From Kosakonia cowanii JCM 10956 = DSM 18146 (GTDB lineage: Bacteria > Pseudomonadota > Gammaproteobacteria > Enterobacterales > Enterobacteriaceae), in NCBI RefSeq assembly GCF_001975225.1, contig NZ_CP019445.1:2046001-2110000 (forward strand): a stretch of DNA of 64,000 nucleotides. Direction: 5' to 3'. A program made the position numbers and the translations under genes. The notes under the pieces were generated by a model, which was given only the letters and a program-made list of their open reading frames with translations, was not told where the DNA came from and searched no databases. Below, in pieces: positions 1 to 64,000 of this stretch. Position 1 is the first letter of the stretch. Each line of letters starts with the position of its first letter.

Positions 1-217
1 TTTTGGTGCCTGGGTGGAGATTGAAAACGACGATGGCGACACCCTGCGTTTTCGCATCGTCGGCTACGACGAAATTTTCGGCCGCAAAGATTACATCTCC
101 ATCGATTCGCCGATGGCCCGCGCGCTGCTGAAAAAAGAGGTCGGTGATGTGGCGGTGGTGCAGACACCGGGTGGTGAAGCGACCTGGTACGTCAACGAGA
201 TTGTCTACGTGAAATAA
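1..217 (+). CDS. greB: Transcript cleavage factor GreB, C-terminal part
   Basis: Only the last 71 codons are in the window; reading starts in frame at base 2 (FGAWVE...) and ends in a TAA stop. GreB rescues backtracked RNA polymerase by stimulating cleavage of the nascent transcript. What is visible is the C-terminal FKBP-like domain of the Gre family, with the segment VGYDEIFGRKDYISIDSP that is nearly invariant in enterobacterial GreB. The N-terminal coiled coil that enters the polymerase channel lies outside the window. It is followed about 90 bp later by yhgF on the same strand, the neighbour it has in E. coli. Identification rests on recognised protein similarity. Confidence 0.93.
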   Translation, partial: FGAWVEIENDDGDTLRFRIVGYDEIFGRKDYISIDSPMARALLKKEVGDVAVVQTPGGEATWYVNEIVYVK

Positions 218-306
218 GTGCCCGGATGAGTCTGAGAGCGCCCGCCGACGGCTGGCATTTTGCGGTGTCAGTCCGTATAACTGTCCCCTGATTTTTTGTT
301 CAGAAG

Positions 307-2655
307 ATGATGAAAGACATGATGAATGATTCGCTCTGCCGCATTATTGCGGGTGAACTTAAGGCACGAACCGAACAGGTGGAATCCGCCGTTCGCCTGC
401 TTGATGAAGGCAACACGGTCCCGTTTATCGCGCGTTACCGTAAAGAGGTGACCGGCGGTCTGGACGACACGCAACTGCGTCAACTTGAAACCCGTCTCGG
501 CTACCTGCGCGAGCTGGAAGAGCGCCGCCAGGCGATCCTGAAATCGATCGGCGAGCAGGGCAAACTGAGCGATGAACTGGCGCAGGCGATTAACGGCACC
601 CTGAGCAAAACTGAACTCGAAGATCTCTATCTTCCCTACAAACCGAAACGCCGCACGCGCGGGCATATCGCTATTGAAGCGGGTCTCGAACCGCTGGCCG
701 ATTCGCTGTGGAACGATCCATCGCAGGATCCTGAAGCCCTTGCAGCGACCTTCGTGGATGCCGACAAAGGCGTTACCGACAGCAAAGCGGCCCTCGACGG
801 CGCGCGTTATATCCTGATGGAGCGCTTCGCGGAAGACGCCACGCTGCTGGCGAAAGTGCGTAACTACTTGTGGAAGAACGCCCATCTCGTCTCGACGGTT
901 GTCGCCGGGAAAGAGGAGGAGGGCGCCAAGTTCCGCGACTATTTCGATCATCATGAACCGCTCTCCACCGTCCCTTCTCACCGTGCGCTGGCGATGTTCC
1001 GCGGGCGTAACGAAGGCATCCTGCAACTTTCGCTGAACGCCGATCCGCAGTTCGATGAGCCGCCAAAAGAGAGCCACGGCGAGCAAATTATTATCGATCA
1101 CCTTGGCCTGCGCCTGAATAACGCCCCGGCGGATAGCTGGCGTAAAGGTGTGGTGAGCTGGACCTGGCGCATTAAAGTGCTGATGCATCTGGAAACGGAG
1201 CTGATGGGCACCGTGCGTGAGCGTGCAGAAGATGAGGCGATCAACGTCTTCGCCCGCAACCTGCACGATCTGCTGATGGCCGCACCAGCTGGCCTGCGCG
1301 CTACGATGGGTCTCGATCCCGGTTTACGTACCGGCGTGAAAGTGGCAGTGGTCGATGGCACCGGCAAACTGGTCGCTACCGACACCATCTACCCCCACAC
1401 CGGGCAGGCGGCTAAAGCGGCGGTGGCCGTGGCGGCGCTGTGCGAAAAGCATAACGTTGAGCTGGTGGCGATTGGTAACGGCACCGCCTCGCGTGAAACC
1501 GAGCGCTTCTTCCTCGATGTGCAGAAACAGTTCCCGAAAGTGACGGCGCAGAAGGTGATTGTCAGCGAAGCGGGGGCATCGGTCTACTCCGCCTCTGAGC
1601 TGGCGGCGCTGGAGTTCCCGGATCTGGACGTCTCCCTGCGTGGCGCAGTATCGATTGCCCGTCGTTTACAGGATCCGCTGGCCGAGCTGGTGAAGATTGA
1701 CCCGAAATCTATCGGTGTCGGCCAGTATCAACATGACGTTAGCCAGAGCCAACTGGCGCGCAAACTCGATGCGGTGGTGGAAGATTGCGTGAACGCCGTC
1801 GGTGTCGATCTCAATACCGCCTCCGTGCCGCTGCTGACACGCGTAGCAGGGTTAACCCGCATGATGGCGCAGAATATTGTCGCCTGGCGCGATGAAAACG
1901 GTCAGTTCCAGAACCGCCAGCAGCTGTTAAAAGTGAGCCGCCTCGGGCCGAAAGCCTTTGAGCAGTGTGCGGGCTTTTTGCGTATCAACCATGGCGATAA
2001 CCCGCTTGATGCCTCTACCGTTCACCCGGAAACCTACCCAGTGGTGGAGCGCATTCTGGCGGCGACTGAGCAATCTCTGCGCGATCTGATGGGTAACAGC
2101 ACCGAGCTGCGCAAGCTGAAAGCGTCAGAATTTACCGATGAGCAGTTCGGCGTGCCGACGGTGACCGACATCATCAAAGAGCTGGAGAAGCCGGGCCGCG
2201 ATCCGCGTCCGGAGTTCAAAACCGCGACTTTTGCGGAAGGCGTTGAAACCCTTAACGATCTCCAGCCGGGCATGGTGCTGGAAGGGGCGGTGACAAACGT
2301 CACCAACTTCGGCGCGTTCGTTGATATCGGCGTCCACCAGGATGGGCTGGTGCACATCTCTTCGCTGGCGGATAAGTTCGTTGAAGATCCGCATACGGTG
2401 GTGAAAGCGGGCGATATCGTGAAGGTGAAAGTGCTGGAAGTCGATCTGCCACGCAAACGTATCGCGCTCACTATGCGTCTCAATGAGCAGCCGGGTGAAA
2501 GCGCGCCGCGCCGTGGTGGCAACGGTAATGACCGTGATAACGGCAACCGTAATGCCGCTCGTCCGGCTAAAGCACCGCGCGGTCGCGACACGCAGCCTGC
2601 CGGCAACAGCGCGATGATGGATGCGCTAGCAGCGGCGATGGGTAAGAAACGCTAA
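307..2655 (+). CDS. yhgF: Tex-family RNA-binding transcription accessory protein YhgF
   Basis: Encodes a 782-residue Tex-family protein, close to the E. coli length of 773. The visible order is an N-terminal helical region, a YqgF/RuvX-like RNase H fold (around [19 protein letters not shown], residues 335-355), helix-hairpin-helix repeats (around residues 500-560), and an S1 RNA-binding domain at about 650-725 ([20 protein letters not shown]). The basic, Gly/Asn/Arg-rich tail fits nucleic-acid binding. Tex proteins are linked to transcription and ribosome-associated stress tolerance; the exact role in this organism is inferred. The first ATG is at 307, but E. coli YhgF starts at the Met-Met-Asn-Asp equivalent, here 319, so the true start could be 12 bases later. 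A strong terminator follows. Confidence 0.93.
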
Positions 2656-2660
2656 TAGAA

Positions 2661-2689
2661 AAGCCCTCTTCACCTGAAGAGGGCTTTTT
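2661..2689 (+). terminator. Rho-independent terminator of greB/yhgF
   Basis: A perfect 12-bp stem (AAGCCCTCTTCA paired with TGAAGAGGGCTT) with a 2-base apical gap, followed by a T run, begins 6 bases after the yhgF stop. It separates yhgF from the feo operon. Confidence 0.9.
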
Positions 2690-2916
2690 CTCGCCCGCTG
2701 CTTATTTTCTCCGTTGCGCTTAGGGTTTTATTTTTCGCTGAAGAAAATCGTGAGGAAATTTAAGCTATTCCGTGTGCCCTTAGCGATTGAGCTAATATTG
2801 ACGTCATTTATTATATTTCGCTGTGTTATTAAACCAGGCTGCCAAATATAAATTTATTCTTATTATTCTGACTCTCTCGTCACTATTTGTTCCCGAAAAT
2901 TCCGATGTGGAAAATA

Positions 2917-2930
2917 TTGTTCTACATCAA
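2917..2930 (+). promoter_or_regulatory. Candidate FNR box upstream of feoABC
   Basis: TTGTTCTACATCAA matches the FNR consensus TTGAT-N4-ATCAA with one mismatch. It lies 175 bp upstream of feoA in the 415-bp yhgF-feoA gap. Anaerobic FNR activation of feo is known in E. coli; applying it here is inference from the match. No convincing protein-coding sequence was seen in this gap. Confidence 0.6.
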
Positions 2931-2988
2931 AAAGAGCGTAACTTTTTAATTATCCCCGCCGGAAGCGCACGCTTTGGATTGCTGATAG

Positions 2989-3008
2989 AAACCATTCTCA
3001 TTATCATC
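2989..3008 (+). promoter_or_regulatory. Candidate Fur box upstream of feoABC
   Basis: Read on the minus strand this segment contains GATAATGAGAAT, matching 11 of 12 bases of the first part of the Fur consensus GATAATGATAATCATTATC; the second half is weaker. It lies about 100 bp upstream of feoA. The core ACCATTCTCATT also occurs upstream of bfd at 61390-61401, another iron gene in this window. Confidence 0.5.
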
Positions 3009-3104
3009 GCAGACACAGGTTCACTCCTTCTCTCTTTGATGACCAACGGTACGTCTCAACGACGCATGAGTGATATTGACTCGCAGAAAAGATAAGTAGG
3101 CTCT

Positions 3105-3332
3105 ATGCAATTCTCTCCTGATAGCGCGTGGAAAATTCTCGGTTTCTCGCCAGAAATAAGCCCGGCATGGCGGCAGAAACTTTTATCCCTCGGCATGTTG
3201 CCCGGCTCCTCTTTTAATGTTGTTCGCGTTGCCCCTTTGGGCGATCCGGTGCATATCGAAACGCGCCGCGTTAATTTAGTGTTAAGAAAAAAAGATCTCG
3301 CCTTTCTCAAATTAGAAGTGGTTTCACGTTAA
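3105..3332 (+). CDS. feoA: Ferrous iron transport accessory protein FeoA
   Basis: A 75-residue SH3-like protein of exactly the E. coli length, with the conserved [23 protein letters not shown] core. FeoA is a small cytoplasmic protein needed for full activity of the FeoB ferrous-iron permease and is thought to modulate its G-protein domain. First gene of feoABC; the operon is preceded by FNR-like and Fur-like sites, which fits uptake of Fe(II) under anaerobic, iron-poor conditions. Confidence 0.95.
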
Positions 3333-3362
3333 TCGCAACGTTTTCGCGGGGTGCGAAATAAA

Positions 3363-5681
3363 ATGAAAAAAATGACCATTGGCTTAATTGGCAACCCCAA
3401 TTCAGGCAAGACAACGTTATTCAATCAGTTAACCGGTGCGCGCCAGCGCGTCGGCAACTGGGCCGGGGTCACCGTTGAACGCAAAGAGGGGCTCTTTACC
3501 ACCACCGACCACCAGGTCACGCTGGTTGATCTGCCCGGCACTTACTCGCTAACCACCATCTCCGCGCAAACCTCTCTCGATGAGCAGATTGCCTGCCACT
3601 ACATTCTGAACGGCGATGCCGATCTGCTGATAAACGTCGTGGATGCCTCCAACCTTGAGCGTAACCTCTACCTGACGTTACAGCTGCTGGAGCTTGGCGT
3701 GCCGTGCATTATCGCCCTCAACATGCTCGATATCGCCGAAAAGCAGAAGTTGCGCATTGATATCGATGCGCTGACCAGCCGCCTTGGCTGCCCGGTGATC
3801 CCGCTGGTCTCCACGCGCGGGCGCGGGATCGAGGCGCTGAAACTCGCCATCGATCGCCACCGTGCCAATGACAATGTCGAGCTGGTGCATTATGCGCTGC
3901 CGCTGGCGCGCGAGGCGGATACGCTGGCCGGGCAGATGCACGACGCGCTTCCCTGGCAGCAGCGCCGCTGGATGGGTTTGCAGATGCTGGAAGGGGATAT
4001 CTATAGCCGCGCCAATGCCGATATTTCCGACAGCCAGCTTAACGCCGCGCTTTCGCGTTTGCAGGCGGAGATGGACGATCCGGCGCTGCATATCGCCGAT
4101 GCGCGTTACCAGGCCATCGCCGCGATTTGCGATACCGTCAGCAATACGCTGACCGCCGAGCCAAGCCGTTTCACCGCCGCCGTTGACCGCATCATTCTCA
4201 ACCGCTTTCTCGGCTTACCGATCTTCCTGTTTGTCATGTACCTGATGTTCCTCTTCGCCATCAATATTGGCGGGGCGTTCTCACCCATTTTTGATGCCGG
4301 CTCCGTGGCGATCTTTATCCACGGCATTCAGTGGCTCGGCTATACGCTGCACTTCCCGGAGTGGCTGACGGTCTTTCTCGCGCAGGGGCTGGGCGGCGGT
4401 GTAAATACTGTGCTGCCACTGGTGCCGCAACTGGGGATGATGTACCTGTTTATGTCCTTTCTTGAGGACTCCGGCTATATGGCGCGCGCCGCGTTTGTAA
4501 TGGACCGCCTGATGCAGTCGCTCGGTCTGCCGGGCAAATCCTTTGTACCGCTGATTGTCGGCTTCGGTTGTAACGTGCCGTCAGTAATGGGCGCGCGTAC
4601 GCTTGATGCACCGCGTGAACGGCTGATTACTATCATGATGGCGCCGTTTATGTCCTGCGGTGCGCGGCTGGCGATTTTTGCCGTCTTTGCTGCCGCCTTT
4701 TTCGGCCAGCAGGGTGCGGTGGCGGTCTTCTCGCTCTATCTGCTGGGCGTAGTGATGGCGATCCTTACCGGGCTGATGCTGAAATACACGCTGCTGCGTG
4801 GTGAAGCGTCGCCGTTTGTGATGGAACTGCCGGTTTACCATGTTCCGCATCTGAAAAGCCTGCTGCTGCAAACCTGGCAGCGACTGAAAGGTTTTGTTAT
4901 CCGCGCCGGGAAAGTGATCATCATCGTCAGCATTTTCCTCAGCGCGATGAACAGCTTCTCGCTGAATGGCCGCACGGTGCATAACATCAACGACTCGGCG
5001 CTGGCCTCTATCAGCCGCGTCTTTACCCCGCTGTTAGAGCCGATTGGCGTGCAGGGCGATCACTGGCAGGCAACGGTCGGGCTGGTTACCGGCGCGATGG
5101 CAAAAGAGGTGGTGGTCGGCACGCTCAACACGCTCTACACCGCGGAAAATATTGAGCAGGAGGCTTTTAATCCGGCCACATTCAGTCTGAGCGATGAACT
5201 AATTGCCGCGCTGGAAGAGACCGGCAATTCCGTCAAAGAGACCTTCAGCCTGAGCGTGCTTGCTAACCCGATTGAAGCCAGCAAGGGCGACGGCGAAATG
5301 GCGACCGGCACAATGGGGGTGATGAGCCAGAAATTCGGCAGCGCGGCTGCGGCCTACAGCTACCTGATTTTTGTCCTGCTCTACGTGCCATGCATTACGG
5401 CGATGGGCGCAATTGCCCGCGAAGCGAGCCGCGGCTGGATGGGCTTCTCGGTGCTGTGGGGGCTGAATATTGCCTACTCGCTCTCCACGCTCTTTTATCA
5501 AACCGTCACCTTCCATCAGCACCCGCTCTACAGCATGACCTGCATCCTGGCGGTGGTGGTGTTTAACGTGCTGGTGATTAGCGTGTTGCGCCGGGCGCGC
5601 AGCCGCGTGAATGTGAATCTGCTGGCTACGCGCAGAACGGTGGCCAGCTGCTGCGACAGCCCGGCAAGCGACTGTCATTAA
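3363..5681 (+). CDS. feoB: Fe(II) transporter FeoB
   Basis: A 772-residue inner-membrane ferrous-iron permease with an N-terminal GTPase domain. G-protein motifs are visible: G1 GNPNSGKTT (about residues 10-18), the G3 motif DLPGTYSL, and NMLD as G4. The C-terminal half holds two Gate motifs, including [13 protein letters not shown], and about ten membrane segments. The ATG at 3363 ([11 protein letters not shown]) is preferred over an in-frame GTG 12 bases upstream because it matches the E. coli start. A C-terminal Cys pair (SCCDS) is present as in other enterobacterial FeoB. It lies 30 bp after feoA and 11 bp before feoC, an operon arrangement. Confidence 0.96.
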
Positions 5682-5692
5682 GGAGTCGCGTA

Positions 5693-5932
5693 ATGGCATC
5701 GCTTATTGAGGTACGCGATCTGCTGGCGTTGCAGGGGCGGATGGAGGCAAGCCAGCTCAGCCTCGCCCTGCACACGCCCAAAGCGTTAATTGACGCCATG
5801 CTGGCGCGGCTGGAAGCAATGGGGCGCGCGGTGCGTGTTGAAGAGGAGGCGAGTGGTTGCCTGATCGGCAGCTGCAAAGCGTGTCCGGAGGGCAAAGCCG
5901 CCTGCTCACGCGAATGGTGGATGCTGCGCTAA
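5693..5932 (+). CDS. feoC: Fe-S-dependent regulator FeoC
   Basis: A 79-residue winged-helix protein with four cysteines in the pattern C-x4-C-x2-C-x6-C ([16 protein letters not shown], about residues 56-71), the known [4Fe-4S]-binding motif of the family. FeoC is reported to protect FeoB from proteolysis or to act as a regulator. Its start is preceded by AAGGAG. In E. coli K-12 feoC is followed by yhgA; here it is followed immediately by pckA in convergent orientation, the junction of an apparent inversion. Confidence 0.93.
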
Positions 5933-5950
5933 CCGACTCATTGTCATAAA

Positions 5951-5974
5951 AAAACCCGCCTTTCGGCGGGTTTT
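5951..5974. terminator. Bidirectional terminator between feoC and pckA
   Basis: AAAACCCGCC-TTTC-GGCGGGTTTT is a perfect 10-bp stem with A and T flanks on both sides, so it can end transcription from feoABC on plus and pckA on minus. It sits exactly at the feoC/pckA junction, which is not adjacent in E. coli K-12. Confidence 0.92.
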
Positions 5975-5994
5975 GTCTCTCTTGCGTAAGCGGA

Positions 5995-7614
5995 TTACAG
6001 TTTCGGCCCGGCGCTGACCAGCGCGGCACCCGCAGGGGTATCGGTATACTTCTCGAAGTTCTCAATAAAGAGTTTCGCCAGCTGCGTGGCTTTCTCTTGC
6101 CACTGCTCCGGCGACGCGTAGGTTCCGCGCGGATCGAGAATACGGCTCTCAACGCCCGGCAGCGAGGTCGGGATCGCCAGGTCAAACATTGGCAGGGTAA
6201 AGGTTTCGGCATCGTCCAGCGAACCATTGAGAATGGCATCGATGATCGCACGCGTATCCTTAATGGAGATGCGTTTGCCGGTGCCGTTCCAGCCGGTATT
6301 CACCAGGTAAGCCTGCGCCCCTGAAGCCTGCATGCGTTTTACCAGCACTTCGGCATACTGCGTCGGGTGCAGCGACAGGAAGGCTGCGCCAAAGCAGGCG
6401 GAGAAGGTTGGCGTCGGCTCGGTGACACCGCGCTCGGTGCCGGCCAGCTTAGCGGTAAAGCCGGAGAGGAAGTGATACTGCGTCTGGCTGGCGGTCAGGC
6501 GCGATACCGGCGGCAGCACACCGAAGGCATCCGCCGTCAGGAAGATCACTTTGGTAGCGTGACCCGCTTTCGAGACCGGTTTAACAATATTCTGGATATG
6601 GTAAATCGGGTAGGAGACGCGGGTGTTCTCGGTTTTCGACGCATCGTCAAAGTCGATGCTGCCATCGGCGCGTACGCTGACGTTTTCCAGCAGCGCATCG
6701 CGGCGAATAGCATGGAAAATATCGGGCTCCGCCTCTTCAGAGAGACGAATGGTTTTCGCGTAGCAGCCGCCTTCAAAGTTGAAGACGCCGTCGTCGTCCC
6801 AGCCATGCTCATCATCGCCAATCAGACGGCGCTTCGGATCGGTGGAGAGGGTAGTTTTGCCGGTGCCGGAGAGGCCGAAGAAGACGGCGACATCGCCTTT
6901 CTCGCCGACGTTCGCCGAGCAGTGCATCGAGGCGATCCCTTGCAGCGGCAGCAGGTAGTTCATGATTGAGAACATCCCTTTCTTCATCTCACCGCCGTAC
7001 CACGTCCCGCCAATCAGCTGGATGCGTTCGGTCAGGTTGAAAGCAACAAAGTTCTCTGAGTTGAGGCCCTGCTCTTTCCACTGCGGGTTGGTGCACTTCG
7101 CGCCGTTCATCACGATAAAGTCCGGCGTGAACTCTGCCAGCTCGTCGTCGCTCGGGCGAATAAACATGTTTTTGACGAAATGGGCCTGCCAGGCCACTTC
7201 CGTAATAAAGCGCACCGCGAGGCGGGTGTCCGGGTTGGCGCCGCAGAAGGCATCGACGATAAAGAGACGCTTGCCGGAGAGCTGTTCGGTGACGAGGCCT
7301 TTCAGATGCTGCCACACTTGTGGCGAGAGCGGTTTGTTGTCGTTCTTGCCTTTGCCTTTATCAGACCACCAGACGGTATCGCGTGTGGTGTCATCGCGAA
7401 CAATGTACTTATCCTTCGGTGAGCGGCCGGTAAAGATGCCGGTATCGACGGCAACCGCGCCTGAGGTGGTCAATACGCCGCGCTCATACCCTTCCAGGTC
7501 CGGACGAAGTTCCTCTTGATACAGCGTTTCGTAATCGGGGTTGTAAACGACATCCTGAACATCGTTGATTCCATAAGCCTTGAGATCTTGCGGGGTTAAA
7601 CTCTTAACACGCAT
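5995..7614 (-). CDS. pckA: Phosphoenolpyruvate carboxykinase (ATP)
   Basis: A 539-residue cytoplasmic enzyme (E. coli 540) converting oxaloacetate plus ATP to phosphoenolpyruvate and CO2, the first committed step of gluconeogenesis. Visible motifs are the kinase-1a P-loop GLSGTGKTT, the metal-binding segment [10 protein letters not shown], and [14 protein letters not shown] near the N terminus. The start at 7614 ([15 protein letters not shown]) is preceded by AAGGAG and matches the E. coli start; longer in-frame readings lack similarity. The 334-bp upstream gap contains a CRP-like site at 7729-7744, consistent with catabolite control. Confidence 0.96.
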
Positions 7615-7728
7615 GTCACTGCTCCTTAGCCAAAATGTACTGCCTGAAAGTGTAGGGGTGATTCTTTGCCGCAACCGGGACGAGGTTCATAGATTTACCT
7701 GGCTCAAAGCCCAGTCTGACGAAAACGC

Positions 7729-7744
7729 TGTGATTGAGGTCACT
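7729..7744. promoter_or_regulatory. Candidate CRP site upstream of pckA
   Basis: TGTGATTGAGGTCACT fits TGTGA-N6-TCACA with one mismatch in the second half. It is about 115 bp upstream of the pckA start on the minus strand. CRP-cAMP control of gluconeogenic pckA is known in E. coli. The rest of the 7615-7948 gap shows nothing else I can name. Confidence 0.65.
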
Positions 7745-7948
7745 TAACGGCACGGATTATGCCAAAATTTATTACATTCATCGGGGAAATGTTCTTAAAA
7801 CGGCGCGGGACGGCATTTTTAACCTTTGCTTTGTGACTGTAATCGCTTTCATGAAAGAGAATTACGTAACACTTACAGGCAGGATTTTAACGGAAACGTG
7901 ATCGGCGAGACAAAAACGCCGCCCGGAGGCGGCGATTAATAACTGCTA

Positions 7949-8827
7949 TCAATGAACCTGGGGGTCGGCAGGGGAGGCGTTATTGCGGATCTCCGCAATA
8001 TCCATTGCATTGAAGAGGTAGTGGTTACCGCAATAATCGCAGTGCATATCGATTTCGCCCTCTTCGGCGAGGATGCTGTCCACTTCTTCATCCGGCAGGG
8101 TTTTCAGCGCACCTGCGCAGCGCTCGCGCGAGCAGGTGCACTTGAACTCAACGTCCTGCGGATCGTAAAGGGTGACCTCTTCTTCATGATAGAGACGCCA
8201 CAGCACTTCATTCGCCGGCAGGGTAAAGAGCTCTTCCGCTTTGACGGTTTCCGTGAGCACGGCCAGGTGTTCAAAGTCTTCCGCCTGCGTATCCTGCGCC
8301 GGCAGCACCTGCAGCAGCATACCGCCTGCCGCCGGTTGGCCTTCGACATCACCGGTGCGGATAAACAAGCGCGTCGGCAGCTGTTCGGAGCGCTGGAAGT
8401 AATCTTCCAGACATTCGGCCAGCGTTTCGCCTTCGAGGCCAACTACGCCCTGATAGCGCTCGCCCTCTTCCGGCGTAATGGTAATCACCAGATAGCCGTT
8501 ACCCACCAGCGTTTTCAGGCTTGCATCGTCCGCAATCTCGCCCTGTACGCGTGCGACGCCGCGCATCTGCTGACGGTTGTTGCCGTTGATCACCGCAAGG
8601 CTCATCGGGCCATCGCCCTGCACCTGCACGGTAATATCACCGGCAAACTTCAGCGTTGCGGTCAGCAGGCTGGTGGCAACCAGTAACTCGCCGAGCAGGT
8701 TTTTCACCGGCAGAGGGTAGTTGTGGTTTTCCAGCACCTCTTTCCAGGTATTGGAGACGGTTACCAGCTCGCCGCGCACGGCATAGTTTTCAAAAAGGTA
8801 ACGGTGTAATTGGTCTTGATTGGCCAT
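7949..8827 (-). CDS. hslO: Redox-regulated holdase chaperone Hsp33
   Basis: A 292-residue cytoplasmic chaperone activated by oxidation. The C-terminal zinc redox switch is visible as CTC ([10 protein letters not shown]) and CDYC ([10 protein letters not shown]), giving the four conserved cysteines that bind Zn when reduced and form disulfides on oxidative plus unfolding stress. ATG start at 8827. It follows hslR by 24 bp in the same direction, as in E. coli. The yhgE gene that lies between hslO and pckA in K-12 is absent here; there is only an intergenic region. Confidence 0.96.
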
Positions 8828-8851
8828 GTTTTTCTCTCTTGCGGGTGCGCG

Positions 8852-9253
8852 TTACTCGCTGCCACCGGATTTAAATTTCATCAGATCGCGGCGCTCCTTC
8901 TTATCCGGGCGGCGATCGGGGTGCGGCATGGTCAGCGCATTGAGCTTGCGGGCCTGCGCCATTTTTTCGCGTTTCTCAATGCTCTCTGCCGTCTCTTCAT
9001 ACAGTTCAACGGCTTCGCTTGCCGGACGGCGCTGATCGGTAATCCTTTTTACGATCACGGTTCGCTCATCATTGCCCTGACGCAGGGTCAGGGTAGCGTT
9101 CAGCTCGACGATTTTACTCGGCTTGCTGCGTTGCCCGTTGTAGTGCACCTTTCCGCCGTCGATCATCTCGCGGGCAAAGGCGCGGGTTTTATAAAAACGC
9201 GCTGCCCAGAGCCATTTATCCAGGCGGACCTCTTGCGCAGGCTGCTGTTTCAT
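8852..9253 (-). CDS. hslR: Heat-shock ribosome-associated protein Hsp15 (S4 domain)
   Basis: A 133-residue, very basic RNA-binding protein with an N-terminal S4 (alpha-L) domain beginning VRLDKWLWAARFYKTRAFAR. Hsp15 binds free 50S subunits that carry a nascent chain with tRNA and helps recycle stalled complexes. The ATG overlaps the TAA stop of upstream yrfG by one base (TAATG), so translation is probably coupled. Confidence 0.95.
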   Translation of the reverse strand: MKQQPAQEVRLDKWLWAARFYKTRAFAREMIDGGKVHYNGQRSKPSKIVELNATLTLRQGNDERTVIVKRITDQRRPASEAVELYEETAESIEKREKMAQARKLNALTMPHPDRRPDKKERRDLMKFKSGGSE

Positions 9254-9930
9254 TACATCTCCTTTAGAAGCGAGGGGAGTAAGCGGCGGTAGTCGTTCAT
9301 GGCCGGATGGCGCAAATAGCGCTTATCCGCCAACCCGGAGTCTGGATTGGCGACGCCGAGACAGTAGCGAATACCAAATGTCGCGGCGGCATCGAGAATC
9401 GGCTCGCTGTCATCAATGAACAGCGTCCGCGCGGGATCAAGGCCGGTATGACTGGCGACAGCCTGCCACAAGCGCTGATCCTCTTTCGGATAACCAAATG
9501 TATGGGTGGAAAGTAATAAATCAAGGTGCGCCGCCAGACCCGTGTGTTCAAGCTTAACCGCCAGGTTATGCGGGTGCGCGTTGGTCAGCAAAATGCGGCG
9601 CTTGCCGCTATTTTTCAACGCATCAAGAAACGGAACCGTATCTTCACGCAGTACGGCGCGCGCCCCTTGCTGGGTGGTCATGGCGCAAATATCCAGCCCA
9701 AGCCGTTCGCTCCAGTAGTCCAGACAGTACCAGTTTAGCGTATGCTGCACGTCGTGATAGGCCTGGCTGATGGCGCTTTGTGCCTCTTGCGGCGTTAAAC
9801 CCGCTTTCTCACCGTAGGTTTGCGGCACCAGCTGTTGCCAGAAATAGTTATCGAAGGCGAGATCGAGCAGCGTGCCGTCCATGTCCAGCAGAACGGTATC
9901 GACGTCCTGCCAGGCAATATCAATGTGCAT
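9253..9930 (-). CDS. yrfG: HAD-superfamily phosphatase YrfG (GMP/IMP nucleotidase)
   Basis: A 225-residue haloacid-dehalogenase phosphatase. HAD motif I is DMDGT (about residues 15-19), motif II LLTNAHP, and motif IV the FIDDSE acid pair. In E. coli YrfG hydrolyses purine nucleotides such as GMP and IMP. The start at 9930 (MHIDIAWQD) is chosen because it matches E. coli and has a GGAG upstream; a longer reading to 9975 adds an unsupported leader. Part of the igaA-yrfG-hslR-hslO run on the minus strand. Confidence 0.92.
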   Translation of the reverse strand: MHIDIAWQDVDTVLLDMDGTLLDLAFDNYFWQQLVPQTYGEKAGLTPQEAQSAISQAYHDVQHTLNWYCLDYWSERLGLDICAMTTQQGARAVLREDTVPFLDALKNSGKRRILLTNAHPHNLAVKLEHTGLAAHLDLLLSTHTFGYPKEDQRLWQAVASHTGLDPARTLFIDDSEPILDAAATFGIRYCLGVANPDSGLADKRYLRHPAMNDYRRLLPSLLKEM

Positions 9931-9996
9931 GAGAAGGGCTCCAGCCAGAGAAAAATCTGCGCGAAAGGTTAACACAGCTCGCGCAGCAGATCGTTA

Positions 9997-12132
9997 TCAG
10001 CCGAGGCTATCTTCGCTGGGGATAAGGCGGGGGTTCAGGCAGCTCTCGTAGTACTGCTGAATCTCTTCGATACGGGTGCGGTTACGCTGATAGCGGCGCA
10101 GCGCCAGCACGCCATTGTAGATGCTGGATAAAAGCATTGCTGCCAGCAGCAGGGTGGTGGCGGCATAGCGCCATAAACCGGCGGCATCCGGCATGCGGTG
10201 CAGGCTGATATGTTTGGTGCCGTTGGCATCGGTCACCAGGCTTGTGATGATCCCCTCAGCGTGGAACGGCGTCTGCATCAGCATCTGCGCTAGGCGCTGG
10301 AACTCGGCCCACTGCTCCTGTGCCGGATAATCGTAGAGCGCCATCGGCGGCCACGGCTGATCGACCAGTTCATTACCCTCTTCGCTGACAATCAGGAAGC
10401 CGCCCGGAGCCGGGCTGTTCAGCGCCTGCGCCGCGCGCGTGGTTTCACGCATAATAAACGGCGCGGTCGAGGTGGTGACGAGGTTGTCGAGGGACTCTGC
10501 GCTCACCGGGCGCAGCAGCACATTCACCCCGGTAAGCTTGCCTTCGCTGGCGCGCTTAGTCAGCGTCTCCCAATCCTTGCTGTTGCCCAGGTTTACCAGC
10601 GCATTTTTCAGGCGCAGGCACTCATCTTCAGCAGAGCAAAGTTCCTGAGTTTTCAGCACGATATCAGCGAAATCATCCAGCAGAACCATGCCGGATTTTT
10701 GAATAGCGGAGCGCAACACCGGGCTGACGCGGGAATCCTCTTCCGTGGTCGGATGCAGCTGTTGGCTGACTGCCTGCGCCAGCGCGGTGGCTTTGGTCAC
10801 AATATCCGATTCCGGCAGCGGCAGAGGAGGGGCGTTGTTCCAGATAATCTGCGAGCAGTCGAACGGGGTGAACGGCGACGTCTGGCGCGAGGCCCAGTTG
10901 CTCTGCGTGTGAATGTTACACATCCCGGTGCCGCTGATGCGCAGCGTATCGCCGATACGCAGACCGGCGGATTCAAGCTGATTTACGCTGCTGGCTTCAA
11001 CTGTTTGCGCGCCTTTAATCCACGACACGGTGAATTTGATCGGCATATCCAGCGGCACCCAGATCAGCAGCATCGCCAGCACCACCAACGAGCCGAGAGC
11101 GATCACCGCGCTGCGTACCCAGTGCTGAAGCGGGAAATTCTTTACCTCGTCATGCAGTGACAAAAAGCGCCCCTGGCGCACGACGTGACGATCGAGATAG
11201 ATATCAATATCGGTTTGCTGGCCTAAATCACGGGTAATAAAGGGCTGCCAGTGTTTTGGATAAATCAGATCGATAATACCGAGCGAGATGTTGTTCATCT
11301 GCTCCTGATTATTTTCACCGAACAGCCCCCAGCGCTTTGGCGTCCCGCGCAGGCAATGAATTTCGCGCAGCGTGTTTTTCGCCGGGGGGGCATAAAGCCC
11401 CCACAGCCCTGCCGCCAGCAGCAGCACGCCGCCGCCCGCCATCCACGGAACAAAAACTTCCGGCGACGCGAGGCAGAAGAAGAACATCAGGAATGAGGCA
11501 CAGATCAGCAGCGCTTCGCGCATGCCGTCCGGGCGGTTCAGAGTATGTTCATAGGGGCTTTCGCGGCGAATATTGAGCAGTTCAATCTGTTCACTCTCTT
11601 CACCGCGGATAGCCGAATGGGTTGAGCCAATATGCTGTAGTTCGCTGCCGCGCTCTTCATACATATATTCGCTAAGCGTGTGCCCATTAAGCGCAATCAC
11701 CAGCGGCATGGAGTCGGTGCGAATCAGCTCAACATTATTCTCATCATTAATATATTGCTCCCATGATGGCGGGAGATGGACCTCAACGGAGTCCAGGTAG
11801 TAGCGCCATTTATTCGGCGCATCGGTAGTGATGCCGTAGCGCGTGATGGGATGGGCGACAAACAGTACCGTATTACTGTGTGCGGTAAGTTTAATCGGGA
11901 CGGGAGCGGCAGTCGCGCCGGTCGGGCCTGGGGTATTTTGGGTACGGGAAAGCGATTCCAGGTAGCGTTCGACGGCGTCGCGCTCTTCTGGAGTCAATTT
12001 GCGAGCCGTCGCGCCGGAGAATGCCGGTAAGTAAGGCAGTCGGTATCGACGTTGCGACCTGTACCTGTAAATCCATCCGGCGAGGAATGCGCAGGCCAGC
12101 ATAGCAGCTAAAAAAATCAAAATGGTGCTCAT
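9997..12132 (-). CDS. igaA: Inner-membrane Rcs repressor IgaA
   Basis: A 711-residue membrane protein of exactly the E. coli YrfF length. Hydrophobic segments lie at residues 1-20, two around 205-245, one near 345 and one near 655; the large region between about 365 and 650 is periplasmic. IgaA holds the Rcs phosphorelay off by contacting RcsD and is essential in E. coli and Salmonella unless Rcs is inactivated. It is transcribed divergently from nudE and precedes yrfG by 66 bp. Confidence 0.95.
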   Translation of the reverse strand: MSTILIFLAAMLACAFLAGWIYRYRSQRRYRLPYLPAFSGATARKLTPEERDAVERYLESLSRTQNTPGPTGATAAPVPIKLTAHSNTVLFVAHPITRYGITTDAPNKWRYYLDSVEVHLPPSWEQYINDENNVELIRTDSMPLVIALNGHTLSEYMYEERGSELQHIGSTHSAIRGEESEQIELLNIRRESPYEHTLNRPDGMREALLICASFLMFFFCLASPEVFVPWMAGGGVLLLAAGLWGLYAPPAKNTLREIHCLRGTPKRWGLFGENNQEQMNNISLGIIDLIYPKHWQPFITRDLGQQTDIDIYLDRHVVRQGRFLSLHDEVKNFPLQHWVRSAVIALGSLVVLAMLLIWVPLDMPIKFTVSWIKGAQTVEASSVNQLESAGLRIGDTLRISGTGMCNIHTQSNWASRQTSPFTPFDCSQIIWNNAPPLPLPESDIVTKATALAQAVSQQLHPTTEEDSRVSPVLRSAIQKSGMVLLDDFADIVLKTQELCSAEDECLRLKNALVNLGNSKDWETLTKRASEGKLTGVNVLLRPVSAESLDNLVTTSTAPFIMRETTRAAQALNSPAPGGFLIVSEEGNELVDQPWPPMALYDYPAQEQWAEFQRLAQMLMQTPFHAEGIITSLVTDANGTKHISLHRMPDAAGLWRYAATTLLLAAMLLSSIYNGVLALRRYQRNRTRIEEIQQYYESCLNPRLIPSEDSLG

Positions 12133-12449
12133 GCTTTCCCCATCTTACTTTTTCAAACAGGTGTAGTCAGTTGCACCCTTCCCGTAAATATCTAATGTGG
12201 TTGGCCGCGATAAGCAAGAAATTAACTTGAGTATTTTTAAGCGCATACCATCGTTGGGAAGAATAGCAAAAGCCCCCTGGCGGGAATATCAGCAAATTCT
12301 TAGTTTTATTTCAAGCTATTGACTTTTTAGTGAAAATGCGAATTGATTTCAGATAGGTTGCAAGAATGTAAATAAGCGGCAAAGGAGATTGCCCAGGGCG
12401 TGCGTAGTGTCGCACAATAACGAAAGTTTCTCTGCAAAGACCGATAATA
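12133..12449. other. igaA-nudE divergent intergenic region
   Basis: A 317-bp AT-rich gap between divergent genes. It must hold both promoters. A TTGACT at about 12318 is a possible -35 for nudE, but no well-spaced -10 stands out, and no palindrome, small ORF or RNA gene could be supported. Confidence 0.4.
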
Positions 12450-13010
12450 ATGAGCAAATCATTGCAAAAACCCACCATTCTCAACGTCAAAACCGTGGCT
12501 TCATCACGGCTTTTTAACGTCGAAAGCGTGGATCTGGAATTTAGCAACGGTGTGCGTCGGGTCTATGAACGCATGCGCCCCTCTAATCGTGAAGCGGTAA
12601 TGATTGTGCCGATCATCGACGATCACCTGATTCTGATCCGTGAATATGCGGTTGGGACCGAATCCTACGAGCTGGGCTTCTCCAAAGGCCTGATCGACGA
12701 GGGTGAAAGTATATATGAAGCGGCCAATCGGGAGCTAAAGGAAGAGGTTGGATTTGGTGCGAACGAGCTCACTTTTCTGAAAAAACTGAGCATGGCGCCC
12801 TCCTATTTCTCCAGCAAAATGAATATCCTGGTGGCGGAAAATCTCTATCCGGAATCACTGCCGGGCGATGAGCCTGAGCCGCTGCCGCAGGTGCGCTGGC
12901 CTTTAAAGCATCTGATGGATCTGCTTGAAGACCCCGATTTCCACGAAGCCCGCAATGTCAGCGCGCTCTTCTTAGTGCGTGAGTGGCTCAAAGGGCAGGG
13001 GCGGCTTTAA
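12450..13010 (+). CDS. nudE: ADP compounds hydrolase NudE
   Basis: A 186-residue Nudix hydrolase, the same length as E. coli NudE, acting on ADP-ribose, NADH and Ap3A. The Nudix box is intact: GLIDEGESIYEAANRELKEEVGF, with the catalytic REL-EE residues. Given the NAD-related block at 44.7-48.0 kb in this window, it is a second ADP-ribose-handling protein encoded nearby. A GNRA-loop terminator follows and it converges on mrcA. Confidence 0.95.
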   Translation: MSKSLQKPTILNVKTVASSRLFNVESVDLEFSNGVRRVYERMRPSNREAVMIVPIIDDHLILIREYAVGTESYELGFSKGLIDEGESIYEAANRELKEEVGFGANELTFLKKLSMAPSYFSSKMNILVAENLYPESLPGDEPEPLPQVRWPLKHLMDLLEDPDFHEARNVSALFLVREWLKGQGRL

Positions 13011-13030
13011 CTGAGCAAGCAATAAAAGAA

Positions 13031-13055
13031 AAGGGCGCGAAAGCGCCCTTTTTTA
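13031..13055. terminator. Terminator between nudE and mrcA
   Basis: AAGGGCGC-GAAA-GCGCCCTT is a perfect 8-bp stem with a GAAA tetraloop and a T run on plus; the A run on the other side lets it serve mrcA on minus too. Confidence 0.9.
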
Positions 13056-13076
13056 TATCTCTGTGCAGTGGCTGCG

Positions 13077-15629
13077 CTAAAACAGCTCGTGCGTCTCGCC
13101 ATTATCGATAAGCGTAGTGCCCGCTTCATGAACCGCCTGCTGAGTCGGCTGCGTTCCTTCGATAAAGTACTCCTGACGGCTGCTACCACCGTTGGCTAAC
13201 TGCCCGGTGCTGCGGTCAATATTGACCGTTACCACGCCCGGCGGCGGCGTAAGCGGATCTTCCGGAACGCCTTCCAGCACCGCTTTCATATAAGCATCCC
13301 ACGCCGGCTGCGCACTCTTCGCGCCGCCTTCATAACCTGAGATCTGATCCTTAATCGCGCCGGAAGCACTGGTGCGGCCAAGGTTGCGGCGGTGATCGTC
13401 GAAGCCAATCCACACCGATGTCACCACGCCCGGACCGTAGCCTGAGAACCAGGCATCTTTCGAGCTGTTGGTGGTACCGGTTTTGCCGCCGATATCATTG
13501 CGCTTGAGATCGCGACCCGCGCGCCAGCCGGTACCTTGCCAGCCCGGCTCGCCGAAGACGTTACTGTTCAGCGCGCTCTTAATCAGGAAGGAGAGCGGCG
13601 TACTGATGACGTGCGGCGCATACTCCTCCGCGCCGGTGCGTTCAACCAGAGCCTGGTTTGCCTGCTCCAGCTGCGGCATCGGGACGGCAGGGTTTTGCTG
13701 CTCCTGCGAGGTCGCGACGTTTTCCATGTCCTTGTTTTCCAGCACGTTCGACTTCGGCGTTTCGCCGTAAATCACCGGAATATCGCAATTGGCGCAGGCG
13801 ACTTTCGGACGCGCTTCAAACAGCTTATCGCCCTGAACATTCTCGATTTTGCTGATGAAGTAAGGGTCAACCAGGAAGCCGCCGTTGGCCATCACCGCAT
13901 AACCGCGAGCCACCTGTAACGGGGTAAAGGAGGCAGAGCCGAGCGCTAAGGATTCGGTATGCACAATGTTTTGCGCCGGGAAACCGAAACGCTGCAGATA
14001 TTCTGCCGCGTAATCAACGCCCATCGCACGCATCGCGCGCACCATTACTACGTTCTTCGACTGCCCCAGACCCTGGCGCAGACGGATCGGCCCGGCATAC
14101 TCATCCGGCGAGTTCTTCGGTCGCCAGTCGGAGCCCGCGCCCGCATCCCAGCGCGAAATCGGCGCATCGTTAAGGATGCTCGCCAGCGTCAGGCCTTTAT
14201 CCATCGCGGCGGTATACAGGAACGGTTTGATATTCGAGCCAACCTGGCGCAGCGCTTGCGTGGCGCGGTTGAACTTGCTCTGGTTGAAATCGAAACCACC
14301 TACCAGCGCCATTACCGCGCCGTTATGCGGGTTAATCGACACCAGCGCCGAATTGACGTCCGGCACCTGTCCCAGCCACCAGCTGTCGCCAACCTGGCGA
14401 ACCCAAATCTGCTGACCTACCTGAACGGCATCGGTCACTTTGCGCGGCGTCGGGCCCTGCTGCGTATCCGAGCGGTAAGGGCGCGCCCAGCGCACACCTT
14501 CCATCTTCAGCGAGACCGTCGAACCGTCCGCCAGCATCGCGGTCGCTTCCTGCGGATCGGCGCTGGTGACAACGGCAGGCGACAGCGGCCCATAAGTCGG
14601 CAGCGCCTTCAGAGAGTCAGTGATTTTTTTACTCTCCCACGCCGCTTCGCCCACTTTCCACAGCACGTTAGACGGCCCGCGATAGCCGTGACGCATGTCG
14701 TAATCCATCACGTTATTGCGCACCGCATCCTGCGCGGCCTGCTGCACTTTGCGTGTCACGGTGGTGTAAACGCGATAACCATCTTCGTAGGCTTTATCAC
14801 CGTAGCGGCTCACCATCTCCTGGCGCACCATCTCGGAGAGATAAGGGGCAGAGAAGGCGATTTCCGGCGCATGGTAATTAGCGTCGATAGCTTCGCTACG
14901 GGCTTCATCAGCCTGCTGCTCGCTGATATACCCTTCGCTCTGCATACGCGTCAGCACTACGTTACGTCGCGCGGTAGCACGTTCGAGAGAGTAGAGCGGG
15001 TTAAAGGTAGAGGGTGCTTTTGGCAGCCCGGCAATCACCGCGATTTCGCTTAAGGTGAGCTGGTCGACGCTTTTACCAAAGTAGACCTGTGCCGCTGCAC
15101 CCACGCCGTAAGCGCGGTAACCGAGATAAATTTTATTGAGGTAGAGCTCAAGAATTTCGTCTTTGCTCAGCAACTGCTCAATGCGGATCGCCAGGAAAAC
15201 CTCTTTGATTTTACGCATCATTGTGCGTTCCGGGCTTAAGAAGAAGTTACGCGCCAGCTGCTGCGTAATGGTACTTGCACCCTGCGAGGCGTGGCCGGAG
15301 AAGAGCGCCACGCTGGCCGCACGGAAGATCCCTACCGGGTCGACGCCGTGATGCTCATAAAAGCGGCTGTCTTCCGTGGCGATAAAGGCTTTCACCATTA
15401 CCGGCGGAATATGATCCAGCGTCAACGGGATACGGCGCTTTTCACCGTACTGCGCGATCAGCTCGCCGTCGGCGCTATAGACCTGCATTGGAATCTGCAG
15501 CCGGACATCCTTCAGCGTGGCGACGTCAGGTAACTGCGGCTCAATATATTTGTACAGACCGTAAATCGAGCCTGCTCCCAACAGAATGCAAAAGACTGCA
15601 AGGATGAATAAATACTTTACGAACTTCAC
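13077..15629 (-). CDS. mrcA: Penicillin-binding protein 1A, bifunctional
   Basis: An 850-residue class A PBP, exactly the E. coli length when begun at the GTG at 15629 (read MKFVKYLFIL). An N-terminal membrane anchor (residues 5-27) is followed by a GT51 glycosyltransferase domain with the catalytic glutamate in EDSRFYEHHGVDP (E86), then a transpeptidase domain with SNIKPF (S-x-x-K), SKN, and KTGTT. It polymerises and cross-links peptidoglycan in the periplasm. An in-frame GTG 24 bases upstream gives an 858-residue reading but adds residues not present in E. coli. Divergent from hofM. Confidence 0.95.
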   Translation of the reverse strand: MKFVKYLFILAVFCILLGAGSIYGLYKYIEPQLPDVATLKDVRLQIPMQVYSADGELIAQYGEKRRIPLTLDHIPPVMVKAFIATEDSRFYEHHGVDPVGIFRAASVALFSGHASQGASTITQQLARNFFLSPERTMMRKIKEVFLAIRIEQLLSKDEILELYLNKIYLGYRAYGVGAAAQVYFGKSVDQLTLSEIAVIAGLPKAPSTFNPLYSLERATARRNVVLTRMQSEGYISEQQADEARSEAIDANYHAPEIAFSAPYLSEMVRQEMVSRYGDKAYEDGYRVYTTVTRKVQQAAQDAVRNNVMDYDMRHGYRGPSNVLWKVGEAAWESKKITDSLKALPTYGPLSPAVVTSADPQEATAMLADGSTVSLKMEGVRWARPYRSDTQQGPTPRKVTDAVQVGQQIWVRQVGDSWWLGQVPDVNSALVSINPHNGAVMALVGGFDFNQSKFNRATQALRQVGSNIKPFLYTAAMDKGLTLASILNDAPISRWDAGAGSDWRPKNSPDEYAGPIRLRQGLGQSKNVVMVRAMRAMGVDYAAEYLQRFGFPAQNIVHTESLALGSASFTPLQVARGYAVMANGGFLVDPYFISKIENVQGDKLFEARPKVACANCDIPVIYGETPKSNVLENKDMENVATSQEQQNPAVPMPQLEQANQALVERTGAEEYAPHVISTPLSFLIKSALNSNVFGEPGWQGTGWRAGRDLKRNDIGGKTGTTNSSKDAWFSGYGPGVVTSVWIGFDDHRRNLGRTSASGAIKDQISGYEGGAKSAQPAWDAYMKAVLEGVPEDPLTPPPGVVTVNIDRSTGQLANGGSSRQEYFIEGTQPTQQAVHEAGTTLIDNGETHELF

Positions 15630-15748
15630 TGGAGATTTCCCATTTAGAGTCACTTGGGCAGTTTATAAACAACCGCGCGGTAGTATAAAGGCAAGCCTTG
15701 AGCATTGATATAGCGTCCGCCAGCGAGACGATAAGGAGATCGTAATTT

Positions 15749-16534
15749 ATGACATTCAGGCATTGGCAAATTGGTGTGCATATTCAACAGGATGGCGTCT
15801 TTATCGTGGCGCTTTCCGCTGGGCGTTCCGGGCGGGCGCTGCGCCGCTGGTGGCACCTTCCTCTCCCCAGTGGCGCGGTGGTTCAGGGGCGGATTAAGGC
15901 ACCGGAGCAGCTGCTCGCTGCGCTGCGCCCATGGCGCCATGCTTTGCCGCAGCGCCACTGCGCGCGCATCGCCTTTCCCGCCGGGCAGACGCTGCAGCGA
16001 AGGTTGCCGCGCCCGGCGGTGACGCTGCGTGAACCTGCACTGACCGGCTGGGTTTCACAGGCGATGGCGCGCGAGCTGGAGATGGCGCAAAGCGATCTCT
16101 GCTTCGACTTCACCGAGGATGAGCCCGCCAGAAGCTACGGCGTGACCGCCGCGCAGAACCGGGATATCGCCGCGCTACTGGAGATCGCGCAGCAGCTTTC
16201 ACTCCACCTCTCCTCTATCACGCCCGATGCCTGTGCTCTTCAGCCGCTGCTGCCCTCGTTAGCGGCACCGGTGCGCTGTCTCGCCTGGTGCGATGAGCGC
16301 CAGTGGTTGTGGGCGACAAAAGAGAGCTGGGGGCGGCGAGCACGCGAAGAGGCGGAAAATGTCGCACAGCTTGGCGAGCTGCTCGCACTTCCCCTGGATG
16401 AGATTATCCAGTGCGGCGAAGGTGTGGGGGAGTTCGACTGCTGGAGCGCGGTGCCGTCGCGCCAGCCGCCGCTACCGGATGCAAGCCAGCGCTATGCCGT
16501 TGCGTTGGGGCTGGCGATCGCCAGGGGGTACTGA
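15749..16534 (+). CDS. hofM: PilM-like pilus assembly/DNA utilization protein HofM
   Basis: A 261-residue actin-like PilM-family protein; in E. coli HofM (ComA) is needed for growth on DNA as carbon source. The start has a strong AAGGAG. It begins the hofMNOPQ run, equivalent to pilMNOPQ, and overlaps hofN by ATGA. Sequence is less conserved with E. coli than the surrounding core genes, which is usual for hof genes. Confidence 0.88.
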   Translation: MTFRHWQIGVHIQQDGVFIVALSAGRSGRALRRWWHLPLPSGAVVQGRIKAPEQLLAALRPWRHALPQRHCARIAFPAGQTLQRRLPRPAVTLREPALTGWVSQAMARELEMAQSDLCFDFTEDEPARSYGVTAAQNRDIAALLEIAQQLSLHLSSITPDACALQPLLPSLAAPVRCLAWCDERQWLWATKESWGRRAREEAENVAQLGELLALPLDEIIQCGEGVGEFDCWSAVPSRQPPLPDASQRYAVALGLAIARGY

Positions 16535-17073
16535 TGCGCCCTGCGGTCAATTTTATGCCGTGGCGACAGCTGCAGCGGCGGCGCTGTTTGCGCTTCTGGG
16601 TGGCAATCGCGGCGGCAAGCGTAGTGAGCCTGTCGTTGGGCGGTACGCTATGGCATGCGCAGCGCGCTCAGGCCGGGCGTAGCGGCACACTCTGGCTGGC
16701 GGCGGATCGGTCGCTGCTGGCCGCGCTGCATACACAAGAACAACCGCTTCGCCTGCGGCGACAGCAGTGGCAGCTGGCGCAGGAGAAAGCGCGTCGGCGG
16801 CAGATAACAGCCGCCTGGCGGCAAACGCTGCTCACGCTTGCGGATGCGCTGCCGGAAAACGCCTGGCTGACGCAGCTGCGCTGGCGGCAGAACCAGCTTG
16901 AAATCCACGGCCTGGCACGCGCCGTCAACGCCCTGGGCGAGTTCGAGCCGCGGCTGCAAAAGCTGGCGGGGTTTCATCTTCAGCCGATGGGGAGCGCCTC
17001 GCGTGATGGTCAGGGGCTCTGGCAGTTTACCTACCAGCTGAGCCGGGAGCAGGTCGATGTCGCTAAACCCTGA
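16534..17073 (+). CDS. hofN: PilN-like protein HofN
   Basis: A 179-residue protein (E. coli 179) with a short basic cytoplasmic tail, one membrane span at about residues 22-40, and a periplasmic coiled coil plus ferredoxin-like domain. PilN-type proteins bind PilM through the cytoplasmic tail (NFMPWRQ, equivalent to the INLLPWR-type motif). The start at 16534 overlaps the hofM stop; longer in-frame readings run inside hofM. Confidence 0.87.
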   Translation: MRPAVNFMPWRQLQRRRCLRFWVAIAAASVVSLSLGGTLWHAQRAQAGRSGTLWLAADRSLLAALHTQEQPLRLRRQQWQLAQEKARRRQITAAWRQTLLTLADALPENAWLTQLRWRQNQLEIHGLARAVNALGEFEPRLQKLAGFHLQPMGSASRDGQGLWQFTYQLSREQVDVAKP

Positions 17074-17518
17074 AGTCTGGCTCGCACTTTCGCCCCGCAT
17101 GCGGGCGATCTGCTGGCTTGCCGCGATGTTTAGCAGTGTTCTGCTTATCGGCTGGTTCGCCATCCGCCCGCTGAATCAGACGCAACGCCTTACGCAGCGT
17201 CAGCAGAGCGCCCTCCAGCCGGAGTTACAGGCAGAGTGGCGAAAGCTTCGCGCGCTGGCGCTGCCGGAAGCGCAAAGCACTGTTACGCAGGTGCGCCGCT
17301 TTAGCCCGCTCGACTTTCACGGCCAGTCGCGGCAGCTCTTGCGCTGGCAGCCGATGCAGGGCGACGGTGAACTGGTGCTGGAGAGCCGCTGGTCGCAGGC
17401 TGTGGAGACTTTTTCACTGCTGGCAGAGCGTGGTATGCAGATTCCGGCATTTTCTCTCTCCGCCAGCGAAAGCGGGCTACGTTTTACGCTGCAACTGGAG
17501 CATGACGATGATGGTTAA
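17057..17518 (+). CDS. hofO: PilO-like protein HofO
   Basis: A 153-residue inner-membrane protein with a single span at about residues 17-36 and a periplasmic domain, the PilO counterpart that pairs with HofN. It overlaps hofN by 17 bases and hofP by about 11, typical of this tightly packed operon. Identified by position and size; sequence similarity to E. coli is modest. Confidence 0.82.
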   Translation: MSLNPEVWLALSPRMRAICWLAAMFSSVLLIGWFAIRPLNQTQRLTQRQQSALQPELQAEWRKLRALALPEAQSTVTQVRRFSPLDFHGQSRQLLRWQPMQGDGELVLESRWSQAVETFSLLAERGMQIPAFSLSASESGLRFTLQLEHDDDG

Positions 17519-17855
17519 ACGCCTGCTTTTCACCTTTGGGATCGTCACTGTGCTGTGCGGTATGCGCGATCCTTTTCAGCCCGCGCCGGATCGCTGCCAG
17601 CTTGCGCAGCTCCGCGCCTGGCAACTGCACGGCGTTATTGAAAGCGGGCAGCGGCTGGCCATCATCCGCGATGCGGCAGGACGCTGGCACCGGGTAAGCG
17701 TGGGCGACACGCTTTCACCCGGCTGGCGCGTTACCGCCATCAACGTAGATGAAACAGAGATAGCAACAGGGAAGGCGTGCGCCCCCTCAACATGGCGCTG
17801 GAAACGAAAAGGAACTCAGGATGAGGAAATGGATAGCAAGCGTCGTGCTCTTTAG
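17508..17855 (+). CDS. hofP: PilP-like protein HofP
   Basis: A 115-residue exported protein carrying the PilP-family MRDPF motif right after an N-terminal hydrophobic segment. PilP links the inner-membrane PilNO complex to the secretin. The start at 17508 (MMVKRLL) is preferred because GGAG lies 7 bases upstream; 17502 and 17511 are also possible. It overlaps the start of hofQ by 35 bases and is somewhat shorter than E. coli HofP (134). Confidence 0.78.
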   Translation: MMVKRLLFTFGIVTVLCGMRDPFQPAPDRCQLAQLRAWQLHGVIESGQRLAIIRDAAGRWHRVSVGDTLSPGWRVTAINVDETEIATGKACAPSTWRWKRKGTQDEEMDSKRRAL

Positions 17856-19056
17856 TCTGCCAGTGGCGGCTGTCAGTGCCGCGCCTCTGGTGACGATGAG
17901 CGTTGACGAGGTGCCTGTCGCGCAGGTGCTGCAGGCGCTGGCGACGCTGGAAAAAAAGAATATCGTTATCCCGCCGGAGGTGAGCGGTGTCGTCTCCCTT
18001 AACCTGACGGAAGTGCCCTGGTTACAGGCGATGCAGACCGTCGCGGCCAGCGCAGGGTTAATTCTGAGTCAGCAGGGCGCTATCTGGCAGGTGCATACCG
18101 CCTCGTGGCAGCAGCAGAAGCTGGCTGAGCGGGAGGCGGCGCAGGCGCGGCGTAAAAAGAACGCGCCAACGCTGACGCGCGGCATTGTGTTGCACCATGC
18201 GAATGCCGCTGAGCTGGCAAAAGCCGCAGAGAAGCTAATCAGTGCCCAGGGGACCCTCACCGTGGATACGCGCCTTAACCGCTTACTGGTGCGGGATAAT
18301 AAAGAGAGCCTCGCCGCGCTGGAAAAGTGGATCGCGCAGATGGATCTGCCCGTTGAGCAGGTCGAACTGGCGGCCTGGATCGTCACTATTAATGAAAAAA
18401 GCCTGCGTGAGCTTGGCGTGAAGTGGGGGCTCGGGCAAGAGCCTGCCGCCACGCGCGGGCAGGTGAGCACTCTGGCGGCAGATCACAGCGTTGCCAGCGC
18501 CACAACGCGCATCGGCTTTAATATCGGCAGTATTAATGCGCGTCTTCTTGAGCTGGAGCTTTCCGCGCTTGAACAGAAGCAGCAACTGGAGATTATCGCC
18601 AGCCCGCGCCTGCTGGCTTCCCATCTTCAGCCCGCAAGCATCAAGCAGGGGAGTGAAATCCCTTACCAGGTGGCGAATGGAGAGAGCGGCAACACGGCGG
18701 TTGAGTTTAAAGAGGCTGTGCTGGGCATGGAAGTGACCCCAACTGTGCTGCCCGATGGGCGGGTACGCCTGAAGCTGCGCATTAGCCAGAATATGCCCGG
18801 CCAGGTACTGCAACAGGCCGGAGGCGAAGCGCTGGCGATTGATAAGCAGGAGATTGAAACCGTGGTGGAGGTGAAAAGCGGTGAAACGCTGGCATTGGGT
18901 GGCATCTTCTCGCAAAAGAGGCGTAATGGCAGAACCCAGGTTCCGGGCCTTGGTGCTATTCCCGGCTTCGGTCGTCTGTTTCGCCAGGAAGCAAAAGAGG
19001 GGGATCGCCGCGAACTGGTGGTCTTTATTACCCCCAGGCTGGCAGCGGTACATTAA
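17821..19056 (+). CDS. hofQ: Outer-membrane secretin HofQ
   Basis: A 411-residue secretin (E. coli 412) with a signal peptide ending near VSAAP. An N-terminal STN/N0-like domain is followed by an N1 (KH-like) domain and the secretin beta domain, including the family signature VPGLGAIPGFGRLFR near the C terminus. In competent relatives PilQ/ComE is the DNA uptake pore; E. coli HofQ is needed to use DNA as nutrient. The start has AGG upstream. Confidence 0.92.
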   Translation: MRKWIASVVLFSLPVAAVSAAPLVTMSVDEVPVAQVLQALATLEKKNIVIPPEVSGVVSLNLTEVPWLQAMQTVAASAGLILSQQGAIWQVHTASWQQQKLAEREAAQARRKKNAPTLTRGIVLHHANAAELAKAAEKLISAQGTLTVDTRLNRLLVRDNKESLAALEKWIAQMDLPVEQVELAAWIVTINEKSLRELGVKWGLGQEPAATRGQVSTLAADHSVASATTRIGFNIGSINARLLELELSALEQKQQLEIIASPRLLASHLQPASIKQGSEIPYQVANGESGNTAVEFKEAVLGMEVTPTVLPDGRVRLKLRISQNMPGQVLQQAGGEALAIDKQEIETVVEVKSGETLALGGIFSQKRRNGRTQVPGLGAIPGFGRLFRQEAKEGDRRELVVFITPRLAAVH

Positions 19057-19342
19057 ATCTGCCGTAACGCCCCTTTTTCGCCGTAACTTGGCCCAGGTGT
19101 TTGACGTGGGAGATGATTTAGCTTACAAGGAGTACCGATTTGAGTGTCAGCGGTCTCCGAATAATAAAGGGCGGTAAGAGGGATAACGTGTTTATTCAGT
19201 TGCCAAACAAGCCGGAGTACTGAGATAATTTTCGATCTGACTCTCGCACTATCGCATATGAGGTTTCAGTTCATGTCCTGCTACGCCGCACGTTTGCGAA
19301 GCGGGTTTATCATCAACGAATAGTCTTAGTAGTACCGAAAAA

Positions 19343-19864
19343 ATGGCAGAGAAACGCAATATCTTTCTGGTTGGGCCTATGGGTGCCGGCAAAAGCACTA
19401 TTGGGCGTCAGTTAGCTCAACAACTCAATATGGAATTTTACGATTCTGATCAAGAGATTGAGAAACGAACCGGAGCTGATGTGGGCTGGGTCTTCGATGT
19501 TGAAGGTGAAGAAGGTTTCCGCGATCGCGAGGAAAAGATCATCAATGAGCTGACGGAGAAGCAGGGCATCGTTCTGGCGACCGGCGGCGGCTCTGTGAAA
19601 TCCCGCGAAACCCGTAATCGTCTCTCCGCCCGCGGTGTAGTGGTGTATCTGGAAACCACTATCGAGAAGCAACTGGCACGTACTCAACGTGATAAAAAAC
19701 GTCCCCTGCTGCAGGTGGACGCGCCGCCGCGTGAAGTGTTGGAAGCGCTGGCCGACGAACGTAATCCTCTCTACGAAGAGATTGCCGACGTGACCATCCG
19801 TACTGACGATCAGAGCGCGAAAGTGGTGGCGAACCAGATTATTCATATGCTGGAAAGCAACTAA
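19343..19864 (+). CDS. aroK: Shikimate kinase I
   Basis: A 173-residue enzyme, the E. coli length, phosphorylating shikimate at O3 in aromatic amino-acid synthesis. The Walker [10 protein letters not shown] (residues 11-19), the DSD shikimate-binding residues and the lid RDKKRPLL are visible. The 286-bp gap after hofQ should hold the aroKB promoter; I could not pick out a clear one. aroB follows after 54 bp. Confidence 0.96.
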
Positions 19865-19918
19865 ATCAGGCTTAATAGACGGCCTGTAGGTTTAAGCAAC
19901 TAAGGTGGATGTCGCGTC

Positions 19919-21007
19919 ATGGAGAGGATCACCGTTACTCTCGGGGAACGTAGTTACCCTATCACCATCGCGGCTGGTTTGTTTAACGACCCAGCTTCCT
20001 TCGCGCCCCTGAAGTCTGGTGATCAGGTTATGCTGGTCACCAACGAAACCCTGGCACCGCTCTACCTTGATAGGGTACGTAGCGTGCTGGAACAGGCCGG
20101 CGTTAATGTCGATAGCGTGATCCTGCCTGACGGCGAGCAGTACAAAAGCCTGGCGGTGATGGACACGGTGTTCACCGCACTGTTGCAAAAACCACATGGG
20201 CGCGATACCACACTGGTCGCGCTCGGCGGCGGCGTAATCGGCGATTTGACCGGTTTTGCTGCGGCCAGCTATCAGCGCGGCGTGCGCTTTATCCAGGTGC
20301 CGACCACGCTCCTTTCTCAGGTTGACTCCTCCGTTGGCGGCAAAACGGCGGTAAACCACCCCCTTGGCAAAAACATGATTGGCGCGTTCTATCAGCCCGC
20401 GTCGGTCGTGGTCGATCTCGACTGCCTGGCAACCCTTCCTGCCCGTGAACTCTCCTCCGGTCTTGCGGAAGTGATCAAATACGGCATTATTCTCGACGGC
20501 GCGTTCTTTAGCTGGCTGGAAGAGAATATGGATGCTCTGCTGCGCCTTGATGGCGCGGCGCTGGCTTACTGTATTCGCCGCTGCTGCGAACTGAAAGCGG
20601 AGGTCGTCGCCGCCGATGAGCGCGAACACGGCTTACGTGCTTTACTCAATCTTGGTCATACCTTCGGCCATGCGATTGAGGCGGAGATGGGCTACGGTAA
20701 CTGGTTACACGGCGAAGCCGTTGCTGCCGGGATGGTGATGGCGGCACACGCGTCAGAACGCCTCGGGCAGTTTAGCGCAGCAGATACGCAGCGCATCAAA
20801 GCGTTGTTAAAACGCGCCGGTTTACCCGTTGAGGGGCCGCGTGAAATGGCGGCGCAGGCTTACCTGCCGCACATGATGCGCGATAAAAAAGTGTTAGCGG
20901 GAGAGATGCGTTTAGTGCTTCCGCTGGCCATAGGGAAGAGTGAAGTTCGCGGCGGAGTGTCGCACGACGTAGTACTTAGCGCTATTGCTGATTGCCAGCA
21001 GGCGTAA
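19919..21007 (+). CDS. aroB: 3-dehydroquinate synthase
   Basis: A 362-residue NAD- and zinc-dependent enzyme of the shikimate pathway, converting DAHP to 3-dehydroquinate. The NAD-binding [11 protein letters not shown], the conserved [14 protein letters not shown] and the metal-ligand HTFGHAIE are visible. Start ATG at 19919. Second gene of the aroK-aroB-damX-dam-rpe-gph-trpS run. Confidence 0.96.
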
Positions 21008-21094
21008 CGATAAGAAAGGTCTGTTCACGCGCTGCGTGGCGTTTAACTTCGGGCGATATGCATCAGTGGCATACGCCTTTGTGTGGGGTGTTAA

Positions 21095-22456
21095 ATGGAT
21101 GAATTCAAACCAGAAGACGAGCTGAAACCCGATCCCAGCGATCGTCGTACTGGTCGTTCTCGTCAATCTTCCGAGCGTGTCGATGAGCCGCAGATCAACT
21201 TTGATGAGGTTGATGTTGATGCCGACGATCGCCGTCCTGCGCGTTCGCGCCGGGTGCGTGATGATCGCGAAGAAGAGAGCTATCAAGAAGATGAAGCCGC
21301 TCTGGACGAGGAGCCGCAGGAGCGTCGCCCGCGTAAGCGTAAGAAAGCCGCTGCCGCTGCGAAGCCAGCCTCCCGCCAGTATCTGATGATGGGCGTCGGT
21401 ATCCTTGTGTTACTGCTGCTGATTATCGGCATTGGCTCTGCGCTGAAATCCCCCGCGCCTGCTAACAACGAACAAAACACGTCGGGCGAGAAAAATATCG
21501 ATCTCGGCGCGACGGATAACACTGCCGGTAACAGCGGCAACGCTGCCGATCAGGCAAATGGCGCACAGCCCGCACCGGGCGCGTCGCCATCTCAGGCTCA
21601 GAACGCAGGCACCGCGCCGGCTCAGCAGGATGTGACGCTGCCGCCGATCTCCTCGACGCCGTCGCAAGGCCAGCCATCCGCTACGCCGGAAGGGCAAAAC
21701 CGCGTTGAAGTGCAGGGCGATCTCAACAACGCACTGTCGCAGCCGCAGAGCCAGACGCAGCTTGATAGCGCGGCCAGCTCGACGCTGCCGACCGAACCGG
21801 CAACGGTTGCACCGATTCATAACGGTAATGGCAGTAACAATGCCAACGCCGCGCGTAATCAGCAGCAGCCAGCGTCCGGTGAAAGCCGCACTACGGCGCC
21901 GCGTAACGAACGCAAGCAGATGGTGATTGAGCCGAAGCCAGCCGCCAAAACGCCGGTAGCGAAAAGCGAGCCGAAAGCGGAATCCCGCCCGGTTGCTCAA
22001 CCGCCGAAGCGCACGGAAAGCACCGCTTCTGCGCCAGTGAAAGCGCCTGCGACAACGTCGACAGCAGCACCGTCAACGTCAACGGCCGCATCCACACCGG
22101 CTCAGCCGAAAACCACGGCACCGGCGGCGAGCGCAAGCAGCGCGCCTGCTGCCAGCGGCACGGCCTCTACCGGCAATGTCGGTGCGCTGAAGTCAGCGCC
22201 GGGCAACCACTACACCCTGCAGCTGAGCAGTTCATCGAACTACAACAACCTCAATGCGTGGGCGAAGAAAGAGAATCTGAAAAACTTCGTGGTCTACCAG
22301 ACAACGCGTAACGGTCAGCCGTGGTACGTGTTGGTGAGCGGCGTCTATGCCTCGAAAGATGATGCTAAACGCGCCGTTTCCGCGCTGCCAGCGGATGTGC
22401 AGGCGAAAAACCCATGGGCGAAGCCGCTGCATCAGGTTCAGGCCGATCTTAAGTAA
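21095..22456 (+). CDS. damX: Cell division SPOR-domain protein DamX
   Basis: A 453-residue protein with a charged cytoplasmic N-terminal region, one membrane span (about residues 97-117), a long Pro/Ala/Ser/Thr/Gln-rich periplasmic linker, and a C-terminal SPOR domain (about 370-450) that binds denuded septal peptidoglycan. DamX localises to the division site. The linker is the most divergent part relative to E. coli, as expected. Confidence 0.93.
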
Positions 22457-22523
22457 TGTGTAAAGCGCAGGATGCTGTCGGAGCTTTCTCCACAGCCGGA
22501 GAGAGTGTAAGTAATCAGTCAGC

Positions 22524-23351
22524 ATGAAAAAGAATCGCGCTTTTCTAAAATGGGCAGGGGGGAAATACCCCCTGCTCGACGATATCGGTAGGCACTTGCC
22601 CAAGGGAGAGTGCCTCATCGAGCCTTTCGTTGGCGCGGGCTCGGTGTTTCTCAACACCTCCTACTCCCGCTATATCCTTGCAGATATCAACAGCGACTTA
22701 ATCAGCCTCTATAACATCGTTAAAGAGCGCCCTGATGAGTATGTTCATCACGCGCGCGCGCTGTTTGTGCCCGCGGTGAACCAGTCCGAAGTCTATTACC
22801 AGCTGCGTCAGGAGTTTAACCAGTGCCAGGAGCCGTTCCGGCGCGCGCTGCTGTTTTTATACCTCAACCGGCATGGCTACAATGGTCTGTGTCGTTACAA
22901 CCTGCGCGGGGAGTTTAACGTGCCGTTCGGGCGCTATAAAAAGCCCTACTTCCCGGAAGCGGAGTTGTACCACTTTGCAGAAAAAGCGCAGAATGCCTTC
23001 TTTTACTGCGAATCTTACGCCGAGAGTATGGCGCGCGCGGATGCGAACTCGGTGGTCTATTGCGATCCGCCCTATGCGCCGCTCTCTGCGACAGCCAACT
23101 TTACGGCGTACCATACCAATAGCTTTACCCTTGAGCAGCAGGCTCATCTTGCCGCGATTGCGGAGAGTCTGGTGCAAAACCGAATCCCGGTATTGATTTC
23201 CAACCATGACACGCTGTTGACGCGTGAATGGTACAGTCAGGCGAAATTGCACGTGGTGAAAGTGCGACGCAGTATCAGCAGTAATGGCGGGACGCGTAAA
23301 AAAGTGGATGAGCTGCTGGCGCTCTATCGCCCGGCTCCCGCGCCTCGCTAA
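22524..23351 (+). CDS. dam: DNA adenine methyltransferase (GATC)
   Basis: A 275-residue alpha-class N6-adenine methyltransferase (E. coli 278). AdoMet-binding motif [12 protein letters not shown] near the N terminus, [10 protein letters not shown], and the catalytic DPPY at residues 181-184 are all intact. It methylates GATC and directs mismatch repair, replication timing and gene regulation. It follows damX by about 67 bp and precedes rpe. Confidence 0.96.
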
Positions 23352-23406
23352 CCCTGCGTTCACCGCGCCGCCGCCTGCCGAAACCTACTTTCTCAAGGAG
23401 ATGCGG

Positions 23407-24084
23407 ATGAAACAGTATTTAATTGCCCCTTCGATTCTGTCGGCTGATTTTGCTCGCCTGGGCGAAGACACCGCCAGCGTACTGGCCGCGGGCGGCGACG
23501 TTGTTCACTTTGACGTGATGGACAACCACTACGTACCGAACCTGACCATCGGCCCGATGGTGCTGAAAGCGCTGCGCAACTACGGCATTACCGCGCCTAT
23601 CGATGTGCACCTGATGGTGAAGCCGGTCGACCGCCTGGTGCCGGACTTTGCCGAAGCCGGGGCAAGCATTATCACCTTTCATCCTGAAGCTTCTGAACAT
23701 ATCGACCGCACGCTGCAGCTGATCAAAGAGCACGGCTGCAAAGCGGGGCTGGTGTTTAACCCGGCGACACCGCTGAGCTATCTGGATCACGTTATGGATA
23801 AGCTGGATGTGATCCTGCTGATGTCCGTTAACCCCGGTTTTGGCGGTCAATCCTTCATTCCCCATACCCTTGACAAGCTGCGCGAAGTGCGTCGTCGCAT
23901 AGATGCATCCGGCCTTGATATCCGTCTCGAAGTGGACGGCGGCGTGAAAGCGAGCAATATCGGCGAGATCGCGGCAGCTGGCGCGGATATGTTCGTGGCG
24001 GGCTCGGCGATTTTCAATCAGCCGGATTACAAACAGGTTATTGATGAAATGCGTAGCGAACTGGCGAAGGTAAGTCATGGATAA
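23407..24084 (+). CDS. rpe: Ribulose-5-phosphate 3-epimerase
   Basis: A 225-residue TIM-barrel enzyme of the pentose phosphate pathway, of the same length as E. coli Rpe. Metal and catalytic residues lie in [20 protein letters not shown] and EVDGGV. Two in-frame ATGs are present at 23401 and 23407; AAGGAG at 23395-23400 is correctly spaced only for 23407, which also gives the E. coli N terminus MKQYLIAP. Confidence 0.96.
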
Positions 24085-24838
24085 ATTGCAGTCGATTCGG
24101 GGTGTCGCGTTCGATCTTGACGGCACATTAGTGGACAGCGCGCCGGGGCTCACCGCCGCCGTAGACAGCGCGCTGTATGCCCTTGAGCTGCCGCAGGCTG
24201 GCGAAGCGCGCGTGATTACCTGGATTGGGAATGGCGCCGATGTGTTGATGGAGCGCGCCTTCAACTGGGCCCGCCAGGAGCGTGCCATTCAGCGTGCTTC
24301 GCAGGGCAAGCCCGATATTGATACCGGTGACGTGCCGCAGGCCGAGCAGATCGCCATGCTGCGCAAGCTCTTCAACCGCTACTACGAAGAGACCGTGGAG
24401 GAGGGCAGCTTCCTGTTCCCGGACGTGGCGCAAACTCTCGCGGCGCTGCACGAAAAAGGGCTGCCGCTGGCGCTGGTGACCAACAAGCCGACGCCGTTTG
24501 TCGCGCCGCTGCTGGACGCGCTGGAGATTGCCCACTACTTCACTTTTGTTGTCGGTGGCGATGATGTGGTGAATAAGAAGCCGCACCCGGAGCCGCTGCT
24601 GCTGGTGTGCGACAAGCTGGCGATTCAACCCCATGAGTTACTCTTCGTTGGCGATTCACGCAACGATATCCGCGCCGCGCAGGCGGCCGGCAGCGTCTCC
24701 GTTGGCCTGACCTACGGCTATAACTATGGTGAAGCGATTACCCTAAGCGAGCCGGACTACGTCTTCGACCGCTTTAACGATTTACTGCCCGCGCTCGGGC
24801 TCCCGCTCAGTGAACATCAGGAAATGAAAAATGACTAA
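24077..24838 (+). CDS. gph: Phosphoglycolate phosphatase
   Basis: A 253-residue HAD phosphatase with DLDGTLVDS (motif I), VTNKP (motif II), KPHPEP (motif III) and [10 protein letters not shown] (motif IV). It removes phosphoglycolate formed during DNA repair of 3'-phosphoglycolate ends. It overlaps rpe by 8 bases and trpS by 8 bases, so translation is likely coupled. Confidence 0.96.
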
Positions 24839-25835
24839 GCCCATCGTTTTTAGTGGCGCACAGCCCTCAGGTGAATTGACCATTGGCAACTATATGGGTG
24901 CGCTGCGTCAGTGGGTGAACATGCAGGACGACTATCACTGTATCTACTGCATCGTTGACCTGCATGCCATTACCGCGCGTCAGGATCCGGAGAAGCTGCG
25001 CAAGGCGACGCTGGATACGCTGGCGCTCTACCTGGCGTGCGGTATTGATCCGCAGAAAAGCACGATCTTTGTACAGTCCCACGTTCCTGAGCATGCCCAG
25101 CTGGGTTGGGCGCTGAACTGCTACACCTACTTCGGCGAGCTGAGCCGTATGACGCAGTTCAAAGATAAATCCGCACGCTATTCAGAAAACATCAACGCCG
25201 GCCTGTTTGACTACCCGGTGCTGATGGCGGCAGACATCCTGCTTTACCAGACCAATCAGGTGCCGGTCGGCGAAGACCAGAAGCAGCATCTGGAGCTGAG
25301 CCGCGATATCGCCCAGCGCTTTAACGCCATTTATGGCGATGTGTTTAAAGTGCCTGAGCCGTTTATTCCGAAGTCCGGTGCGCGCGTAATGTCGCTGCTG
25401 GAGCCGACGAAGAAGATGTCCAAGTCGGACGATAACCGCAACAACGTGATTGGCCTGCTGGAAGATCCGAAATCGGTAGTGAAGAAGATCAAACGCGCCG
25501 TGACCGACTCCGACGAGCCGCCGGTTGTGCGTTACGATGTGGCGAACAAAGCGGGCGTCTCTAACCTGCTCGATATCCTCTCTGCCGTGACCGGCCAGAG
25601 CATCGCCGAGCTGGAGCAGCATTTCGAAGGCAAGATGTATGGCCATTTGAAAGGCGAAGTGGCGGACGCGGTTTCCGGCATGCTGACCGAGTTGCAGGAG
25701 CGCTACCATCGCTATCGCAATGACGAAGTTTTCCTGCAGCAGATCATGCGCGAAGGTGCGGAAAAAGCGAGCGCGCACGCTTCAGAAACCCTGAAGAAGG
25801 TGTACGAAGCGATTGGGTTTGTTGCGAAGCCGTAA
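24831..25835 (+). CDS. trpS: Tryptophanyl-tRNA synthetase
   Basis: A 334-residue class I aminoacyl-tRNA synthetase, the E. coli length. The HIGH-equivalent is TIGN (residues 17-20) and the KMSKS motif is present (KKMSKSDDN, about residue 195). Last gene of the damX-dam-rpe-gph-trpS cluster; a REP array begins 5 bases after its stop, in place of a conventional terminator. Confidence 0.97.
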
Positions 25836-25840
25836 GCGTT

Positions 25841-26528
25841 GATTGCCGGATGGCGGCATAAATGCCTTATCCGGCCTACGGGTTAGCACGATTTTGTAGG
25901 CCTGATAAGCGCAGCGCCATCAGGCATTGTGCCCGGCGCTGATTGCCGGATGGCGGCGTAACTGCCTTATCCGGCCTACGGTTTAGCGCGGTTTTGTAGG
26001 CCTGATAAGCGCAGCGCCATCAGGCATTGTGCCCGGCGCTGACTGCCGGATGGCGGCATAAATGCCTTATCCGGCCTACGGGTTAGCGCGGTTTTGTAGG
26101 CCTGATAAGCGTAGCGCCATCAGGCATTGTGCCCGGCGCTGACTGCCGGATGGCGGCATAAATGCCTTATCCGGCCTACGGGTTAGCACGGTTTTGTAGG
26201 CCTGATAAGCGCAGCGCCATCAGGCATTGTGCCCGGCGCTGACTGCCGGATGGCGGCGTAACGCCTTATCCGGCCTACGGGTTAGCATGGTTTTGTAGGC
26301 CTGATAAGCGCAGCGCCATCAGGCATTGTGCCCGGCGCTGATTGCCGGATGGCGGCATAAATGTCTTATCCGGCCTACGGGTTAGCGCGGTTTTGTAGGC
26401 CTGATAAGCGTAGCGCCATCAGGCTTGTGCCCGGCGCTGACTGCCGGATGGCGGCATAAATGCCTTATCCGGCCTACGGTTTAGCACGATTTCGTAGGCC
26501 TGATAAGCGCAGCGCCATCAGGCATTGT
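25841..26528. repeat. Seven-unit tandem BIME (paired REP) array
   Basis: Seven near-identical units start at 25841, 25941, 26041, 26141, 26241, 26340 and 26439, with a period of 99-100 bp; the last is truncated by about ten bases. Each unit carries two inverted REP elements: one beginning TGCCGGATGGCGGC and ending TTATCCGGCCTAC, the other running GTAGGCCTGATAAGCG to GCGCCATCAGGC. The connecting segments GGGTTAGC-N-CGGTTTT and ATTGTGCCCGGCGCTGA are conserved. That gives 14 REP sequences in 690 bp between trpS and cysG. Single-base indels explain the 99-bp units. In E. coli BIMEs bind DNA gyrase, IHF or Pol I and can stabilise upstream mRNA. Confidence 0.95.
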
Positions 26529-26530
26529 CT

Positions 26531-27895
26531 TTAAAACCACTTCAACTTATCGCGTAACGCGACAACCCTGCCGACGATAATCAACGACGGGCTTTTCACC
26601 TGCTGCGCCAGCTCGCCAAGCTGCGACAGCGTGCCGCTCACCACCCGCTGCTGCACCGATGTGCCATTTTCCACCAGCGCTACCGGCATATCCGCCTGCA
26701 TGCCGTGGGCGATCAACTGCTCCTGAATCGCCGCTGCCTGATTTAACCCCATATAGAACACCAGCGTCTGCTTCTCTGCCGCCAGGTTAGCCCAGTCCAG
26801 CTCACCGCCGGTTTTCAGGTGGCCCGTGACCAGCCGCACGCTCTGGGCGTAATCCCGGTGAGTCAACGGAATACCCGAGTAAGCCGAACAGCCGGAAGCC
26901 GCGGTAATCCCTGGCACAACCGAGAAGGGAATGCCCGCATGGCAGAGCGTTTCCAGCTCTTCGCCGCCGCGCCCAAAAATAAAGGGATCGCCGCCTTTTA
27001 ACCGCACCACGCGCTTCCCGCTTTGCGCCTCGCGCAGCAGGATCTGGTTAATCTCCTCCTGCGGCACGCAGTGATAGCCCGCTCGTTTACCGACAAACAC
27101 ACGGTCGGCGTCACGGCGCACCAGATTCATGATCTCATCGGAGACCAGCCGGTCATACACCACCACATCCGCCTGCTGGATTTGCTGTAAGCCTTTCAGC
27201 GTCAGCAGCCCGGCATCGCCAGGCCCCGCGCCCACCAGCACCACTTCACCACGATTATCCAGCGGCTCGTTCAGCATCTGCTCGGTGATGCTCTCCACCG
27301 CGACCATATTCTGGTTCGCCAGCGACTGCGCCAGTCGATCGTTAACGAACAGCTTCTCCCAGAAACGACGGCGCTCGCTCATGGTGGCGAAATGGCGCTT
27401 CACACGGCTGCGCAGCTGCCCGGCAAACTTCGCCACGTGACCAAGATGTTGCGGCAGCAGCGACTCCAGCTTCTCGCGCAGCAAACGCGCCAGCACCGGC
27501 GACGTGCCGCCGGAGGATATCGCCACCATCAGCGGCGAACGGTCGATAATCGACGGCATGATAAAGCTCGCTTCTTTCGGCGCATCGACCACATTGCAAA
27601 AGATGCGACGCGCTTCTGCCGCATCGCTGACCCGCTGGTTTACCGCGTCGTTATCGGTGGCGGCAATTGCCAGCCAGCACTCATCGAGTAGCGTTTCGCT
27701 AAATTCGCCTTCGACCAGCGTCAGCATGCCTTCGGCGGCCCAGGCGGTAAATTGAGGAATAAAGGTGAGGGCATTGACGGTGAGCTGCGCGCCCGCATCC
27801 AGCAACAGACGCGCTTTGCGCTCCGCGACGTCGCCGCCGCCGACCAGCAGACAGGGGCGTCCCCGTAATTGACAGAAAATTGGCAGGTGATCCAC
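26531..27895 (-). CDS. cysG: Siroheme synthase CysG (trifunctional)
   Basis: A 454-residue enzyme (E. coli 457). The N-terminal CysGB domain (residues 1 to about 205) has the NAD-binding [17 protein letters not shown] and does precorrin-2 oxidation and ferrochelation. The C-terminal CysGA domain (about 215-454) is a uroporphyrinogen III methyltransferase with [14 protein letters not shown] and [16 protein letters not shown]. It supplies siroheme to NirB and sulfite reductase. Start codon is GTG. It lies 123 bp after nirD, with no nirC between. The C terminus ends KLKWF, three residues shorter than E. coli, directly against the REP array. Confidence 0.95.
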
Positions 27896-27968
27896 GACAT
27901 TACCCCGGAATTGTAGTTATAGGCTGAAGCGGGCGCCGCGCGGCGAGAACCGCGGGCGCTGAGCATGA

Positions 27969-28000
27969 GCCGTAGCATAACAGCAAGCTGTCGCTACGGC
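27969..28000. repeat. Hairpin in the nirD-cysG gap
   Basis: GCCGTAGC (27969-27976) and GCTACGGC (27993-28000) pair perfectly, with an inner ACAGC-AA-GCTGT stem, giving a long nested hairpin. There is no T run, so it is more likely an RNA-processing or attenuation structure, or a scar, than a simple terminator. It occupies the place of nirC in E. coli. Confidence 0.7.
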
Positions 28001-28018
28001 CGTTGAGAGGGCAGGGGA

Positions 28019-28345
28019 TTATGCTTTGATCTGCACCTCACCATCCTTCACTCGTGCTTCAAAATGGGCAACTGAACGGCTTTCATCTTCCATGCAGAGG
28101 CCATCACGCAGACGGAAGCGCTGTTTTTTTAACGGGCTGGCAACCCACAGTTCGCCCTGATGTTCGGCGATAATGCCGCGAGAGAGCACGCTCGACTGGA
28201 AAAAGGGGTCGATATTGCTGATGGCGTAAACCTGGTCATCGTGGCGCGGGCGGAAAATCGCCACCTGCTCGCCATTGACCAGCGCGCAGACGCCGGTTGC
28301 CGGGACAATCTCATCAATATTGCAAACGCTGTTCCACTGGCTCAT
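28019..28345 (-). CDS. nirD: Nitrite reductase (NADH) small subunit
   Basis: A 108-residue Rieske-like protein of the E. coli length that partners NirB in cytoplasmic assimilatory/detoxifying nitrite reduction to ammonium. The enterobacterial NirD fold lacks the full Rieske Cys-His ligand set, as seen here. The ATG overlaps the nirB stop (ATGA), so the two subunits are translationally coupled. Confidence 0.95.
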   Translation of the reverse strand: MSQWNSVCNIDEIVPATGVCALVNGEQVAIFRPRHDDQVYAISNIDPFFQSSVLSRGIIAEHQGELWVASPLKKQRFRLRDGLCMEDESRSVAHFEARVKDGEVQIKA

Positions 28346-30885
28346 GCGTTCTCCTCCACTAACATCACCGGAATACGTTCATAGGGTGTCGCCGGGCGAT
28401 GCTGCGCGCGCTCCGGAACCACCTGCACGTTCGGGTCGCGGCGATCGCTGTTGATAAAGTGTTTGAAGCGTGTTTGCGCCGCCGGGTTGTTGACGGTTTC
28501 CGTCCACTCGCAAATCACCGCTTCGCGCAGGCGGGTCATCTCTGCTTCAAGCTGTGCATCAAAGCCCAGCTTGTCGTCGATGATGACGCTGCGCAGATAG
28601 TTGATGCCGCCTTCCATCCCCTCAAGCCAGGAGGCGGTGCGGGTCAGTTTGTCGGCGGTGCGAATGTAGAACATCATAAAGCGGTCGAGGTAACGCAGCA
28701 GAGTGTCGCGATCGAGGTCCGCCGCCAGCAGATCCGCATGGCGCGGTTTCATGCCGCCGTTACCGCACACATAAAGGTTCCAGCCTTTTTCCGTGGCGAT
28801 GATCCCCACGTCTTTCCCCTGCGCTTCCGCACATTCACGGGTACAGCCGGAGACGCCGAACTTCATTTTGTGCGGGGTACGGATACCTTTGTAACGGTTT
28901 TCCAGCTCGACGCCGAACCCGACGCTGTCGCCGACGCCATAGCGGCACCAGGTCGAGCCGACGCAGGTTTTCGCCATACGCAGTGCTTTGGCGTACGCGT
29001 GACCAGTTTCGAACCCGGCATTGATTAACTGACGCCAGATCTCCGGCAGATCGTCTTTTTGCGCACCGAACAGGCCGATACGCTGCGAGCCGGTGATTTT
29101 GGTATAGAGATTGAACTCCCGCGCGATGCGGCCCACTTCCATCAGCCCTTCCGGCGTGATTTCACCGCCCGCCGAGCGTGGGATAACAGAGTAGGTGCCA
29201 TCTTTCTGGATATTGGCGAGGAAGTTGTCGTTGGTATCCTGCAGCGGCGTGTGCTGTGGTTTCAGGATGTACTCGTTCCAGCAGGAGGCGAGCAGCGAGC
29301 CAACGGTCGGTTTACACACTTCGCAGCCGTAGCCGGTACCGTATTTCGCCAGCAGGTCGTCAAAGGTTTTAATCCCTTCCACCTGGATGAGGTGGAACAG
29401 TTCCTGGCGGGAGTAGGCGAAGTGTTCACACAGGTTATTGGTGATTTCGATACCCTGTTTCGCCAGCTCGGCGTTCAGCACCTGCGTAACCAGCGGAATA
29501 CAGCCGCCGCAGCCGGTTCCGGCTTTGGTTTCCGCTTTCAGTGCGGCTACGGTGTGGCAGCCTTTGTTGATGGCAGTAATCAGGTCGCCTTTGGTGACGT
29601 CGAAGCAGGAGCAGATTTGCGCACTGTCCGGCAGCTTATCGACGCCGATTGAGGGTTTACCGCCGCTGGCGTGCGCCGGCAGGATCAATGCGTCGGGGTT
29701 TTCCGGCAGTTCGATGGCGTTGAGAACCAGTTGCAGCAGGTTGCCGTAATCGCTGGTGTCGCCAACCAGCACGGCGCCGAGGAGGGTTTTATTATCCGGG
29801 CTGACAATCAGGCGCTTATAAACTTCTTTGCTCTCGTCGAGGTAGACATAGCTGCGCGCGCCCGGTGTGCGGCCGTGTGCATCGCCGATGCCGCCGACAT
29901 CCACGCCGAGCAGTTTCAGCTTGGCGCTAAGATCCGCGCCTTGAAACGCGTTTTGTGTGCCGAGAATATGGTCAACCGTCACCTGCGCCATTTTGTAGCC
30001 TGGCGCGACCAGACCATAAACGCGGTTGTTCCAGCTGGCGCACTCGCCGATGGCATAAATATTGGGATCGGAGGTCTGGCAGCAGTCGTTGATCATGATG
30101 CCGCCGCGCGGGGCAACTTCAAGCCCGCACTGGGTCGCCAGCTTGTCGCGTGGACGGATGCCCGTGGAGAAGACGATAAAGTCCACTTCCAGCTCGCTGC
30201 CGTCGGCGAAGCGCATGGTTTTGCGCGCCTCAACGCCCTCTTGCACGATCTCTTTGGTGTTTTTGCTGGTGTGCACGCGCACGCCCATGCTTTCGATTTT
30301 ACGTCTTAACTGCTCGCCGCCCATCTGATCGAGCTGTTCTGCCATCAGCATCGGGGCGAATTCAATAACGTGAGTTTCGACGCCTAAGTTTTTCAGCGCG
30401 CCTGCGGCTTCCAGACCCAGCAGGCCGCCGCCAACCACCGCGCCACGGCGGCTACGACGCGCGCATGACTCAATGGCATTCAAATCTTCAATAGTGCGGT
30501 AAACAAAACAGTCCTGGGTTTCAGACCCTTTGATCGGCGGGATCCACGGGTAGGAGCCGGTGGCCATGATCAGCTTATCGTAATAGACCGTGCGGCCCGC
30601 GCTGGAGTGGATCACTTTTTCCTGGCGGTTGATGGTGATGGCGCGTTCGCCGACCAGCACTTTGACGCCATGTTTTTCGTAGAAGCCTTCGCGTACCAGC
30701 GACAGCTCTTCGGCTGTATGGTGGGAAAAGTAGGATGACAGGTGGACGCGGTCGTAGGCTTTACGCGGCTCTTCACAGAATACGGTAATGTCGAACTGGC
30801 TGGCGTCGGCTTTGTCGAGAAGGTCCTCGATAAAGCGGTGGCCGACCATGCCGTTACCGATGATAGCGAGTTTGACTTTGCTCAT
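28342..30885 (-). CDS. nirB: Nitrite reductase (NADH) large subunit
   Basis: An 847-residue cytoplasmic flavo-iron-sulfur-siroheme enzyme, the E. coli length. Order: N-terminal FAD/NAD oxidoreductase (IGNGMVGHRFIEDL; second dinucleotide fold VVGGGLLGLEAAG), a BFD-like [2Fe-2S] domain with CSCFD and GCGGC around residues 425-460, then the ferredoxin-nitrite reductase domains with SGCTREC and CGNGG binding siroheme/[4Fe-4S]. It reduces nitrite to ammonium with NADH under anaerobiosis. Upstream lie a perfect FNR box and a NarL/NarP site. Confidence 0.97.
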   Translation of the reverse strand: MSKVKLAIIGNGMVGHRFIEDLLDKADASQFDITVFCEEPRKAYDRVHLSSYFSHHTAEELSLVREGFYEKHGVKVLVGERAITINRQEKVIHSSAGRTVYYDKLIMATGSYPWIPPIKGSETQDCFVYRTIEDLNAIESCARRSRRGAVVGGGLLGLEAAGALKNLGVETHVIEFAPMLMAEQLDQMGGEQLRRKIESMGVRVHTSKNTKEIVQEGVEARKTMRFADGSELEVDFIVFSTGIRPRDKLATQCGLEVAPRGGIMINDCCQTSDPNIYAIGECASWNNRVYGLVAPGYKMAQVTVDHILGTQNAFQGADLSAKLKLLGVDVGGIGDAHGRTPGARSYVYLDESKEVYKRLIVSPDNKTLLGAVLVGDTSDYGNLLQLVLNAIELPENPDALILPAHASGGKPSIGVDKLPDSAQICSCFDVTKGDLITAINKGCHTVAALKAETKAGTGCGGCIPLVTQVLNAELAKQGIEITNNLCEHFAYSRQELFHLIQVEGIKTFDDLLAKYGTGYGCEVCKPTVGSLLASCWNEYILKPQHTPLQDTNDNFLANIQKDGTYSVIPRSAGGEITPEGLMEVGRIAREFNLYTKITGSQRIGLFGAQKDDLPEIWRQLINAGFETGHAYAKALRMAKTCVGSTWCRYGVGDSVGFGVELENRYKGIRTPHKMKFGVSGCTRECAEAQGKDVGIIATEKGWNLYVCGNGGMKPRHADLLAADLDRDTLLRYLDRFMMFYIRTADKLTRTASWLEGMEGGINYLRSVIIDDKLGFDAQLEAEMTRLREAVICEWTETVNNPAAQTRFKHFINSDRRDPNVQVVPERAQHRPATPYERIPVMLVEENA

Positions 30886-30943
30886 TTTTGCCTCGATTTC
30901 TTTTTTACTACCTCCTACCTTAACGATTCAGCTTGCACGGTTA

Positions 30944-30957
30944 TTGATGTATATCAA
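30944..30957. promoter_or_regulatory. FNR box of the nirB promoter
   Basis: TTGATGTATATCAA is a perfect match to TTGAT-N4-ATCAA. If centred at -41.5 as in E. coli nirB, transcription would start near 30909 on the minus strand, and TAAGGT falls at the -10 position. This is a class II activated promoter by analogy. Confidence 0.9.
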
Positions 30958-30970
30958 TTACACCTTAGCC

Positions 30971-30986
30971 TACCCACTAATGAGTA
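30971..30986. promoter_or_regulatory. NarL/NarP 7-2-7 site of the nirB promoter
   Basis: TACCCAC-TA-ATGAGTA is an inverted pair of NarL heptamers (consensus TACYYMT; one half exact, the other one mismatch). Its centre is 28 bp upstream of the FNR centre, the -69.5 versus -41.5 geometry of E. coli nirB. Confidence 0.88.
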
Positions 30987-31125
30987 TATTGCTGATTTTT
31001 CATGGTTTTTATAAGTATTGGATATCATTCATATTTATATGTTGAGGAATTTCTATACTGAAAGTGATGTTTTTTAGCACGAGGTTAGCTACGACATATC
31101 TGAGGGAGAAAGAGGAGATAATGCG

Positions 31126-32424
31126 ATGTCAGCAACACCACTATGGTTAGTGCAAAATGTGCACTTGCCCGATCGCGAAGGAGTTTGGCAAATCGCCATA
31201 GAGAACGGGCGATTTGGCGAGATTACGCCGATGGGCGACGCCCAGAGCGAGACACTTGATGTGCTTGATGCCGGTGGCGGTTTAGCGCTGCCGCCGTTCG
31301 TCGAACCGCATATTCACCTGGACACCACGCAAACGGCGGGCGATCCCCGCTGGAACGAGTCCGGTACGCTGTTTGAAGGGATTGAGTGTTGGGCAGAACG
31401 TAAAGCGCAGCTCTGCCATCAGGACGTGAAAAAGCGCGCCTGGCAGACGCTGAAATGGCAAATGGCCAACGGCGTACAGCATGTGCGCACCCACGTTGAT
31501 GTTTCCGATCCGCTGTTAACGGCGCTGAAAGCGATGCTGGAGGTAAAAGAGGAGGTTGCGCCGTGGATCGATCTACAAATTGTCGCTTTTCCGCAGGAGG
31601 GGATCCTCTCCTACCCGAACGGCGCTGCGCTGTTAGAAAAAACGCTTCAGCTGGGCGCCGATGTGGTCGGTGCGATTCCGCATTTTGAGCACACGCGTGA
31701 ATATGGCATTGAATCTCTGAATATCGCCTTCGATCTGGCGCGTGAGTATGAGCGCCCGCTGGATATCCACTGCGATGAGATTGACGATGAGCAGTCGCGC
31801 TTTGTCGAAACCGTCGCTGCTCTGGCGCTCGAAATGGAGATGGGTTCGCGCGTCACCGCCAGTCACACCACCGCCATGCACTCCTACAATGGCGCGTATA
31901 CATCCCGTCTTTTCCGCCTGCTGCAACGTTCCGGCATCAATTTCGTGGCCAATCCGCTGGTCAATATTCACCTGCAGGGGCGGTTCGATGACTACCCGAA
32001 ACGGCGGGGCGTTACGCGGGTGAAAGAGTTGATGGCGGCAGGGATGAATGTCTGCTTTGGTCACGATGATGTGTTCGATCCCTGGTATCCGCTCGGCACT
32101 GGCAATATGTTGCAGGTGCTGCATATGGGTCTGCACGTATGTCAGCTGATGGGCTATTCGCAGATTGAACAGGGTCTGCAACTCATTACCCACAACAGCG
32201 CCAAGACGCTGGGATTGAAAGAGTACGGCATTGCGCCAGGCTTGCCTGCCAATATGGTTATTCTGCCTGTTGAAAACGGCTTTGAGGCGGTGCGCTGCCA
32301 GTCCCCGGTACGCTGGTCAATTCGTCACGGACGCATCATTGCCAGCACACAACCGGCGCAGAGTTGGGTGCGGATGGAGCAGGGGTGCGAAGAGGTGCAT
32401 TTTAACCGGATGCAGCAAGCGTAG
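31126..32424 (+). CDS. codA: Cytosine deaminase CodA
   Basis: A 432-residue amidohydrolase-superfamily enzyme (E. coli CodA 427) deaminating cytosine to uracil. Metal ligands: EPHIHLD (His62, His64), [10 protein letters not shown], and [14 protein letters not shown] with the catalytic aspartate; [21 protein letters not shown] is nearly identical to E. coli. AGGAG precedes the ATG. There is no codB permease alongside, so substrate would come from another transporter or from internal turnover. It stands between nirB (divergent) and ppiA, where E. coli has tsgA. Confidence 0.92.
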
Positions 32425-32570
32425 CGGCGTGCCAGGCCGTTAAGACGCACGAATTTGGCGGTCTGGCGTTACATCTGTTACCAAATACGTAAAATTAAGT
32501 AAAAGGCTGGCCTGCTGGCTGACTGCTCTTTAGAATCAAGCCACTCGCTTTCGTTACTGCACTTCGTTAA

Positions 32571-33152
<582 letters not shown>

Positions 33153-33162
33153 GTTTCCCTCC

Positions 33163-33186
33163 ACACGGGCTTTGCGGCCCGTGTTT
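33163..33186 (+). terminator. ppiA terminator
   Basis: ACACGGGC-TTTGCG-GCCCGTGT, perfect 8-bp stem, followed by a short T run, 11 bases after the ppiA stop. Confidence 0.88.
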
Positions 33187-33219
33187 TACCGCTTCCCTGC
33201 GTAACCCGGAATTACTGCT

Positions 33220-33260
33220 TATAATTTTTTGGGCATGTACATCATTTGGGTATGTATATC
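33220..33260 (+). promoter_or_regulatory. Candidate yhfG-fic promoter with tandem 13-mer
   Basis: TATAAT at 33220-33225 is a good -10; the -35 is weak (CTGCGT, about 17 bp upstream). Just downstream are two direct repeats 17 bp apart, GGGCATGTACATC (33231-33243) and GGGTATGTATATC (33248-33260), matching at 11 of 13 positions. They would cover the start site, an operator-like position. Confidence 0.45.
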
Positions 33261-33278
33261 GCTTAACTGGGAGGCGCT

Positions 33279-33449
33279 ATGCCGAAAAAACTCACCGACA
33301 GGCAAAAATCCCGACTCTGGGAGCAGCAGCGCAACATCAATTTTCAGGCCAGCCGTCGGCTGGAGGGCGTTGATAGCGAGCTTGTTACGCTGAATGCGGA
33401 AGAGGCTACTTTACGTCTTGAAGAGCTGCGGAGGCAAAATGAGCGATAA
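33279..33449 (+). CDS. yhfG: FicA-type antitoxin YhfG
   Basis: A 56-residue helical protein ([19 protein letters not shown]...). It contains SRRLEG at residues 25-30, a match to the inhibitory motif [S/T]-x3-E-[G/N] of class I Fic antitoxins, whose glutamate blocks the gamma-phosphate site of ATP in the Fic pocket. GGGAGG precedes the ATG. The last 11 bases overlap fic, as expected for a class I antitoxin/Fic pair with coupled translation. Confidence 0.85.
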
Positions 33450-34041
33450 ATTCGGCGACGGGCGCGACCCGTATCTTTTCCCGGGCCTGAAAGTGATGCG
33501 CAATCGCCTCGGCATTCGCAATGCTAAGGGGCTGGAGAAGGAGGCGTATCAGTTTACCGCGCTGCGTGCTGCAACCCTGGAACTGGGGCCGATTGCCCGC
33601 GGGCTGCCGCATCTTTGCGCCATTCATCGGCACCTCTACCAGGATGTGTTCGACTGGGCCGGGCAGATCCGCGAAGTCGATATCTACGAGGGCGATACCC
33701 GCTTTTGCCACTTCGAGTATATCGAGAAAGAGGGCAATGCCCTGATGCAGCAGCTTGAGGATGAGGAGTGGCTCGTCGGGCTTGAAAAAGAGGCGTTCAT
33801 CGCATGCCTTGCGCATTACTACTGCGAAATCAACGTCCTGCACCCGTTCCGCCTGGGTAATGGCATTGCGCAGCGCATCTTCTTCGAACAGCTGGCGCTG
33901 CACGCGGGCTTCTCGCTCGACTGGCGCGATATCGATCCCGACGACTGGCGCAACGCTAACCAGGCCGGTGCGATGGGCGATCTTGAACCGTTAACTGTAA
34001 TCTTCAGCCAGGTGGTTAGCGAGGCGCACGAGAGCGAGTAA
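33439..34041 (+). CDS. fic: Fic-domain protein Fic
   Basis: A 200-residue Fic-fold protein (E. coli 200). The Fic loop reads [12 protein letters not shown] (residues 135-146): the catalytic histidine is present, but against the canonical HPFx[D/E]GNGRxxR the acidic residue is Leu and the first arginine is Ile. Canonical Fic enzymes AMPylate target proteins using ATP; with these substitutions activity could be weak or altered, though the E. coli protein is similarly non-canonical as I recall. Gly55 is the residue changed in the classical fic-1 allele. Start at 33439 overlaps yhfG; an upstream in-frame reading to 33394 lies in yhfG. Confidence 0.87.
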
Positions 34042-34045
34042 AACG

Positions 34046-34075
34046 AAGGTCTTGCTCCAGTCAGAGCAAGACCTT
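34046..34075. terminator. Terminator between fic and the HigA-like gene
   Basis: AAGGTCTTGCTC (34046-34057) and GAGCAAGACCTT (34064-34075) form a perfect 12-bp stem with a 6-base loop. On the minus strand it is followed by CGTTTT. The antitoxin stop codon (34061-34063) is in the loop, so one arm codes for the protein's last residues. Confidence 0.82.
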
Positions 34076-34384
34076 AAGCCCATGTTTCTGCACTACAGAA
34101 AGTAACTTGAGGGAGACGCCACTTGGCCGCTTCATACCGTTTTCCCACTTTTGTATCGTTGAAACGCTGGTGTTGAGATAGCGGGCAAAGACCGACTGAC
34201 TAACGTTGAATCGCTCGCGTAGCCCTTTGATCTCCTCAGGTTTAAGAGCATCAACGGGGCTCAGGCAACGCTCATCAAAGTTACGCATTGTTTCCTGAGT
34301 CATGGCCCCGGCATCAAATAACCCCTTTGCCGCGCTATGGATTGCCTCATAAGCGAGGCTTTTACTTTTTCGTGTCGTTGTCAT
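34061..34384 (-). CDS. HigA-like antitoxin, XRE-family HTH
   Basis: A 107-residue protein with a helix-turn-helix domain in its second half (residues about 52-100: EIKGLRERFNVSQSVFARYLNTSVSTIQKWENG). Gene order (toxin first, antitoxin second, overlapping by 23 bases) is that of HigBA-type systems. The antitoxin normally binds the toxin through one domain and autoregulates through the HTH. The ATG at 34384 is preferred over an in-frame TTG at 34396. Confidence 0.85.
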   Translation of the reverse strand: MTTTRKSKSLAYEAIHSAAKGLFDAGAMTQETMRNFDERCLSPVDALKPEEIKGLRERFNVSQSVFARYLNTSVSTIQKWENGMKRPSGVSLKLLSVVQKHGLKVLL

Positions 34385-34739
34385 GAGTAATCTCAACCAA
34401 CTCTCTGTTATTGATTAGCACCAAAAGGACGCTTTCGGAAAGGCCAGCGTAATGTTTTGCCAGCTCACGAAACGCGGCTAACTCACCGTCATCGATATTT
34501 GCCATATCCTGCTTTGCATAGATGAAGGTGTAAAACGCATGTGCGCCGCCTTTTGTCAGGATAATGGCACGATCGCGGTTCTGATTTAGCCGTTTCTTGT
34601 AGACCCCTGCGCCTAAATTATCCGCCTTGCCCTGCATCAACTCATCGATTGCCTGACGTAATTCGCTGTCGCGGATGCCAAATTTTTTGGCCGCTTTGGC
34701 AAACCATTTGGTTTTAAAAATCCGTTTAAAAGATACCAT
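34362..34739 (-). CDS. RelE/HigB-like toxin
   Basis: About 125 residues (MVSFKRIFKTKWFAKAAKKFGI...), a basic RelE/HigB-superfamily protein with the family core GVYKKRLN...AIILTKGGAHAFYTFIYAKQD. Such toxins cleave mRNA on the ribosome. Candidate ATGs are at 34748 and 34739; the shorter is chosen because family members start near it, but neither has an ideal ribosome binding site. Not part of the E. coli K-12 fic-pabA gap, so an accessory insertion. Confidence 0.83.
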   Translation of the reverse strand: MVSFKRIFKTKWFAKAAKKFGIRDSELRQAIDELMQGKADNLGAGVYKKRLNQNRDRAIILTKGGAHAFYTFIYAKQDMANIDDGELAAFRELAKHYAGLSESVLLVLINNRELVEITHDNDTKK

Positions 34740-34890
34740 TACTTCCATCCACAATGTAGCACTTGGTGCAATAGTAATCCTTCATGTGTGGAAAGAAAGA
34801 TTTCCGTAAATCCATTTTTTATCTTTGCGAAGTGCCGTATAGTTTCGCGCAAACTGCATGAAACGCGGCACATCCATTGGTTGAATTGAC

Positions 34891-35454
34891 ATGATCCTGC
34901 TTATCGACAATTACGACTCCTTCACCTGGAACCTCTACCAATATTTTTGTGAGCTGGGCGCACACGTGGAGGTGAGGCGTAACGATGAGCTGACGCTGGC
35001 GGATATTGAGATGTTAGCGCCGCAGAAAATGGTTATTTCGCCAGGCCCTTGCACGCCGGATGAGTCCGGCATTTCGCTTGACGTTATTGCGCACTATGCG
35101 GGTAAACTGCCGATCCTCGGCGTTTGCCTCGGCCATCAGGCGATTGCCCAGGTGTTTGGTGCCACCATTGTGCGCGCGGCGAAAGTGATGCACGGCAAAA
35201 CCTCCCCCATTACTCACTCCAGCAGCGGTGTGTTTAGCGGCTTAAATAATCCGTTAACCGTTACCCGCTATCACTCTTTGGTCATCGATCCGCCTACCTT
35301 ACCTGACTGCTTCGAGGTCACTGCCTGGAGTGAAAGCGGCGAGATCATGGGCATTCGCCATAAGGTGTGGGATCTGGAAGGCGTGCAGTTCCACCCGGAA
35401 AGTATTCTGAGCGAGCAGGGCCATCAATTGCTGGAAAACTTCCTTTCGCGGTGA
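34891..35454 (+). CDS. pabA: Aminodeoxychorismate synthase, glutamine amidotransferase subunit
   Basis: A 187-residue class I glutamine amidotransferase (E. coli 187). The nucleophile is Cys79 in [10 protein letters not shown], with the His-x-Glu pair in VQFHPESIL. It supplies ammonia to PabB for p-aminobenzoate and folate synthesis. Followed by argD as in E. coli. Confidence 0.95.
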
Positions 35455-35472
35455 TTTGTGGTTGCCATCTAG

Positions 35473-35507
35473 TGATTTTTTATGCATATTTCGTGATTAT
35501 ATTTTCA
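35473..35507. promoter_or_regulatory. Tandem ARG boxes upstream of argD
   Basis: TGATTTTTTATGCA (35473-35486) and TGATTATATTTTCA (35494-35507) each match TGAAT-N4-ATTCA with two mismatches. Their centres are 21 bp apart, the spacing at which an ArgR hexamer covers paired boxes. They lie 35-70 bp upstream of argD. Confidence 0.75.
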
Positions 35508-35517
35508 CTATGAATGA

Positions 35518-38830
<3,313 letters not shown>

Positions 38831-38833
38831 GGG

Positions 38834-38868
38834 AAAACAAAAACGGCGCACCGCATAAGCGATGCGCC
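38834..38868 (-). terminator. crp terminator inside the yhfK leader
   Basis: On the minus strand GGCGCATCGC-TTAT-GCGGTGCGCC (one mismatch) is followed by GTTTTTGTTTT. The T run ends only a few bases before the yhfK ATG, so yhfK is expressed only by readthrough or a promoter inside crp. Confidence 0.85.
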
Positions 38869-38878
38869 ATTTTGCAGA

Positions 38879-39511
38879 TTAACGCGTACCGTAGACGACG
38901 ATAGTTTTACCGTGGGCAGAGATCAGGTTTTGATCTTCGAGCATTTTCAGAATGCGGCCAACCGTTTCGCGGGAGCAACCGACGATCTGACCGATCTCCT
39001 GACGGGTAATTTTAATTTGCATACCGTCCGGGTGGGTCATCGCGTCCGGCTGTTTCGCCAGGTTCAGCAGAGTCTGAGCAATACGGCCGGTCACGTCGAG
39101 GAACGCCAGGTTGCCGACTTTCTCCGAGGTCACCTGCAGGCGGCGCGCCATCTGCGAGGAGAGGCGCATCAGAATATCCGGATTCACCTGGATAAGCTGA
39201 CGGAATTTTTTGTAGGAGATCTCCGCCACTTCACAGGCGGTCTTGGCGCGAACCCAGGCGCTACGCTCCTGACCTTCTTCAAACAGGCCCAGTTCACCAA
39301 TAAAATCGCCCTGGTTGAGGTAAGAGAGGATCATCTCTTTACCCTCTTCATCCTTGATGAGCACTGCCACTGAGCCTTTAACGATGTAATACAGCGTTTC
39401 CGCTTTTTCACCCTGGTGAATCAGCGTGCTCTTCGACGGGTACTTATGAATATGGCAATGAGACAAGAACCATTCGAGAGTCGGGTCTGTTTGCGGTTTG
39501 CCAAGCACCAT
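38879..39511 (-). CDS. crp: cAMP receptor protein CRP
   Basis: A 210-residue regulator almost identical to E. coli CRP. The cyclic-nucleotide domain (residues 1-130) has GELGLFEE and the cAMP contacts [14 protein letters not shown]; the C-terminal HTH is [24 protein letters not shown]. It controls catabolite-sensitive genes, including pckA in this window. Divergent from yhfA across a 309-bp gap that should hold both promoters; by eye I did not find a clear CRP site in it. Confidence 0.98.
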
Positions 39512-39820
39512 GCGCGATTATCCTCTGTTATAAGCTGGCTCCAGAAACGGCGTGAATCATTCAGCTTCTGGGGTTGCAATCAAAGCTTCCCAAATCCCGG
39601 GAAGTGGACCGTCAGCGACATCTGCGGTCTCTAATGTATGATATCCCTTGCGTACATTCGTAACGTCAATGTTTCTCTGTAGCATGTAGACTGTTTTAGC
39701 ATAGCTTTTGGCGCCTGTCTCCTGGTGTCTCGCTTCAGCATGACGCAGGTCGCCTTCCGTTGCGCGTTTTGTTATGTACGCGTAATCTGTGAAAAAATTT
39801 GCCATACCGGAGTGATGAAC

Positions 39821-40225
39821 ATGCAGGCACGAGTGAAATGGGTTGAAGGGTTAACGTTCCTTGGTGAGTCCGCTTCCGGCCACCAAATCCTGATGGATGG
39901 CAACTCCGGGGACAAAGCTCCCAGCCCGATGGAGATGGTCTTAATGGCCGCCGGTGGGTGCAGCGCCATCGACGTGGTGTCGATCCTGCAAAAAGGGCGT
40001 CATGACGTGACCGACTGCGAAGTGAAGCTGACCTCCGAGCGCCGGGAAGAAGCGCCGCGCTACTTTACCCATATCAACCTGCACTTCATCGTTACTGGCA
40101 AAGCACTGAAAGACGCTGCCGTCTCCCGCGCGGTCGATCTCTCGGCTGAGAAGTACTGCTCCGTGGCGCTGATGCTGGAAAAAGCGGTCAAGATTACCCA
40201 CTCCTTCGAGGTGATCGAGGCCTGA
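39821..40225 (+). CDS. yhfA: OsmC-family protein YhfA
   Basis: A 134-residue OsmC/Ohr-like protein with the two family cysteines in GGCSAIDV and EKYCSVALML. OsmC proteins can act as thiol peroxidases, but the function of YhfA is unproven. GGAG precedes the ATG at 39821; longer readings run into the crp promoter region. Confidence 0.93.
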   Translation: MQARVKWVEGLTFLGESASGHQILMDGNSGDKAPSPMEMVLMAAGGCSAIDVVSILQKGRHDVTDCEVKLTSERREEAPRYFTHINLHFIVTGKALKDAAVSRAVDLSAEKYCSVALMLEKAVKITHSFEVIEA

Positions 40226-40233
40226 TTAGCCCG

Positions 40234-40260
40234 CCCGGCGGCGCTTTCCGCCGGGTTATT
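40234..40260. terminator. Terminator between yhfA and prkB
   Basis: CCCGGCGG and CCGCCGGG form a perfect 8-bp stem with a 6-base loop and TTATTT downstream. It overlaps the prkB stop on minus. Confidence 0.82.
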
Positions 40261-41125
40261 TAATCTTTTTGCCTTCCATCAGCCGCTGCACCAGCGGCGT
40301 CATAATCAGCTCCATCGCCAGCCCCATTTTGCCGCCCGGCACCACCAGCGTATCCATATGTGAGATAAACGATCCCTGCAACATTGCCAGCAGCCACGGA
40401 TAATCGATCCCCTCCAGATTGCGGAAGTGAATGACCACAAAGCTCTCATCCAGAGAAGGAATGCCTTTGGCGGCGAAGGGGTTTGAGGTATCGACAGTGG
40501 GAACGCGCTGGAAGTTGAGATGGGTGCGGGAAAACTGCGGCGTGATGTAGTTGATGTAATCTTCCATTGAGCGCACCACCGAATCCATCACCGCTTCCCG
40601 GGAGTGGCCGCGCTCGCTGGTGTCGCGGATCATCTTCTGGATCCACTCCAGGTTAACGATAGGCACCACGCCCACCAGCAGATCAACGTGGCGCGCCACA
40701 TCATGCTGCGGCGTCACCACTCCGCCGTGCAGCCCTTCGTAGAACAACACATCGGTTGGTTCCGGCAGTGGTTGCCAGGGGGTAAAAGTTCCTGGCACCT
40801 GATTCCACGGCACGGCTTCATCATAGGTGTGGAGATATTTGCGCGCCTGGCCCTGGCCGCTCTGGCCATACTCGCTGAAGGTCTGCTCCAGCAGGCCGAA
40901 ATCGTTCGCTTCCGGGCCAAAGTAGCTGATATGCCGCCCGAGATCGCGGGCTTTGCGGATCGCCATATCCATTTCCGGACGGGTATAACGATGGAAGCTG
41001 TCGCCTTCCACCTCCGCCGCATGCATGTTGAGCTGGGCGAAAATCTTACGGAAGGCGAGGCTGGTGGTGGTGGTTCCCGCGCCGCTGGAGCCAGTGACGG
41101 CGATGACCGGATGTTTGGCGGACAT
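40256..41125 (-). CDS. prkB: Phosphoribulokinase-like protein PrkB
   Basis: A 289-residue P-loop kinase (E. coli 289) with GSSGAGTTTTSLAF, matching phosphoribulokinase/uridine kinase folds. The organism shows no Calvin cycle genes here; the substrate of enterobacterial PrkB is unknown. First in line after yheU on the minus strand, in the yheT-yheU-prkB group. Confidence 0.93.
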   Translation of the reverse strand: MSAKHPVIAVTGSSGAGTTTTSLAFRKIFAQLNMHAAEVEGDSFHRYTRPEMDMAIRKARDLGRHISYFGPEANDFGLLEQTFSEYGQSGQGQARKYLHTYDEAVPWNQVPGTFTPWQPLPEPTDVLFYEGLHGGVVTPQHDVARHVDLLVGVVPIVNLEWIQKMIRDTSERGHSREAVMDSVVRSMEDYINYITPQFSRTHLNFQRVPTVDTSNPFAAKGIPSLDESFVVIHFRNLEGIDYPWLLAMLQGSFISHMDTLVVPGGKMGLAMELIMTPLVQRLMEGKKIK

Positions 41126-41179
41126 AGCAACTCCCTGAAGAAAAGCTGTTGTTCAGTATCAAAGCCGCCCGGCGTCCGG

Positions 41180-41398
41180 TTATTCGTGGAACTGTCCGCG
41201 CGGCATAATATTCACCGTTTCGTGCAGTTCTGACCATACCAGAACGGCCTCGCCGCGCTGCAATTGCCGTTTTACGTCGGCGACCTTTTGTTCAAGCGAA
41301 CGCTCATGTTCACCATAATCGGTGCCTTCGCGCAAGACAAAGCTCTCAATCAGATTGTCGAGCGTGTCGGCGTCGAGTTCTTGCCACGGAATAATCAT
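41180..41398 (-). CDS. yheU: Small conserved protein YheU (UPF0270)
   Basis: A 72-residue protein beginning [29 protein letters not shown], the UPF0270 family. No known function. Its ATG overlaps the yheT stop by 4 bases (ATGA). Confidence 0.93.
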
Positions 41399-42414
41399 GA
41401 TGCTCCCAGATAAGCGGATAACCAGTCCGGAATGCGCGTTTCAAGCCACATCTCCGGGCGACGCAGCGTGCCGCCGACAAAGCCGACGTGCCCGCCATGT
41501 TCCGTCAGTTGATACTCAATATTAGCGGGTAATTGCGCAAGATCGGGGATGACGTGATGATCCATAAACGGATCATCCTTGGCGTGAATGATAAGCGTCG
41601 GTTTACGAATCTGCGGCAGCAGCGGCATAGCGCTACAGCGGCGATAGTAATCAAGTGCATCGTCGAAGCCGTGGATTTTCGAGGTGATCACATCATCGAA
41701 ATCGCGAATGCGCCGCATTTTACGCAGCACTTCCATGGTTGTTGGCAGCGAGCCGGGATAGGCGCGCAGTTTCCGCGCGGCATTGGCCTTCAGCAGGTTG
41801 AGCAAATAACGCTGATAAACGCGCGTGAAGCCCTTATCCATATGATAACTGCACGCTTCCAGCACCAGCGGGGCCGAGACAATCACCGCCGCATCGAGGG
41901 GCAGAACGTCATCCGCTTTCGCCAGCAGGCAGCCGAGCATATTCCCGCCCAGCGAATATCCCACCGCCGCGGTCGGCGCCTCGCCAAGCTCCTGACGCAG
42001 CCAGGTGAGAAACCAGGTGCCGTCCTCTGTTTCGCCGGAGTGATAGATGCGGTTCAGGCGATTCGGGATCCCACTACAGCCGCGAAAATGCATCACTACG
42101 CCCAGCCAGCCGCGCTGTTTCGCCGCATTGATCAGGCCGTGCGCATAGGGGCTGTGCAGGCTGCCCTCCAGGCCATGAAACACCACCAGCCGCGGTTTAT
42201 GCCGCGCCTGATTCGGCTCTTCGCTCCACGCGAGATCGACAAAATCCCCGTCCGGCAGTTCAAGGCGCTGCCACCAGGGTTCAAACGCGACGCGACGGCG
42301 TATAAGACGCGGCAGCATGGTCTGAAGATGTGGGTTGCTTGCGCCACGCATCGGTTGGAAGGTGGAGGCAACGCGTTGATCTGCATCGAGAAGTGCAGGT
42401 GTAATTTCTGCCAT
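41395..42414 (-). CDS. yheT: Alpha/beta hydrolase YheT
   Basis: A 339-residue alpha/beta hydrolase. The nucleophile elbow is [10 protein letters not shown], with HGLEGS as oxyanion segment and HGGHVGF carrying the catalytic histidine. Substrate unknown. In E. coli it directly neighbours yheS; here a 5.6-kb accessory block separates the two. Confidence 0.92.
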
Positions 42415-42587
42415 TTCATCAAAATAGGTAGGTAAATAGGCGGTTATTATACTTGCTAATAATTGGCCTGTTTAATACTTTGCTGCTGTTGTACCGTATT
42501 GACCCACTAAGGCAGCGGCAAAAAGACGTATTACAACCCACGCTGACACTGCGCCTGCCTGCAATTTCACCTTCAAGGACACTTATT

Positions 42588-43700
42588 ATGACGGACATTA
42601 CTTCGTCTGGCCTGACGGCAGCGCAGCCATTAAATGATTTGCCGCAGACGGATAATTTAACCCCCGAGCAGCAGACGCAAATCCAGGCGATTGTTAAAGA
42701 GATCGATATTTACGATCCGGCCTATTCGCTCGGTTTCGGTGCGAAAACCATGCAAACGATGTCGCAATTCTCTGATTCCCTCATGCAGCAAGTGCGGGCA
42801 AAAGATGCGGGCGTCATCGGTGCGCAACTTACCGATCTCCTGCAAAAAATTAAGCAGGTTGATATTAGCGCCTTTGAGCAAAAGCCGGGTTTTCTGGCCT
42901 CGCTACCCTTCGTGGGATCGATCTTTAACCGCATTGAGCGCACCATGCTGGAGTACAAAACGCTTTCAGCTCAGGTGGAAGATATTACGGATAAGCTGAA
43001 TAACGCGATGGTCGACCTGCTGCGTAATATCTCGACGCTGCAGATCCTGTTTGAGCGCAACCGCGATGTTTTCCAGCAAATTACCCTGCACGTTATCGCC
43101 GGTAAGCAACGACTGGAGCAGATAAAACAGGAAGAGCTGCCCGCTCTGCAAGCGCAGGCCGCGTCCGATCCGATGATTGCCCAGCGCGTGCGTGACCTGC
43201 TCGACGGTATTTCGCGTTTTGAGCGTCGTCTGCATGATTTGATGCTGTCGCGCACCATTGCTATGCAGAGCGCGCCGCAAATCCGCCTGATGCAGAGCAA
43301 CAGCCAGTCGCTGGCGGAAAAGATCCAGAGCAGCATTCTCTCCACCATTCCGGTGTGGAAAAACCAGATTGCCTTATCGCTCTCTTTGCAGACCCAGCGC
43401 CAGGCAGCGAAGCTGCAAAAAGAGGTTGCTGATACCACTAATGACCTGCTGCGCCGCAACGCCGAGATGCTGCAGACCGGTACAATTGAGACCGCCCGCG
43501 AAGTCGAGCGCTCAGTGGTGGATATCGAGACGCTGCGCGATGTGCAGTCACGCCTGCTTAACACCATTGAAGAGTCCGTGAAGATCGCGACCGATGCACG
43601 CCAGCGCCGTCAGGAAGTGGAAAAAGAGCTGGGCACGATGGAAACCGATCTGCGCATGCGCCTTGCTGCCATCGCCAGCGGTAATCAGGCACAGGCCTGA
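42588..43700 (+). CDS. telA: TelA/toxic anion resistance family protein
   Basis: A 370-residue, largely helical protein of the TelA (PF05816-type) family, with the characteristic segment IQAIVKEIDIYDPAYSLGFGAKTMQTMSQFSDSLM and long coiled coils. TelA proteins were named for tellurite resistance on plasmids, but their biochemical role is unknown, and no ter genes lie here. AAGGA precedes the ATG at 42588; an in-frame reading to 42453 lacks similarity. The next gene follows after 14 bp, so the two form an operon. Confidence 0.86.
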   Translation: MTDITSSGLTAAQPLNDLPQTDNLTPEQQTQIQAIVKEIDIYDPAYSLGFGAKTMQTMSQFSDSLMQQVRAKDAGVIGAQLTDLLQKIKQVDISAFEQKPGFLASLPFVGSIFNRIERTMLEYKTLSAQVEDITDKLNNAMVDLLRNISTLQILFERNRDVFQQITLHVIAGKQRLEQIKQEELPALQAQAASDPMIAQRVRDLLDGISRFERRLHDLMLSRTIAMQSAPQIRLMQSNSQSLAEKIQSSILSTIPVWKNQIALSLSLQTQRQAAKLQKEVADTTNDLLRRNAEMLQTGTIETAREVERSVVDIETLRDVQSRLLNTIEESVKIATDARQRRQEVEKELGTMETDLRMRLAAIASGNQAQA

Positions 43701-43714
43701 GTCAGGAAAAGAGA

Positions 43715-44680
43715 ATGAGCAATAAAATTACTGACGCACTGGATAAAATCTACAGCAACCGCGTAAACCGGGTCATTATTCAGATCGTCCTCTGCTTCCT
43801 GGGATTCATTTATGGCAGCCAGAAAGCGAAAGAGGTGCTCGATCCATCTGATGTTCCTGTGCTAATGCAGATCCTGGCATGGTGCAGTTTTGTCTTGCTG
43901 GCTCGCACACTCTTTTATGATCGCATTGCGCTGGGAATAGGTGCCTTCGCAGGCTTTGTCTGGCTGATGTTTTACGATGCAGCGACGATGCCATTTGCTG
44001 CGGGCACGGCCGCGATGGTGGTGCACGCTTACCGAAGCCGCTACTCGCTGGGACGCATTCATGTCTGGTATCTGTTTGTGTGGCTATTTGCGGCAACGGC
44101 GTACGCCAACGTTAATGGTGCCTTTTCAACGGTATTGGGCTTGTTGTTCTGGTTTATCCTGATTGGCGGCATAGTGTTTCGCAAAATACACCTCAAGCGC
44201 CAGGCGCGCGAAGCACACGAACTTGAGCTGCACATTGCGCATATGGAAAAGCTTAAGCAAGCTAGCCAAAACCCCGTTGAGGAACCGTCATCGCTCGAGC
44301 AGCAAATCTATCGGCTGGTAAATAAGTACACCTTACCCGATACGCTGGTTGTTCATCTGAAAGGCATTGTCACACTGGCAGAAAAGATCCTGCAGTGCAT
44401 GAAGTCTGATCCCAGAGATGTTGGGCCGGGGAGGCGTTTTCTTGAGCGCTATTTGCCGCTTCTGGAAAAGATTGCCGCCAGGGGGCAGATACTTTCCGAA
44501 CAACTCAGTGACGAGGCGCAACGGCAAAAGGCGATAACAGAGCTGGCGGTAGTGCTTGAACGCGTTGAGCGCGCGTTTATGCAGCAGCATCAGGCTCTGC
44601 TGGAGAATGACTCGCTTGATTTAGACGCGGAGTTACTGACCTTAGACAATATGCTGAAAGCGGATGGCTTCGGTAAATAA
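43715..44680 (+). CDS. XpaC-family (BCIP-hydrolysis-named) membrane protein
   Basis: A 321-residue protein. Residues about 18-160 hold around five hydrophobic segments; the rest is a soluble helical domain with RFLERYLPLLEKIAARGQILSEQ, the signature of the XpaC/5-bromo-4-chloroindolyl phosphate hydrolysis family. The enzymatic name comes from an early Bacillus observation and no mechanism is established. XpaC-like and TelA proteins are often encoded together, as here, suggesting a joint membrane function. Confidence 0.8.
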   Translation: MSNKITDALDKIYSNRVNRVIIQIVLCFLGFIYGSQKAKEVLDPSDVPVLMQILAWCSFVLLARTLFYDRIALGIGAFAGFVWLMFYDAATMPFAAGTAAMVVHAYRSRYSLGRIHVWYLFVWLFAATAYANVNGAFSTVLGLLFWFILIGGIVFRKIHLKRQAREAHELELHIAHMEKLKQASQNPVEEPSSLEQQIYRLVNKYTLPDTLVVHLKGIVTLAEKILQCMKSDPRDVGPGRRFLERYLPLLEKIAARGQILSEQLSDEAQRQKAITELAVVLERVERAFMQQHQALLENDSLDLDAELLTLDNMLKADGFGK

Positions 44681-44685
44681 CACAC

Positions 44686-44713
44686 GCAGCACCCGTTGTT
44701 CAACGGGTGCTGC
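44686..44713. terminator. Terminator between the XpaC-family gene and nrtR
   Basis: GCAGCACCCGTTG-TT-CAACGGGTGCTGC is a perfect 13-bp inverted repeat with TTTA downstream, 6 bases after the XpaC-family stop and adjacent to the nrtR stop; it can serve both convergent genes. Confidence 0.87.
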
Positions 44714-44714
44714 T

Positions 44715-45437
44715 TTAGCTGTCTGCCAGCAGGTTGCGCGAAAAGAGGTGGATATCAACATCCGCTTTACGTCGCCACAAACGGGCTTTCCGCGCGCCGG
44801 TCGCCACGCTCTCCCCGGTCTCTTCAAACATGCCGGAGGCTTCAAAACGGCGGATCAGGCTTTTGCGCTGAATCGGCTGGCCGAGAATGATCTCCGTCGC
44901 TTCCTGCAGCTGGCTCTGCGTAAAGGTCTCAGGCAAACAGTAAACGGGCAGTAACGAATACATCGTTTTCTGCCGCAAGCGGCGCAGCGCGGCGTGGATT
45001 ATCTCGCCGTGATCGAAGGCCAGTTCGCGCTCATTAAGTTCGGCCACCGGCACCCATTTAGCATCGCTGACGCTTACGATATGCGGCGCGCAGGCGACCC
45101 ACGAAATAAGCGCATACCAGGCAACGGTCAAACTCCAGCCGCGCGGATCGCGATCCGGGCCGGAGAAGGTATCCAGCTGTTCAAGCCACGAGGGCGAGAC
45201 GCCGGTTTTTTCCGTCAACTTGCGCAGCGCCGTGGCGCGGGTAGAGCTATCCTGCGCCATATCAATAAAGCCACCGGGCAATCCCCAGCGCCCTTGTTGC
45301 GGCTGGCTGGCGCGCTCGACCAACAACACGCAGAGCGTCTGCTGATGCAGGCTAAACAGCACGCTATCGACCGTCACCAGCGGCGAGGGAAAACGACTCG
45401 GATCGTAAGAATCCAGATACTCTGCTTCGCTGATCAT
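44715..45437 (-). CDS. nrtR: NrtR-type Nudix transcriptional regulator
   Basis: A 240-residue protein with a Nudix domain (about residues 20-145) and a C-terminal winged helix (about 150-225: LPETFTQSQLQEATEIILGQPIQRKSLIRRF). The Nudix box is degenerate: RKLTEKTG replaces REUxEExG, so hydrolysis is probably lost, as in NrtR repressors of NAD metabolism, which bind ADP-ribose as effector. It is divergent from a Prs-like gene and nadV, the usual NrtR targets. ATG at 45437 is preferred over a GTG one codon earlier. Confidence 0.88.
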   Translation of the reverse strand: MISEAEYLDSYDPSRFPSPLVTVDSVLFSLHQQTLCVLLVERASQPQQGRWGLPGGFIDMAQDSSTRATALRKLTEKTGVSPSWLEQLDTFSGPDRDPRGWSLTVAWYALISWVACAPHIVSVSDAKWVPVAELNERELAFDHGEIIHAALRRLRQKTMYSLLPVYCLPETFTQSQLQEATEIILGQPIQRKSLIRRFEASGMFEETGESVATGARKARLWRRKADVDIHLFSRNLLADS

Positions 45438-45565
45438 CACTGACTCACCTCATTTCACACGCAGCAAGTTTATCAGCCTACCCTGGTGCGGCAAGCGAAC
45501 TTTTATTTTATGTATTTTCAGTGTCTTATATATTCAGTATAAAAATAATCCAGACAGGGGCTTGC

Positions 45566-45592
45566 TTAATAGTGTCTTATGGACAATATTAA
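45566..45592. promoter_or_regulatory. Candidate NrtR operator
   Basis: Half-sites TTAATAGTGTC (45566-45576) and GACAATATTAA (45582-45592) are inverted repeats over 11 bp with one mismatch and a 5-bp spacer. The site overlaps a possible prs-like promoter (TTGCTT at 45562). The 10-mer AGTGTCTTAT inside it recurs as a direct copy at 45520-45529, 51 bp away. Position between nrtR and its likely target operon supports a shared operator; no binding was tested. Confidence 0.7.
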
Positions 45593-45630
45593 ATGTGTCC
45601 AAGGGACATTAACTAATGCAGGTGAGGTGA

Positions 45631-46494
45631 ATGATGGCGAGCAGAATCGAACTCTTTATCGATAATCAAAACGTTGAAATCGAAAACGGCGTATTTCCCG
45701 ATGGTGCAGTGTGGCTGAAAGTGACGGGCGAACTGCCTGCTTTCGCCCAGCTGATGCGTATCCGTGTCGCCGCCATGCGCGATATGAATGATTTTATGCT
45801 GCTGGCACAGCTGGTAGACGCGGTACGCCACGTTACTGATGTTACGGTTAGCCATCTGCAGCTCGCCTGGCTGCCGTGGGCACGTCAGGATCGCCATATG
45901 GTGGCGGGCGACAGCTTCGCGCTGAAAGTCTTCGCCAACCAGCTCAATACCCTGAACTTCGATAAAGTCTTTATTCTCGATCCCCACAGCGATGCCGCCG
46001 CAGCCGCGATTAACAACTGCGTCGCCATTCCTCAGGAAACCTGCCTGCTGCAGAGCGAGACGCTGCGCCGCGCCATTGCGCAGGGCGAACTGATGCTGGT
46101 GGCTCCGGACGCGGGCGCGCTGAAAAAAATTCACAACGTGGCGAAAGCCACCGGCGCGAAGAATTACGCCATTCTCACTAAAGAGCGCGATGTTGCCAGC
46201 GGTAATCTGACCGGCTTTGCGCTGGTGGCCGGTGAGGTGGCGGGGAAAGATCTGCTGATTGTCGACGATCTCTGCGATGCGGGCGGCACCTTTATTGGCT
46301 CGGCGCAGGTTCTGCGTGAAGCAGGTGCGCGCAGCGTCAGCTTGTATGTTACGCACGGTATCTTCTCGAAAGGCGTTGAAAACCTGCTCAATAACGGGAT
46401 TGACGCTATCTACACCACCACTTCGTTTACTTCGCCGACGCTGGCTTCACCGGGCGTTGAACTGATCGACATCGCCACGTTATTTCGCGCTTAA
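45631..46494 (+). CDS. Ribose-phosphate pyrophosphokinase-like protein
   Basis: A 287-residue member of the PRPP synthetase family, shorter than housekeeping Prs (about 315). Motifs: PWARQDR (ATP-binding), ILDPHSD (metal-binding DxH), KERD (flexible catalytic loop K-x-R) and the PRPP loop VDDLCDAGGT. It starts an operon with nadV (12-bp gap). Known alternatives: a Prs paralogue making PRPP for NadV, or an ADP-ribose pyrophosphate synthetase like the phage NARP1 enzyme, which belongs to the same fold. Sequence alone does not decide. Confidence 0.86.
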   Translation: MMASRIELFIDNQNVEIENGVFPDGAVWLKVTGELPAFAQLMRIRVAAMRDMNDFMLLAQLVDAVRHVTDVTVSHLQLAWLPWARQDRHMVAGDSFALKVFANQLNTLNFDKVFILDPHSDAAAAAINNCVAIPQETCLLQSETLRRAIAQGELMLVAPDAGALKKIHNVAKATGAKNYAILTKERDVASGNLTGFALVAGEVAGKDLLIVDDLCDAGGTFIGSAQVLREAGARSVSLYVTHGIFSKGVENLLNNGIDAIYTTTSFTSPTLASPGVELIDIATLFRA

Positions 46495-46506
46495 GGGGAC
46501 CACACC

Positions 46507-47997
46507 ATGAAACTGAATCCGATTCTCGCCATCGACGGCTATAAAGTTTCGCACCGCGTACAGTATCCGCAGGGCACAACAAAGGTTTACTCCAACTTCA
46601 CGCCGCGCAGCGACCGCTTTTTCCAGTCTCCGGTTGCCGACGGTAAGCTGGTCTTCTTCGGCCTGCAGGGTTTTCTGAAGTGGTTTATGGTCGATCTCTT
46701 CAACGACGCCTTCTTTGCCCGCCCGGAAGAGGAGGTGGTGAATGAGTACAAAGAGGTGATGGACAGCTACCTCGGTAAGGATAGCGTGGCGGTCGATCAT
46801 ATCCGTGACCTGCACCGTTTAGGTTACTTGCCGCTGCACATCAAATCGCTGGATGAGGGGAGCAAAGTACCGATGAAGGTACCGGTGCTGACCATCACCA
46901 ACACCCGTGAGGAGTTCTTCTGGCTGGTGAACTATCTGGAAACGGTGCTCTCCGCGGAGTTGTGGAAAGCCTCGACTAACGCCACTATCGCGCACCACTA
47001 CCGCAAAATTTGTGAGCAGTGGGCAGCGAAAACCTGTAGCGACCTCTCGCACCTGGATTTCCAGTGCCACGACTTTTCGTTCCGCGGCATGGCGGGTCTG
47101 CACGATACCGCACAGGCGGGCGCGGGTCACCTGCTGAGCTTTAAAGGCACCGATAGCATCCCTTCGCTGCTTTATGCCCGCGATTTCTACACTGGGGGCG
47201 AGGAGTACTTTATCGGCGCAAGCATTCCGGCGACCGAGCACAGCGTGATGTGTATGGGCGAGCATGAGCACGAAATTGAGACCTTCCGCCGCCTGATTGC
47301 TGATATCTATCCGCAGGGCTTTGTCTCCATCGTCTCCGATACCTGGGATTACTGGCGCGTGATTACTGAATATACCCGCGAGCTGAAATCGCTGATTCTG
47401 GGACGTGAAGGACGCGTCGTTTTCCGCCCGGACAGCGGTGACCCGGTTGAGATCCTTTGCGGCACCGGCGCAGATGACGACACGAGTGCCGATCGCAGCC
47501 CGGAGGAGAAAGGTTCCGTTGAAGTGCTGTGGGAGATTTTCGGCGGCACCGTTAACGAGAAGGGTTACAAGGTGCTGGATCCGCATGTCGGCCTGATTTA
47601 TGGCGACTCAATTACGCTGGCGCGCGCGAATCAAATTCTCTCGCGGCTGGAAGCCAAAGGTTTCGCCAGCTCCAACGTGGTCTTCGGCGTCGGCTCTTTC
47701 ACCTACCAGTACAACACCCGCGACACCTTCGGCTTTGCGATGAAGGCGACCTGGGGCGCGGTGAATGGCGAAGGCCGAATGATCTTTAAAGAGCCGAAAA
47801 CGGATAACGGCCTGAAACGCTCAGCGCGCGGTCTGTTACGGGTTGAGCGCGATGCGCAGGGCGAACTGCAACTGCACGATGAGCAAAGCTGGGAGCAGGA
47901 GCAGGGCGGGGAGCTAAAAACCCGTTTCCTCGATGGCAAGCTGTACGACACCGAGCACTTTGAGACCATTCGCCAGCGGCTGGCTAACCAGCGTTAA
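46507..47997 (+). CDS. nadV: Nicotinamide phosphoribosyltransferase (NadV/NAMPT type)
   Basis: A 496-residue protein clearly of the NAMPT family (MKLNPILAIDGYKVSHRVQYP; VYSNFTPRSDR; DFSFRGMAGL; VSIVSDTWDYW; FRPDSGDP). NAMPT makes NMN from nicotinamide and PRPP, a one-step salvage bypassing deamidation. AAGGGG precedes the ATG. The closest alternative is a nicotinamide ADP-ribosyltransferase of the same family, which would use ADP-ribose pyrophosphate and give NAD+ directly. E. coli K-12 lacks this gene. Confidence 0.92.
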   Translation: MKLNPILAIDGYKVSHRVQYPQGTTKVYSNFTPRSDRFFQSPVADGKLVFFGLQGFLKWFMVDLFNDAFFARPEEEVVNEYKEVMDSYLGKDSVAVDHIRDLHRLGYLPLHIKSLDEGSKVPMKVPVLTITNTREEFFWLVNYLETVLSAELWKASTNATIAHHYRKICEQWAAKTCSDLSHLDFQCHDFSFRGMAGLHDTAQAGAGHLLSFKGTDSIPSLLYARDFYTGGEEYFIGASIPATEHSVMCMGEHEHEIETFRRLIADIYPQGFVSIVSDTWDYWRVITEYTRELKSLILGREGRVVFRPDSGDPVEILCGTGADDDTSADRSPEEKGSVEVLWEIFGGTVNEKGYKVLDPHVGLIYGDSITLARANQILSRLEAKGFASSNVVFGVGSFTYQYNTRDTFGFAMKATWGAVNGEGRMIFKEPKTDNGLKRSARGLLRVERDAQGELQLHDEQSWEQEQGGELKTRFLDGKLYDTEHFETIRQRLANQR

Positions 47998-48004
47998 ACC
48001 CTGA

Positions 48005-48028
48005 ATGGCGGTACGGCTGTACCGCCAT
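48005..48028. terminator. Hairpin between nadV and yheS
   Basis: ATGGCGGTAC-GGCT-GTACCGCCAT is a perfect 10-bp stem with a 4-base loop between two convergent genes. No long T run follows on either strand, so its strength as terminator is uncertain. Confidence 0.6.
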
Positions 48029-48055
48029 CAACTTTACCGCTTACGGCGAAAACCA

Positions 48056-49960
48056 TTACTCCGCTGTAAGCATCGCCTCAAGGTGTTCCTGCGCGTCGAG
48101 CCACGCCATTTCACACTCTTCAAGACCCGCTTTCGCCGTCGCCTGCTGTTGCAGGCAGGTGGTCAGCTCCGCTTTACGGCTCTGGTCGTACAGACCGCTG
48201 TCGCTAAGCTTCTCTTCCGCGTTGGCCAATTGCGCATTGAGCTTCTCCATCTCCTTTTCCAGACGGGCAATCTCTTTACGCAGCGGCTGTGTTTGCGTGC
48301 GCAGCTCCGCTTCACGACGCTTCTGATCTTTACGCGCTTGAGCGCTGTTACCATTCTCTTTTGCCGCGTCCGTCGGCTGGCTCTCCTGCTTCTGCACATC
48401 GCTCAGCCACTGCTGGTAATCATCCAGATCGCCATCGAACGGCTCCACTTTGCCATCGTGCACCAGGTAGAGATCGTCGGTAGTCGAGCGTAAAAGGTGA
48501 CGGTCGTGTGATACCACTACCAGCGCGCCTTCAAATTCAATCAGCGCGTCGGTGAGTGCCTGGCGCATATCGAGATCGAGGTGGTTGGTCGGTTCATCGA
48601 GCAGCAGCAGGTTCGGGCGCTGCCAGACGATCAACGCCAGCACCAGCCGTGCTTTTTCGCCGCCGGAGAAGCGCTCTGTTGCTTCGGTGACCTTATCGCC
48701 CTGGAAGCCGAAGCCGCCCAGGTAATCACGCAGCTTCTGCTCCAGCTCTTGCGGGGCCAGGCGGGCCAGATGCTGCAATGGCGATTCATCGGCGCGTAAA
48801 AATTCCAGCTGATGCTGGGCGAAGTAACCAAGTTTGATCCCCTTCGCCAGGCCGATTTCGCCGCTCTGCGCCGCCAGCTCGCCCGCCAGCAGTTTAATCA
48901 GCGTCGATTTACCGGCACCGTTACGCCCCAGCAGACCGATACGTGAGCCAGGCACCAGGTTGAGTTTGATGGCGTTCAGAATAGTGCGATCGCCATAACC
49001 GGCGCTCACTTTCTCCATCTTCAGGATCGGGTTGGGCAGGCTTTCCGGCGCGCGGAAGCTGAAGTGGAACGGGTTATCAACATGCGCGGGGGCAATCAGC
49101 TCCATGCGCTCCAGCATCTTGATGCGGCTTTGCGCCTGCTTCGCTTTACTCGCTTTCGCTTTGAAGCGATCGATAAAGCTTTGCAGATGGGCAACGCGCT
49201 GCTGCTGGCCTTCATAGGTGGCCTGCTGCTGCGCAAGCCGCGTAGCGCGCTGGCGCTCAAACGAGCTGTAGTTGCCGGTGTATTCAAACATTGATTGCTG
49301 CTCAATGTGCAGGATCTTATCGACTACCGGATCGAGAAAATCGCGGTCGTGCGAGATAAGGATCAGCGTGCCCGGATAGTTCTTCAGCCACTTCTCCAGC
49401 CAGATAACGGCATCGAGATCGAGGTGGTTGGTCGGTTCATCAAGCAGCAGTAAATCGGAGCGGCAAATCAGCGCCTGCGCGAGGTTTAAACGCATACGCC
49501 AGCCGCCGGAGAAGGCGCTGACCGGGCGGTCGAGCTGCTCGTTAGAGAAGCCTAAACCGTGCAACAGGCTGGCGGCGCGGGAGCGCACTGTCCAGGCGTC
49601 GATAGCGTCGAGCTTGCCGTGTACCGTGGCGATAGCATTGCCGTCATTGCGCTCGTTGGCAGCATTAAGCGCCGCTTCCAACTGGCGATATTCACGATCG
49701 CCGTCTATCACATAATCTATCGCCGCTTCGTCCAGCGCCGGTGTTTCCTGGTTGACCCACGCCAACTGCCAGGTGCCAGGGAAAGTGGCACTGCCGCCAT
49801 CAGCGCTTATCTCGTTTTTCAACAGCGCGAGCAGGGTCGATTTGCCGCAGCCGTTTTTACCCACCAGGCCCACTTTCTGGCCCGGATTGATGGTGGCTGT
49901 GGCGTTGTCCAACAGGACACGCACGCCGCGACGAATTTGTAACGAGGAGAAAACAATCAT
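48056..49960 (-). CDS. yheS: ABC-F family ATPase YheS
   Basis: A 634-residue soluble protein with two ABC ATPase domains: Walker A GLVGKNGCGKST and GLLGRNGAGKST, signatures SAFSGGWRMRLNLAQ and RFSGGEKARLVLAL, Walker B LLLLDEPTNHLDL twice. A C-terminal coiled coil is rich in Glu/Lys/Gln. ABC-F proteins act on the ribosome; YheS is one of four in E. coli. Divergent from kefG. Confidence 0.94.
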   Translation of the reverse strand: MIVFSSLQIRRGVRVLLDNATATINPGQKVGLVGKNGCGKSTLLALLKNEISADGGSATFPGTWQLAWVNQETPALDEAAIDYVIDGDREYRQLEAALNAANERNDGNAIATVHGKLDAIDAWTVRSRAASLLHGLGFSNEQLDRPVSAFSGGWRMRLNLAQALICRSDLLLLDEPTNHLDLDAVIWLEKWLKNYPGTLILISHDRDFLDPVVDKILHIEQQSMFEYTGNYSSFERQRATRLAQQQATYEGQQQRVAHLQSFIDRFKAKASKAKQAQSRIKMLERMELIAPAHVDNPFHFSFRAPESLPNPILKMEKVSAGYGDRTILNAIKLNLVPGSRIGLLGRNGAGKSTLIKLLAGELAAQSGEIGLAKGIKLGYFAQHQLEFLRADESPLQHLARLAPQELEQKLRDYLGGFGFQGDKVTEATERFSGGEKARLVLALIVWQRPNLLLLDEPTNHLDLDMRQALTDALIEFEGALVVVSHDRHLLRSTTDDLYLVHDGKVEPFDGDLDDYQQWLSDVQKQESQPTDAAKENGNSAQARKDQKRREAELRTQTQPLRKEIARLEKEMEKLNAQLANAEEKLSDSGLYDQSRKAELTTCLQQQATAKAGLEECEMAWLDAQEHLEAMLTAE

Positions 49961-50139
49961 AAGACGCCGTATGTTCAGACTATGTTAATTTGTCTTTATG
50001 GTAATGTAAGGCCACGGCGAAATGCCGCACCGGGGCCGCAATGTTAGCCCAAAATGAAGACGATAGACAAAAGCATTCTGGCCACGCCGCAGGGCGCTGG
50101 TTTGCAGAGAAGAGAGAATTTATACCCGGGAGGGGAGTG

Positions 50140-50691
50140 ATGTCGCAGGCAGCAAAAGTGTTGCTGATCTATGCCCATCCGGAATCACAGGACTCGGTGG
50201 CGAACCGGGTTTTGCTTAAGCCGGCCACGCAACTGGAGAATGTAACGGTGCACGATCTTTACGCCCGTTACCCCGATTTTTTTATTGATATTCCCTATGA
50301 ACAGGCGTTATTGCGCGAGCATGACGTTATCGTTTTTCAACATCCCCTTTATACCTACAGTTGTCCGGCACTGCTGAAAGAGTGGCTCGATCGTGTGTTG
50401 AGCCGCGGCTTTGCCAGCGGAGCAGGCGGGAATGAACTGGCGGGAAAGTACTGGCGTAGCGTGATCACCACCGGTGAGCCGGAGGCGGCTTATCGCCATG
50501 ATGGTCTCAACCGCTACTCCCTCAACGATGTTTTACGCCCCTTTGAGTTGACCGCCGCGATGTGTCGCATGCACTGGCTCAGCCCAATTATCATCTACTG
50601 GGCACGTCGGCAGACGCCGCAGGAGCTGGCGCACCACGCCAAAGCCTACGGTGACTGGCTGGCTTCGCCGCTGCCGCCGGGAGGCCGTTAA
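50140..50691 (+). CDS. kefG: KefB ancillary NAD(P)H oxidoreductase KefG
   Basis: A 183-residue flavodoxin-fold protein of the NQO1/KefF family ([35 protein letters not shown]). It activates the KefB efflux system. Start at 50140 has GGGGAG upstream; longer readings reach into the yheS-kefG gap. Its TAA overlaps the kefB ATG (TAATG). Confidence 0.94.
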
Positions 50692-52496
50692 TGGAAGGTT
50701 CCGCACTCTTACTGGCCGGCGTGCTATTTCTCTTCGCGGCCGTGGTCGCTGTGCCGCTGGCCGCACGTTTAGGGATTGGCGCCGTGCTCGGCTACCTATT
50801 GGCAGGTATCGCCATTGGCCCATGGGGACTCGGATTTATCAGTGATGTTGATGAGATCCTCCACTTCTCAGAGCTGGGCGTGGTGTTCCTGATGTTCATC
50901 ATTGGGCTCGAACTTAACCCCTCGAAATTGTGGGAGCTGCGTCGCTCTATTTTTGGTGTCGGTGCAGCGCAGGTACTGTTAAGTGCGGCGATCCTCGCAG
51001 GCCTGCTGATGCTGACGCAATTCTCCTGGCAGGCGGCGTTAATTGGCGGTATTGGTCTTGCGATGTCCTCTACCGCGATGGCGTTGCAACTGATGCGCGA
51101 TAAAGGGATGAACCGCAGCGAGTCCGGTCAGCTTGGTTTCTCGGTGTTGCTGTTCCAGGATCTGGCCGTGATCCCGGCGCTGGCGCTGGTACCGCTGCTG
51201 GCGGGCAACGGCGACGATCATCTTGACTGGATGAAGGTGGGCATGAAGGTGCTGGCCTTTGCCGGGATGCTGATTGGCGGGCGTTACCTGCTGCGCCCGG
51301 TGTTTCGTTTTATCGCTGCTTCCGGCGTGCGCGAGGTCTTTACCGCCGCGACGCTGCTGCTGGTGCTTGGGTCGGCGCTGTTTATGGATGCCCTCGGCCT
51401 GTCGATGGCGCTGGGCACCTTTATCGCCGGCATTCTGCTGGCGGAGAGCGAATACCGCCACGAGCTTGAGATTGCCATTGAGCCGTTTAAAGGACTGCTG
51501 CTGGGGCTGTTCTTTATTTCGGTCGGCATGGCGCTGAACCTCGGCGTGCTCTATACCCATCTATTGTGGGTCGTGATGAGCGTTGCGGTGCTGGTGGCCG
51601 TAAAATCGCTGGTGCTGTACGGGCTGGCGCGCATTTACGGTCTGCGTAGCTCAGAGCGGATGCAGTTTGCCGGGGTGTTGAGCCAGGGCGGTGAGTTCGC
51701 TTTTGTGCTCTTCTCCACCGCCTCATCGCAGCGGCTGTTTAAAGACGATCAGATGGCGCTGCTGCTGGTGACCGTCACGCTGTCGATGATGACCACGCCG
51801 CTGCTGATGCGCGCCATTGATAAGCTGCTCTCCCGGCGCTTCAACAAGCCGGAGGATGAAGATGAAGCGCCGTGGGTTGATGATGATAAGCCGCAGGTGA
51901 TTGTCGTCGGCTTCGGTCGCTTCGGGCAGGTGATTGGCCGTTTGCTAATGGCGAACGAAATGCGCATCACCGTGCTGGAGCGCGATATCAGCGCCGTGAA
52001 CCTGATGCGTAAATATGGCTACAAAGTCTATTACGGTGATGCGACGCAGCTTGAGCTGCTGCGTTCGGCAGGTGCTGAGGCCGCACAATCGATCGTCATT
52101 ACCTGTAACGATCCGGTCGATACCATGAAGCTGGTGGAGCTTTGCCAGCAGCACTTTCCCCACCTGGCGATTCTGGCGCGGGCGCGGGGACGTGTCGAAG
52201 CGCATGAACTGTTGCAGGCGGGCGTGACGCAGTTCTCGCGCGAAACCTTCTCCAGTGCGCTGGAGTTGGGGCGTAAGGCGCTGATTTCTCTGGGTATGCA
52301 TCCGCATCAGGCGCAGCGAGCGCAATTGCACTTCAGACGGCTCGATATGCGCATGCTGCGTGAGCTGATGCCGGTGCATACCGATACGGTACAAATTTCC
52401 CGCGTACGTGAAGCGCGCCGCGAGCTGGAAGAAATTTTCCAGCGTGAGATGCAGCAAGAGCGGCGTCAACTCGACGGCTGGGATGAGTTTGAATAA
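50691..52496 (+). CDS. kefB: Glutathione-gated potassium/proton antiporter KefB
   Basis: A 601-residue inner-membrane protein (E. coli 601). About 12-13 hydrophobic segments (residues 1-380) precede a charged linker and an RCK/TrkA-N domain with [17 protein letters not shown] (around residue 405) for nucleotide and glutathione-adduct sensing. It acidifies the cytoplasm to protect against electrophiles such as methylglyoxal. Confidence 0.96.
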
Positions 52497-52506
52497 GGGG
52501 AGTCGA

Positions 52507-52707
52507 ATGGCTGTTCGTAAACGTTTTATCGCTGGCGCGACCTGTCCGTCGTGCCAGGCGAAAGACTCAATGGCGATGTGGCGCGAAAATAACGTCGATA
52601 TTGTTGAGTGTGTTAAGTGCGGGCATCAGATGCGCGAAGCGGATAAAGAAGCGCGCGATCATGTTCGCAAAGATGAGCAAGTTATCGGGATTTTTCATCC
52701 GGACTAG
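52507..52707 (+). CDS. yheV: Small zinc-ribbon protein YheV
   Basis: A 66-residue protein with two CxxC knuckles (CPSC and CVKC), predicted to bind zinc; function unknown. It starts 11 bases after kefB, in the same transcript, as in E. coli. Longer in-frame readings run inside kefB. Confidence 0.92.
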   Translation: MAVRKRFIAGATCPSCQAKDSMAMWRENNVDIVECVKCGHQMREADKEARDHVRKDEQVIGIFHPD

Positions 52708-52801
52708 CGATATCAGGCAGGATTTTTTAAGCTTAAGGGTACACGGGTGCAGAATTCCGTTACAATCTGCGCCAGTAATTTTCCCACGCTCAGGAGATAT
52801 C

Positions 52802-53395
52802 ATGAAAGTAGCAAAAGACCTGGTGGTCAGCCTGGCCTATCAGGTACGTACAGAAGACGGTGTATTGGTTGATGAGTCTCCGGTGAGTGCACCGCTGGAC
52901 TACCTGCACGGTCACGGCTCCCTGATCTCCGGTCTGGAAAACGCGCTGGACGGTCATGAAGTCGGCGACAAATTCGATGTGGCTGTTGGCGCGAACGACG
53001 CTTACGGTCAGTACGACGAGAACCTGGTGCAGCGCGTTCCGAAAGACGTCTTCATGGGCGTTGACGAACTGCAGGTTGGCATGCGCTTCCTGGCTGAAAC
53101 TGACCAGGGCCCGGTGCCGGTTGAGATCACCGAAGTGGAAGATGACCACGTAGTGGTTGATGGTAACCACATGCTGGCGGGTCAGAACCTGAAGTTCAAC
53201 GTCGAAGTTGTCGCGATTCGTGAAGCAACTGAAGAAGAGTTGGCGCACGGCCACGTTCATGGCCCGCATGGTCACGATCATGACCACGACCACGGTCACG
53301 ACGGCTGCTGCGGCGGTCACGGCCACGACCACGACCATGGTCACGATCACGGTGGTAAAGGTGGTTGCGGTAACGGCGGTTGCGGCTGCCATTAA
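52802..53395 (+). CDS. slyD: FKBP-type prolyl isomerase and metallochaperone SlyD
   Basis: A 197-residue cytoplasmic FKBP with an IF (chaperone) insertion (about 70-125) and a C-terminal metal-binding tail rich in His, Cys, Asp and Gly (residues about 150-197). It assists folding and delivers nickel to hydrogenase, and is known to contaminate nickel-affinity preparations. AGGAG precedes the ATG at 52802. Confidence 0.96.
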   Translation: MKVAKDLVVSLAYQVRTEDGVLVDESPVSAPLDYLHGHGSLISGLENALDGHEVGDKFDVAVGANDAYGQYDENLVQRVPKDVFMGVDELQVGMRFLAETDQGPVPVEITEVEDDHVVVDGNHMLAGQNLKFNVEVVAIREATEEELAHGHVHGPHGHDHDHDHGHDGCCGGHGHDHDHGHDHGGKGGCGNGGCGCH

Positions 53396-53474
53396 TCATA
53401 CCCGTCGTCTTTCGCGCCGCAGGTGCGTTGGCTAAGGTATCGAGAAGCCCGGTAAGCGTCAGCCGACCGGGCAC

Positions 53475-53500
53475 AAAAAGCGGGGAGACCCGCTTTTTTT
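53475..53500. terminator. Terminator between slyD and slyX
   Basis: AAAAAGCGGG-GAGA-CCCGCTTTTT, a stem flanked by A and T runs, suited to both slyD and slyX, which converge here. Confidence 0.9.
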
Positions 53501-53505
53501 ACGTC

Positions 53506-53724
53506 TTAATAATGGGGCGGGGGTGTCTCTTCCGACGGGGAGGCCAGATGTGAAGGCTGGCTGGCTTTCACTTTCTCCACCAGCAAACGCAGATGTTCGC
53601 GCAGCTTCGCCATTTCCAGCTCATGAGCCACCACCGTCTGGTTTAGCTCTTCAATGGTCATCTCCTGAAAAGCCAGTCGACTCTCCAGTTCAGCCAGTCG
53701 CGCTTCTATCGATAACTCTTGCAT
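53506..53724 (-). CDS. slyX: Coiled-coil protein SlyX
   Basis: A 72-residue, heptad-rich protein ([39 protein letters not shown]) ending in PPPHY as other SlyX proteins do. Function unknown. Between slyD and fkpA as in E. coli. Confidence 0.94.
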
Positions 53725-53953
53725 CTTTTCACCTCCGGGTAATATCCGGGTCGATTGGGGTAATCGGGCGGATTTTACTTAACTTTGCGCGAAGGTACAG
53801 CCTTCATGCAGAAACTTATTTAAACAAAAATAGTCACAGATCGGGTGAATTCGGGCAGAGTCCTTATGTTGATTTCCGCCGCAACACTTTATAGTACGCT
53901 TCTTACTTTATGTTTAACCCTGGGGCGAGATGCCCCGGTCCCTGGAGAAATGG

Positions 53954-54802
53954 ATGAAATCACTGTTTAAAGTCACGCTGCTGGCGACCACCATGGCTGT
54001 AGCCCTTCATGCACCGCTCACCTTAGCTGCTGATGCCGCAACCAAAGACAAAACTGCTGCAACTGACAGCAAATCGGCATTCAAAAACGACGACCAGAAA
54101 TCAGCTTACGCGCTGGGCGCCTCATTGGGCCGTTACATGGAAAACTCCCTGAAAGAGCAGGAAAAGCTGGGCATCAAACTGGATAAAGACCAGCTGATTG
54201 CCGGCGTTCAGGACGCTTTTGCTGATAAGAGCAAGCTGAGTGACCAGGAGATCGAGCAGACTCTGCAGGCGTTTGAAACTCGCGTGAAAACTGCCGCTCA
54301 AGATCGCATGGAAAAAGACGCGACTGAAAACGAAACCAAAGGCAAAGCCTTCCGTGACGCCTTCGCAAAAGAGAAGGGCGTGAAAACCTCCAGCACCGGC
54401 CTGCTCTACAAAGTAGACAAAGCGGGTACCGGCGATGCGCCGAAAGATAGCGACACTGTGGTTGTAAACTACAAAGGTACGCTGATTGACGGTAAAGAGT
54501 TCGACAACTCTTACACCCGTGGCGAACCGCTCTCCTTCCGTCTTGATGGCGTAATCCCGGGCTGGACCGAAGGCCTGAAAAACATCAAGAAAGGCGGCAA
54601 AATCAAGCTGGTGATCCCGCCGGCGCTGGCTTACGGTAAAACCGGCGTACCGGGTATTCCGGCAAACTCCACGCTGGTGTTCGATGTTGAGCTGCTGGAT
54701 ATCAAACCGGCACCGAAAGCAGACGCTGCAGCGCCGGAAGCGGCTCCAGCCGCAGGCGATAAAGCGGATGATGCAAAAGACGCACCCGCTGCGAAGAAGT
54801 AA
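53954..54802 (+). CDS. fkpA: Periplasmic FKBP-type isomerase/chaperone FkpA
   Basis: A 282-residue exported protein; signal peptide MKSLFKVTLLATTMAVALHA... ending LTLA. A helical dimerisation domain (about 25-140) precedes the FKBP domain (about 150-255: VVVNYKGTLIDGKEFDNSY, GKIKLVIPPALAYG). An Ala/Pro/Asp-rich tail is longer than in E. coli (270). GGAG precedes the ATG at 53954. It is a sigmaE-class periplasmic folding factor in E. coli. Confidence 0.95.
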   Translation: MKSLFKVTLLATTMAVALHAPLTLAADAATKDKTAATDSKSAFKNDDQKSAYALGASLGRYMENSLKEQEKLGIKLDKDQLIAGVQDAFADKSKLSDQEIEQTLQAFETRVKTAAQDRMEKDATENETKGKAFRDAFAKEKGVKTSSTGLLYKVDKAGTGDAPKDSDTVVVNYKGTLIDGKEFDNSYTRGEPLSFRLDGVIPGWTEGLKNIKKGGKIKLVIPPALAYGKTGVPGIPANSTLVFDVELLDIKPAPKADAAAPEAAPAAGDKADDAKDAPAAKK

Positions 54803-54814
54803 AAGTGTGAAACG

Positions 54815-54840
54815 CGCCGCCTCAGAGCGGCGTTTTTTTT
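54815..54840 (+). terminator. fkpA terminator
   Basis: CGCCGC-CTCAGA-GCGGCG followed by eight T residues, 13 bases after the fkpA stop. Confidence 0.9.
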
Positions 54841-54960
54841 GCATCGCGGATATAATTCTGGAAAGCATAACCTACGATGTATTAATTTATATCCCCCTGC
54901 AAATACTGAGCCTGCCCTGAAAACTTAACGACAGGCTCCTGAAAAGGAGTGTTTTTTTTC

Positions 54961-55683
54961 ATGTCCAGGTCGCTATTAACCAACGAAACCAGTGAGCTTG
55001 ACCTCCTGGATCAACGTCCTTTCGATCAGACCGACTTCGATATCCTCAAATCCTACGAAGCGGTAGTGGACGGGTTAGCGATGCTCATTGGTTCGCACTG
55101 CGAAATCGTGTTGCACTCCTTACAGGATCTCAAATGCTCGGCCATCCGCATCGCTAACGGCGAGCACACCGGGCGTAAAATCGGCTCGCCGATTACCGAT
55201 CTCGCGCTGCGTATGCTGCACGATATGACCGGTGCCGACAGCAGCGTGTCGAAGTGCTACTTCACCCGCGCGAAAAGCGGCGTACTGATGAAGTCGGTGA
55301 CGATTGCTATCCGCAACCGCGATCACCGGGTGATTGGTCTGCTCTGCATCAACATGAATCTGGATGTGCCCTTCTCGCAGATCATGAGCACCTTTGTTCC
55401 GCCGGAAACGCCGGATGTTGGCTCCTCGGTTAACTTCGCCTCGTCTGTTGAAGACCTGGTGATGCAAACTCTCGAGTTCACCATTGAAGAGGTGAACGCC
55501 GACCGCAACGTCTCTAACAACGCCAAAAATCGCCAGATCGTCCTGAACCTCTACGAGAAGGGCATCTTTGATATCAAAGACGCCATTAACCAGGTGGCCG
55601 ACCGCCTGAATATCTCCAAGCACACGGTCTACCTCTACATTCGCCAGTTCAAAAGCGGCGATTTCTCAGGGCAAGGGCATTAA
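54961..55683 (+). CDS. yheO: PAS/YheO-type HTH regulator YheO
   Basis: A 240-residue protein, nearly identical to E. coli YheO. An N-terminal PAS-like YheO domain (about 25-140) is followed by a C-terminal DNA-binding HTH ([24 protein letters not shown]). Target unknown. The ATG at 54961 is 11 bases after AGGAG, a longer spacing than usual; a GTG at 54949 is also in frame but overlaps the ribosome binding site. Its TAA overlaps tusD by TAATG. Confidence 0.94.
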
Positions 55684-56069
55684 TGCGTTTTGCGTTGATG
55701 GTGACCGGCCCGGCCTATGGCACGCAGCAGGCAAGCAGCGCGTATCAGTTCGCGCTTGCCCTACTGGAAGCGGGACATACGCTCGTGAGCGTTTTTTTCT
55801 ACCGGGAAGGGGTGAGTAACGCGAACGCGTTGACTGCGCCCGCCAGCGACGAGTTTGATCTTGTGCGCGCCTGGCAGCGTTTGCATGCTGAGCAGCAGGT
55901 TGAGTTGCACATCTGCGTGGCCGCGGCGCTGCGCCGTGGCGTGGTTGATGAGAGCGAGGCCGCACGGCTGGAATTAACGGGCGCTAATCTGCAGGCGGGG
56001 TTTTCACTTACCGGTCTGGGCGCGCTGGCGGAAGCGGCGCTGACCTGTGACAGAGTGGTGCAGTTCTGA
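55683..56069 (+). CDS. tusD: tRNA 2-thiouridine sulfur-relay protein TusD
   Basis: A 128-residue DsrE-like protein. Cys78 in [12 protein letters not shown] is the residue that carries persulfide from TusA toward TusE/MnmA in 2-thiouridine synthesis. Forms the TusBCD hexamer with the next two genes. Start and stop overlap the neighbours by one base. Confidence 0.95.
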
Positions 56070-56428
56070 TGAAGCGAATCGCCTTTGTTTTCTCCTCTGC
56101 ACCGCACGGCTCCTCCTCCGGGCGTGAAGGGCTGGACGCGGTACTGGCCACCTCCGCGTTAACAGAAGAGATTGGCCTCTTTTTTATCGGCGATGGCGTG
56201 CTGCAACTGTTGGCAAACCAGCAGCCTGGCAAGATCCTGGCGCGCGACTATATCGCGACTTTTAAAGTATTGCCGCTGTACGATGTTGAAGAGGTCTGGC
56301 TCTGCGCCGCTTCTCTGCGTGAAAGGGGCCTGGACGAACATGCGGCGTTTGTCTTACCTGCTCAGCGTCTGGAGCCGGACGCGCTGCGTGAGCAGCTTGA
56401 GCAGTACACCGTCGTGCTCAATTTTTGA
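56069..56428 (+). CDS. tusC: Sulfur-relay protein TusC
   Basis: A 119-residue DsrF-like subunit of TusBCD ([31 protein letters not shown]). It lacks a catalytic cysteine at the position of TusD Cys78, as in E. coli. Coupled to tusD by TGATG. Confidence 0.94.
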
Positions 56429-56435
56429 GGCCTTT

Positions 56436-56723
56436 ATGCTGCTGACTCTATCCCGCTCACCCTGGCACTGCGATATGACGGCGCTGCTGCGCGTCCTGCG
56501 CCCCGGTGACGATCTGTTACTGCTCTCTGACGGTGTGCTGGCCGCCCTTAACGGTTCGCCTTTCGTTGAATTACTACTTAATGCCCCCATAACTCTGCAT
56601 GTGCTGAAAGACGATGTTGACGCGCGTGGTCTCTCTGCTCAAATTTCGAGCAGCGCCGTCAGCGTTAGCTATACTGATTTCGTTAGCCTGGCGGTGAAAA
56701 ACGCCGTTCAGCTGAATTGGTAA
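56436..56723 (+). CDS. tusB: Sulfur-relay protein TusB
   Basis: A 95-residue DsrH-like subunit of TusBCD (MLLTLSRSPWHCDMTALLRVLRPGDDLLLLSDGVLAAL). The start at 56436 is 7 bp after tusC; longer in-frame readings lie inside tusC. Last gene before the str operon. Confidence 0.93.
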   Translation: MLLTLSRSPWHCDMTALLRVLRPGDDLLLLSDGVLAALNGSPFVELLLNAPITLHVLKDDVDARGLSAQISSSAVSVSYTDFVSLAVKNAVQLNW

Positions 56724-56745
56724 TGCAGGGATCGCTGTATATTTC

Positions 56746-57790
<1,045 letters not shown>

Positions 57791-57869
57791 TCCCTTCGGA
57801 GTTCTAGTCAACTGGCGGGCGCTTCAAGTAAGTCGCCCGCCGTTTGGCAACTTAATTCTGAACGCCTAA

Positions 57870-60005
<2,136 letters not shown>

Positions 60006-60018
60006 GCCGCAGGGTTAA

Positions 60019-61260
<1,242 letters not shown>

Positions 61261-61283
61261 TTCGTTAGCTTTGAATTTGAAAG

Positions 61284-61305
61284 AGGGCACTTCGGTGCCC
61301 TTTTT
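61284..61305 (+). terminator. tufA terminator
   Basis: GGGCAC-TTCG-GTGCCC with a UUCG tetraloop and five T residues, about 24 bases after the tufA stop. Confidence 0.92.
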
Positions 61306-61383
61306 GCTGCCTGCTATTCAGCCATCCTTCCATTACAGCCGTTCACACTTTTCTGCAAAATCCGGTACCGCTGTCCTGTTGTA

Positions 61384-61402
61384 ATCATAACCATTCTCAT
61401 TT
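61384..61402. promoter_or_regulatory. Candidate Fur box upstream of bfd
   Basis: On the minus strand AATGAGAATGGTTATG matches about 12 of 16 bases of the Fur core AATGATAATCATTATC. It lies about 35 bp upstream of bfd and shares ACCATTCTCATT exactly with the feo candidate. Confidence 0.6.
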
Positions 61403-61435
61403 ACACTTTGCGCATTAAGTGAACGGGAGTGATCC

Positions 61436-61630
61436 ATGTACGTTTGTTTGTGTAATGGTGTAAGTGATAAAAAAATCCGCCAGGCTGTGCGCCAGTTTCA
61501 CCCTCAATCATTCCAGCAGCTCCGCAAGTTTGTTCCGGTAGGAAATCAGTGTGGTAAATGCATTCGTGCTGCTCGCGAGATAATGCAGGATGAGTTGACC
61601 CAGATGCCGGAATACAAAGAGATTGCCTGA
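61436..61630 (+). CDS. bfd: Bacterioferritin-associated ferredoxin
   Basis: A 64-residue [2Fe-2S] protein with ligands Cys4, Cys6, Cys39 and Cys42. It donates electrons to Bfr to release stored iron. Followed by bfr after 72 bp. Start ATG at 61436. Confidence 0.96.
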   Translation: MYVCLCNGVSDKKIRQAVRQFHPQSFQQLRKFVPVGNQCGKCIRAAREIMQDELTQMPEYKEIA

Positions 61631-61702
61631 GGCTCTATCTTTTTTTTGACATCCCTGTAGCCCCATCTACGCTTCAATGAGTGGAAGCGGAGGGACTACA
61701 TA

Positions 61703-62179
61703 ATGAAAGGTGATGTTAAAATCATAAATTATCTCAATAAATTATTGGGAAATGAGCTTGTCGCAATCAATCAGTACTTTCTCCATGCGAGAATGTTCAA
61801 GAACTGGGGGCTGACCCGCCTCAATGATGTTGAATACCACGAGTCCATCGATGAAATGAAGCACGCCGATTTGTACATCGAGCGTATTCTGTTTCTCGAA
61901 GGAATCCCGAACTTGCAGGATCTTGGCAAACTCGGCATTGGTGAAGACGTTGAAGAGATGCTGCAATCAGACCTGCGTCTGGAGCTGGAAGGTGCGAGAG
62001 ATCTGCGTGAAGCGATCGCCTACGCTGACAGCATCCATGACTATGTCAGCCGCGATATGATGATCAAAATTCTTGCCGACGAAGAGCACCACATTGACTG
62101 GCTGGAAACCGAACTGGATCTGATCGCTAAACTTGGTATGCAGAATTACCTTCAGTCGCAGATTAAAGTCGAAGGTTAA
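61703..62179 (+). CDS. bfr: Bacterioferritin
   Basis: A 158-residue ferritin-like protein. Ferroxidase residues Glu18, Glu51, His54, Glu94, Glu127 and His130 and heme ligand Met52 are all present. It stores iron in 24-mer shells and works with Bfd. Its stop overlaps the convergent prepilin peptidase gene by 4 bases (TTAA). Confidence 0.97.
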
Positions 62180-62631
62180 AACCGTATTAGCGTGGGGTAA
62201 CCCACCACGAAACCCGCTGCCGCGAGGAAGGGTCCAAACGACAGCGGGTTTTTTATTACCTGCAAATTACGGTGGCGGCAAAGAGTGAAAGCCACTGCGC
62301 AGCAGCCAAAGAGGGCTGCATAAAATACAAGAGCAGGCAAAACAGGCCAGCCGTGCCACGCGCCGAGTGCGGCAAGATACTTCACATCGCCATAGCCCAA
62401 CCCTTCACGTCCACGCAATAATCGATATCCCCAGTATATAGCTGCAAAACTTGCATAACCCGCCATTGCCCCGACGACAGCATCTGCCAAAAAATCAGGG
62501 CGTGATAAACAGTGCCAGAGCAAGCCCGTCCAGAGAAGAGGGCAGGTGTAGCGATCCGGAAGCATCTTTGAGCGCAGGTCACTCCTGACAAGTAGAAGGT
62601 TTAATACGACATAGATAATGAGAAAAAACAT
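62176..62631 (-). CDS. Short type IV prepilin peptidase (A24 domain only)
   Basis: A 151-residue membrane protein holding only the A24 aspartyl peptidase domain: catalytic aspartates in [10 protein letters not shown] and [12 protein letters not shown]. The N-terminal methyltransferase part of full-length PilD/GspO is missing, resembling the HopD-type short form of Salmonella. No type II secretion (gsp) genes are seen here, unlike E. coli K-12. It might process pseudopilins of the hof/type IV system. Confidence 0.88.
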
Positions 62632-62807
62632 GGCGTCCCTGCCTTAAGCTTTACCAATCCGCTGGCAAGAGTGCTTCATACGAATGAACAAGGGAAGGGG
62701 AGGGTGAGCAGAGTGCGAGCTGATTTCCAGAGATTCTATGCATGATAAAAAGGGCGACACTCTCTTTGCGAGCCAGCACGCACCGCTGTTTAATTTCTAA
62801 ACTGGAC
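62632..62807. other. Spacer upstream of the S10 promoter
   Basis: 176 bp between the divergent prepilin peptidase gene and the S10 promoter. No convincing ORF or RNA gene was seen. Confidence 0.4.
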
Positions 62808-62835
62808 TTGCGTCCGCGCCAGATTTACGTATAAT
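62808..62835 (+). promoter_or_regulatory. Sigma70 promoter of the S10 operon
   Basis: TTGCGT (62808-62813), 16-bp spacer, TATAAT (62830-62835), upstream of the leader. Confidence 0.88.
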
Positions 62836-62841
62836 GCGCGG

Positions 62842-63320
<479 letters not shown>

Positions 63321-63340
63321 TCAGGTCATCGAGCGATTGA

Positions 63341-63982
<642 letters not shown>

Positions 63983-63992
63983 GGAGATAGCA

Positions 63993-64000
63993 ATGGAATT
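63993..64000 (+). CDS. rplD: 50S ribosomal protein L4, first codons only
   Basis: The window ends eight bases into the gene (ATG GAA TT, Met-Glu-Leu/Phe). GGAG precedes the ATG and the position after rplC is that of rplD. Its product is the repressor acting on the S10 leader above. Confidence 0.85.

Follow-up and report, generated by a model that had tools for sequence, protein, structure and literature searches.

Is the divergent nrtR locus of Kosakonia cowanii an ordinary nicotinamide salvage operon, or does its chromosomal operon encode an NAD+ reconstitution pathway 1 (NARP1) switched by a dedicated ADP-ribose sensor? We consider the second answer quite probable. The locus was analysed within a window of 64 kb, the whole stretch of DNA examined. 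The three open reading frames described in the first-pass annotation were confirmed, and Pfam domains bore out the folds it gave them. Its divergent arrangement was also recovered, with nrtR on the minus strand and both genes of the enzyme operon on the plus strand. The observed order was:

44715-45440, minus strand: nrtR, 241 aa with a GTG start; Nudix-domain repressor with a winged helix and a degenerate Nudix box
45573-45585, no strand: half 1 of the predicted operator, TGTCTTATGGACA, a perfect TGTC-N5-GACA
45596-45608, no strand: half 2 of the predicted operator, TGTCCAAGGGACA, a perfect TGTC-N5-GACA, 23 bp past half 1
45631-46494, plus strand: adps-like gene, 287 aa; predicted ADP-ribose pyrophosphate synthetase, annotated as ribose-phosphate pyrophosphokinase
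46264-46293, plus strand: DDLCDAGGTF segment in the adps-like gene, where the genome's own Prs has the loop DDMIDTGGTL
46507-47997, plus strand: namat-like gene, 496 aa; predicted nicotinamide ADP-ribose transferase, annotated as nicotinate/nicotinamide phosphoribosyltransferase
46600-46623, plus strand: clamp loop TPRSDRFF in the namat-like gene, holding R37, the equivalent of R40
47692-47724, plus strand: clamp helix motif GSFTYQYNTRD in the namat-like gene, fitting the published Namat consensus (PMC12774641)

The adps-like gene was directly beside the namat-like gene, with 12 bases between them. A sigma-70 promoter scan of the region found none.

Residues and profiles of the two enzymes

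The 287-aa protein carried Pfam Pribosyl_synth/Pribosyltran domains and was matched 134 bits better by a phage-Adps profile than by a Prs profile. The same difference was 99-176 bits in favour of phage Adps in all 90 of 90 Namat-linked bacterial proteins, compared with -383 to -447 for 30 Prs, which were the Prs profile's own training set, and -31 to +1 for ten PRK07199-type paralogues. PHROG 619 gave 271.5 bits with the 287-aa protein versus 192.2 with the genome's own Prs. At 12 discriminating columns, nine residues were Adps-like and one was Prs-like. The signatures of the sampled Prs (DLHAxQIQGF, DKRR and D[TS][GA]GT[LMI]) were absent, and DPHSDAAAAA, TKERDVASGN and DAGGTF were found at these positions. 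The protein is predicted from these features to be an Adps using ADP-ribose.

The 496-aa protein (Pfam NAPRTase and NAMPT_N) had its best PDB matches in 9w5w/9w5x (568 bits) and 9ke8 (457 bits), with other NAMPT chains scoring at most 222 bits among the matches listed. Nineteen of the 20 NAD+-contact residues of SPbetaL1 Namat were identical. The Namat adenine clamp was present as GSFTYQYNTRD plus a loop arginine: the helix fitted GSX-phi-X-phi-X-phi-TRD and had aromatic residues at the third and seventh motif positions, and R37, aligned with R40 of SPbetaL1 Namat, occupied the stacking position in the loop, where Arg, Lys or Tyr is typical. The GG-LLQ--NRD-type motif seen in relatives of the solved Xcc chain and in other NAMPT chains was absent. 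The protein is a predicted Namat, which would form NAD+ from ADPR-PP and nicotinamide.

The chemistry itself has been established by others on phage and Paenibacillus enzymes. Bacterial NARP1 is already published: the chromosomal Adps-Namat pair of Paenibacillus foliorum (Lan 2026, PMC12774641) yielded NAD+ in vitro in its authors' hands. Its physiological role was left open, and NrtR is not mentioned in that paper (0 occurrences). Phage NARP1 (SPbetaL1, DyoEdafos and NrsAB of ICP1) shares with the Kosakonia operon the folds, the adjacent or near-adjacent genes, the Namat clamp motif and the Adps-type signatures. The Kosakonia operon differs in being chromosomal, with a divergent nrtR and a double operator; neither an NrtR gene nor a TGTC-N5-GACA site was found in any of seven phage loci. 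We infer that these particular proteins also carry out NARP1.

The repressor, its predicted operator and gene partners

Both the Nudix domain (Pfam NUDIX, 51.8 bits) and the winged helix (NrtR_WHD, 49.9 bits) were present in the repressor. It scored 225.5 bits against NCBIfam NF050029, 'ADPR responsive transcriptional repressor', which is under the family cut-off of 400, and its best PDB match was 3gz5/3gz6 (227 bits). The catalytic Nudix consensus contains REUXEEXGU. The corresponding box in the repressor, GFIDMAQDSSTRATALRKLTEKT, departs from it, as the first-pass annotation had said of this regulator. The box was likewise degenerate in the other proteobacterial NrtR partners compared; in the Bacteroidota partners L084 and L090 it was closer to catalytic (RELQEET and RELHEEA).

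An NrtR that shares 220 of 237 residues (93%) with the S. oneidensis repressor of the solved structures 3gz5/3gz6 sits in an NrtR-Adps-Namat operon. This operon resembles the Kosakonia one in its closely related NrtR, its gene content and its TGTC-N5-GACA sites, but its genes are co-directional whereas the Kosakonia nrtR is divergent. S. oneidensis NrtR is released from DNA by ADP-ribose. The M. smegmatis NrtR also comes off DNA with ADP-ribose (PMC6800001), and in P. aeruginosa a gene under NrtR control is derepressed by a toxin that degrades NAD (PMC11535050). PMC3223726 lists the Shewanella operon as 'Nicotinamide utilization'. The ARG-centred systems of PMC9503650 are similar in that a Nudix repressor is proposed as ADP-ribose sensor beside ADP-ribose-handling genes, but among the genes that its section 3.8 gives for these systems there are none of Prs or NadV type. 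No published link between NARP1 and NrtR was found in a search made without the full texts of Osterman 2024, Tesson 2024, Rodionov 2008 and Huang 2009.

Two perfect TGTC-N5-GACA sites were present in the window, both between nrtR and adps and neither noted in the first-pass annotation, against 0.63 expected; 10 of 100 shuffled windows reached two. The pair occurred once in the 4.86-Mb genome when searched at up to one mismatch. It preceded adps in 33/33 enterobacterial loci and was absent elsewhere in the 344 kb of those loci, and the half-site bases were invariant across a six-genus alignment of the operator region. Among 55 other bacterial loci, 15 had a single site (0.16 expected), and no perfect site was found upstream of adps in the other 40, including every Bacteroidota locus examined. 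The palindromic sites are predicted to be the NrtR operator.

Gene partnership followed the clamp. Relatives of the NAMPT-fold gene were found in 39 of 394 genomes of an order-level sample. In the stretches fetched from this sample, clamp-bearing genes had Adps nearby in 13/13 cases and NrtR in 12/13; genes lacking the clamp had Adps in 0/26 and NrtR in 0/26. The Fisher tables gave 13/13 versus 1/33 for Adps (p 1.4e-10) and 12/13 versus 2/33 for NrtR (p 2.9e-8), with two assignments that work against the hypothesis: G702, which has both aromatics (GAYTYQYLTRD) and carries Adps and NrtR, was placed among the non-clamp genes, and the weak 68-bit Nudix match of G1012 was counted as NrtR.

At rest, NrtR would occupy the double operator in the nrtR-adps intergenic region and keep the operon off. 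When NAD+ is cleaved to ADP-ribose and nicotinamide, ADP-ribose would enter the Nudix domain and NrtR would leave the DNA. Adps would then pyrophosphorylate ADP-ribose with ATP, and Namat would join the product to nicotinamide to give NAD+, in two steps in all. Since the inducer ADP-ribose would be consumed by the pathway, the circuit would be self-resetting.

Trees and competing explanations

In the respective trees, a strongly supported branch had all of the Prs, or all of the NAMPT, to one side of it. Close relatives obtained by a protein search (best 120 of 1,762) were kept out of the trees, the L119 frame, broken by stops, was excluded unrepaired from the tree protein sets, and the ICP1 Namat frame L200, which is shortened and whose motif ends in TCD, was taken unrepaired. 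Nesting of the enterobacterial proteins within sampled bacterial NAMPT or gammaproteobacterial Prs was rejected (AU p about 1e-5). A position as the deepest branch beside all Prs (p 0.635) or all NAMPT (p 0.576) was not rejected, and both constrained trees scored slightly better than the quick-search trees. The phylogeny proposed in the first-pass annotation was therefore indecisive, as basal placement survived although nesting failed; the case thus rests on residues, profiles and partners, and the tree serves only against nesting.

In ordinary nicotinamide salvage, the 287-aa protein would make PRPP from ribose-5-phosphate, the 496-aa protein would make NMN, and NrtR would read ADP-ribose as a gauge of NAD+ turnover. 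The database annotations of both enzymes agree with this, the basal positions allowed by the AU tests accommodate it, and P. aeruginosa NrtR governs ordinary salvage genes (PMC11535050). In vitro, SPbetaL1 Namat forms NMN from PRPP as well (PMC12774641), and NMN in E. coli rose significantly with the NadV of S. oneidensis MR-1, presumably an enzyme of this type (PMC6095924). However, the genome already encodes a housekeeping Prs (L007) and a second NAPRTase-family gene, and Adps-type residues stand in place of the Prs signatures. The H. ducreyi NadV, which forms NMN in E. coli (PMC6095924), has GAQTYQRNTRD without the clamp aromatics, and Adps or NrtR was nearby in 0/8 sampled genes of this type. 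The sequence evidence favoured NAD+ rebuilding over PRPP supply, the simpler reading in the first-pass annotation, and we regard salvage as unlikely. Still more improbable is that the operon is a phage anti-defence module left behind in the chromosome with no host role. Phage records matching the two proteins were common (1,937 and 1,484, NAMPT- and Prs-type included), and distribution in the family was patchy: among 246 genomes, 23 had an intact Namat-type gene, one a broken copy and three a NAMPT-type gene. Against a stranded module, yheT and/or yheS was a near neighbour in 33/33 enterobacterial loci (yheT 27, yheS 21, both 15), the dedicated regulator and operator, which the seven phage loci lack, are retained across genera, and the clamp is intact.

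The proposal of ADP-ribose-induced NAD+ rebuilding is supported by the clamp residues, the Adps signatures, the genes found alongside, the conserved operator and the Shewanella case; its immune trigger is still a guess. Against the proposal, the operon was absent from two same-genus genomes and is therefore dispensable. A search for close matches found none in complete E. coli genomes. The genome encodes a strong match to Avs5, a SIR2-type NADase defence protein, but nothing connects it to the operon, and no TIR-type NADase was found in the genome by PF13676. Activated Avs5 raised ADPR only from about 1.8 to 3 μM, and transiently (PMC12931631). The turnover of ADP-ribosylated molecules or RNA repair could supply ADP-ribose just as well, and genes in some Bacteroidota operons hint at these sources. 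Five of the 15 Bacteroidota loci included genes for NADAR, ADP-ribosylglycohydrolase, PARG or KptA, and one Verrucomicrobiales operon included a Macro gene. It is conceivable, at rather less than an even chance, that the same chemistry and switch serve NAD+ recycling and clearance of ADP-ribose from these processes and not survival of NADase immunity; this estimate overlaps with that for a sensor-governed NARP1, whose chemistry and switch it shares. Against such a role, the genes identified near the operon in the window included none of these types, neighbours in other lineages were mixed (MTHFR, pentapeptide repeats, DUF2971), and this genome carries the Avs5-type NADase.

Implications for the operon family

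We lean slightly towards a wider reading, in which the NrtR-prs-nadV operons long filed as nicotinamide salvage form a widespread NARP1 induced by its substrate, with one molecule serving as ligand of the repressor and as substrate of the first enzyme. The S. oneidensis operon would probably be among them; some Bacteroidota operons would make this substrate from ADP-ribosylated molecules, and phages would have taken both enzymes without the sensor. If true, bacterial NARP1, whose role PMC12774641 leaves open, would gain a signal and a switch, and the response of NrtR to ADP-ribose would be explained, ADP-ribose being the substrate of the pathway under its control. The operon family would shift from vitamin salvage to repair of NAD+ damage. 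It would also suggest that phages may have acquired their counter-defence by capturing a repair pathway of the host, and hosts with the operon are predicted to recover from NADase effectors, their own included.

Locus and predicted enzyme identity

The domain search agreed with the first-pass annotation in its calls for the NrtR, Prs-fold and NAMPT-fold proteins. The genes and the borders of their block were:

41395-42414, yheT, one border of the block
44715-45440, minus strand, nrtR
45631-46494, plus strand, Prs-fold gene (287 aa), divergent from nrtR
46507-47997, plus strand, NAMPT-fold gene (496 aa), divergent from nrtR
48056-49960, yheS, the other border

The names yheT, yheS, kefG and prkB in the window are presumptive, being assigned from gene order. 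The genome comprises 3 contigs (4.86 Mb), with Kosakonia cowanii, at 98% for the 496-aa protein, as its nearest named relative. Among 33 named enterobacterial loci (Enterobacteriaceae, Yersiniaceae and Erwiniaceae), yheT was near the operon in 27 and yheS in 21; at least one was present in all 33 but both in only 15, indicating that the location is common to them and its borders altered. In the window, TelA-family and XpaC-like (Halogen_Hydrol) genes (42453-44680) separated yheT from nrtR, as they did in 2 of the 33 loci (L014 and L016). The operon was absent from two same-genus genomes and is therefore dispensable. An 80-residue C-terminal namat remnant (L221:10374-10613) was found in one of these two, G193, beside an xpaC-like gene and approximately 8 kb from yheS.

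The top PDB matches of the 496-aa protein were 9w5w and 9w5x (568 bits), followed by 9ke8 (457 bits); the remaining NAMPT chains scored at most 222 bits. The visible stretch of 9w5x resembled the SPbetaL1 phage Namat. Namat, which makes NAD+ from nicotinamide and the ADPR-PP formed by Adps in NAD+ reconstitution pathway 1 (NARP1), is defined by a clamp: a helix, GSX-phi-X-phi-X-phi-TRD, whose aromatics stack on adenine, plus a loop Arg, Lys or Tyr (Lan et al., PMC12774641). Both elements were present in the 496-aa protein (GSFTYQYNTRD and the loop arginine), and it was identical at 19 of the 20 NAD+-contact residues that the paper names. The sole difference was Ala362 to Ser, a substitution shared by 89 of 98 clamp-bearing proteins, many of which are closely related. 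Across 16 NAMPT-type proteins, the first of the three main clamp positions held G or E, the second K, Q, E or a different residue, and the third mostly N. Some clamp-bearing proteins had His at an aromatic position (GSFTYQHVTRD in Shewanella, GSHTYQYVTRD in genome G270), as did the DyoEdafos Namat at motif position 7, an enzyme reported to form NAD+ in vitro (PMC13232231).

The profile difference, phage Adps (built from 7 phage proteins) minus Prs, was +134 bits for the 287-aa protein and +99 to +176 for all 90 Namat-linked bacterial proteins. It was -31 to +1 for 10 PRK07199-type paralogues and -383 to -447 for 30 Prs, the same 30 that trained the Prs profile. At 12 columns chosen as separating the other bacterial Adps from Prs, the 287-aa protein matched Adps at 9, Prs at 1 and neither at 2; the 10 PRK07199-type controls had 33 Adps and 23 Prs letters in 120 cells. 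In Prs the 5'-phosphate is held by a loop, which reads DDMIDTGGTL in the genome's own Prs. It was replaced by DDLCDAGGTF in the 287-aa protein, and was mostly DDICDGG-TF in other bacterial Adps.

The first-pass annotation had left the choice between NARP1 enzymes and ordinary nicotinamide salvage partly to phylogeny, and the trees alone were not decisive. Nesting of the 496-aa protein inside bacterial NAMPT was rejected (AU test, p 1.5e-5), but its placement next to all 14 NAMPT was not (p 0.576). Similarly, nesting of the 287-aa protein inside gammaproteobacterial Prs was rejected (p 9e-6), but grouping of the enterobacterial Adps-like proteins beside all 22 Prs was not (p 0.635); all Prs fell on one side of a branch with 100% SH-aLRT.

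Partnership of clamp, Adps and NrtR

An order-level sample of 394 genomes yielded relatives of the 496-aa protein (E <= 1e-30) in 39, and the surroundings of all 39 were examined over 5.7-16 kb (the window itself for its own genome). All 13 clamp-bearing relatives had an Adps gene within the stretch, and 12 of them also a full NrtR gene; in the exception, G270, the contig ends 1.25 kb past adps. By contrast, neither Adps nor NrtR was found (0/26 each) within the stretches around the 26 relatives without the clamp motif, one flank being shorter than 2 kb in four. Searching a class-level sample of 369 genomes at E <= 1e-60 gave 10 matches, of which three were already in the order sample. Among the seven added, one genome (GAYTYQYLTRD) had both Adps and NrtR, and six NAMPT-type genomes had no Adps, one of which weakly matched the Nudix profile (68 bits). 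The best 80 of 576 relatives, a set biased towards the query, had both aromatics in 80/80 (two with GG for GS), Adps in 78 and NrtR in 76; in the four without NrtR a contig end curtailed the locus on at least one side. Going by titles, these 80 came from Pseudomonadota, Bacteroidota, Verrucomicrobiota and Planctomycetota. NrtR was found in 0/7 phage loci. 'Acinetobacter phage MD-2021a' (L004) was excluded from the phage count, since it looks like a bacterial chromosome contig (fepC, TauE, homocysteine methyltransferase) and its Adps-Namat pair should not be counted as phage-borne. In G270 an RNA ligase gene (L186:681-1514) was situated within a few kb of adps and namat.

Pasteurellaceae-type NadV proteins (L179-L185 and L256, including H. 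ducreyi pNAD1 NadV) were closer to Namat than to classical NAMPT and lacked the clamp aromatics. Eight sampled genes of this type (family f9) were called Pasteurellaceae because L180 is 81% identical to the H. ducreyi protein; in the tree, where five were left after thinning, they grouped with Namat. Their motif was GAQTYQ-NTRD in 7/8 and GSRTYQTHTRD in 1/8, and no Adps or NrtR was found near the sampled genes. H. ducreyi NadV itself (GAQTYQRNTRD) is reported to make NMN in E. coli (PMC6095924, PMC7384224), showing that clade alone is uninformative on function and that the clamp and partner genes are informative. The family is an apparent reversion to NMN synthesis.

Regulator and putative double operator

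Upstream of adps lay two TGTC-N5-GACA sites whose starts were 23 bp apart, spanning positions -58 to -23 relative to the start codon. Allowing up to 1 mismatch, the genome had a single copy of the pair, and the reversed pair was absent. It was present in 33/33 enterobacterial loci and nowhere else in their 344 kb; in a six-genus alignment the eight fixed bases per site were invariant and the flanks drifted. A spacing of 23 bp, close to two turns of the helix, is suggestive of a pair of repressor dimers on the same DNA face. When a fixed stretch before the called adps start was searched, one or more sites were found in 32/33 enterobacterial loci, 15/55 other bacterial loci (shuffle expectation: mean 0.16, maximum 2) and 0/7 phage loci. 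A perfect site was thus absent in 40/55 other bacterial loci, including Bacteroidota; NrtR motifs are described as differing among taxa (PMC5343134).

In two Shewanella loci (L177 and L178) a 3gz5-like NrtR preceded genes of Adps and Namat type together with two TGTC-N5-GACA sites, and the NrtR of L178 was identical to the 3gz5 chain at 220 of 237 residues. Rodionov in 2008 and Huang in 2009 reportedly showed release of S. oneidensis NrtR by ADP-ribose and assigned the operon to the metabolism of PRPP and nicotinamide. Entry 3GZ6 is described as this NrtR of S. oneidensis in complex with DNA, and ADP-ribose as releasing MsNrtR from DNA (PMC6800001); Shewanella NrtR is filed under 'Nicotinamide utilization' (PMC3223726). 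Derepression of the NrtR-controlled pncB1 by an active NAD-phosphorylase toxin is reported in P. aeruginosa (PMC11535050). ADP-ribose-sensing Nudix repressors have been proposed for ARG-centred systems in Section 3.8 of PMC9503650, which names no Prs- or NadV-type genes there. The Nudix box of the NrtR partner in two Bacteroidota loci (L084 and L090) was near the catalytic consensus, so these proteins might also hydrolyse ADP-ribose.

Possible ADP-ribose sources and role of the operon

The same genome encoded an Avs5 match (1409 bits) with a SIR2 domain. This homologue (775 aa, L255:5105-7432; SIR2_2 plus weak nSTAND3) belongs to a type of defence protein that depletes NAD+. The genome gave no match to the TIR_2 domain. 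In infected cells, P. aeruginosa Avs5 is reported to lower NAD+ threefold and raise ADPR from about 1.8 to 3 μM, both returning to base within minutes (PMC12931631), a modest ADPR rise. The connection between Avs5 and the operon is their shared genome only. A scan of gap and flanking ORFs elsewhere gave:

Candidate ADP-ribose-related genes in other loci
L068, L088 (Bacteroidota): NADAR, ADP-ribosylglycohydrolase
L073 (Bacteroidota): PARG, NADAR, ADP-ribosylglycohydrolase
L077, L089 (Bacteroidota): KptA, metallophosphoesterase
L075, L084, L087 (Bacteroidota): metallophosphoesterase, without NADAR, ADP-ribosylglycohydrolase, PARG or KptA
L070 (Verrucomicrobiales): Macro gene

A NADAR, ADP-ribosylglycohydrolase, PARG or KptA gene was thus found in 5/15 Bacteroidota loci, the scan having covered part of the ORFs of the 15, several of which are truncated; no Adps gene was found within the L073 stretch. 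These gene sets fit ADP-ribose as the pathway input. DUF4291, which recurred in L073, L088 and L089, might also process ADP-ribose derivatives. In other lineages the scanned neighbours (MTHFR, 2OG-Fe(II) oxygenase, NT5C, pentapeptide repeats, DUF2971) varied, and most had no ADP-ribose link.

A second, NMN-forming activity may be genuine, since S. oneidensis MR-1 NadV is reported to raise NMN significantly in E. coli (PMC6095924). When the endogenous S. oneidensis nadV was overexpressed, NAD(H) and nicotinamide use reportedly changed little (PMC6128845), a negative result only, which fits a missing co-substrate. Bacterial NARP1 has already been published, with Paenibacillus biochemistry, in PMC12774641, which cites Tesson 2024 for chromosomal NARP1; we found no paper in the open-licence PMC literature linking NrtR with NARP1, Namat or Adps. 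Immune recovery has at best an even chance of being the main job of the operon in this genome. The operon itself is, with good confidence, predicted to be NARP1 under an ADP-ribose-sensing repressor.
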